From NCBI GenBank assembly GCA_024279275.1, contig JAJRRS010000063.1:1-35132 (forward strand): DNA of 35,132 bases, written 5' to 3'. Source of the stretch: Planctomycetota bacterium (GTDB lineage Bacteria; Planctomycetota; Phycisphaerae; Phycisphaerales; Phycisphaeraceae). Under the pieces are notes generated by a model. The model was not told the origin of the DNA, made no database searches, and saw only the letters and a program-made list of their open reading frames with translations. Positions 1 through 35,132 of this stretch are shown here, one piece after another. A program made the position numbers and the translations under genes. How positions within the stretch are numbered: position 1 is the first letter of the stretch; each line of letters opens with the position of its first letter.

Positions 1-76
1 CATCCAACTGCACTCGACCGACCGACCAAGGCTCAGATAGCCCCAGGATCGTCTGATATAGCTCCGCATCTCGCAT
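1..76 (-). CDS. ISL3-family transposase, N-terminal fragment (runs off left edge)
   Basis: An ATG at 76-74 is preceded by a strong ribosome-binding site (AAGGAG, about 87-92). It opens a frame that stays open to the window edge, and the 25 visible residues begin MRDAELYQTILGLSEPW. The pattern of Met-Arg-Asp, Leu-Tyr, Leu-Gly-Leu, Pro-Trp, and Arg-Val-x-Leu-Asp is the usual start of ISL3 transposases, where this segment leads into an N-terminal zinc-binding domain. The catalytic DDE domain would lie to the left, so activity cannot be judged. The assignment rests on a short N-terminus plus the matching inverted repeat at 139. Confidence 0.7.
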   Translation of the reverse strand, partial: MRDAELYQTILGLSEPWSVGRVQLD

Positions 77-139
77 GGGCACACTCCTTAGGTGCCCGTT
101 TTACTCTCAATCAACACCCACGGAAATCCCGGAAGGACC
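1..139 (-). mobile_element. ISL3-family insertion sequence, one end (continues beyond window)
   Basis: On the minus strand the element appears to begin at 139 with GGTCCTTCCGGGATTTCCGT (139 to 120). This closely resembles the terminal inverted repeat typical of ISL3-family elements, which starts GGCTCTTCCGG or similar. The transposase start follows 63 nt inside, at 76, and reads away from the end, as expected for an IS. Only one end is visible. ISL3 elements usually duplicate 8 bp of target, so AAGAAACT (140-147) is the predicted duplication, with its partner outside the window. The terminal repeat match is from memory of the family, not a database search. Confidence 0.72.
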
Positions 140-150
140 AAGAAACTTAA

Positions 151-316
151 AACCAAGTTCACGGAGCCTACCGAGTCACGGAGAAAACCAAGAGGAGTGA
201 TCCGCAGATTACGCAGATCCAGATAAAAAATGCACCCGCCCCCGCCCGCTTCCCCACGAAGCGCCGCCACTTGTCGCGTCCCCTTCGTAATCTGCCCCTC
301 TGCGAAATCTGCGGAT
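151..316. repeat. Intergenic region with CACGGAG-type and CGCAGATTACGCAG-type repeats
   Basis: The non-coding stretch between the IS end and recN contains two copies of TCACGGAG (159-166 and 176-183) and an imperfect inverted repeat. ATCCGCAGATTACGCAG (200-216) pairs with CTGCGAAATCTGCGGAT (300-316), with one mismatch in 17. A shortened third copy (CGTAATCTGC, about 284-293) lies between them. Such CGCAGATT/CACGGAG strings recur in intergenic regions of several planctomycete and verrucomicrobial genomes as I recall; their function is unknown. No gene is evident here. A short open frame at 88-270 on the minus strand overlaps the IS end and looks spurious. Confidence 0.5.
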
Positions 317-362
317 AACTCTTTGCTTTTTTTTCTGTGTCTCTATGCTGAAATCCGCCCGC

Positions 363-2186
363 TTACTCCCCGGCAGCGGTGATCAATTCTCTCGCCTGCT
401 TGCGTGTTGTCGCCGTGACCTGTTTCCCCGCCATCATCTCCGCAAGCTCCTCCACCCGGGTCTTGCCGGTGATCGGTGCTACGGTCGTGTGTGTCTGCCG
501 CGTCTTGCCCTTGCCCGTCACATCCTTGGTGATCCGCAAATGATTATCCGCAAACGCCGCGATCTGTGGAAGGTGCGAGATACACAGCACCTGATGCGAC
601 GAAACCTGCCCGGCACCCGAACCGGCACTGTTCTGTCCGTTGGCGAGCCGCCGAAGTTTCTTACCGATCACCGTACCCAATCGCCCGCCGATGTTGGCAT
701 CAATCTCATCAAAAACCAACACACTGATCCGATCACTCGCCGCAAGCACCGACTTCAACGCCAGCATGATCCGCGACATCTCCCCACCCGATGCGATCTT
801 CCGCAACGGCTGCATCGGCTGCCCAGGATTAGTCCGCACCATCATCTCCACCCCATCCAATCCCGATGGCCCCGCTCTAGAACCGGGGGCGGAACCGGGG
901 GCGGAACCGGGGGAACCGGGGGAACCGGGGGAACCGGGGGTGGAACCGGGTGTGCCGTCAAGCGTCAATGTCTCAAACGCAATCTCAAACGCCGCCTCCC
1001 CCATCCCCAACTCCTTGAACTGCGCCTGCACCAAAGGCCGAACCTCTTTCCCCGCCTTCACCCGCGCCTTGGTCAAACGTTTAGCAATAATCGCCAGCCC
1101 ACCCCGGCAAACCTCGATCCGATCATCAATCCCCCCAAGATCGCTATCCATCGAACGCAGCCCCGCAATCTTTTCCCCAATCTCCTGCCGGTAATCAATC
1201 ACATAAGCAAGCGGGTCTTGCGACTTCTGCCCATCACCGTACTTGCTGACCAGTCGATTCAACACATTGAGCCTCTGGTCAACCTCATCCACCTCAGCCG
1301 GGTCGTGCTCAAGCCGATCGACGTACCGCCCCAACTCAAACGCCGCCTCCTGCAACGCCAGTGTCGAAGAACGTACCTGCTCCGCAATCTCATCGATGCC
1401 CGGATCAAGCTCCGCCAACTCCAGCAAGACATGCGTGATGACCTGCAACCGTTCCGCGACCGACCCCTCCGCCTCATACAAAGCAGTGTGCGCTCCGCCC
1501 GCATCCTGTTTAATCTTTTGCAGACTATTCAACACACGATGTCGTGCCTGCAACTCCGGGAATTCACCGAGCTGCGGTTCGATCGCATCGATCTCGTCAG
1601 CCTGGAACTCATAAAGGTCCAGTTGCTGCCGGCGAAGATCGGCTCCTGTCGTCAGTTCCTGCCGTGTCTTAGTGAGTTGACGCAACTCCCCATGCTGTTC
1701 AGCGAACCGCAACCGGTCATCCGAACATTTGGCAAAGGCGTCCAGAATATTCAGTTGGTTCGAGGGTTTCAGCAGGTGTTGATGATCGTGCTGTCCATGA
1801 ATATCAACGATCAACTGCCCGATCTGCTTGACCATCGCATTAGTTACAGGCAACCCGTTGACCGACACAGACGATCGGCCCGACGCAAACAACTTGCGCG
1901 TAATCAAAATCTCTTCGCCGGACTCGATAGTTTGATCCAGCAGCGCCCCAATCTGTTCGGCTATCCGGGGGTCGTGAATCTCAAACAACCCCGTCACCCG
2001 CGCTTGCTCAGCCCCAGCCCGGATCATATCACCCGCCGTCCGCAGCCCAAGCAACACCTCAAACGCGCCAATAACAAGACTCTTGCCCGCGCCGGTCTGC
2101 CCGGTAAAGACATTCAGCCCAGAGGTAAATTCAATTTTAGCGTCCTCAATGACCGCCAGATTCAAGATGTGAAGTTCGCGGAGCAT
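363..2186 (-). CDS. recN: DNA repair protein RecN
   Basis: RecN is an SMC-like ATPase that acts early in double-strand break repair together with RecA. The 607-residue frame starts MLRELHILNLAVIED, the classic RecN N-terminus. It has Walker A GQTGAGKS (residues 29-36), a long central region, the ABC signature ASGGEMSRI (about 463), Walker B VLVFDEIDANIGG (about 490) and the CISHLPQIAAFAD switch region. The frame stays open upstream to 2321, but that extension runs into the tRNA gene at 2279-2364. The ATG at 2186 matches the family start, although its Shine-Dalgarno is weak. An odd feature is a Pro/Gly/Ser tract at residues about 412-436, encoded by seven AACCGGG repeats (880-950). It falls just before the signature motif, where normal RecN has only a short linker. 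Confidence 0.96.
   Translation of the reverse strand: MLRELHILNLAVIEDAKIEFTSGLNVFTGQTGAGKSLVIGAFEVLLGLRTAGDMIRAGAEQARVTGLFEIHDPRIAEQIGALLDQTIESGEEILITRKLFASGRSSVSVNGLPVTNAMVKQIGQLIVDIHGQHDHQHLLKPSNQLNILDAFAKCSDDRLRFAEQHGELRQLTKTRQELTTGADLRRQQLDLYEFQADEIDAIEPQLGEFPELQARHRVLNSLQKIKQDAGGAHTALYEAEGSVAERLQVITHVLLELAELDPGIDEIAEQVRSSTLALQEAAFELGRYVDRLEHDPAEVDEVDQRLNVLNRLVSKYGDGQKSQDPLAYVIDYRQEIGEKIAGLRSMDSDLGGIDDRIEVCRGGLAIIAKRLTKARVKAGKEVRPLVQAQFKELGMGEAAFEIAFETLTLDGTPGSTPGSPGSPGSPGSAPGSAPGSRAGPSGLDGVEMMVRTNPGQPMQPLRKIASGGEMSRIMLALKSVLAASDRISVLVFDEIDANIGGRLGTVIGKKLRRLANGQNSAGSGAGQVSSHQVLCISHLPQIAAFADNHLRITKDVTGKGKTRQTHTTVAPITGKTRVEELAEMMAGKQVTATTRKQARELITAAGE
880..950. repeat. GGGGGAACC minisatellite inside recN
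   Basis: Seven AACCGGG cores start at 881, 893, 905, 914, 923, 932 and 944. Spacings are 9 bp in the middle and 12 bp where an extra CGG or TGG is inserted. All changes are multiples of three, so recN stays in frame and gains PGS/PGSA units. The plus strand carries successive G4-5 runs separated by AACC, which could fold as a G-quadruplex. The same core recurs in at least seven other genes of this window. Confidence 0.9.
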
Positions 2187-2278
2187 CCATGCTTCCGATG
2201 TGTATTGGCCCAAAGGCCTAACGAGATCCGCAGCAGGCCTCAAGCCTCTCCATGCAAGCCTCAAGCCTGTCCAGTTAA

Positions 2279-2364
2279 TGCCCGGAAGAGGATTCGAACC
2301 TCCAAGGAGTGTAACCTCCACCGCGACCTCAACGCGGCGCGTCTGCCAGTTCCGCCACCCGGGC
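2279..2364 (-). tRNA. tRNA-Leu (anticodon GAG)
   Basis: Read on the minus strand, the 86-nt gene has a 7-bp acceptor stem (GCCCGGG with TCCGGGC, one G-U) and the D-arm GGCGGAACTGGCAGACGC typical of tRNA-Leu. The anticodon stem is CCGCG/CGCGG around loop TTGAGGT, giving anticodon GAG for CUC/CUU. A long class II variable arm (GGAG...CTCC) and a T-arm with GGTTCGAATCC follow. The discriminator is A and CCA is not encoded. It lies upstream of recN and is probably co-oriented with it. A well-formed promoter precedes it at 2377-2404. Confidence 0.96.
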
Positions 2365-2376
2365 TAGGGTGCCGTC

Positions 2377-2404
2377 AGTATAGGGTTGAATCGGCGGTTG
2401 TCGA
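2377..2404 (-). promoter_or_regulatory. Promoter of tRNA-Leu
   Basis: On the minus strand TCGACA (2404-2399, 5 of 6 to consensus) and TATACT (2382-2377, 5 of 6) are separated by 16 nt. The predicted start lies about six bases before the mature tRNA 5' end, a plausible short leader for RNase P. It may also supply recN transcripts. Confidence 0.75.
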
Positions 2405-2573
2405 GTGGTGAGAGATGCGGCTCGATTGGCGATTGCCCAGGACGGCCAGCGGCGGGCTTGGGTGGGCCATGGGAGTATCCCGGGGGCTGCGGGGGTGTGT
2501 CCGGCGGGTGGTCACGCTACAATCCCACGCCTGACGGGAGACGGACAAGAGACGTAAGGATTTGGAACTCGTG

Positions 2574-3914
2574 ATGCAGCCTAAAGTGAGCAAATTCGGT
2601 GGAACGTCGGTCGCCGATGCGGACATGATCCGCAAGGTCAAGGCGATCGTTGATGCGGACGCCGACCGCCGGATTGTGGTCCCCTCAGCCCCGGGCAAGC
2701 GGTCTAAAGAGGACCAGAAAGTCACGGACCTCTTGTATCTTTGCCACGAGCATGCCCGGCAGAAGCTGCCGTTTGACGAAGTATTTACGCTGATTGCCCA
2801 GCGATACAAAGATATTGCGGCCGGCCTGGGCGTGGACCCGGGGCTTAACCGCCACCTGAATACGGTCCAGGAATCCATCGCCCGGATCGCGTCTGCTGGC
2901 GGCGGTTCTGACTACGCTGCGAGCCGGGGGGAATTTCTCAACGGCCTGATTATCGCGGAATTTTTAGAAGCCGAGTTCATCGACGCGGCGGAGCTTATTT
3001 TCTTCGATGAGCGTGGCCGACTTGATGAAGACAAAACCTACCGGGAGATCGGCGAGAGGCTCAAGGGCGTGAAGCGTGCGGTCGTGCCGGGGTTTTATGG
3101 GAGCCTGCCGGATGGGGAAACACCGGGGGCGATCAAGACGTTTAGCCGGGGCGGATCGGATATCACCGGCGCGGTGTTGGCGCGGGGTGTGGGTGCGTCG
3201 TTGTACGAGAATTGGACGGACGTGTCGGGCCTATTGATGGCTGACCCGCGGGTGGTTGACAATCCCAAGACGATCGCGGAGTTGACGTATCGCGAGCTGC
3301 GTGAGCTTGCTTACATGGGCGCAACGGTGCTGCACGACGAGGCGATTTTCCCGGTGCGTCACGCGGGGATCCCGGTGAATATTCGTAATACGAATCGGCC
3401 GGAGGATGCGGGGACGATGATCGTGCCGGGCAATGGGTCTGAGAAACACACCGGGACGATCACGGGGATCGCTGGGCGGAAAGACTTCACCGTCATCGCG
3501 ATTGAGAAGGCGATGATGAACGCGCAGATCGGTTTTGGTCGGCGTGTCTTGAGCGTTCTTGAAGACCACGGCGTGAGCTTTGAGCACCTGCCATCGGGGA
3601 TCGATACGATGTCACTGGTCGTCGCCGACGGTCAGATCGATGGCAAGCTGGACGAGGTATTGGAAGGCCTGCGTGTCGAGGTACATCCCGATTCGCTTGA
3701 GGCGACGCCTCAGATGGCGTTGATCGCAACCGTCGGGCGTGGCATGACCCATATCCCCGGCATGGCGGCAAAACTGTTCGGCGCGCTGTCCCAGGCGGAT
3801 GTCAACATCCGCATGATCGACCAGGGTTCAAGCGAATTGAACATTATTGTGGGCGTCCACGCGGAGGATTTCGAGACGGCGATGCGGGCGATTTATAAGG
3901 TGTTCGTTGGCTGA
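2574..3914 (+). CDS. lysC: Aspartate kinase
   Basis: Phosphorylates aspartate to aspartyl phosphate, the first step toward lysine, threonine, methionine and diaminopimelate. The N-terminus VSKFGGTSVAD carries the kinase KFGGTS signature (residues 7-12). Further on are the GSDITGA nucleotide/substrate segment and LYENWTDVSGLL. The C-terminal third (from about residue 295) has paired ACT regulatory repeats (FTVIAIEKAMMN... and ALIATVGRGM...INIRMIDQGSSELNI-like), so feedback inhibition is likely. At 446 residues it is a monofunctional enzyme. The ATG at 2574 is preferred. In-frame GTG 2571 and TTG 2562 are less likely, and the AAGGA at 2556-2560 is somewhat distant. Homoserine dehydrogenase of the same pathway is 13 kb away, not linked. 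A TACAAT -10 candidate lies at 2518-2523, without a convincing -35. Confidence 0.95.
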   Translation: MQPKVSKFGGTSVADADMIRKVKAIVDADADRRIVVPSAPGKRSKEDQKVTDLLYLCHEHARQKLPFDEVFTLIAQRYKDIAAGLGVDPGLNRHLNTVQESIARIASAGGGSDYAASRGEFLNGLIIAEFLEAEFIDAAELIFFDERGRLDEDKTYREIGERLKGVKRAVVPGFYGSLPDGETPGAIKTFSRGGSDITGAVLARGVGASLYENWTDVSGLLMADPRVVDNPKTIAELTYRELRELAYMGATVLHDEAIFPVRHAGIPVNIRNTNRPEDAGTMIVPGNGSEKHTGTITGIAGRKDFTVIAIEKAMMNAQIGFGRRVLSVLEDHGVSFEHLPSGIDTMSLVVADGQIDGKLDEVLEGLRVEVHPDSLEATPQMALIATVGRGMTHIPGMAAKLFGALSQADVNIRMIDQGSSELNIIVGVHAEDFETAMRAIYKVFVG

Positions 3915-3943
3915 CACGATCTGCGAGATGCGGAGGCTGTGCC

Positions 3944-4375
3944 ATGAATGGCAAGATCAAAGAAATGCGGCGTCAGAATGAACTGATGACCCAACTGGCG
4001 GAATCCGGATACTACGAAGATAGAATCGAAGACCTGTTATCTCTGACAAGCATGGTAGTTGATTTTTGTTATTGTCTGCAACAAACACATGTCGATGAGT
4101 CATACCGGTCTGATACCGAATATAACTGCAACTCACTGTTTGCGGTGGTGGATACATTCACCCAAGTCAGCAGTGATTACTATTGTCTGATTGGTTCGGA
4201 GACCAGTAATATAGATTGGGGTGATATTTCTGTTTCTTCGATAAAGAAACTGATTGATCTAACCTATAAGAGATTCGAGAGCGAGCCTGTGTTCCTGAAG
4301 AAGTGCCGATATTTACTGGATTTGTACAAGATGGGTCTTGTGTTTGCCGGGCTTGTGTACGGGAATCCAGAGTAA
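3944..4375 (+). CDS. Hypothetical protein, AT-richer than its neighbours
   Basis: A 143-residue protein with no family I recognise. It starts with GGAGG (3930-3934) placed 9 nt before ATG 3944. The sequence is soluble-looking and helical, rich in Tyr, Cys, Ser and Asp, and has no signal peptide or obvious motif. Codon use is strikingly unlike the flanking genes, with many A/T-ending codons (gaa, gat, tct, tat, ata, aga). That points to recent acquisition or weak codon selection. It lies alone between aspartate kinase and a permease in the same direction. The good ribosome-binding site and length argue it is real. Confidence 0.6.
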   Translation: MNGKIKEMRRQNELMTQLAESGYYEDRIEDLLSLTSMVVDFCYCLQQTHVDESYRSDTEYNCNSLFAVVDTFTQVSSDYYCLIGSETSNIDWGDISVSSIKKLIDLTYKRFESEPVFLKKCRYLLDLYKMGLVFAGLVYGNPE

Positions 4376-4425
4376 ATTGCGGATTACCAGCAAGGTAGAA
4401 TTGTAGCAGAGATCGATCACGCCTT

Positions 4426-5412
4426 ATGGACCCGCGCACCTTACAGTTCACGGTTTTCTGTGTGTTTAATGCGGCCTGCCTGGCGGCGGGTTACGGCGCG
4501 CGTCGGCGGGGGTTGCTCGGGGAGCATACGGCCAGGCCGATCCACTTTGTCACGGTCAGTTTTGTCTGGGGTGCGGTTGCGCTGCTGAGTTTGTGGCGGT
4601 TGCCGCCGTTGAATGCGAACCTGTGGCTGCTTGTGATCGAGCCGATCCTTGTGGCGGTGCCAGCGTTTGCGGTGATCCCAATTGCTCGGCGGATGGGTTG
4701 CAACAACAAACAAACCGGCGTGCTGGCGATGGCGGCGGGGTTGGGGAATCTGGGGTTTACGCTCGGGGCGTATTTTTGTTACACACTGCTTGAAGGGCCG
4801 GAGGGTCAGGGCGAAGCGGCGCTGGCCTACGCGGTGGCGCAGGTGAACCTGATGGCGATGGCGGGCGTGCTGATGCTGTACCCGCTGGCTCGACACTTCG
4901 GCGGAGAACATCGCGGGGATCAATCTATCTTGCGGTTGATTGTGACGAGTTTTCTGGACCTGCGTGCGTTGATGGTTCACTGTGCGATCGTCGGGGTTGT
5001 CCTGGCGTATCTGCGTGTGCCGTACCCGGCTGTGTTGGATGATTACTATGTGATCGATGTGCTTTTTTACTTAGGCGGATTCGGGGGTTACTTCGGGATC
5101 GGGCTGCGTCTACGGCTGGGTGATGCCCGGCGATACCTGCGTGAACACGCACTGCTGGCCGTGGTGAAGTTTGCAGGTATCCCGTTGTTGTCGGTCGGCC
5201 TGCTGGCGATGGTGAACATGACAGCGGTGCCGCTGGTGCCGTTAGGGCAACGGGTGGTGTTTGTTGAGGCGTTTATGCCGGTGGCGATCCAGTGCGTGAT
5301 GATCTCGAACCTGTTCCATTTAGATGGGCGGATGGCCAGCACGCTGTGGCTGGTGAACACGGTGCTGTTCCTGCTGATTCCGTTGCCTTTGCTTGTGTTT
5401 TGGTTGAGGTAA
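4426..5412 (+). CDS. AEC-family (auxin efflux carrier-like) permease
   Basis: A 328-residue, very hydrophobic protein with about ten predicted membrane segments arranged as two five-helix halves around a central loop, as in AEC/BASS-fold transporters. Supporting features are an N-terminal helix followed by YGARRRGLLGEH, a GNLGFTLGAYF segment near residue 105 (the Gly/Asn-rich crossover of the first half), and the C-terminal PVAIQCVMISNLFHLD segment, which resembles the conserved P-x-A...N-x-F-x-L of AEC members. The substrate is unknown; characterised relatives move organic acids or auxin-like compounds. Start ATG 4426 has little Shine-Dalgarno support. Confidence 0.7.
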   Translation: MDPRTLQFTVFCVFNAACLAAGYGARRRGLLGEHTARPIHFVTVSFVWGAVALLSLWRLPPLNANLWLLVIEPILVAVPAFAVIPIARRMGCNNKQTGVLAMAAGLGNLGFTLGAYFCYTLLEGPEGQGEAALAYAVAQVNLMAMAGVLMLYPLARHFGGEHRGDQSILRLIVTSFLDLRALMVHCAIVGVVLAYLRVPYPAVLDDYYVIDVLFYLGGFGGYFGIGLRLRLGDARRYLREHALLAVVKFAGIPLLSVGLLAMVNMTAVPLVPLGQRVVFVEAFMPVAIQCVMISNLFHLDGRMASTLWLVNTVLFLLIPLPLLVFWLR

Positions 5413-5445
5413 GTTGTCGATGTCTGTGCGATCCACACCAGCCGT

Positions 5446-5451
5446 TACAAT
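5446..5451 (+). promoter_or_regulatory. Candidate leaderless -10 box
   Basis: TACAAT ends 6 nt before ATG 5458, which would put transcription start at or next to the A of the start codon. There is no Shine-Dalgarno sequence and no strong -35. Confidence 0.5.
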
Positions 5452-5457
5452 CACGCT

Positions 5458-6153
5458 ATGAGTACCGCGACCGAGAAACTCGACGGCATCATGGAGCGTG
5501 CCAGCCAGGCGCTTGCCGACCTGGATTACCTGGTCTGTGAAGCGTTATGCTTGGAGGCGTTGGCTGAGGCGCGAGATCAACGTCGGTTTGGTTTTTACGC
5601 GAGGGTGCTTTTGCCGTTGCAGGAAGCCAGGCGGCAACGGCGGATGATCGCGGCGCAGGGAAAGGTTGATCTGGGTACGACAAAAACCAAGGTTGACACC
5701 GAACACTGGCTCAGTGATCGGCAGGCTGGGTGCCTGGTTTTGACGCAGCCCAATACGTTAGAAGACGCCCGCGAGCTGACGGAACGTGCGCAGCGGGAGA
5801 ATAAATATGTCGAGGTGCTGTTCGCGGACAATGTGCCGACGGCTTCGCGATGGACGCTGCGGTCTTATAAGGGGCCAGCGGTGAGTTGCGAGATCGATGC
5901 GCCGCCCCCGGGTCAAACCCCCGGCCAAACCCCCGGTCAATCCCCCGGTCAATCCCCGAACCTGGATCATGCGCAGTGGTTTCTGTATGCGACAGAGCGG
6001 CTTGGTGATGCGGCCTTGGCATCGGCCGACGAAACACTTACGGGTGAGTCGTTGATCCGTGATCTTGAAGCGTTGCTGAGTGTATTTCCCGACCACGAAT
6101 TGCTGCACCAGCGCCTGGCTCAAGCAGCGCGGACGGTCGGGACGAACGGCTGA
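5458..6153 (+). CDS. Conserved hypothetical protein with PGQ/PGQS repeat insert
   Basis: 231 residues, with no family I can name. The N-terminal half is helical with many Ala/Glu/Arg (residues 1-65, TPR-like in feel). A middle region, about 80-140, reads like a small alpha/beta domain. A low-complexity insert, residues 150-167, follows the pattern PPPGQTPGQTPGQSPGQSP. The C-terminal helices (YATERLGDAALASADE...) look like another helical repeat domain, so it may be a scaffold or tetratricopeptide-type protein. There is no signal peptide. The insert comes from the 12-bp C-rich repeat at 5904-5957. It is followed 46 nt later by a membrane-anchored protein that may share its transcript. Confidence 0.72.
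   Translation: MSTATEKLDGIMERASQALADLDYLVCEALCLEALAEARDQRRFGFYARVLLPLQEARRQRRMIAAQGKVDLGTTKTKVDTEHWLSDRQAGCLVLTQPNTLEDARELTERAQRENKYVEVLFADNVPTASRWTLRSYKGPAVSCEIDAPPPGQTPGQTPGQSPGQSPNLDHAQWFLYATERLGDAALASADETLTGESLIRDLEALLSVFPDHELLHQRLAQAARTVGTNG
5904..5957. repeat. C-rich 12-bp repeat encoding PGQ units
   Basis: About four units of a CCCCCGGTCAAW type lie in tandem, in frame with the host gene. It is the same CCCCCGG core as the recN and dehydrogenase repeats, here with CAA/TCAA spacers giving PGQT and PGQS. Confidence 0.8.
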
Positions 6154-6199
6154 TCCTGTTGCGGCGGATAACTTCCCATAAACCTGACCTTGCTGGTGT

Positions 6200-6976
6200 A
6201 TGACAACTGACTTGCCACCTGACACTCTGACTAAACCGGCACGACGCAGACGCTGGCGGCTTGGCTGCCTGATTGCGGTGGTGGTTTTGTTGGGCGTGTC
6301 ACTGTTAGGCGCGTGGTGGGGGCGGGTGCTGTGGCAAAGTGAGCCTGTCTATTGGACGCAGAATCGGTCGTTTATTCAACACGCCAGCGAAGAAGAACTC
6401 AACGACTTAGCGGATCGGGCATTTAACCGGATACTCAGCGAGTTGTCTTCTTCACGCGGTTATGTAGCGGGCGGTTCGGACAAATGGCGGCCGGTGAGTG
6501 AGGACGCGCTGGGGGTGCGGACGATTCGATTGAGTTTTGATGAGGCCAATGCGTGGCTCGCGGGGCGGCTTGATGACTGGTTGGTGAATCAAAAACGTCA
6601 GTTGCCCGCGGGCTTGAATGACCCCATGCTGACATCGCATGATGGTGAGCTTGTCGTGGCGTTTCGTTACCGGGCGCAAGAGATTAACCAGGTCTTCAGC
6701 GTGGCGATGTCGTTGAAGTTTTTAGAGGACGGACGCGCGACGCTGTCTGTTGACGGCATGTGGGGTGGTCGGCTGCCGTTGCCGGCTGAGGGTGTACTAA
6801 CGCATCTGCAGGGGGACGAAGCCTCGCAGGTTGTCGCGGTATTACTGGGTCAGCAAGCGTTCGACCCGGTTCTGCCGATTGATGGCACACGGCGGGCACG
6901 GATCATCGGGCTGGAAGTCGATGATCAGGGCGTGGGATTGGTGGTGCAGGCGGAGCCTAATGGGCCGAGCCGATAG
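6200..6976 (+). CDS. Membrane-anchored conserved hypothetical protein
   Basis: 258 residues. A cytosolic N-terminus with a cluster of arginines (RRRRWRLG) precedes one membrane segment (about residues 25-45, LIAVVVLLGVSLLGAWWG). The rest is probably extracytoplasmic. The soluble part includes LSFDEANAWLAGRLDDWLVNQ near residue 112 and a beta-rich region ending in a Gly/Val-rich strand (IIGLEVDDQGVGLVVQAE). This layout of a lipid-binding-like, mixed alpha/beta domain is common among planctomycete hypotheticals, but I do not recognise a named family. No good Shine-Dalgarno precedes ATG 6200, so it may depend on translation of the upstream gene. Confidence 0.75.
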   Translation: MTTDLPPDTLTKPARRRRWRLGCLIAVVVLLGVSLLGAWWGRVLWQSEPVYWTQNRSFIQHASEEELNDLADRAFNRILSELSSSRGYVAGGSDKWRPVSEDALGVRTIRLSFDEANAWLAGRLDDWLVNQKRQLPAGLNDPMLTSHDGELVVAFRYRAQEINQVFSVAMSLKFLEDGRATLSVDGMWGGRLPLPAEGVLTHLQGDEASQVVAVLLGQQAFDPVLPIDGTRRARIIGLEVDDQGVGLVVQAEPNGPSR

Positions 6977-7043
6977 GTGGGCGGGTGTGACTCAAGACGG
7001 CGGGTTGCGTAAGATGAAGTGTTCGCCTTTATGAGGATAAGCC

Positions 7044-7718
7044 TTGGAAAACAGCAACAAACGTATTATCGTTGGGATCACCGGGGCGAGCGGCGCGGTG
7101 TATGCGCAGCGTGTGATCGGGCTGTTGATAGCGGCGGGGGTGCAAACGCATGTGGTGGTCTCGCCGCTTGGGCAGCGTCTTTTGCAGGAAGAATTGGGCA
7201 TGGAGGGGGTGAACCTGCACACGCTGACCGGACATGCGTGTGGCGATGATCGCCCCACCCCCCCATCGCCTGACAACCTGACCTTGCACAACTATCGCGA
7301 TGTCGGGGCATCGATCGCGTCGGGTTCGTTTAGGCATGATGGGATGATCGTGGTTCCCTGTACATCCAACACGCTGGGCTGCATCGCTAATGGCATGGCT
7401 CAGAATCTGTTGCATCGCGCTGCACACGTCACACTCAAGGAACGCCGACGGCTGGTGCTGGTTCATCGGGAGATGCCGTTGTCGCTGGTGGATATCAAGA
7501 ACATGCAGGCGGTGACGGAGGCTGGGGGGATCATCGCACCGGCGAACCCGGGGTTTTATATGCTGCCTAAGACGATTGACGGGTTGATTGATTTCGTAGC
7601 CGGTCGGTGTCTTGATTTGTTGGACGTTGAACATAAGTTGGATGTGCGTTGGTCGGAGCCGAGGCCGAACGATGCTCAAGCTAATCCAGACAACGCAGTG
7701 GAGGCGGGACCACGTTGA
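7044..7718 (+). CDS. ubiX: Flavin prenyltransferase, UbiX family
   Basis: UbiX attaches a dimethylallyl group to FMN, making the prenylated flavin used by UbiD-type decarboxylases. Signatures are GITGASGAVYA (residues 9-19), the VVVSPLG segment, VPCTSNTLGCIANGMAQNLLHRAA (near 105) and LVLVHREMPLS (near 136). The predicted start is TTG 7044 with GAGGA 6 nt upstream; the nearby ATG 7031 is in another frame. 224 residues is slightly longer than usual, with a Pro-rich DRPTPPSPDN loop and a variable tail. The stop overlaps the next gene (TTGA at 7715-7718), so it forms an operon with a UbiA-type prenyltransferase. Together they suggest quinone synthesis, most likely the futalosine menaquinone pathway (inference). 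Confidence 0.93.
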   Translation: MENSNKRIIVGITGASGAVYAQRVIGLLIAAGVQTHVVVSPLGQRLLQEELGMEGVNLHTLTGHACGDDRPTPPSPDNLTLHNYRDVGASIASGSFRHDGMIVVPCTSNTLGCIANGMAQNLLHRAAHVTLKERRRLVLVHREMPLSLVDIKNMQAVTEAGGIIAPANPGFYMLPKTIDGLIDFVAGRCLDLLDVEHKLDVRWSEPRPNDAQANPDNAVEAGPR

Positions 7719-8641
7719 CCATGACGCCCCCTGTTAAGCCCATCACCACGTTGGCCGGGAAGTTGGCGGCGGTTGCACGGGATATCAAGCTGAGCCACAC
7801 GGTGTTCGCGATGCCATTCGCACTGCTGGCGGTGTTTCTCGCTGCGGGGTCGGTAGGCCGATTGCCGAGTTACAGTGAGTTCGGGTTGATCGTGCTGTGC
7901 ATGTTTTTGGCGCGGACGGTGGCGATGACGGTGAACCGTTTGGCGGATGCGGGCTTGGATTCGAGCAATCCGCGTACAGCCGGGCGTGCGTTACCCAGCG
8001 GGCAACTTGATAGGCAGCTTGTGGTTCTGACTACCGTGATTTGCGTGATCGCATTCATTGCGGCTGCCGGTGGGTTCTGGTTACTGCGTGGTAATCCCTG
8101 GCCGGTGATATTTTCGCCGGTGGTTCTGGCGTATCTGGCGGGGTACAGCTATACCAAGCGGTTTACCTGGCTGTGTCATCTTTATCTGGGGACCGCGTTG
8201 GCGTTAAGTCCGATCGCGGCGGTGATCGCGATTGAGCCTGGGTATCTAAATGTGGCGGAGCCGTGGCTGTTGGCGGGGATGGTGGCGTGCTGGGTCGGTG
8301 GGTTCGATGTGATTTATGCGCTGCAGGATATCGAGCACGACCGGGCGCTTGGGTTGTATTCGATACCGGCGAAGCTGGGCGTCCACAAGGCGATGTGGGT
8401 GAGTCGGCTGCTACACCTGACGACGATCGGGTGCCTGCTTGGGCTAGGTTTCGTCAGCCCGCAGTTGGACAGCGTGTTTCTGGCGGCATCGATCCTAACC
8501 GTTGCGTTACTCCTGCTTGAACACGGGCTGGTCTGGCGTTCCAAGACACACCACATCAACGCCGCATTCCTGACGGTCAACGGCGTGATCAGCTTGCTTC
8601 TAGGTGCGGCGGGGATCGTGGAAGTGGTCACAGCGATGTGA
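7715..8641 (+). CDS. UbiA-family prenyltransferase (4-hydroxybenzoate/MqnP-like)
   Basis: A membrane enzyme transferring a polyprenyl chain to an aromatic ring in quinone biosynthesis. The first Asp-rich motif is NRLADAGLDSSNPRTAGRALPSG (near residue 70), matching the NxxxDxxxD pattern with the downstream R-T-x-R-P-like segment. The second motif is DVIYALQDIEHDRALGLYSIPAKLG (near residue 198). Eight or nine membrane helices surround them. 308 residues is the usual length. Two starts are possible: TTG 7715, 10 nt after GGAGG and overlapping the ubiX stop, or ATG 7721. Adjacent ubiX and the lack of other ubiquinone genes favour a menaquinone role (MqnP-like), but the substrate is inferred. Confidence 0.9.
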   Translation: MTMTPPVKPITTLAGKLAAVARDIKLSHTVFAMPFALLAVFLAAGSVGRLPSYSEFGLIVLCMFLARTVAMTVNRLADAGLDSSNPRTAGRALPSGQLDRQLVVLTTVICVIAFIAAAGGFWLLRGNPWPVIFSPVVLAYLAGYSYTKRFTWLCHLYLGTALALSPIAAVIAIEPGYLNVAEPWLLAGMVACWVGGFDVIYALQDIEHDRALGLYSIPAKLGVHKAMWVSRLLHLTTIGCLLGLGFVSPQLDSVFLAASILTVALLLLEHGLVWRSKTHHINAAFLTVNGVISLLLGAAGIVEVVTAM

Positions 8642-8654
8642 TGACCCGTCCCGA

Positions 8655-9812
8655 TCAGATGTGATCCTGATTAGAGAAGCCCAGCGGCAGCGGACACCAT
8701 GAAGCGAGGATTGATGCCGACTCGGGCAAGGCGGTGACTGTAGAGGTTGGTCCCGGGCCGAACAGAAGACGGGTCGTGGTCAAAGAGTCTAAGGCCATGT
8801 CTGGTTTGCGATCGGTTGCCTGGCAACGTGCTCCGTCTGCATCGACTGTGAGTAAGATCGTAGATGCCGAATCCTTGATGTGTAGCACAACTGAGCCGTG
8901 CGGCAGTGGGTTAGCTGCGTGTTGAGCCTTGATTAATGCATCAACAACGGTTGCCCAATTGAATATCTGCCAGTTGCCGCTGGATTCTATGCGCAGCGTC
9001 TCTGCGAATTCGTTGAGCCGACGGAGTACCGGGCTGGCTGGGGTTTGCAACAGCACCTTGACACGTTCGGTGACTTGATTGACCCAGGCCCGAACAATCT
9101 GCGATGCTGCTTCTGGGTTCTCAGCGACCAGTTCATTCAGCACGAGATTGTCGCGGTTGGGTGTGATGTAGCCGACGATCTTTCCGTTGTGATTGCGAGC
9201 GAGGGCCGGGCGGCTGTGCCAGCTACAGAGGTAGTTGTAGAAAGTTTCAATCGGTCGGATGCAGTGCAATGGTTGTGCATCGTGTAAGGCCTTGAGCGTG
9301 GCGATGGTGTCGGCGTCGTCTATCACAGGTTCCAATGACAACACATCATCCTGGTCGGCGAAGGCGTGACGGGCATTGTCTTTGAGGAAAGACAGGCTGT
9401 AGGTCGTCCCCGCCACCTCATAGCCGAAGTAAGCATAACGCTGACGACGACCGCCTAGATAAGACAGATCATATCCCGTGCGGCGCATCTCGGCGACGGC
9501 GTGGTTCATCAGGAACCTCATGTAGCCCTTGCCGCGTGAATCGGGGTGGACCGCAACACCACCGACACCGGCGACTTTTAGTGTGACATCGCCAACGCGC
9601 CAGTGAATCGGGAAGACACCGACGACCGCAGCGAGTTGGCCGTTTTCACTTCGCACGGCGTAGTTGCAACGCATATGCTCGTCGGTCGGTTGATAGATCG
9701 ACGGGAGCAGGTTGGCGAAGTCGTGCGGGGCATGTTCGCCGAACACTTCGTTGAGGAAGCACATCGCCTCATCGAAGTCGCTTGCCTGTAGTTGAATGAT
9801 CTGGCTGGTCAT
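8655..9812 (-). CDS. GNAT-family N-acetyltransferase with C-terminal SCP2-like domain (Eis-like)
   Basis: 385 residues, about the length of Eis-type proteins. The N-terminal GNAT fold has the acetyl-CoA loop VAVHPDSRGKGYMRFLMNHAV (near residue 88) preceded by the beta-4 VAGVGGVAV. A second degenerate GNAT-like half follows. The last about 80 residues (VVLHIKDSASTILLTVDADGA... LDSLTTTRLLFGPG) resemble the SCP2-like sterol-carrier fold found in Eis relatives. Acceptor unknown. It starts 9 nt after the DAHP synthase stop and probably shares its mRNA. TAGCAT, which includes that stop codon, also ends 6 nt before the ATG, so an internal leaderless promoter is possible. Confidence 0.85.
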   Translation of the reverse strand: MTSQIIQLQASDFDEAMCFLNEVFGEHAPHDFANLLPSIYQPTDEHMRCNYAVRSENGQLAAVVGVFPIHWRVGDVTLKVAGVGGVAVHPDSRGKGYMRFLMNHAVAEMRRTGYDLSYLGGRRQRYAYFGYEVAGTTYSLSFLKDNARHAFADQDDVLSLEPVIDDADTIATLKALHDAQPLHCIRPIETFYNYLCSWHSRPALARNHNGKIVGYITPNRDNLVLNELVAENPEAASQIVRAWVNQVTERVKVLLQTPASPVLRRLNEFAETLRIESSGNWQIFNWATVVDALIKAQHAANPLPHGSVVLHIKDSASTILLTVDADGARCQATDRKPDMALDSLTTTRLLFGPGPTSTVTALPESASILASWCPLPLGFSNQDHI

Positions 9813-9821
9813 GCGTGCATG

Positions 9822-10889
9822 CTAACGGGTCGCTGCCTCCTCGACACAGGGGGAGACGGGGGACCCGGGGGTGCATTCCTTATCGACGGCCTGGGCGACA
9901 CGTTGGAGACTGACCATCAACTCGGTAAGAACATCGGGGGTGATGGATTGAGCGCCGTCGGTGAGTGCGTGCTGGGGGTCCTGGTGCATCTCGATTGCGA
10001 GGCCGTCGCAGCCTGCGGCGATGGCGGCTTTGGCCATGGCAGGAACGAGTCGGGCGTGGCCCGTGCCGTGGGACGGGTCGATGACGATGGGGAGGTGCGT
10101 GCGGAACTGTAACTCGGGCACGACGGAGAGGCTGAGCGTGTTGCGGGTGTGGTCCTCGAATGTGCGGATGCCGCGTTCGCAGAGGATGACGTTGGGGTTG
10201 CCGGCGGCGAGGATGTATTCGCTTGCCTGGAGCCACTCGTCGATAGTCATCGCCATGCCGCGCTTAAAGAGGACGGGCTTGGGCTGCTTGCCGCAGGCTT
10301 CCAGGAGCTTGTAGTTCTGGCTGTTGCGTGTGCCGATCTGCAGGCAGTCAGCGTATTTGCTGACCAGATCGACCTCGCTTGGGGTCAGGACTTCGGTGAC
10401 GATGGGCAGGCCTGTCTCGTCACGGGCGGCGGCGAGCATTTTCAGGCCGTCCTCGCCGTGCCCCTGAAAAGCGTAGGGGTTGGTGCGTGGCTTGAAAGCC
10501 CCGCCGCGTAGGGCGTGTGCGCCGGCGGCCTTGACCGCACGGGCGGCGACGATGATTTTTTCTTCATCTTCAACGCTGCAGGGGCCAGCGATTACCGGGA
10601 CGTGTTTGCCACCGAACACGCATCCGCCGCCGATATCGACCAGGGTCTTCTTGCCTTCGCGGGTTTCCTTGGCCGCCATCTTGTAAGGGGCAAGCACCTT
10701 CATGACCCGATCGACGCCCGGGGCCTGCTCCAGCACGGAGCCGTCCTTCTTGCGGTCGTCACCGATCACCGCCACCACCGTCAGGTCTGAGCCTTCGATG
10801 ATGTGTTCGGTGAGTTCCAGGTCTCGTATCAGTTTCACCACGTGCTGCACTTCCTGCTTGGTTGCGTCTGCTCTCATTACTACGATCAT
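9822..10889 (-). CDS. 3-deoxy-7-phosphoheptulonate (DAHP) synthase, type I-beta
   Basis: Condenses phosphoenolpyruvate and erythrose 4-phosphate, the first step of the shikimate pathway. The N-terminal about 70 residues form the ferredoxin-like regulatory domain (MIVVMRADATKQEVQHVV) found in Thermotoga-type enzymes. The catalytic barrel follows, with the GPC metal cysteine (102-104), the substrate-binding KPR (133-135), IGTRNSQNY, FKRGM, CERGIRTFE and the metal histidine in IDPSHGTGH. All expected residues are present. AAGGAG at 10897-10902 lies 7 nt before the ATG. The tail CTPGSPVSPC is a small in-frame copy of the G/C-rich repeat (9848-9873). Expression appears to be controlled by an aromatic leader peptide and attenuator (10997-11163). 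Confidence 0.95.
   Translation of the reverse strand: MIVVMRADATKQEVQHVVKLIRDLELTEHIIEGSDLTVVAVIGDDRKKDGSVLEQAPGVDRVMKVLAPYKMAAKETREGKKTLVDIGGGCVFGGKHVPVIAGPCSVEDEEKIIVAARAVKAAGAHALRGGAFKPRTNPYAFQGHGEDGLKMLAAARDETGLPIVTEVLTPSEVDLVSKYADCLQIGTRNSQNYKLLEACGKQPKPVLFKRGMAMTIDEWLQASEYILAAGNPNVILCERGIRTFEDHTRNTLSLSVVPELQFRTHLPIVIDPSHGTGHARLVPAMAKAAIAAGCDGLAIEMHQDPQHALTDGAQSITPDVLTELMVSLQRVAQAVDKECTPGSPVSPCVEEAATR
9848..9873. repeat. G-rich repeat remnant at the DAHP synthase C-terminus
   Basis: GGGGGAGACGGGGGACCCGG is a degenerate copy of the GGGGGAACC repeat. On the coding strand it gives TPGSPVSP just before the end of the enzyme, beyond the conserved barrel. Confidence 0.6.
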
Positions 10890-10996
10890 CGCTGGTCTCC
10901 TTGAAGTTCTTTTGCGGGTTAGGTTACGGGGACAGCCCCGCCCGCGTGTGTTTTAGTTTCGCCAATACCGTGTCATCGGTGTACCTGTTGCCTAAT

Positions 10997-11025
10997 AAAA
11001 AAACCCCAACGCTTCCGCGTCAGGG
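10997..11025 (-). terminator. Attenuator: intrinsic terminator between leader peptide and DAHP synthase
   Basis: On the minus strand, arm 3 CCCTGACGC (11025-11017) and arm 4 GCGTTGGGG (11012-11004) enclose a GGAA loop. The 9-bp stem includes two G-U pairs and runs straight into seven T residues (11003-10997). Arm 4's GCGTTGGG is repeated exactly as arm 2 inside the leader ORF (11072-11065), so arm 3 can pair with either. Arm 1 GACGC (11082-11078) can pair with GCGTT of arm 2. The terminator sits about 108 nt before the DAHP synthase start and has no protein-coding gene between. Confidence 0.88.
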
Positions 11026-11054
11026 TCGTGATTCGTCAAACTTTTAATAGTTGA

Positions 11055-11126
11055 CTACTCCGTTCCCAACGCGGTATGCGTCCGAGTAAACCAGAAATAG
11101 CCAAAAAAGAAGGATTTCGCGTTCAT
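11055..11126 (-). CDS. Aromatic amino-acid leader peptide of DAHP synthase
   Basis: A 23-codon ORF reads MNAKSFFFGYFWFTRTHTAL followed by GTE and TAG. Seven of residues 6-13 are aromatic (F6, F7, F8, Y10, F11, W12, F13), covering all three aromatic amino acids. This suits control of the common first enzyme of their synthesis and resembles the E. coli pheL leader in style. The codons for attenuator arm 1 (15-17) and arm 2 (19-21) lie just after the aromatic run. A ribosome stalled at codons 11-13 would mask arm 1 and free arm 2. No Shine-Dalgarno is seen; the ATG lies 9 nt after the -10 box, so the mRNA would be almost leaderless. Confidence 0.88.
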   Translation of the reverse strand: MNAKSFFFGYFWFTRTHTALGTE

Positions 11127-11135
11127 GGTGAGTTA

Positions 11136-11163
11136 AGTATCCCACAGAATCACGGGTTGTCAA
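11136..11163 (-). promoter_or_regulatory. Promoter of the leader peptide-DAHP synthase transcript
   Basis: A perfect TTGACA (11163-11158) and GATACT (11141-11136, 4 of 6) are 16 nt apart. The predicted start lies about 2-3 nt before the leader ATG. The -35 box lies in an imperfect inverted repeat, CACGGTTG...CAACCCGTG with one bulged base (11151-11168), a possible repressor site. The remaining stretch to the nuoC stop (11169-11321) shows no gene. Confidence 0.78.
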
Positions 11164-11321
11164 CCGTGGGGTGGGATTTATCCTGGATTAAGAGGGGCGT
11201 GTGTCTGAGTGCTGGCAAGGCCCCCGGCCCTTCGCTGCGATCAGAACCGGCGATGGGACCCCGGTTTCTTGCTCTTTGGTTATCGACACTACCCCAGTCC
11301 CAAGACCCCAGCATGGTCGGA

Positions 11322-11897
11322 TCACGCGCTGTCGCGGTCGATGACGAGGTGTTCTTCGCGCTCGCCTCGGCCGTTGACGGGGTAGTCTTTGCGTAGGGGA
11401 TGGGCGGGGTAGTCTTCCCATAGGAGGATTCGGCGAAGGTCGGGGTGTGCGTCGAAACGGATGCCGAACATGTCGAAGACCTCGCGTTCGGTCCACTCGG
11501 CGCCGGGCCAGATGCCGCAGACGCTTGGGATATGCAGGGCCGGGTCGTCTTCGATGCCGCTGGTGTCGAGGGTCGGGTCGAGCATCACCTTCACGAACAG
11601 GCGGTGGTTGTGCGGGTAGCTGACGAGGTTGTAGACCACGCCGAAGCGTCCCTTGGGGGCGGGGTTGTCTGAGTCGGGGTTCCCGGGATAGTTCAGATAA
11701 TCGACGCAGGTTACGTCGGAGAGGAAATTGTATTGGCAACGCTCATCGCTGTGAAGAAAGGCCATGACTTCCAAGAGGTCGGCCTTGTCGATGATGAGTG
11801 TGGTCTGGCCACGGAACTCGGTGGCGAAGAGTTTACGCCCAGCGAATTTCTGCTTGACAAAAGGGAGTGTCGGGTGATCGAGGTTGGGTGTGGTCAT
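11322..11897 (-). CDS. nuoC: NADH-quinone oxidoreductase subunit C
   Basis: A 191-residue, 30-kDa-type subunit of complex I that sits in the peripheral arm near the quinone-reducing subunit NuoD. The signature TEREVFDMFGIRFDAHPDLRRILLWEDYPAHPLRKDYPV is complete (quoted here as its parts: EREVFDMFG, HPDLRRILL, HPLRKDYPV, residues about 137-173). The N-terminal half (FLSDVTCVDYL, VVYNLVSYPHNHRL) also fits. No other nuo gene is in the window; its neighbours are a hypothetical upstream and the attenuator promoter downstream. It may belong to a dispersed complex I gene set. Confidence 0.93.
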   Translation of the reverse strand: MTTPNLDHPTLPFVKQKFAGRKLFATEFRGQTTLIIDKADLLEVMAFLHSDERCQYNFLSDVTCVDYLNYPGNPDSDNPAPKGRFGVVYNLVSYPHNHRLFVKVMLDPTLDTSGIEDDPALHIPSVCGIWPGAEWTEREVFDMFGIRFDAHPDLRRILLWEDYPAHPLRKDYPVNGRGEREEHLVIDRDSA

Positions 11898-11943
11898 GAT
11901 TCGGGTATCGTGGTTCGGGTGTCGAAAAAAAGGCGGGCAACGA

Positions 11944-12549
11944 TTACATGTCTTCGATGGTTTTTATCAGTTCGCCGACCAGCGCATCCCAGCGGTCAAC
12001 GATCGGGGGCCATTCGTAGGCCTGGGCGTCGGCGAGGGCAACGGTGTCGCCTGCGACGATGAGTTCCTTGAGGTCTTGCAACTGCTTGATGAGTTCGTCG
12101 GTGAAGTCTGACATCGGCTGGTCATCGACCTTGACCTGATCGAGTTCCAGGCCAACGACGCCGGCGGAGCCGAGGACGGCCTCTTGAGTCTGCATCCAGA
12201 CACCGATCACCTCGGCCAAGATCTTGAGCGCCTCGGTGGGGTTGTCCTGCTGCAACAACTCGGCCGCCTGCTCGTGTAGCGAGATGGCTTTGGGAAGCTG
12301 GTCGCGGACCTGGTGAAGGGTGGATACCGCCAAGGCCCTGGGGTCGGCGGAAATCATGCGGACTTCCGTGTCTTCCAGCGGGTTGTCCTTGCGTTGGTTC
12401 ATCTCGTCGGCGTTCAGCACGCTGCCGTCGAGTATTACTTCGACCACGACCCGGCCATCGTCGGCCAGGTGTTTTGTAGCCGAGGTGATCAATTCGGCGA
12501 GGTTCGCGCCCGCGAGCTGGACCGGTTCATCATCGAGGAAGATGGGCAT
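11944..12549 (-). CDS. Conserved hypothetical protein, helical
   Basis: 201 residues starting MPIFLDDEPVQLAGANLAEL. The frame is open further upstream to 12711, but that would overlap the divergent gene's start region. The 12549 ATG lies 7 nt after a TATCAT -10 box. An N-terminal beta/alpha section (VVVEVILDGSVLNADEMNQR) precedes a long, mostly helical, acidic C-terminal region with Leu-rich heptad-like spacing. No cysteines or catalytic motif are evident. I recall planctomycete proteins of this layout, but no function. It lies 46 nt upstream of nuoC in the same direction and may be cotranscribed with it. Confidence 0.75.
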   Translation of the reverse strand: MPIFLDDEPVQLAGANLAELITSATKHLADDGRVVVEVILDGSVLNADEMNQRKDNPLEDTEVRMISADPRALAVSTLHQVRDQLPKAISLHEQAAELLQQDNPTEALKILAEVIGVWMQTQEAVLGSAGVVGLELDQVKVDDQPMSDFTDELIKQLQDLKELIVAGDTVALADAQAYEWPPIVDRWDALVGELIKTIEDM

Positions 12550-12556
12550 GGGGGGT

Positions 12557-12562
12557 ATGATA
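12557..12562 (-). promoter_or_regulatory. Candidate leaderless -10 box
   Basis: On the minus strand TATCAT ends 7 nt (ACCCCCC) before ATG 12549. No Shine-Dalgarno is possible in that spacer. Confidence 0.5.
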
Positions 12563-12700
12563 TGCCGATCCGTGGCCACATACCAGCACGCGGGAGTCCT
12601 GAAGGTAATTCGATCATACCGGGCCACAAGACCTTGTTTCTCTTGATTCGTGCTGGGGGGTGTGTGATAATTCATCAAGTGCCGGGAAAGGGATGTGTCT

Positions 12701-13042
12701 ATGACAACCACGCGTAAAGACCACCGTGCTGGCTACCGTTACATTCTGGTGAACATTCTGACCATGCTGCCGTTCATTCCCCTCTTTGTCATCGCATGGC
12801 GACGGGGATCGTCGGGTATCTGGGATCATTGGACCTGGACCTGCATTGTTCTATTCGTACTTGGTGCGATCTTCGGCTTGTGGTATCAGCGCCGCCGCGA
12901 AACCAGGTTCAGGTGCCCCGAGTGTAGAACGCTGATTGTCGGCCCAATCGATGGGCTTAGGATCGGACATCCCATCATTTTCTACTGTGACAAATGTGAT
13001 ATCCGTTGGGAAACTGGATCGACATTCACATCGTCTGAGTAG
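12701..13042 (+). CDS. Small membrane protein with a four-cysteine zinc ribbon
   Basis: 113 residues. AAAGGGA (12687-12693) lies 7 nt before ATG 12701. Two hydrophobic helices (about residues 14-32, ILVNILTMLPFIPLFVIAW, and 46-62, IVLFVLGAIFGLWY) are followed by basic RRRRETRF. A cytosolic C-terminal ribbon then follows with CPEC and CDKC pairs spaced 24 residues apart, arranged to bind one zinc ion. No specific family recognised. It is divergent from the 12549 hypothetical, with about 150 nt between starts. Confidence 0.72.
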   Translation: MTTTRKDHRAGYRYILVNILTMLPFIPLFVIAWRRGSSGIWDHWTWTCIVLFVLGAIFGLWYQRRRETRFRCPECRTLIVGPIDGLRIGHPIIFYCDKCDIRWETGSTFTSSE

Positions 13043-13130
13043 AACTGACTTTCAATAGATATCCAACGACAATTATACCGGGCACCAAAACACATACCCT
13101 GCTGCTAACATGTCAGGAATGGAGACCTGT

Positions 13131-14144
13131 ATGCCGCATCGGATTGTTGTTTTGGATGGATATACCCTGACGTCGGCCAAGCCGGGTGAAGCTGTACCGT
13201 CCGGGGAACCGGGGGAACCGGGGGAACCGGGGGAGCCGGGATGGGGTGTGCTTGAATCGCTTGGCGAGTTGACTGTGTATGACCGGACCGGGCCGGGGGA
13301 TGTGGTTGAGCGGGCTAAGGGTGCATCGATCGTGCTAACGAATAAGACCCCCCTGCCGGGCGAGGTGATCGCGGCGTTGCCGGGGCTGAAACACATCGGT
13401 GTGCTGGCGACGGGGGTGAATGTCGTGGACCTGTCGGCGGCCCGTGCTGCGGGTGTGACCGTCACTAATATTCCGGGGTACAGCGGCAGCGCGGTGGCGC
13501 AGCATGTGTTCGCGTTGTTGCTTGAGTTGACCAATCGGGTCGCGGCGCATGATCGGGCGGTGCATGATGGGGCGTGGTCGGGTTGTGCGGATTTTTGTTT
13601 TACGCTTGGGTCGATCACCGAGTTGGCGGGGAAGACGTTGGGGATCGTCGGTGCGGGCGATATCGGGCGACGGGTGGCGAAGATCGGGGATGCGCTGGGG
13701 ATGGATATTCTTGTGAGTAGTCGGACCGAGAGGGAGTTGGATGTCGCTGCTCGTTGGACTGGTTTGGATGGACTTTTTGAGCAGGCGGATGTGGTGACGC
13801 TGCACTGTCCGTTGACCGATGAGACGCAACACATGGTTAATGATCGAAGGTTGTCGTTTATGAAGCCATCGTCCTACTTAATCAACACGGCGCGGGGTGC
13901 GTTGATCGATGAGCCGGCGTTGGCATTGGCACTGAATGAAGGGCGGATCGCGGGTGCTGGGTTGGACGTGCTGAGTATCGAGCCGCCGGGTGCTGACAAT
14001 CCGCTGTTGTCGGCCCCACGATGTATCATCACACCGCACAACGCCTGGGCGGCGCGAGAAGCAAGGCGTCGGTTGATGGCGATTGCAGCGGAGAATGTGC
14101 GGGGGTTTTTGCTTGGACAATCCATCAATCAAGTCAGTCAATAG
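13131..14144 (+). CDS. D-2-hydroxyacid dehydrogenase (glycerate dehydrogenase-like)
   Basis: An NAD-dependent enzyme reducing 2-keto acids such as hydroxypyruvate or glyoxylate to D-hydroxyacids. The start MPHRIVVLDGYTL with GGAG 6 nt upstream is chosen over earlier ATGs. The Rossmann motif GAGDIG is at residues 174-179. The catalytic Arg is in NTARG (R255), the Glu in LSIEPP (E284) and the His in TPHNAW (H303). Length is 337. An unusual feature is residues 22-37, a collagen-like GEPGEPGEPGEPG tract from the G-rich repeat at 13200-13240. It sits in the loop where relatives usually have a short NPGDLSW-like stretch. The preferred substrate cannot be told from sequence. nadD follows 20 nt later. 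Confidence 0.9.
   Translation: MPHRIVVLDGYTLTSAKPGEAVPSGEPGEPGEPGEPGWGVLESLGELTVYDRTGPGDVVERAKGASIVLTNKTPLPGEVIAALPGLKHIGVLATGVNVVDLSAARAAGVTVTNIPGYSGSAVAQHVFALLLELTNRVAAHDRAVHDGAWSGCADFCFTLGSITELAGKTLGIVGAGDIGRRVAKIGDALGMDILVSSRTERELDVAARWTGLDGLFEQADVVTLHCPLTDETQHMVNDRRLSFMKPSSYLINTARGALIDEPALALALNEGRIAGAGLDVLSIEPPGADNPLLSAPRCIITPHNAWAAREARRRLMAIAAENVRGFLLGQSINQVSQ
13200..13240. repeat. GGGGGAACC minisatellite inside the hydroxyacid dehydrogenase gene
   Basis: Four 9-bp units (CCGGGGGAA type) lie in tandem on the coding strand, giving GEP repeats. This is the opposite orientation, relative to the gene, from the recN copy. Confidence 0.9.
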
Positions 14145-14164
14145 TCAATCAGAAAAGTCTTTTC

Positions 14165-14800
14165 ATGAGAGTTGAAGACGCGAAGCATATTATTCTATTC
14201 GGGGGGAGTTTTGATCCGCCGCATGTGGCTCATCTGGCGTTGCCGATGGCGGTGCGGGAGGCGGTGGGTGCGGAGGTGGTGGCGTATATGCCAGCGGCGA
14301 AAGCGCCGCATAAGCTGGACAAGGTGCAGACCGACCCGGTACATCGGCTGGCGATGTTGCGGCTGGCAGTTAAGGGGGCTGAATATGCGGCGGTGTTGAC
14401 CGATGAGTTGGATCGCGCGGCGGATGGTAATCCCAGCTATACAGTGAATACGCTGGAGGCGTTGCGGGCACGGCTTAGGGCGGGCGTGACAATGCGGCTG
14501 CTGATTGGTGCGGATCAGGTGCGGATTTTTGATAAGTGGCGCGATCCTGAGCGCGTTATTGAGTTGGCGGAGCCGTTGGTGATGGTTCGTCCACCTGATA
14601 CGCGGGAGTCTTTGTTGGCGTCGTTGCCGGATGATGAGGCTCGGGCGCAGTGGGATCCGAGGCTGGTGGATGTGCCAGCGATGGAGATCAGTTCGACCGA
14701 CATCCGGGAACGGGTTGCGCGGGGGGAATCGATCGAGGGGATGGTTTGCCCGGCGGTTGAGCGGTATATCCGGGAGCATGGGTTATACCGCAAGGTTTAA
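14165..14800 (+). CDS. nadD: Nicotinate-nucleotide adenylyltransferase
   Basis: Joins ATP and nicotinate mononucleotide to give deamido-NAD in NAD synthesis. The nucleotidyltransferase motif GGSFDPPHVAH is at residues 13-23. The segment MRLLIGADQVRIFDKWRDPE (near 118) and the C-terminal ATP-binding ISSTDIRERVARGESIEGMVCPAVERYI complete the family pattern. The ATG at 14165 gives 211 residues, the normal length; the open frame reaches further upstream, but within the previous gene. Ribosome-binding site weak (AGAAAAG). It follows the NAD-dependent dehydrogenase by 20 nt and is convergent with glutamate dehydrogenase. Confidence 0.93.
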   Translation: MRVEDAKHIILFGGSFDPPHVAHLALPMAVREAVGAEVVAYMPAAKAPHKLDKVQTDPVHRLAMLRLAVKGAEYAAVLTDELDRAADGNPSYTVNTLEALRARLRAGVTMRLLIGADQVRIFDKWRDPERVIELAEPLVMVRPPDTRESLLASLPDDEARAQWDPRLVDVPAMEISSTDIRERVARGESIEGMVCPAVERYIREHGLYRKV

Positions 14801-14839
14801 GGGTGGATCACCGCCTCGCGTGTCCGTTTGGTCGGGCAC

Positions 14840-14856
14840 GGCGATCTACGATCGCC
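14840..14856. terminator. Hairpin between convergent nadD and glutamate dehydrogenase genes
   Basis: GGCGATC-TAC-GATCGCC is a perfect 7-bp stem with a 3-nt loop, placed 39 nt after nadD and 47 nt after the opposing gene's stop. No T tract follows, so termination is inferred from position only. Confidence 0.4.
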
Positions 14857-14903
14857 CGCTAAACACGGTTTGATTGTGAACCCAGTGGATACAACCTACT
14901 CGA

Positions 14904-16211
14904 TCATGGGAATATCCCGCGGATCTGGTAGACCTTGCCGATGTGTTCCAGTGCGGCGCAGTAGGTGGCGGTTCGCATGTCGCAGCCGTAGCGGTGTACG
15001 GCGAGTTTGACGCGGCCGGCGGCGGCGGTCATGTGGTGACGCAGCTTGCGGTCGATGGTTTCGGCGGTCCATGTTTCGGCCTGACGGTTTTGTTTCCATT
15101 CCATGTAGCTGACGGTGACGCCGCCGCAGTTGCAGAGGACGGCTGGGAGTACGTCGATCCCACGTTCAGCCAGAACCTCTTGTCCCCGTGGCGTGGTCGG
15201 GGCGTTGGCACCTTCAACGACGGCTTTACAGTTGAGCAGCTTTGCGTGTTCGACATCGATCATCTGTTCGAGTGCGGCGGGGATGAATAGATCGACCTTG
15301 GTTTCGTAGAACTGGTTATCGGTGATCGTCTCGGCGTCGGGGAAGCCGATGACGCCGCCGGTGAAGACGACGTGTTGAGCGAGGGCGAGTGTGTCCATGC
15401 CTGCTTCGTTGAAGATCGCGCCGGTGTGGTCCATGACGGCTTTGAGTTTAGCGCCGCGGTCTTCCATGAGTCGGGCGGTCCATGATCCGACGTTGCCGTA
15501 TCCGATGAGGCTGTATGTCACCTGATCGAAGCGCATGCCCATCTCGGGGAGCAATTCATCGAGGACGAAGACGAGGCCTTGGCCGGTGGCTTTGTCTCGG
15601 CCATAGGACCCGCCGAACTCCAGAGGCTTGCCGGTGACGACGGCCTGGCCGAGCCAGCGTTGCGTGCCTGGGACGAAGTTGATGTAGGTGTCAGCCATCC
15701 AGGCCATGATCTGAGCGTTGGTGCCGACGTCGGGTGCGGGGATGTCGTGGTCGGGGCCGATGTTGTCGCCGATAGCGCTGGTGAAGCGACGGGTCAGGCG
15801 CATCAGCTCGTCCTGTGAGACCGCACGGGGATCGACCTGCACACCGCCCTTGGCACCGCCCAGCGGGAGGCGTACCAACGCACACTTCATCGTCATCAAT
15901 ACGGACAAGGCTTTGACGTGATCAAGCCCGACGTCCTGGTGGTAGCGGATGCCGCCTTTGTAAGGGCCGAGGATGTTGTTGTGCTGGACGCGGTAGCCCT
16001 TGAAGAGTTTGTATGCGCCGTCGTCCATCTTAACGGGGAAGTGTACGATCAGTTCGTTTTTGGGCTGGGCCATGATCAGGCGGAGGTGCCTGGGCAGATC
16101 GAGGAGTTCGGCGGAGTTCAGGACCAGGCCGATGACCTGTTGGTAGAGGTCGGAGGGGTCGTAGCGGAAGCCTAACTCGGCCTGGATGGATTCACTGGCG
16201 AATGCGGTCAT
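14904..16211 (-). CDS. Glu/Leu/Phe/Val-type dehydrogenase, probably glutamate dehydrogenase
   Basis: Interconverts glutamate and 2-oxoglutarate plus ammonia using NAD(P). The start MTAFASESIQAELGF at 16211, with AGGA upstream, gives 435 residues, normal for hexameric GDH. The substrate-binding lysine region LGPYKGGIRYHQDV (K85), the catalytic PLGGAKGGVQVDP (K121) and the PAPDVGTNAQIMAWMAD aspartate loop are all present. The Rossmann segment VTYSLIGYGNVGSW lies near residue 243. The C-terminal EGANAPTTPRGQEVL and NCGGVTVSYMEWKQN confirm the family. Cofactor preference cannot be told. It is divergent from the small protein at 16300. Confidence 0.93.
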   Translation of the reverse strand: MTAFASESIQAELGFRYDPSDLYQQVIGLVLNSAELLDLPRHLRLIMAQPKNELIVHFPVKMDDGAYKLFKGYRVQHNNILGPYKGGIRYHQDVGLDHVKALSVLMTMKCALVRLPLGGAKGGVQVDPRAVSQDELMRLTRRFTSAIGDNIGPDHDIPAPDVGTNAQIMAWMADTYINFVPGTQRWLGQAVVTGKPLEFGGSYGRDKATGQGLVFVLDELLPEMGMRFDQVTYSLIGYGNVGSWTARLMEDRGAKLKAVMDHTGAIFNEAGMDTLALAQHVVFTGGVIGFPDAETITDNQFYETKVDLFIPAALEQMIDVEHAKLLNCKAVVEGANAPTTPRGQEVLAERGIDVLPAVLCNCGGVTVSYMEWKQNRQAETWTAETIDRKLRHHMTAAAGRVKLAVHRYGCDMRTATYCAALEHIGKVYQIRGIFP

Positions 16212-16287
16212 CGGTAGATTCCTGTGAAACAAAGCGGAACGATTGAGAGTGTAACTCGGGTGCGCTTTGCATGACATCATCGGGTGG

Positions 16288-16293
16288 TATCAT
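16288..16293 (+). promoter_or_regulatory. Candidate leaderless -10 box
   Basis: TATCAT (5 of 6 to consensus) ends 6 nt (GCGGGG) before ATG 16300. Confidence 0.5.
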
Positions 16294-16299
16294 GCGGGG

Positions 16300-16743
16300 A
16301 TGATTGTTTATTGTTGCACTGATTTGATATTCGCCACGAAGATCCATTCGACGGCGGAATCGCTTGGGGTTGTGTGTCGGCCGGCCCGGGACGAGGCGGC
16401 GCTGCGGGCGAGGCTCGACCGTGTGGATGACGGCAAGGCTAACGACGCGGTCGAGGCGGTGATGATCGACCTGACGATGGGTGAGGTTGCGTTGGAATTG
16501 ATCGGGTTGGCGAAGGGGCATGACGCGGGGGCGGGGGCAAGTCCGGGGGCGGGGGCGAAGGTGATTGCTTTTGCGCCGCATGTGGAGGTGGGCATGTTGA
16601 AAGCTGCCGAGGAACTCGGAGCCGATCAGGTCATGCCACGGGGTGCGTTTGCCGCTCAACTGCCACAACTCCTCGGAGCTTATTCGACCACCGGGCACCC
16701 CCCCGGTTCCCTAGCAGGTCCGGATGGTGTTGACGTCCCTTAA
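16300..16743 (+). CDS. Small receiver-like hypothetical protein with Gly/Ala/Pro inserts
   Basis: 147 residues starting MIVYCCTDLIFATKIHSTA. The alternating beta/alpha pattern (VYCCTDL, VEAVMIDLTMGEVAL, AKVIAFAPHVEVGMLKAAEELGADQVMPRGAF) resembles a response-regulator receiver fold. An Asp ends the third strand, but the usual Lys/Thr set is not clear, so it may be a pseudo-receiver. A GAGASPGAGA insert (DNA 16525-16560) precedes the beta-4 strand, and a HPPGSLAGP tail (16695-16711) closes the protein. Both derive from the G/C-rich repeat. The stop overlaps the homoserine dehydrogenase stop on the other strand (TTAA at 16740-16743). Confidence 0.7.
   Translation: MIVYCCTDLIFATKIHSTAESLGVVCRPARDEAALRARLDRVDDGKANDAVEAVMIDLTMGEVALELIGLAKGHDAGAGASPGAGAKVIAFAPHVEVGMLKAAEELGADQVMPRGAFAAQLPQLLGAYSTTGHPPGSLAGPDGVDVP
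16525..16560. repeat. G-rich repeat inside the receiver-like gene
   Basis: Four G5 runs (GCGGGGGCGGGGGCAAGTCC...) lie in frame, encoding a GAGASPGAGA stretch. It is related in composition to the GGGGGAACC repeats but has GC and CAAGTCC spacers. Confidence 0.65.
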
Positions 16744-18056
16744 TCGGGGAGGTCCACGATCCGGATAATCACTGGCGGGCCTTCTATAGCATCCATCGAC
16801 TCAATCCGCTTGACGGCTTCAAGCAAATCGCCGCGCGATGCCTTGTGTGTGACGATGACAACGGGGACGTAGCTACCGGCGTTGGTTTCGTGTTGCAGGA
16901 CGGCCGAAAGGCTGATGCCCTTGTCACCTAAAGCAGCGGTTGCCTGGGCGATCACGCCGGGCTGGTCCATCGCGTTGATCCGCAGGTAGTACCGGCTCTG
17001 CAAGCTGTCGGGGTCGGCGAGTTTGGCTGGTTCGTGCAGGTCGGGGGTGAGTCGCATGGACTCAAAGGCCTTGGGGTACCATCCGGCGGCGATGTTCATC
17101 AGGTCGGCGACGACGGCGCTGGCGGTGGGCATCTGGCCTGCACCGGCACCGTAGTAAAGTGTGTGGCCCACGGCGTGGCCGTAGACGGATAAGGCGTTGA
17201 ACGCGCCGCCGACCTGGGCGAGCAATTCGCTTTTGTGAATAAAGCAAGGCTCGACACCGACGCTGACCGTGCCGGCGTCCTGCTGCCGTTCGGCGATCGC
17301 CAGGAGCTTGATGTCGTAACCCAACTCGGCACCGAAGTTCAGATCCTTCAAGTCGAGTTTATCGACGCCCCAGGCGGGAACCTGATCGCCGGTGATTTTT
17401 ACGCCAAAGGCGAGTGACGCCAGGATCGCGATCTTGTGGGCGGTGTCTCCGCCGGTGACATCGAGGGTGGGGTCGGCCTCGGCGTAGCCCAGTTCCTGCG
17501 CATCGGCGAGGGCTTTGTCGTAGGTCTTTCCCTTGCCGGTCATTTCGGTGAGGATGTAGTTGCATGTGCCGTTGAGGATGCCATAGAGCGCGTCGATGCG
17601 GTTGGCCATCAGCCCGAACATCAGGGCGGTGACGCAGGGAATCCCCCCGCCGCAGGACGCCTCGAAGGCGATGCTTGCGTTGTGCTTGCGTGCCAAGGCG
17701 AACAGCTCCGGGCCTTGCTCGGCGAGCAGGGCTTTGTTGGCGGTGACGATGTGCTTGCCAGCTTCCAAAGCGCGACGGACGAAGACGCTGGCCGCACCGG
17801 TTCCGCCAGCGAGTTCGATCACGACCTGCATGTCCGGCGTATCGAAGAACGAATCGACATCATCGGTGACGATGTTGGCATCCGCGAGGCCGGATTGGAT
17901 AACCCGGTCCTTTTCCTTGTCCAGCAGTCGGCGGAGCACGATGGGCCTGCCGATTCTTTGGGCGTAGAGATCCGCTTGCTCACGCAGTAATTTTGCGACG
18001 CCGCCGCCGACCGTTCCACATCCGATTAATCCCACGCCGATTGCCGATTCTGCCAC
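16740..18056 (-). CDS. hom: Homoserine dehydrogenase with C-terminal ACT domain
   Basis: Reduces aspartate semialdehyde to homoserine for threonine and methionine synthesis. GTG start at 18056 with AGGAG 7 nt upstream. The NAD(P)-binding GLIGCGTVGGGV (residues 9-20) and the NKALL segment near 108 (TANKALLAEQGPELF) fit. GILNGTCNYILTEMTGKG (near 180) and the catalytic-domain signature YAEADPTLDVTGGDTAHKIAI also fit. The last about 80 residues (YYLRINAMDQPGVIAQATAALGDKGISL) are an ACT domain, suggesting threonine feedback control. At 438 residues it is a normal monofunctional enzyme. Aspartate kinase is elsewhere in this window. Confidence 0.95.
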   Translation of the reverse strand: MAESAIGVGLIGCGTVGGGVAKLLREQADLYAQRIGRPIVLRRLLDKEKDRVIQSGLADANIVTDDVDSFFDTPDMQVVIELAGGTGAASVFVRRALEAGKHIVTANKALLAEQGPELFALARKHNASIAFEASCGGGIPCVTALMFGLMANRIDALYGILNGTCNYILTEMTGKGKTYDKALADAQELGYAEADPTLDVTGGDTAHKIAILASLAFGVKITGDQVPAWGVDKLDLKDLNFGAELGYDIKLLAIAERQQDAGTVSVGVEPCFIHKSELLAQVGGAFNALSVYGHAVGHTLYYGAGAGQMPTASAVVADLMNIAAGWYPKAFESMRLTPDLHEPAKLADPDSLQSRYYLRINAMDQPGVIAQATAALGDKGISLSAVLQHETNAGSYVPVVIVTHKASRGDLLEAVKRIESMDAIEGPPVIIRIVDLPD

Positions 18057-18159
18057 GCTGTCACTCCTGAGTCGGTGTGTAAAAGTGATACCGATCCGGC
18101 AAGATAACAGCGCCTTCGCCGGGGGGCCACCCGTCCTGTCCGTGGGCGGGTTGGGAGAC

Positions 18160-18165
18160 TACAAT
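18160..18165 (+). promoter_or_regulatory. Candidate leaderless -10 box of the Fur-family gene
   Basis: TACAAT ends 6 nt (ACGGGC) before ATG 18172, the same geometry as at 5446. No Shine-Dalgarno lies at normal distance. Confidence 0.5.
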
Positions 18166-18171
18166 ACGGGC

Positions 18172-18669
18172 ATGAGTAAGGCACCACCCGCCGCAACCGA
18201 CGACCAGATGATCTTGCCGCTGTGCGCGATTTTTCGACGGTTCCTCAAGCGACAGGGGCTGAAGTTCACCACGGAGCGGGCGTTGATTCTTGATGCGGTG
18301 TTGTCGAAGGCGGGGGTGTTTGAGGCTGATGAGTTGTTGCAGGAGATGCGGGCTGCGGACCACCGTGTGAGCAAGGCGACCATCTACCGCACGCTCAAAC
18401 ACCTGCTGGAAGCGAAGATCGTCTCCGAGGTATTGATCGATTCGCGTCAGGCACACTACCGACTTTCCTTCGGCAAAGAACCCAAGGGCCATCTGGTCTG
18501 TGTCGAGACCAATCAGATTATCGAGTTCTCCGCTGGCGACCTGACCGAGCTGCGCGACCGGATATGTAAGGAACACGGGTTCGACCCGGTGAGCCATCGG
18601 TTTGTGATTTATGGGATCAGCCCCGAGGCGCGGAAGGCGGAGCAGGCGGAAGAGGTTCAGGAAGGCTGA
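18172..18669 (+). CDS. Fur-family transcriptional regulator, degenerate metal sites
   Basis: 165 residues from MSKAPPAATDD. The winged helix includes LKRQGLKFTTERALILDAVLS and the recognition region HRVSKATIYRTLKHLLEAKIV, both strongly Fur-like. The C-terminal dimerisation part is GHLVCVETNQIIEFSAGDLTELRD. Normal Fur has H-H-x-H followed by CxxC here. Only one His and the first Cys remain, and the His usually found in the GHxDADEL segment is Phe (GVFEADELL). So the standard zinc and sensing sites are reduced, and it may sense something other than iron or use a different site. Monocistronic, divergent from homoserine dehydrogenase. Confidence 0.85.
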   Translation: MSKAPPAATDDQMILPLCAIFRRFLKRQGLKFTTERALILDAVLSKAGVFEADELLQEMRAADHRVSKATIYRTLKHLLEAKIVSEVLIDSRQAHYRLSFGKEPKGHLVCVETNQIIEFSAGDLTELRDRICKEHGFDPVSHRFVIYGISPEARKAEQAEEVQEG

Positions 18670-18776
18670 GGTGTGAGTGCAGAGGGCTGAAGTGAGAGGC
18701 ATACAAGACCTCGCGTATTTCATGCGATGCCGCTGCTTGAACTTCAACACTCAGCGATCACAGATCAGAAATACTT

Positions 18777-18959
18777 TCACCCCTCTTCTTCAAGATCGCT
18801 CTCTTCAATCGATCGGCTGATGGTGTACTTGCCGTCGAGCCATTTACCCAGATCGATCTTGCGGCAGCGGTCGCAGCAGAATGGAAACGTAGGGGCGTCC
18901 GGGGTGGTCGGCTCGCTACAGATCGGGCATTTATTCTTCGGGCTGTTCTGGGCTTCCAT
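18777..18959 (-). CDS. yacG: YacG-type zinc protein (DNA gyrase inhibitor family)
   Basis: 60 residues from MEAQNSPKNKCPICSEP. The four zinc cysteines form CPIC and CCDRC pairs, and the family core FPFCCDRCRKIDLGKWLDGKYTI is nearly complete. In E. coli the protein binds GyrB and limits gyrase activity; that role is assumed here. It starts 4 nt after the tsaE stop; a TTG-started longer form to 18995 would overlap tsaE and is less likely. It is the last gene of thiL-tsaE-yacG. Confidence 0.9.
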   Translation of the reverse strand: MEAQNSPKNKCPICSEPTTPDAPTFPFCCDRCRKIDLGKWLDGKYTISRSIEESDLEEEG

Positions 18960-18963
18960 CGGT

Positions 18964-19494
18964 TTACGCTTCTTTGTAGGGGGCAAGCTGGTCAAGGTTA
19001 CGGCGTAGGTTTGTCATCCTATCCCGCCAGTTGCCCAATGGCGAGAGCGTGATGATCCGGCTGGCGTCGGCATGATCTAACGTGACCTTCAACCAATCGA
19101 CACCGAGCGAATCCTCGATGCGGTCGGCCCATTCGACAGCCAACACCGCACCGTTTCGTAATTCCTGCCCATCGCCTTCCCAGCCGATCGATTGCAGGTC
19201 GTCTTTGCCCGCCAGGCGGTAGGCATCGATGTGTGCAAGGACCAGAGCGGTCGGATCGTCTTGATTGACAGAGTATTCCTGGAGAAATACAAACGTGGGG
19301 CTGGAGACGCGTCGGGGCGAGATGCCCAGCCCGACAGCCATGCCCCGGACGAACTGGGTTTTACCGGCACCTAATTCGCCGATGAGTCCGACAAGATCGC
19401 CGGGGGTGGCTGCTTTTGCGACGGTTTCGGCGATCGCCATCGTTTGCTCAACGCTGTATGAAACCAACTGGATGATTGAGTTGTCGCTGTTCAT
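18964..19494 (-). CDS. tsaE: tRNA threonylcarbamoyladenosine biosynthesis ATPase TsaE
   Basis: The ATPase that works with TsaB and TsaD in making the t6A modification of ANN-decoding tRNAs. Walker A is GELGAGKTQFVRG. Then come SSPTFVFLQEYS (switch region), HIDAYRL (catalytic Asp of Walker B type) and LAVEWADRIED. Its ATG overlaps the thiL stop as ATGA (19491-19494), indicating coupling. The frame is open to 19704, but that part lies inside thiL. At 176 residues it is slightly longer than the common about 155, owing to a C-terminal tail (RDRMTNLRRNLDQLAPYKEA). Confidence 0.95.
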   Translation of the reverse strand: MNSDNSIIQLVSYSVEQTMAIAETVAKAATPGDLVGLIGELGAGKTQFVRGMAVGLGISPRRVSSPTFVFLQEYSVNQDDPTALVLAHIDAYRLAGKDDLQSIGWEGDGQELRNGAVLAVEWADRIEDSLGVDWLKVTLDHADASRIITLSPLGNWRDRMTNLRRNLDQLAPYKEA

Positions 19495-20447
19495 CCCTTG
19501 TGCTCCCAGCCGAGGCTGGCGGTGTCGGCAAGTGTGCCGTCGGGTAGACGGACCGTGACAACTGGGCCGGGGTGTTGTGCCACGATGGTTCCGATTTGTG
19601 TGATCGGGACACCGTCTATCTCGGCGGGCATGATCGAGGGGGAACCCGGGGGTGCGGTGAAACACAACTCGTAATCTTCGCCGTCCCCCATTGCGTGTTG
19701 CCACGCGGGTTGGCCGGATCGTTGTGCGGCGAGGTGTGCGGCGTGGCTGATGGGGAGGTTGTTTGTATCGAGTTCGGCACAGACGTTGCTTTGCTCGCAG
19801 ATTCGTGGGAGGTCAAGAGCCAGGCCGTCGCTTAGGTCGATCATGGCGTGTGGGCGGATAGCTGAGTTGACGGCGAGCTTGCGGGCGAGGGCGATCCGGG
19901 GGGTGAAGTCCAGGTGGTGCGTGTAGCCGGGCGGGTCGTCCGTAGTGATGAGGCTTGCGCCGAGTTTGCCGGTGACATAGATCACGTCGCCGACCTGTGC
20001 GCCGCTGCGTAGGACCGGGTCGATGCCGTCGGGTTCGGCGAAGATGGTGACGGTCAGGATCAATCGTTGGTCCCACATCGAGATGTCGCCACCGATCAAG
20101 GGGCAGTTGAATTGCTCGGCGGTGGCGTGCATCGCATCGAAAAGAGTCTTGGCCTTGTCTTCGCCGAAGCCTTTGGGGAGGCAAGCCGCGGCGACCGCGC
20201 CGACGGGCTTGGCGGCCATCGCGGCGACGTCCGAGAGGTTGCGTGTGATGGCTTTACGGGCGATTTTTTCGATGGGTGTGGTGGCAAGGTCGAAGTGGAC
20301 GCCGTCAGCAACTTGATCGACGGTGACGAGTACGGTCGCGCCGCCGAGAAGCACAGCCCCCATGTCGTCGCCGGGGGGGATCGTAACGCCTGCCGGGAGC
20401 GCGGGGTTGGATCGGTAGATGTGCGATAGCAGCTCTAGCTCACGCAT
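19491..20447 (-). CDS. thiL: Thiamine-monophosphate kinase
   Basis: Phosphorylates thiamine monophosphate to the active diphosphate cofactor, which transketolase encoded 4 kb away requires. Motifs in order are MRELELLSHI, PPGDDMGAV, TVDQVADGVHF, RNLSDVAAMAAKP, IGGDIS, MIDLSDGLALDLPRI and MGDGEDYELCFT, all in place. 318 residues. A PPGSPS insert near residue 265 comes from a G/C-rich repeat copy (19632-19656). Translation has no Shine-Dalgarno; a TACAAT box ends 7 nt before the ATG. First gene of thiL-tsaE-yacG. Confidence 0.95.
   Translation of the reverse strand: MRELELLSHIYRSNPALPAGVTIPPGDDMGAVLLGGATVLVTVDQVADGVHFDLATTPIEKIARKAITRNLSDVAAMAAKPVGAVAAACLPKGFGEDKAKTLFDAMHATAEQFNCPLIGGDISMWDQRLILTVTIFAEPDGIDPVLRSGAQVGDVIYVTGKLGASLITTDDPPGYTHHLDFTPRIALARKLAVNSAIRPHAMIDLSDGLALDLPRICEQSNVCAELDTNNLPISHAAHLAAQRSGQPAWQHAMGDGEDYELCFTAPPGSPSIMPAEIDGVPITQIGTIVAQHPGPVVTVRLPDGTLADTASLGWEHKG
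19632..19656. repeat. Short G-rich repeat copy in thiL
   Basis: GGGGGAACCCGGGGGTGCGG is one and a half units of the GGGGGAACC family, in frame, encoding APPGSPS in the coding direction. Confidence 0.6.
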
Positions 20448-20454
20448 GGGGGGT

Positions 20455-20460
20455 ATTGTA
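20455..20460 (-). promoter_or_regulatory. Candidate leaderless -10 box of thiL operon
   Basis: On the minus strand TACAAT ends 7 nt (ACCCCCC) before ATG 20447. The spacer is identical to the one before the 12549 gene. Confidence 0.5.
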
Positions 20461-20483
20461 GGGGATTGGTTGGGAGGGGGAGA

Positions 20484-20503
20484 CCGCAGCCTGACGGCTG
20501 CGG
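20484..20503. repeat. Dispersed hairpin repeat, copy 1 (downstream of glgP)
   Basis: CCGCAGCC-TGAC-GGCTGCGG forms a perfect 8-bp stem. On the minus strand it is preceded by CGAG and followed by TCTCCCCC. The same structure is at 24126-24145, and a diverged one is at 32289-32307. It lies 54 nt after the glgP stop and before thiL. Confidence 0.8.
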
Positions 20504-20557
20504 CTCGTTGAATTCACAGTTCGACCAGCGGTTTGCCATCCGTGCTGGCGGGGTTTG

Positions 20558-23185
20558 TCAGGCGACTTTTTCGTGCTCGGATTTATTTTTTGATTTTACG
20601 ACGGGGGCTTCGTCGGAGTCCCAGTGGATGAGGCCGGGGACGATCATGCCGTCGAACATTTCGCCGCCGGGGACGATACGGACGGCGAAGCCGTGGCGGC
20701 CGCTGGTGTTGATGCGGACGCTGCCGGTGTATTGGTGTTGGCCGTCGCCGAGGTCTTTGGTGTGTGCCATGTCGGCGTGGATCGCGTCAACGAGCCGTGC
20801 CTCGTTGTCGATTCGACCACTGTAGACCTGTATGCGTAGCTCGTCGGGTTGAAGATCGCCTAGGTGGACGGTGACGGAGACTTCCAGAGACTGGCGGACA
20901 CCCAGGGGTTCGGCGGTGTCGGCGGCCACTTCCACGACCTTCAATGCCGACCAGTTATCACGGAGGCGTGCTACCTGGCTGGCCTGCTGGATCGCGCCGT
21001 CCAGTTTGTTGGCGGCGAGGGATCGGGTCTTATCCAACGCGGGGAGGTAGAGTTTTTCGGTGTATTGCTGGACCATGCGGTTGGTGTTGAACTGCGGCGC
21101 GAGCTTGGTGATGCAGGCTTTCATCTTCGCGATCCACTTCACGGGAACGTCGTGGCTGTCGCGGTCGTAGAAAAGCGGGATGATGTTTTTTTCGAGCAGG
21201 TCGTAGAGTGCGTGGCTTTCCAGTTCGTCGGCGGTGGCGGGGTTGGCGTAGTCTTCGCCGCGGCCGATGGCCCAGCCCAGGTCGGTCTCGAATGCCTCGT
21301 CCCACCAGCCGTCCATGATCGAGCAGTTTAAGCCGCCGTTGAGCGCGGACTTCATGCCGCTGGTGCCGGAGGCTTCCATGCCTCTTCGTGGTGTGTTAAG
21401 CCAGACGTCGCAGCCCTGCACGAGGTTGCGTGCGACATGGATGTCGTAGTTCTCGATGAAAACGATCTTGTAACCGGCGTCGGACTGGGCGGCGATCTGG
21501 ACGATCTGGCGGATCAGGTCTTTGCCACCACCGTCGGCTGGGTGGGCCTTGCCCGCGACCAGGATCTGGATCGGTCGCTTGGTGTCGCTTAATAGTTTTT
21601 GGATGCGTTGAAGGTCGCGCAGCAAGAGTGTGCCGCGCTTGTAGGTGGCGAAACGTCGGGCGAAGCCGATGGTTAGTGCTGAGGGGTCCAGTGCATCGCA
21701 GGCGGTTTTAATCTGGTCGGGGCTGGTGCCGCGGGCTTTGAGTTGCTCGGCGAGTTTTCCACGGGTCCAGTTGATGAGGTGGCGACGGCGGCGTTCGTGG
21801 ACGCGCCAGAGTTCTTCATCGGGGATATTTTCGACGCCCTGCCAGACGGTGTGGTCGGCGGGGTTGTTCTGCCAACGTGCGCCGAGGTAGCGATCGAAGA
21901 GAAAGATCAGGTCGCCGGACAGCCAGGAGCGTGCGTGTACGCCGTTGGTGACGTGGGTGATCGGGACTTCTTCTTCGGGGACGCCCTGCCAGATGTTGTT
22001 CCACATCTGCCGACTGACTTCGCCGTGCAGCCGGCTGACGCCGTTGGCCCAGCGGCTGGTGCGTATTGCGAGGACGGCCATGGAGAAGAACTCGTTCTTG
22101 TCGTAGACGTTTTCACGGCCGAGCGCAAGCAAGCCTTCCATATCCAGGCCCAGCGAGTCGTGGAAGTGCTTGAAGTATCGCTGGATCATGTCGGGTGGGA
22201 AGCGGTCGATCCCTGCGGGGACGGGGGTATGCGTGGTGAAGACGTGGCTGGCGGCGGCGAGTTGGCGTGCCTCGTCGAAGGTGACGCCGTGGTCTTGGAT
22301 GATCCGGCGGATGCGTTCCAGCGCGAGGAAGGCGGAGTGGCCCTCGTTCATGTGGCAGACATCGGGGCGGATGTTGATGGCTTCCAGGGCGCGGACGCCG
22401 CCGATGCCCAGGACGATTTCCTGTTTGATGCGTAGCTCCATGTCGCCGCCGTAGAGTTGGCTGGTGATGTGGCGGTCGGCTTCGGAGTTTTCGGGGAGGT
22501 TGGTGTCCAGGAGGTACAGGGGGATGCGCCCGACCTCGACTTTCCATAAGGCGATGTGTACGTCTCGTCCGGGGAGGCGGACTGAGACTTTGATCTGTTC
22601 GCCGGCGTCGTCTTTGACGGGGTTGACCGGGAGGTTAGAGAAGTCCAGGTCGGGGGTGTATTCCTGTTGCCAGCCGTCTGCGTTGAGGTATTGCTGGAAG
22701 TAGCCGTTGCTATAGAGCAGGCCGACCGCGACCAGGGGCAGGCCTAGTTCGCTGGCACTTTTAAGATGATCGCCTGCGAGGCAGCCCAGGCCGCCTGAGT
22801 AGATTTGTAATGATTCGGTCAGGCCGAACTCGGCGCAGAAGTAGGCGATGGTGTAGCCAGCCGAATCCTTGCCGACGGATTCAAGCCAGGGGGTGCGCTG
22901 CATGTGACGGTCGAGGTTTGTGATGGCTTGTGTCAGCGAGGTGATGTAGCCCGCGTCCTTCGCCGCTTCGTCGAGCCGTTCCTGTGAGACGGTGCCGAGC
23001 ATCTTCACGGGGTTGTGGTGGCTGGAGCTCCAGAGGTCGCGGTCCAGGCGGATGAACAGGTCGACCGCCTCGGGGTGCCAGGTCCACCAGAGGTTATTGG
23101 CGATCCGCAACAACGGCTGCAAAGGCTTGGGCAGAGACGGGACAACCTCAAAACTATGAATGCGTGCCTGACTTGGATGAAGCAT
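20558..23185 (-). CDS. glgP: Alpha-glucan phosphorylase (GT35) with DUF3417 N-terminal domain
   Basis: Releases glucose 1-phosphate from glycogen-like glucans using pyridoxal phosphate. The N-terminal ILANNLWWTWHPEA-like segment (IANNLWWTWHPEAVDLFIRLD) is the DUF3417 signature of archaeal/bacterial short-type glucan phosphorylases. Core motifs include YFCAEFGLTESLQIYSGGLG, HMNEGHSAFLALERIR, THVTNGVHARSWL and FARRFATYKRGTLLLRD. The PLP-lysine region is GMEASGTSGMKSALNGGLN. A C-terminal beta domain (from about residue 720) ends the protein. AAGGA lies 6 nt before ATG 23185, so that start (875 residues) is preferred over GTG 23212. It stands alone between thiL and the ExbB-like gene. Confidence 0.93.
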   Translation of the reverse strand: MLHPSQARIHSFEVVPSLPKPLQPLLRIANNLWWTWHPEAVDLFIRLDRDLWSSSHHNPVKMLGTVSQERLDEAAKDAGYITSLTQAITNLDRHMQRTPWLESVGKDSAGYTIAYFCAEFGLTESLQIYSGGLGCLAGDHLKSASELGLPLVAVGLLYSNGYFQQYLNADGWQQEYTPDLDFSNLPVNPVKDDAGEQIKVSVRLPGRDVHIALWKVEVGRIPLYLLDTNLPENSEADRHITSQLYGGDMELRIKQEIVLGIGGVRALEAINIRPDVCHMNEGHSAFLALERIRRIIQDHGVTFDEARQLAAASHVFTTHTPVPAGIDRFPPDMIQRYFKHFHDSLGLDMEGLLALGRENVYDKNEFFSMAVLAIRTSRWANGVSRLHGEVSRQMWNNIWQGVPEEEVPITHVTNGVHARSWLSGDLIFLFDRYLGARWQNNPADHTVWQGVENIPDEELWRVHERRRRHLINWTRGKLAEQLKARGTSPDQIKTACDALDPSALTIGFARRFATYKRGTLLLRDLQRIQKLLSDTKRPIQILVAGKAHPADGGGKDLIRQIVQIAAQSDAGYKIVFIENYDIHVARNLVQGCDVWLNTPRRGMEASGTSGMKSALNGGLNCSIMDGWWDEAFETDLGWAIGRGEDYANPATADELESHALYDLLEKNIIPLFYDRDSHDVPVKWIAKMKACITKLAPQFNTNRMVQQYTEKLYLPALDKTRSLAANKLDGAIQQASQVARLRDNWSALKVVEVAADTAEPLGVRQSLEVSVTVHLGDLQPDELRIQVYSGRIDNEARLVDAIHADMAHTKDLGDGQHQYTGSVRINTSGRHGFAVRIVPGGEMFDGMIVPGLIHWDSDEAPVVKSKNKSEHEKVA

Positions 23186-23305
23186 GTCAAATCCTTGGAT
23201 CTTATCGGTCACTGATTCGGCGCGGAGCTAGCCCGATGCGCCGTTGCCTGTTATTCCTAAACTATCGGCCAACCCCCTCCTACCAAACAGTATCAACCCA
23301 CGATA

Positions 23306-24037
23306 TCACGATTGATGCGTGCTAATTGTATCCGTCTTCGCCGGGGCTGTGGAACTGGGGTGTTGCGGAGAACCGGGGGTGTCCGGCTTATCCGGGGGAG
23401 TCGGGGGAACCGGGGGTTCGCCGTCCGCGTCCTGGCCTGATACTGCGGCCCATGTCAGGGATTCGATGGCCGAGAGGCTGCGGTCAATCTGGGCACGCAA
23501 CGAGTTATAGGGAAACAGCGTGAAGATGGCGATCACCAGACCAGCCGCCGTGGTTATCAACGCCTCAGCGATCCCCTGGCTAACCGAGCGAGGATCGACC
23601 GTCGCCGCCTGGTCAGATAACAACTCGAAACTCGAGATGATCCCCAACACCGTCCCGAGGATGCCCAGCATCGGGGCGACCGTGATGATCGTGGAGAGCG
23701 TGGGCATGAAGCGTTCGAGCCTGGGCCGTTGGGATTCGACGACATCCATCGCCGCCGCCTCGGTCACCGGCTCACTAAGCAGACGCAACACCACGTCCCC
23801 ATACAGCCCCCCTTCGACCTGAGCGATCGCCTTAGCCCCCGCTCGGTCATTGAGCCTAAGGCTGCGTGCCATCGCCCGGACCCGCGATACCTTGCCGGGG
23901 CGGTTGATCCTGATATAGAACCAGCACCGCTCAAACAACAGCGTCACCGACAGCAGGCTCAGTGCCAGCAACGGCCACATCACCACGCCGCCGCGCGAGA
24001 TCAGGTCACGGAATGTCTCAGTGATGAATTCGATCAC
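23306..24037 (-). CDS. ExbB/TolQ/MotA-family proton channel protein with Pro-rich tail
   Basis: A probable inner-membrane proton-conducting component. An N-terminal helix (MWPLLALSLLSVTLLFERCWF) is followed by a cytosolic helical loop. Two C-terminal helices then follow with the signature TLSTIITVAPMLGILGTVLGIISSFEL and ALITTAAGLVIAIFTLFPYNSLRAQI, including the conserved Thr and Pro. I chose GTG 24037, which has TATGCT 6 nt upstream; GTG 24055 is also possible. After residue about 205 the tail (GEPPVPPTPPDKPDTPGSPQHP) derives from the G/C repeat (23352-23418), read partly in a frame different from recN. No ExbD/TolR partner is adjacent. Confidence 0.88.
   Translation of the reverse strand: MIEFITETFRDLISRGGVVMWPLLALSLLSVTLLFERCWFYIRINRPGKVSRVRAMARSLRLNDRAGAKAIAQVEGGLYGDVVLRLLSEPVTEAAAMDVVESQRPRLERFMPTLSTIITVAPMLGILGTVLGIISSFELLSDQAATVDPRSVSQGIAEALITTAAGLVIAIFTLFPYNSLRAQIDRSLSAIESLTWAAVSGQDADGEPPVPPTPPDKPDTPGSPQHPSSTAPAKTDTISTHQS
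23352..23418. repeat. G-rich repeat in the ExbB-like gene tail
   Basis: Five GGGGG-containing units with AACC, GTC and TATCC spacers encode the C-terminal Pro-rich tail. Part reads PPV/PPT and part PGS, i.e. two reading frames of the same DNA repeat within one protein. Confidence 0.8.
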
Positions 24038-24125
24038 GGGGGAAGCATAGCACACTCGGATGCCGGAGACGCGCGGGCTGTGGGTCCGTGGGTGTTAAAG
24101 GTGACAGGGGGGGGACAAGGGGATA

Positions 24126-24145
24126 CCGCAGCCTTACGGCTGCGG
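24126..24145. repeat. Dispersed hairpin repeat, copy 2 (downstream of transketolase)
   Basis: CCGCAGCC-TTAC-GGCTGCGG is identical in stem to copy 1, with the flanking CTCGTTGA also identical on the plus strand. It starts 30 nt after the transketolase stop on the minus strand. Confidence 0.8.
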
Positions 24146-24174
24146 CTCGTTGAGTTTAATGCGATTTGGTCAAA

Positions 24175-26145
24175 TCACGTCGCGGAGAGTTCGAGCATGG
24201 CCATCGCCTTCTCAACGATGTGTTTGGCGCTGACGCCGCAGTAGTTCATGACGTCGTCGGTGGATCGGCCGGACTTGGGTAGGTTTTTGACGTGGAGTTG
24301 GTGGACGGTGAATCCGCCGCCGTCTTCGGCAACGGCGTCAGCGACTGCTGAGCCGATGCCGCCGCCGTAGTTGTCTTCGAGTGTGAGGATCATGCCGTTG
24401 TTTTCGTTGGCGAGGTCGAGGAGCGCCTCGGCGTCAAAGGGGAGCGAGTAGAGATCGACGAGTGTGGCGTCGATGCCTTGGGCGTCCAGATCGTCGAGGG
24501 CTTTATTGGCTTCGTGGACCATGTAGCCGGAGGCGACGAGCAGGAGGTCACGGCCTTCGGTAAGGACTTCGTGGCCGCCGAGTGTGAAGGTATCGTTTTC
24601 GCCGTAGAGGAACTCGGTGTCGGGGCGGAGGGTTCGCATGTAGCAGGGGCCGTCGTACTCGGCCATGGCGAGTGTGAGTGCGTAGGCCTGGTAGGCGTCA
24701 CTGGGTTGCAGGACGTAGAAGCCGGGCGTGCCGTTCTGTCGTTGCATGGTGGCGAATGAGCGGAACCATGCGATGTCGGGGAGTGACATCTGGCTTGGTC
24801 CATCGGCGGCGAGGGAGATGCCGGCGTGTGAGCCGACGACCTTGATGTTAGCGCCGCTGTTGACAGCCATCTCGATCTGGTCGTAACCACGCACGACGAA
24901 CTTGGCGAAGGTGGAGGCGAAGGGGATCTTCCCGCCGGCGCTCAGGCCTGCTGCGACGGAGAACATGTTCTGCTCGGCGATGCGGCATTCTATGAAACGC
25001 TCGGCAAGTGATTCGTCATTTGCGAACATGTCGGCGAAGGTTGAGTTGCTGACATCGGCGTCGAGTGAGACGACGTTCTGATTTGCAAGGCCCAGGGCAC
25101 GGAGCGCTACGCCGTAGGCTCGGCGTGTGGCGTACTTGCCCTTGGTGAGGGCGTCGCCGAGGCCGAACTGCTGCATAGCCTCATTGAAGCTCATGACGGG
25201 TTGAGGCTGAGTGCGTTCGGGTTTTTTCGGGGACATCATGCCGATCTTCAGAGGCGTATCGGCAGTGGCACCGAGGGATCGACCGGTGGTTTCGAGTTCT
25301 TCGATGGCGGTCTTGAGTTCATCGCCGACGGCGGGCTTGCCGTGGTGGCCCTGGCCTTGTTGAGAAGCGCTGCCCCAGCCCTTCTGAGTTTTGGCGACGA
25401 TGGCGAGTGGCGCGGCCTTTGGATCGAACTGTGCCTGGGCGTGTTGGGAGAGCGCATCCTGGATCGCGGAGGGGCTGTGCCCGTCGATGGCGAGGACGGT
25501 GTAGCCTGCGGCCTGAAGTTTCTTAACGGTGGTGTCGGCGGATTGTTGATCGGAGACTTTGTCGGCCTGGCCGTAGGCGTTGCAGTTGAAGATGGTGCAG
25601 ACGGCGTTGAGCGCGTGGTCCTTGATGAAGTCGACGGCTTCCCAGATTTGGCCTTCGCGGGATTCGCCGTCGCCGATGATGCAGAAGATGCGTTTGTCCA
25701 GGCCGTCGATCTTGGCGGCGACAGCGAGGCCTGCGGCGTGTGACAGGCCTTGGCCCAGCGAGCCGGTGGCGGTATCGAAGAAGGGGAAGCCCTCAGCAGG
25801 ATTAGGATGGCCATCAACCACGGAGTCTATCTCACGCAGGGTCATCGCATCATCACGGGTCATCGCGCGGAGGTTGGTTTTATCTTTGCCGATGTGGATG
25901 CCCAGGTCGGCGCAGGCGGCGTAGACGATGGGGACGGCGTGGCCTTCGGAGAGGACCAGCCGGTCGCTGCTTGGGTGGCTTGGGTTGACCGGCTCGTAAC
26001 GCATGTGCTGGTACATCAGGACCGAGACGATGTGTGCCAGGCTGGCGCAGGTCGTGGGGTGGCCCGAGCCTGAGGATGCGGTCATCTCGTAGCTGAGGCG
26101 GGTGATGCTGACGGCTTTGGCTTGGATGGTGGAATCAAACGACAT
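24175..26145 (-). CDS. tkt: Transketolase
   Basis: A thiamine-diphosphate enzyme moving two-carbon units in the pentose phosphate pathway, making erythrose 4-phosphate used by DAHP synthase. The N-terminal MTASSGSGHPTTCASLAHI with the conserved GHP and the TPP motif IGDGESREGQIWEA...FNCNAYGQ are present. The second half has RFIECRIAEQNMFSVAAGLS and the SHAGISLAADGPSQMSLPDI histidine loop. The third domain follows (DATLVDLYSLPFDAEAL, EDNYGGGIGSAVADAV). 656 residues is normal. AAAGGG lies about 8 nt before the ATG. Confidence 0.95.
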   Translation of the reverse strand: MSFDSTIQAKAVSITRLSYEMTASSGSGHPTTCASLAHIVSVLMYQHMRYEPVNPSHPSSDRLVLSEGHAVPIVYAACADLGIHIGKDKTNLRAMTRDDAMTLREIDSVVDGHPNPAEGFPFFDTATGSLGQGLSHAAGLAVAAKIDGLDKRIFCIIGDGESREGQIWEAVDFIKDHALNAVCTIFNCNAYGQADKVSDQQSADTTVKKLQAAGYTVLAIDGHSPSAIQDALSQHAQAQFDPKAAPLAIVAKTQKGWGSASQQGQGHHGKPAVGDELKTAIEELETTGRSLGATADTPLKIGMMSPKKPERTQPQPVMSFNEAMQQFGLGDALTKGKYATRRAYGVALRALGLANQNVVSLDADVSNSTFADMFANDESLAERFIECRIAEQNMFSVAAGLSAGGKIPFASTFAKFVVRGYDQIEMAVNSGANIKVVGSHAGISLAADGPSQMSLPDIAWFRSFATMQRQNGTPGFYVLQPSDAYQAYALTLAMAEYDGPCYMRTLRPDTEFLYGENDTFTLGGHEVLTEGRDLLLVASGYMVHEANKALDDLDAQGIDATLVDLYSLPFDAEALLDLANENNGMILTLEDNYGGGIGSAVADAVAEDGGGFTVHQLHVKNLPKSGRSTDDVMNYCGVSAKHIVEKAMAMLELSAT

Positions 26146-26206
26146 GGGGATGGCCCTTTATTGATTGGCTGTGGGGAGGCTGGGAGTGTAGGGGGCAAGC
26201 GGGGGA

Positions 26207-26234
26207 ATATTAACCGGTTTGCGTGTGAAGGCAA
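26207..26234 (-). promoter_or_regulatory. Candidate promoter of transketolase
   Basis: On the minus strand TTGCCT (26234-26229) and TAATAT (26212-26207) are 16 nt apart, each 4 of 6 to consensus. This leaves a leader of about 55 nt. Confidence 0.4.
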
Positions 26235-26271
26235 TGCTGGGAGGGTTACTTTAGCTATTCCGTGGGATGGC

Positions 26272-26350
26272 GGGGTATCTGAGGTGTGCGGCGTGTGTGA
26301 GTTTAATTGATAAACCTGCGGATACCCCACCGAAGCACCGGGGACGGTGC
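26272..26350. repeat. Long and short hairpins between the GGDEF gene and transketolase
   Basis: GGGGTATC (26272-26279) and GATACCCC (26321-26328) form a perfect 8-bp inverted repeat with a 41-nt loop. GCACCG-GGGA-CGGTGC (26335-26350) forms a compact hairpin beside it. They lie 64 nt after the GGDEF gene's stop on the minus strand. No T tract follows, so a terminator role is uncertain. Confidence 0.45.
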
Positions 26351-26413
26351 ATCAGTGGGCTTTGGTGAGAAAAGACGATTGATTCGGGTGGTTTAAGTGA
26401 GATGCCCAAGTAA

Positions 26414-27784
26414 TCAACGGTCGGGGCATGACCGTTTGGAACCGGTGCCGAAGGTGATGGCGTTTTTGCCCTGGCGTTTGGATTGCAGGGCCATGGCGTC
26501 GGCGCGGGCGAGCAGTTCGTCGGGGGTGCGGCCATCCCAGGGGAAGCAGGCCAGTCCGCCGGACACGGTGAGTCGGCCGATGGCTTTGTCCAATAGTTTG
26601 GGGAAGCGGTGCGAGCAGATCGCGTCCTGGAATCTTCGTGCGGCGGCGACGACGTCCTGGGGATGTTCGCTGTTGGGCTTACGGGGTTTTTCATTGTCCC
26701 AGAAGATGACCGCAAACTCGTCCCCGCCGATGCGTGCGACGACGTCGTGTTCGCGGACCACCGAGAGCATGAGCCTGGCTGTTTCGCGTAGGACTTCGTC
26801 GCCGGTGGCGTGGCCGTACTTGTCGTTGTAGATCTTGAAGTCGTCGATATCGAACATCAACAAAGTGACCTGCGAGCGATCGGTGGCGGCGCGTCGGAGG
26901 ATGCGTTCGAGGAAGCGGTTGAAGTAGCGCCGATTCCAGATGCCGGTCAGCTCGTCGCGCAGGGCCATGTCGCTTAACTCGGCGACCTGATTGCCAAGCG
27001 CTAACCACCTGCCCAACCAGTCGGCCCAAGGCGCCAGTGCCTCGGTGGTGGCGGGCGAAGGCGCGTGGAGTTGGCCGAGTTGTTTTCCTTTATAAGACAC
27101 GCAGGCCGAAGCGTCGCCGCTGGGTGGTCCGCCTTCGGCTGGGCGTAGGCCGACACCGCGTAAGCCGGAATGTGATTCGATCAAGCGGACCGCGACGGAC
27201 TTTAAGCTGCCTTTACCCGTCAGAAGCGACTCGACCAGGTCGATGTCACCTAATTCCTCGGACTGGGAAACTTCGGGGGGCGTGTTGGTTTGATCTGTGT
27301 GGGCAGTAACAGGAGCGGCGTGAGTTGCCCCGCCGTTGTTGGATGTTGGGATCGGATCGGGCGTTGCTTGCAGCGAGTGGGTGCCGAGCAGTCGGTCCAG
27401 TGTTTCAGGGCCGATCGGGCCGACCAGGCAATCATCGAACCCGGCGTCGGCGGCATTGAACCGTTGCTGTGCGGTTGCCTGATTACATAGAGCAACGACC
27501 CGGGTGTCCGGCGCGATGGTTCGCAGGCCTTGGACGATTGCTTTCATGGAACCGTGTAAGACGCCGACGGGGCCGACGACGATATCCGCTGGCTCTTTGG
27601 AGACTTCACCCAATGCAGACAGGTAGGAGGGCACGACCTTGGATCGCATCCCGACGTTGTCGAGCAAGTCGGCCAACCGGTTCGACGCCTCGGTCCCACC
27701 GATGACGATGATTTTTTTTGCATGGCTATTTGCGCTGGACGGGATTGAAGAAGGCTGGCAACTTGCAGAGGCGGTGTCTCTCAT
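26414..27784 (-). CDS. Diguanylate cyclase with N-terminal receiver-like domain
   Basis: Predicted to make cyclic di-GMP from two GTP. Residues 24-135 form a receiver-like domain (KKIIVIGGTEASNRLADLLDN...FDDCLVGPIGPETL). The usual phospho-acceptor Asp is not evident, so it may be a pseudo-receiver. A low-complexity linker and a GAF-like region (about 180-245) follow. The GGDEF domain spans about 272-445 with DELTGIWNRRYF, LLMFDIDDFKIYND and an intact GGDEF at 353-357. RxxD (REHD, 344-347) five residues upstream is the allosteric inhibitory site, so product feedback is likely. The ATG overlaps the previous stop (ATGA, 27781-27784). Confidence 0.92.
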   Translation of the reverse strand: MRDTASASCQPSSIPSSANSHAKKIIVIGGTEASNRLADLLDNVGMRSKVVPSYLSALGEVSKEPADIVVGPVGVLHGSMKAIVQGLRTIAPDTRVVALCNQATAQQRFNAADAGFDDCLVGPIGPETLDRLLGTHSLQATPDPIPTSNNGGATHAAPVTAHTDQTNTPPEVSQSEELGDIDLVESLLTGKGSLKSVAVRLIESHSGLRGVGLRPAEGGPPSGDASACVSYKGKQLGQLHAPSPATTEALAPWADWLGRWLALGNQVAELSDMALRDELTGIWNRRYFNRFLERILRRAATDRSQVTLLMFDIDDFKIYNDKYGHATGDEVLRETARLMLSVVREHDVVARIGGDEFAVIFWDNEKPRKPNSEHPQDVVAAARRFQDAICSHRFPKLLDKAIGRLTVSGGLACFPWDGRTPDELLARADAMALQSKRQGKNAITFGTGSKRSCPDR

Positions 27785-28461
27785 AGCACACCCCCCTGCT
27801 CCCCAGATACCCCCGGTGCCCCCGGTGCCCCCGGTGTCTCCAGTTCCCCCGGTTCCCCCGGTGCCCCGACTTCATCCGGTCCCTCAGGCACGGGGCCTAA
27901 TAACATGGCGAGTTCTTCCTCGCTGATGAGTGGTTCGCCGACTTCGGTTGGGCCTTGCACTTTGACAATCAGAGATCGGACCCGCTCGGGGGGGACTTGA
28001 GCCTGCACGCGGCCAAGCGGTGACGGTGAATCCAAACGGTTTTCTTTGGGTTGTTCGATCTGCTGTGGCGGTTGTTGCTTTGGCTGGGGATTGACGGCCT
28101 GGCTGGTCGCTCGACCATTTAAGGGTTGCAACTGCGCCCTGCCCGACGGGTGGGTTGAATGATAGGCCCAGCGCACGGTGCGCGGATAATACAAGGTGAC
28201 CGCTTCGATCAGATCGACCAGCGCGGGGTGCTGTATCGGGTCGACCACGATCAGGATGCCGGTGCGCCGCCTCGTCAACTCGACCATCACCTCAGCGGGG
28301 TCCGTGGCCACGCGGGAACTGACGCCCCGTTTAGATAAGCCACCTAACAGGTCTGCGGGGGTTGAGCCGCCAGCACAGGTAAGCACGACGCAACGGGTGC
28401 TCGCGGAGTCTGAGCCGTGGGCCGGGGCCGGGGCCGGGTTGTTCGCAGGTTCCTCCACCAT
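27781..28461 (-). CDS. Receiver-like hypothetical protein with collagen-like tail, paired with diguanylate cyclase
   Basis: 226 residues. An Ala/Pro-rich N-terminus (NPAPAPAHG) is followed by a small alpha/beta domain (residues 23-105, RCVVLTCAGGSTPADLLGGL... TGILIVVDPIQHPALVDLIEAV). It resembles a degenerate receiver, with VVDP at the expected Asp position. A Gln/Pro-rich linker (about 110-150) precedes a short conserved segment, VRSLIVKVQGPTEVGEPLISEEELAMLLGP. The end is Gly-x-y (APGEPGELETPGAPGAPG), encoded by the 27789-27868 repeat. It is translationally coupled to the GGDEF gene. A TAGAAT box ends 6 nt before the ATG. No function can be assigned; a c-di-GMP-pathway partner is a reasonable guess. 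Confidence 0.75.
   Translation of the reverse strand: MVEEPANNPAPAPAHGSDSASTRCVVLTCAGGSTPADLLGGLSKRGVSSRVATDPAEVMVELTRRRTGILIVVDPIQHPALVDLIEAVTLYYPRTVRWAYHSTHPSGRAQLQPLNGRATSQAVNPQPKQQPPQQIEQPKENRLDSPSPLGRVQAQVPPERVRSLIVKVQGPTEVGEPLISEEELAMLLGPVPEGPDEVGAPGEPGELETPGAPGAPGVSGEQGGVL
27789..27868. repeat. G/C-rich minisatellite encoding the Gly-x-y tail
   Basis: Three adjacent CCCCCGGTG units, then TTCCCCCGG units, lie on the plus strand. The minus-strand gene reads GAP, GEP and related triplets from them. All spacing keeps the frame. Confidence 0.85.
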
Positions 28462-28467
28462 GTCTCT

Positions 28468-28473
28468 ATTCTA
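28468..28473 (-). promoter_or_regulatory. Candidate leaderless -10 box of the GGDEF operon
   Basis: On the minus strand TAGAAT (5 of 6) ends 6 nt (AGAGAC) before ATG 28461. Confidence 0.5.
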
Positions 28474-28520
28474 GCACAGGTTTACGCACGATCACGGGGT
28501 TGTGAGAAGTAGCCGCTGCA

Positions 28521-28561
28521 AGGGTCTGAGCTAGCCTATATAACCGTCACAGATAGACCCT
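28521..28561. repeat. Inverted repeat in a divergent intergenic region
   Basis: AGGGTCT (28521-28527) and AGACCCT (28555-28561) are perfect 7-bp arms around a 27-nt AT-containing loop (CTATATAA). They lie between the divergent GGDEF operon and the permease fusion. Possible regulatory site; no other support. Confidence 0.3.
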
Positions 28562-28669
28562 GACAGCCTCGCCGACGTTGTTGGCGGGCTATTGACACAC
28601 AAACATCCGGGATCTCTGCACACGACACACAACAGGCACCCTTGTTGCTAGACTACCTGCCAACAAACC

Positions 28670-30778
28670 ATGGCCATACTCAACGAATCCAAGAAACTCA
28701 AGAAAAGCCTGTCACTGTTCAACGTCTACACGTTGGCGACGGGGGCGACGCTCAGTTCGGGGTTTTTCCTGTTGCCGGGTTTGGCGGCGGTTGATGCCGG
28801 GCCTGCGGTGATCCTCAGCTACCTGCTGGCATTGGTGCCGCTGCTGCCGGGCGTGTTGGCGAAGATCGAGTTGGCGACGGCGATGCCGCGTGCCGGGGGC
28901 GAGTATTACTTTTTGGATCGCAGCCTCGGGCCTTTGGCGGGGACGATTGCGGGGATGGGGACGTGGAGTTCGCTGGTCCTCAAGACCGCGTTCGCGTTGA
29001 TCGGGATCGGGGCGTACATCGATCTGTTCTACCCCCAGTTGCCTATGGTCCCGCTGGCGGCTGGGCTGGCGATCGCGTTTGGTGTGTTGAACCTGTTCGG
29101 GGCGAGCAAGTCCAGTGCAATACAGACCTGGCTGGTGATCGGGCTGTTGATCCTGCTGGCCTGGTTCTCAGCAAGCGGGTTCAGCTATATCCAGCACCAC
29201 GAGCAGAACTACTTCACAGATTTTTTAGGTAGCGGATGGTCGTCGATCTTTGCGGCGTCAGGGATGGTCTGTATCAGCTACATGGGGATCACCAAGGTCG
29301 CCAGCGTCGCCGAGGAAGTGAAGAACCCGGAGCGCAACCTGCCGCTTGGGATATTCATGGCGATGCTCACCGCGGTGGTGGTCTACGGGCTGGGGACGTA
29401 TGTGATCGTGGGCATCGTCTCGCCCCAACAACTCTACGCCGGGGCTACGCCGAGCCTCACGCCCGTCGCGCACGCCGCTGAAATCATGGCGGGAAACACC
29501 GGCAAGATTGTCATGACTGTCGCGGCGGTGCTGGCGTTTTTGTCGGTCGGCAACGCCGGGATTCTCAGCGCATCGCGCTACCCTCTGGCGATGAGCCGGG
29601 ACCACCTGCTGCCGTCAGCCTTGGGTAATCTCAACCGATTCAAGGCTCCGCAGAACGCTATCATCTTCACCACCGCAGCGGTGCTGCTGTGTGTGGTCGC
29701 CTTCGACCCGACCAAGATCGCCAAGCTCGCCAGCGCGTTTATCCTGCTGCTGTTCGCGTTCAACTGCCTGGCGGTGATCGTGATGCGCGAGAGCCATCTT
29801 GATTCATACGACCCCGGTTTCCGTTCGCCTTGGTATCCGTGGCTTCATCTGGCGGGGATCGCGGCACCGCTGTGGTACATCTCACTGATGGGCGTGCTGC
29901 CGATATTGTTTTCGGCGGGGCTGATCCTGCTGGGCGTGGTCTGGTATTTCTATTACGCGCAGAGCCGGGTGGTGCGTGGCGGTGCGATCTACCATCTGTT
30001 TGCCCGGCTTGGGCAGCGTCGATATGCCGGGTTGGATCGTGAGCTGCGCGGCATCCTTAAGGAAAAAGGCCTGCGTGTCGATGACCCTTATGACCAGATC
30101 GTCGCCCGCGCCGCGGTGATTAATGAGCCGGGCGAAACAACGTTCGAGCAGATCGTCCGCAAGGCCGCCAACAAACTCGCGATCCACCTGCCGATCAGCG
30201 CGGAACTGCTGGCGGACAGCATCATGGAGGGCACCCGTGTCGGTGCGACCCCGGTTTCCAAGGGTGTTGCACTGCCGCATGTTCGGCTACCGGGCCTGGA
30301 GCATGCTTTGATGGTTCTGGTCAGGATCCCCAAGGGCGTCAGCGTCCAGATCGATCACAATCTCACTGACCACGGCAAGGACCAGACGATTTATGCCGCC
30401 ATCTTCTTGGTCAGCCCGGAAGACGATGCCGCGCTGCACCTGCGTATCCTCGCCCAGGTTGCTCAGCACGTTGATGATGAACACTTCATGCCCAAGTGGC
30501 TTGCCACCGACGATGAACGCAAGCTCAAGGAAGCGTTGCTCCACGAAGAACGATTCATGCAGATCATGCTTGGCATGGACAGGCCCAGCGCGGTTCTGAT
30601 CGACAAGCCTCTGCGCGATCTATCTTTGCCGGAGGGGAGCCTGGTCGCCATCGTCGATCGCGGCGGCGAAATAATCATCCCCCGAGGCGACACGATCCTG
30701 CGTCAAGGTGATAAGCTCACGATCGTCGGCCAGCCCGAGAGCATTACCCAGCTACGCAGCCAGTATCACCCGCAGTAG
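28670..30778 (+). CDS. APC-superfamily permease fused to a PTS EIIA-like domain and an RCK_C domain
   Basis: 702 residues in three parts. Residues about 15-432 are a 12-helix APC amino-acid/cation permease with TGATLSSGFFLLPG near residue 23 (the unwound helix-1 region), RAGGEYYFLDRSLGP and VASVAEEVKNPERNLP. Residues about 490-635 are a type 2 EIIA (PtsN-like) domain, with active-site histidine H537 in KGVALPHVRLPG. Residues about 638-702 are a TrkA-C/RCK_C-like domain (DLSLPEGSLVAIVDRGGEIIIPRGDTILRQGDKLTIVG), a typical ligand-binding regulatory fold. The soluble domains probably gate transport in response to nitrogen-PTS state or nucleotides (inference). No Shine-Dalgarno is seen before ATG 28670. 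Confidence 0.9.
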   Translation: MAILNESKKLKKSLSLFNVYTLATGATLSSGFFLLPGLAAVDAGPAVILSYLLALVPLLPGVLAKIELATAMPRAGGEYYFLDRSLGPLAGTIAGMGTWSSLVLKTAFALIGIGAYIDLFYPQLPMVPLAAGLAIAFGVLNLFGASKSSAIQTWLVIGLLILLAWFSASGFSYIQHHEQNYFTDFLGSGWSSIFAASGMVCISYMGITKVASVAEEVKNPERNLPLGIFMAMLTAVVVYGLGTYVIVGIVSPQQLYAGATPSLTPVAHAAEIMAGNTGKIVMTVAAVLAFLSVGNAGILSASRYPLAMSRDHLLPSALGNLNRFKAPQNAIIFTTAAVLLCVVAFDPTKIAKLASAFILLLFAFNCLAVIVMRESHLDSYDPGFRSPWYPWLHLAGIAAPLWYISLMGVLPILFSAGLILLGVVWYFYYAQSRVVRGGAIYHLFARLGQRRYAGLDRELRGILKEKGLRVDDPYDQIVARAAVINEPGETTFEQIVRKAANKLAIHLPISAELLADSIMEGTRVGATPVSKGVALPHVRLPGLEHALMVLVRIPKGVSVQIDHNLTDHGKDQTIYAAIFLVSPEDDAALHLRILAQVAQHVDDEHFMPKWLATDDERKLKEALLHEERFMQIMLGMDRPSAVLIDKPLRDLSLPEGSLVAIVDRGGEIIIPRGDTILRQGDKLTIVGQPESITQLRSQYHPQ

Positions 30779-30795
30779 CACGCCCCCCTGCTGTA

Positions 30796-31053
30796 TCAGG
30801 ATGCCTCGAAGAACCGTTTGGATGTCCCGCCGGGACCGACTTTGGCGGAGACGGGGCTGCCGCATTTGGGACATTTGCCTTCGTATAGTGTGCCGGCCCG
30901 ATTGCAGTAGATCCGGCTATAAACCGAGCAACATTTCCACTGTACCGCCAGCCATCGTCGGCCACGCAGGCCCGCCCGATTGGTTTGCTGAGAATTGGGG
31001 GGAGCCGAGGGTTTGAGTCCGTCGATGTCTACGATGTAGTCCGGTCCTGCCAT
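30796..31053 (-). CDS. Small zinc-ribbon conserved hypothetical protein
   Basis: 85 residues from MAGPDYIVDIDGLKP. The central WLAVQWKCCSVYSRIYCNRAGTLYEGKCPKCGSPV holds CC and CPKC pairs that could bind zinc. The end VGPGGTSKRFFEAS is a pattern I recall from planctomycete hypotheticals. There is no membrane segment. Function unknown. It lies just downstream of the propeller-like secreted protein gene (21 nt) and may share its transcript; it is convergent with the permease fusion. Confidence 0.75.
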   Translation of the reverse strand: MAGPDYIVDIDGLKPSAPPNSQQTNRAGLRGRRWLAVQWKCCSVYSRIYCNRAGTLYEGKCPKCGSPVSAKVGPGGTSKRFFEAS

Positions 31054-31074
31054 GTCTGATCTCAATCGGCGATT

Positions 31075-32094
31075 TCAGCGTACCGGCTGCAACAGGTCGG
31101 CATCCAGTGTGAAAATATCCCGCTGTTCATTGGCGATCCGCAACGTCGTAGCATCGTCCCAGCAGATGGCTTCGGCCTGTTTTAACTGATGCGGGGGCAA
31201 TTTTAGCCTCCAGCTTTTGCCAGCCAGCCAATCGTCGCTGCCATCCTCCGCCTCAAATATCCACACGCCGTCGTAGCTTAGGACCGCAAGCCTTTGGCCA
31301 TCCGGGGACAGGTCGGCCGCGGTCGGAATGATCCGCAGGTCGTCGGTGCTGCTCACGAGGGTCAGGATGTTCACTTCATCGGTGCGGGTCGTGTCGAGCC
31401 GGTAGAGGCTGGTGCCGTAGGTGATCTTGTCCCAACGCCGGTCCGCCCGGTACTTGGTCAGCAGATAGAGCCTGCCTTCGTGTACGAAAACAGCTTCACA
31501 ATCAAACCGCCAATCCCTTGGTGGGGTGGCTTGCTGATCGGGGTAGGCCACGGGTATGAACGAGATCGGGCGGGCACCCCGGTCAATGGCCGTGGGGTTA
31601 GGCTCATTCACGACATAGAAACCCAGATCACGCCGAGCGTTGCCGTTGTTGCCCATGTCGGCGATGTACAGTCGGCCGTCATCAATCGCGATGTCTTCCC
31701 AATCGACGTTGGAGCTATTTAACATCTCGATCCCGGGCCAGGGTTCCTTACCTTCCTCAAACTGCTGCGTAAAGAATTTATCGCGCCGCCAGGCCGGCAT
31801 GATCGGTTGGCCCTGGGCGTTGATCGCAAACAGGCGGGCTTTGTCACCGCTGTCGTTGTGGACCCACCAGACATCGGGGTAGGTACGGCTACGGATCATC
31901 CCGCTGATCTCGTTCAGGGGTGGATGTGTTGCCGTGGCGACAGGGTGTAATAGCTCTTCCCATCGATCAATGTCGCTCGTTTCGTCGGCCTGCGGCTGGG
32001 TAGCCGAACTCCACTGCCCGGCATACAGACCCACAGCACCAGCGATGGCCAGAAGGGTTAATCGCATCGTGATGATCCAGGCGTGGACTTTCAT
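31075..32094 (-). CDS. Secreted protein, probably a beta-propeller
   Basis: 339 residues with an N-terminal signal peptide (LTLLAIAGAVGLYAGQW) that is likely cleaved after about residue 30. The mature part contains repeated strand-rich units with Asp-Gly and Trp-Asp features, for example DVWWVHNDSGDKARLFAIN, VDWEDIAIDDGRLYIADMGNNGNAR, CEAVFVHEGRLYLLTKY and AADLSPDGQRLAVLSYDGVWIFE. This suggests a periplasmic or extracellular propeller. The VDWEDIA...YIADMGNN section resembles proteins annotated as SdiA-regulated or phytase-like, but the assignment is loose. The start codon overlaps the stop of a 17-codon ORF (ATGA), a sign of coupling; ATG 32067 is an alternative. Confidence 0.78.
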   Translation of the reverse strand: MKVHAWIITMRLTLLAIAGAVGLYAGQWSSATQPQADETSDIDRWEELLHPVATATHPPLNEISGMIRSRTYPDVWWVHNDSGDKARLFAINAQGQPIMPAWRRDKFFTQQFEEGKEPWPGIEMLNSSNVDWEDIAIDDGRLYIADMGNNGNARRDLGFYVVNEPNPTAIDRGARPISFIPVAYPDQQATPPRDWRFDCEAVFVHEGRLYLLTKYRADRRWDKITYGTSLYRLDTTRTDEVNILTLVSSTDDLRIIPTAADLSPDGQRLAVLSYDGVWIFEAEDGSDDWLAGKSWRLKLPPHQLKQAEAICWDDATTLRIANEQRDIFTLDADLLQPVR

Positions 32095-32144
32095 CCTCGC
32101 CCCTGATACACGGATGCCGGGTTGTAGAGATCGTCATCGGTCAT
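32091..32144 (-). CDS. 17-residue upstream ORF coupled to the secreted protein gene
   Basis: MTDDDLYNPASVYQGRG followed by TGA that overlaps the next ATG (ATGA at 32091-32094). A TACGAT -10-like box ends 7 nt before its ATG, so it could be translated from a leaderless mRNA and hand ribosomes to the downstream gene, whose own GAGG abuts its start too closely to work. No homology is known. It may be a regulatory uORF or simply the translational entry. Confidence 0.45.
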   Translation of the reverse strand: MTDDDLYNPASVYQGRG

Positions 32145-32412
32145 ATCGATGATCGTACCACGATCCGTTGGCCGGTCGGTACTGCTGTATTTTCAGTCCA
32201 AACGTAACGAGCGAGATACGAAATAGAGCGGGTTTGTAGTCTCGTGTTTGATGTCTGTGGTGGCCGCAGGGGGACAGGCGGGGGGACTCGTAGGCCGTAG
32301 GCCTGCGGCTATGAAAATCACTACCGAAATATCACTACTGCGGGATTGTGAAGGCTCTAATCGTCGGTCGCGGGGGATGAGGAAATACTACTACCGCTGG
32401 ATTGTGAGCGCT
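32145..32412. other. Intergenic region downstream of recA
   Basis: No gene is visible. It holds a hairpin, CGTAGGCC-GTA-GGCCTGCG (32289-32307), which is a diverged third copy of the 20484/24126 repeat flanked by a similar C-rich run. It also holds a duplicated copy of the recA 3' end (32344-32373). The open plus-strand frame running from here into recA is antisense noise. Confidence 0.6.
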
Positions 32413-32429
32413 CTAATCGTCGGTCTCGG
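32344..32429. repeat. Tandem partial duplication of the recA 3' end
   Basis: A 30-nt block at 32344-32373 matches 32400-32429 at 27 positions, offset 56 bp. The second copy includes the last recA codons and its stop (32413-32415). The first lies beyond it, outside the gene. Confidence 0.75.
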
Positions 32430-33585
32430 CGGGGACCAGTTCGTCGCTGTCGGACAGGCCGGCGGCGGGGTCGGTGGCGGGTTCATCGACGGGGTCGCCG
32501 ATGCCCTTGGCGGCGAGGACCAGGCGTTTGATTTCCTCGAACAAGTCGGGGTTGTCTTTGAAGAACTGCTTGCTGTTCTCTCTGCCCTGACCGAGGCGGA
32601 CCTCGTTGAAGCTGAACCATGCGCCGGACTTCTGGACGACTTCACATTCGACGGCCAGGTCCAGCAGGTCGCCGGTGGCGCTGATGCCCTCGTCGAACAT
32701 GATGTCGAACTCGGCCTGGCGGAACGGGGGAGCGACCTTGTTCTTGACGACCTTGACGCGGACTCGGTTGCCCACGGCGACGTCGCCGTCCTTGATGGTG
32801 CCGGTGCGGCGGATGTCAAGACGGACGGAGGAGTAGAACTTCAGTGCGCGGCCGCCGGGGGTAGTTTCGGGGTTGCCGAACATCACGCCGATCTTTTCGC
32901 GGATCTGGTTGATGAAGCTGACGGTACACTTGCTCTGGTTGATTGCGGCGGTGAGCTTGCGTAGAGCCTGGCTCATGAGGCGTGCCTGTAGGCCGACGTG
33001 GGAGTCCCCCATCTCGCCTTCGATCTCGGCCCGGGGGATCAGGGCGGCAACCGAGTCGATCACGACCAGGTCCACGGCATTAGAACGAACCAGCAGCTCG
33101 CATATCTCAAGGGCCTGCTCGCCGGTGTCCGGTTGACTGACCAGGAGGTCGTCGATGTTGACGCCCAGGCGTTTGGCCCAGGACGGGTCCAGGGCGTGTT
33201 CGGCGTCGATGAAGGCCGCGATGCCGCCAGCCTTCTGAACGCTGGCGATCATGTGCAGGTTGAGGGTGGTCTTGCCGGAGGATTCCGGGCCGAAGACCTC
33301 GATAACCCGACCGCGTGGGATGCCACGACCGCCCAAGGCGAGGTCCAGGCTGATCGCCCCGGTGGAGATGCCTGGGGGGATGTTGGCTGGGTCGTCGTCC
33401 AGGCGCATGATCGAGCCTTTGCCGAAGTTCCGCTCAATCTGGGCCACTGCACGCTCCAGAGCTAACTTTCGGCCGGCTTCGGATTTATCGGAAGGCTGTG
33501 ATTTGGCCATGGAAAGTACTCTTTCTCGTCTCGCGGCGTTCCCATTCTTCTTGCCGCCTTTTGAAAAAGTTGAGGTAGTTACCAT
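32413..33585 (-). CDS. recA: Recombinase RecA
   Basis: Forms the strand-exchange filament in homologous recombination and the SOS response. From [15 protein letters not shown] the protein has 390 residues. Walker A GPESSGKT is at 99-106; [26 protein letters not shown], the L2 loop [22 protein letters not shown] and the dimer interface follow. The tail is acidic ([24 protein letters not shown]). AAGGAG lies exactly 7 nt before ATG 33585, so that start is preferred over [13 protein letters not shown] (33510), which resembles the usual RecA start; this adds a basic N-terminal extension of 25 residues. A promoter lies at 33636-33663. Confidence 0.96.
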
Positions 33586-33635
33586 AGTCATGCTCCTTGT
33601 TTGAGTCAATGTTCGGTTGTTGTCAGGCACGAGCC

Positions 33636-33663
33636 ATGTTAGGGGATGTTCGGCATCTGTCAA
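33636..33663 (-). promoter_or_regulatory. Promoter of recA with CCGAACAT direct repeats
   Basis: On the minus strand a perfect TTGACA (33663-33658) and TAACAT (33641-33636, 4 of 6) are 16 nt apart. CCGAACAT occurs between them (33653-33646) and again at 33616-33609, 37 nt away. These could bind an SOS-type regulator, but neither the E. coli CTGT-N8-ACAG nor a GAAC-N4-GTTC palindrome is present. Confidence 0.68.
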
Positions 33664-33770
33664 GGTGTATCTTGAGTAAAATGCAAATTAATTTTCGGTG
33701 GATGTTAGGAGGATTACATATAGCTTTCCTCCCACCTCAGACTCCGGCAATTCTTTACATCCAATAGCAA

Positions 33771-33830
33771 CCGGAAATATTCCGGTAATTACCGATTTTC
33801 CATTGACATATTACCGGTAATTTGTACAGT
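33771..33830 (+). promoter_or_regulatory. Promoter with three palindromes upstream of the LacI-family gene
   Basis: TTGACA (33803-33808) and TACAGT (33825-33830) are 16 nt apart. The spacer holds the perfect palindrome ATTACCGGTAAT (33810-33821). Upstream are the perfect CGGTAATTACCG (33783-33794) and CCGGAAATATTCCGG (33771-33785). The first two share TTACCG half-sites, in inverted arrangements, with centres 27 bp apart. An even-length palindrome with central CG is typical of LacI-family operators, and its place between -35 and -10 implies autorepression. Confidence 0.8.
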
Positions 33831-33877
33831 AGGACTGAAAACTGTCGGAAAATGTCACTATTCGTAGGAGAGGCCGA

Positions 33878-34912
33878 ATGGCTTCAGCTCGAGAAATAGC
33901 AGAGAAAAGCGGGGTATCCGTCACAACGGTGTCTCGTGTCCTGAATCGCCACCCGGATGTGAGCCTCGCAACGAGGGAACGGGTTATGAAGGCCGTAGAT
34001 CGCGCAGGTTATCGGGGCCCCAACGGTAGGCGGATCGGTGTGAGCGTCGGCCTGGTCATCACGGGTGATGCCCGTATGTGGGAGTACGACTGGCAACTGT
34101 TGGAGGGGATCCGGGTTGGGCTCAATGACTGCAAGCTGGATTTGCAGATCATCAACCTCCAGCGCGACAAGCGTGAGCGAGAGACTTACACACAGTTCTT
34201 CATGCGACGTGGCCTCCGAGGTGTAATCCTTCGGACGTTTACCCAATACCGCGGTATCTGCGAAGCCATTATTGCCGAGGGTTTCCCCAGCATTGTTGTT
34301 GCTGAAAGGTTCGAAGGCACAGACATCAACTATATATGCTGTGACTCCACCGACGAGAGCCGGCTAGCCATCGAACACCTGATCCAACTAGGACACCGGC
34401 GGGTCGCGCTGGCGATTCACCGTCGGGCCGACCGCGACCACATGGATCGTCGCAGCGGGTATGAAACTGCACTTAAAAGTAACGACATCGCTCTTGACCA
34501 CGCACTGATTGCCCAGGTTGTCCCCAACCTCGAGGGCGGCGTGAACGCATTCAACCAGATGATGAGCTTGCGTGAGCCGCCCACGGCCATCTACTTCACC
34601 GACCCTCTGGCATCGATCGGGGCCATGTGCCGGGCTCAGGAGGTCGGGCTGAAAGTGCCCGAGCAGTTATCCATCATCGGTTTTGACGATGGCGACATCC
34701 GTCACCGGATCTATCCGCTGTTGACGGCCGTGTGTCAGGACACACACGAACTGGGTGCCGAGGCGGCGATTTATCTCGAAAAGATCATTTCCGGTACGAC
34801 CCAAACACCCGTTCAGCGGACACTTCGAGCCTCGCTGGAGATCAACAGCACCACCGCGGCGCCGCCGCAAGGTGTAGTCAGGATCCAACCCGACGGGACG
34901 TTCATGAATTAG
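33878..34912 (+). CDS. LacI-family transcriptional regulator
   Basis: 344 residues. The N-terminal helix-turn-helix AREIAEKSGVSVTTVSRVLN (residues 4-23) and hinge-helix region precede a periplasmic-binding-like effector domain. In it are VGLVITGDARMWEYDWQLLEGIRVGL, the GVILRTF strand, a HLIQLGHRRVALAIHRR turn and the C-terminal QLSIIGFDDGDIRHRIYPLLTAVCQDTHELGAEAA. These fit LacI/GalR proteins, and the effector is probably a carbohydrate. AGGAG (from about 33866) precedes ATG 33878. Palindromic sites in its own promoter suggest autoregulation. It lies upstream of a secreted protein gene in the same direction, which it may also control. Confidence 0.93.
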   Translation: MASAREIAEKSGVSVTTVSRVLNRHPDVSLATRERVMKAVDRAGYRGPNGRRIGVSVGLVITGDARMWEYDWQLLEGIRVGLNDCKLDLQIINLQRDKRERETYTQFFMRRGLRGVILRTFTQYRGICEAIIAEGFPSIVVAERFEGTDINYICCDSTDESRLAIEHLIQLGHRRVALAIHRRADRDHMDRRSGYETALKSNDIALDHALIAQVVPNLEGGVNAFNQMMSLREPPTAIYFTDPLASIGAMCRAQEVGLKVPEQLSIIGFDDGDIRHRIYPLLTAVCQDTHELGAEAAIYLEKIISGTTQTPVQRTLRASLEINSTTAAPPQGVVRIQPDGTFMN

Positions 34913-34973
34913 CTTACAAACTTCGGTCCGTGTGTTACGGCCCGAGACAATTCACTTATTGGAGGAGAGAACG

Positions 34974-35132
34974 ATGAATCGGATTATCACCTGGATTAGT
35001 AGCGCCACCTTAGGCCTCGCGATGGTCACCACGGCTAACGCCGCGTCCATGCGGTTTGATGTCGGCCGAGCCGACACGGCCGGCAACATCAACAGCATCA
35101 CCTGGCTTGCTCAGGATGTTGTCAACGCCATC
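34974..35132 (+). CDS. Secreted protein, N-terminal part (runs off right edge)
   Basis: 53 residues are visible, starting MNRIITWISSATLGLAMV. GGAGGAG lies about 5 nt before the ATG. A signal peptide with hydrophobic core ends in TTANAA with a likely cut after Ala-Asn-Ala. The mature start SMRFDVGRADTAGNINSITW is of unknown family. Given the preceding LacI regulator, it may be part of a regulated surface or extracellular protein cluster, possibly with a PEP-CTERM-like end, but the C-terminus is outside the window. Confidence 0.75.
   Translation, partial: MNRIITWISSATLGLAMVTTANAASMRFDVGRADTAGNINSITWLAQDVVNAI

Follow-up and report, generated by a model that had tools for sequence, protein, structure and literature searches.

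The window, the whole 35,132-nucleotide stretch of planctomycete DNA analyzed here, encodes a DAHP synthase and, upstream of it in the same direction, a gene of the complex I 30-kDa subunit family. Between the two genes are a promoter, a short ORF rich in aromatic codons and an intrinsic terminator. From upstream to downstream the features are as follows.

11322 to 11897, minus strand: gene of the complex I 30-kDa subunit family, upstream of the leader and in the same direction
11158 to 11163, minus strand: -35 box TTGACA, kept as TTGAC(A/T) in relatives
11136 to 11141, minus strand: -10 box GATACT with extended TG, separated from the -35 box by a 16-nt spacer and ending 9 nt before the leader ATG
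11055 to 11126, minus strand: leader peptide ORF of 23 codons, MNAKSFFFGYFWFTRTHTALGTE, from the ATG at 11126 to a TAG; kept in 5/5 genomes of the genus and in the majority of the family
11088 to 11096, minus strand: putative control codons F11 W12 F13; the last Phe codon, TTT, is invariant in 24 aligned leaders
11078 to 11083, minus strand: arm 1, GGACGC, a candidate protector with arm 2 as its partner; in the window 1:2 pairs at -8.5 kcal/mol, while in leaders beyond the genus the pairing is weak
11065 to 11074, minus strand: arm 2, CCGCGTTGGG, predicted 5' arm of the antiterminator, within the leader codons; own-arm pairing and covariation
11015 to 11024, minus strand: arm 3 in the form that pairs with arm 2, CCTGACGCGG, predicted 3' arm of the antiterminator; covariation with arm 2
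11002 to 11027, minus strand: intrinsic terminator hairpin (arms 3:4), GACCCTGACGC GGAA GCGTTGGGGTT, about -17.4 kcal/mol
10997 to 11003, minus strand: terminator T run of seven T, read from the sequence
9822 to 10889, minus strand: DAHP synthase, type I-beta, with an N-terminal ferredoxin-like (FXD) domain, starting at 10889

On re-reading the sequence, the TTGACA-16-GATACT promoter, the 23-codon leader and the terminator are all where the earlier note had placed them. The note was also correct that arm 2 (GCGTTGGG, 11072-11065) has the same letters as arm 4 (11012-11005), and that the GACGC of arm 1 (11082-11078) is found again inside arm 3. The leader carries seven aromatic residues in eight positions (F6 F7 F8 Y10 F11 W12 F13). 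Among the 480 small ORFs of the 35-kb window, it alone has at least five aromatics in eight residues. The computed folding energy of the leader RNA is -47.3 kcal/mol compared to -31.2 +/- 3.4 for shuffled sequences (z -4.8). Scanning the region with Rfam 15 gave no match to a T-box or other cis-regulatory RNA even at E<=1, and a scan of eight distant leader loci gave none at the gathering score. About 10 nt beyond the stop codon of DAHP synthase begins a GNAT acetyltransferase gene (8655-9812) with weak similarity to Eis-type models. It may be co-transcribed with DAHP synthase under the same attenuator.

To determine how widely the leader is kept, we took the regions upstream of DAHP synthase from genomes sharing its genus, family, order, class or phylum. 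The motif FFFGYFWF is encoded in all five other genomes of the genus, where the Y10 and F11 codons show synonymous changes only and the flanking residues vary. Among same-family regions, 27 of 31 have a leader before DAHP synthase, as do all five from a sister family, a strongly positive outcome for the conservation of aromatic codons that the earlier note had proposed to look for in relatives. By a strict count, requiring at least six aromatics in eight residues and taking the expectation from dinucleotide shuffles, 20 of the 31 same-family regions qualify (0.07 expected), along with 5/5 from the sister family (0.00 expected) and 6/58 from the rest of the class (0.04 expected). The remaining four same-family genomes lack a leader; in at least three of the four, a tRNA gene lies immediately upstream.

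Leaders are also present in other classes of Planctomycetota and in records from Bythopirellula, Pirellula, Planctomicrobium and Roseimaritima sediminicola. One same-family leader (genome G035) is the same as that of 'Planctomycetes bacterium syqfu' (CP087563.1), and one same-class leader (L060) differs very little from the leader of a Phycisphaerales MAG (L158). On this basis Phycisphaerae is the most likely class of the source. In two loci, L114 (G257:C169) and L124 (G071:C351), the aromatic leader and terminator come before serS, encoding seryl-tRNA synthetase, and DAHP synthase is next downstream. Adjacency of serS and the DAHP synthase gene is common in several Phycisphaerae families.

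Phe, Tyr and Trp are encoded together in 26 of the 32 leaders from the family and sister family and in 18 of 20 from other classes. One explanation for such leaders is nascent-chain arrest, in which the peptide itself would stall the ribosome, triggered by a free metabolite (tryptophan in the case of TnaC) rather than by an uncharged tRNA. Consistent with arrest, a YFWF motif is nearly conserved in the genus and family, and the cluster stays aromatic over very wide distances, ending within the family in an invariant Phe codon. Against it, leaders outside the family permute their aromatics freely, in order as well as identity (WSYYRFYF, FSGYYWFAF, NFYYFRYYY, GWYRFTFWY). Such permutation suits the counting of codons and not a sequence-specific arrest motif, and we consider arrest an improbable account of the leader.

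A terminator follows the leader stop by 10-45 nt in 39 of 41 leaders. In an alignment of 24 same-family leaders (A1), the 2:3 helix is paired in 88% of cells compared to 28-46% when slid one to three columns. Both sides have changed in seven of its ten pairs, and none of 500 shuffles had as many, so the covariation of the arms that the earlier note proposed to seek in relatives is there. At columns 72/135, for example, G-C is replaced by A-U in five sequences, and in leader L020 C-G becomes U-A and C-G becomes A-U at 68/139 and 69/138. The terminator helix likewise holds on the alignment.

Independently of the alignment, we paired each leader tail with its own terminator arm 3. The pairing came to -14.0 kcal/mol versus -11.6 when the arms were permuted (0/20000), and a permutation limited to leaders from outside the family again gave 0/20000. 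Repeating the test on a further 28 leaders, taken from other families as well as other classes and phyla, gave the same outcome (-15.2 versus -11.6, 0/20000). A covariance model (R1) trained on the family leaders, with those of the sister family left out, retrieved the sister-family leaders at 5e-9 to 9e-5, each before DAHP synthase. Searching the window genome with R1 yielded no second significant match. We attribute three weak hits of the covariance model (L112, L113 and L115) to chance; the hit to L114, the leader before serS noted above, was judged real.

Support for the putative protector hairpin 1:2 is local. The earlier note had included 1:2 among the mutually exclusive pairings, and within the window's genus the hairpin stands out (p 0.01-0.04 for five of six genomes). 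It is weak elsewhere, with p<0.1 against shuffled sequence in 26% of leaders, leaving a protector hairpin unsupported as a general feature outside the genus.

The -10 box of the leader promoter ends about 6-11 nt before the leader start codon in 30 of the 32 family and sister-family leaders, while shuffles predict 0.46 within 11 nt. Several leaders from other families and classes have a similarly short distance. Transcription starting about 7 nt downstream of the -10 box would give a 5' UTR of about 0-4 nt, with no room for a Shine-Dalgarno site. The leader mRNA is therefore probably leaderless, and its translation would initiate without a 5' UTR.

The position of the promoter also bears on whether the leader is a chance small ORF lying before a constitutive terminator of the upstream gene. 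That gene, for the complex I 30-kDa subunit, is co-directional and needs a terminator. However, a strong promoter lies between it and the terminator, no more than 11 nt from the leader ATG in the 30 relatives just described, and both the leader and the 2:3 helix are conserved, the latter with covariation. A chance ORF is thus very improbable, more so than arrest. Least credible is that the leader encodes a functional small hydrophobic protein with the RNA structure incidental, as its N-terminal half is hydrophobic and retains its aromatic character but its C-terminal half is preserved as an RNA arm that matches the terminator, and length and sequence differ widely between families.

We conclude that the region is, with a probability of about 0.92, a ribosome-mediated transcription attenuator of the trp/phe type that would control the cell's only DAHP synthase. 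It combines a leader ORF in which codons for the pathway's end products are abundant, a terminator before the gene, and exclusive 2:3 and 3:4 pairings with arm 2 within reach of the ribosome.

The spacing in the leaders is fixed, with a median gap of 11 nt (IQR 9.5-12) from the last aromatic codon to arm 2. A ribosome reaches about 11 nt downstream of its A-site. Taking 11 nt as covered by the ribosome, we modeled folding of the window RNA for each A-site position. The predicted terminator probability was 0.07 at W12, 0.21 at F13, 0.79 at T14, 0.95 at R15 and 0.98 at the stop. The modeled RNA thus antiterminates with the A-site up to codon 13 and terminates from codon 14-15 on, in agreement with the earlier proposal that a ribosome held at codons 11-13 would allow readthrough and one at the stop would let the terminator form. 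That proposal also expected a minimum-energy fold to reproduce both stems. The antiterminator 2:3 did appear, in a nested state with 1:4, while the terminator was not the minimum.

The folding model was extended to 39 leaders, treating arm 4 as still to be transcribed. Arm 3 was sequestered in 38 of the 39 when the ribosome stood on the final aromatic codons and in two when it stood at the stop, a result unchanged for assumed footprints of 9-13 nt. At full equilibrium with all four arms present, the antiterminator was ahead at the last aromatic codon in just 11 of 39 leaders, and the terminator prevailed in many relatives. Folding of all arms at equilibrium was therefore dropped as a universal test of the switch in favor of the arm-4-absent test. 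The low count suggests that the switch relies on 2:3 forming first and that the order of synthesis must matter. For the window RNA, a stall before codon 11 or no translation at all likewise favors the antiterminator at equilibrium, so basal termination would depend on kinetics.

In the proposed mechanism, transcription would begin only shortly before the leader AUG, and a ribosome would load on the nearly leaderless 5' end. A shortage of charged tRNA-Phe, -Tyr or -Trp would stall this ribosome in the F-G-Y-F-W-F cluster. A stall at codons 11-13 is predicted to cover arm 1 and leave arm 2, about 12 nt downstream, available to pair with arm 3 as it emerges; the terminator would then be blocked and DAHP synthase transcribed. 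With all three tRNAs charged, the ribosome would reach the stop and cover arm 2, arm 3 would pair with arm 4, and transcription would end near 10997. How strongly each amino acid acts can be suggested from the codons. Phe and Trp may weigh most in sensing, given that the last codon is invariably Phe and the preceding one usually Trp.

The window genome (3.76 Mb, estimated to be 94.9% complete) encodes one DAHP synthase that we could find. The sole other hit was a KDO8P synthase, and a type II DAHP synthase is absent. Among relatives, no comparable leader was found before trpE in 30 loci, two of them with little or no usable upstream sequence, or before pheA in 26 loci. The element is thus not a general feature of aromatic genes in these bacteria. 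Together with the single DAHP synthase, this suggests control is placed at the common entry and counts all three end products. Three amino acids would be combined in one leader before the cell's only DAHP synthase, and entry to aromatic amino acid synthesis would be under conserved control in several families and classes of Planctomycetota.

Most work on ribosome-mediated attenuation has been done in Proteobacteria and Actinobacteria. In the trp and pheA/pheST attenuators of Proteobacteria, leader codons overlap the mutually exclusive arms 1:2, 2:3 and 3:4. The planctomycete leader codons similarly overlap exclusive arms, with 1:2 weakly conserved. Unlike the element described here, which sits at the entry step, the proteobacterial attenuators act on terminal branches or a tRNA synthetase and each senses one amino acid. 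The earlier note knew of no description in planctomycetes, and we likewise found none in the open-access literature, where the search for planctomycete attenuators led solely to a general study of leader-gene distance (PMC4833913).

Precedents for an attenuator at DAHP synthase do exist outside the planctomycetes. In Corynebacterium glutamicum, aroR-aroF is attenuated through Phe-Tyr-Phe codons (Neshat 2014, as summarized in PMC11802643; PMC4046766). According to these summaries it responds to Phe and not to Tyr limitation (PMC11802643, PMC4046766). Like the planctomycete element, it has a leader peptide with aromatic codons before a DAHP synthase gene, regulated by attenuation. C. glutamicum, an actinobacterium, encodes Phe-Tyr-Phe only and has two DAHP synthases, in contrast to Phe, Tyr and Trp and one DAHP synthase here. 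Also similar is uORFC-13-1, a candidate motif of Acholeplasma aroF whose uORF contains one or more Phe codons and is followed directly by an intrinsic terminator (PMC8632094), and thus a Phe-coding uORF and terminator upstream of a DAHP synthase gene. It differs in being limited to Acholeplasma and environmental sequence and in having a ribosome-binding site, with no mixed Phe/Tyr/Trp cluster described (PMC8632094). The predicted lack of a Shine-Dalgarno site would be shared with the polycysteine attenuators of mycobacteria, reported as leaderless (Canestrari 2020, as cited in PMC13236596), and with the C. glutamicum ilvB leader, reported to have no ribosome-binding site (cited in PMC4046766), though these involve other amino acids, other genes and another phylum.

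Transcription-translation coupling is disputed for a planctomycete. An attenuator of this kind works only with a ribosome close behind RNA polymerase, so its conservation argues for coupling in Planctomycetota over the proposed spatial segregation. On balance we lean towards a phylum-wide attenuator at the shikimate entry, in which a mixed Phe/Tyr/Trp leader without a 5' UTR would report the charging of three tRNAs and which depends on such coupling. The conserved attenuator would provide a simple genetic test of coupling in these bacteria.

Beyond the Planctomycetota, single aromatic leaders were seen upstream of DAHP synthase in records from Chloroflexi, Calditrichota, Clostridia and Brachyspira. 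We regard these as leads and not as established cases. Aromatic-dense small ORFs precede DAHP synthase in Clostridia and Brachyspira (L219, L229, L234 and L217). The three Clostridia records have a terminator with no clear antiterminator arm, and no terminator was found for L217. The proposed leaders of Clostridia and Calditrichota are without a clear 2:3 match. In the Calditrichota locus (L202, about -175 to -40 before the gene), the 3' arm of the terminator is repeated by the first leader codons and not the last, and the geometry of the switch may be different. The L234 leader has a clear Shine-Dalgarno site. At the start of a Chloroflexi locus (L206), an aromatic leader and terminator precede an ORF that, in our own reading of the sequence, resembles an AroH-type chorismate mutase and is followed by DAHP synthase.
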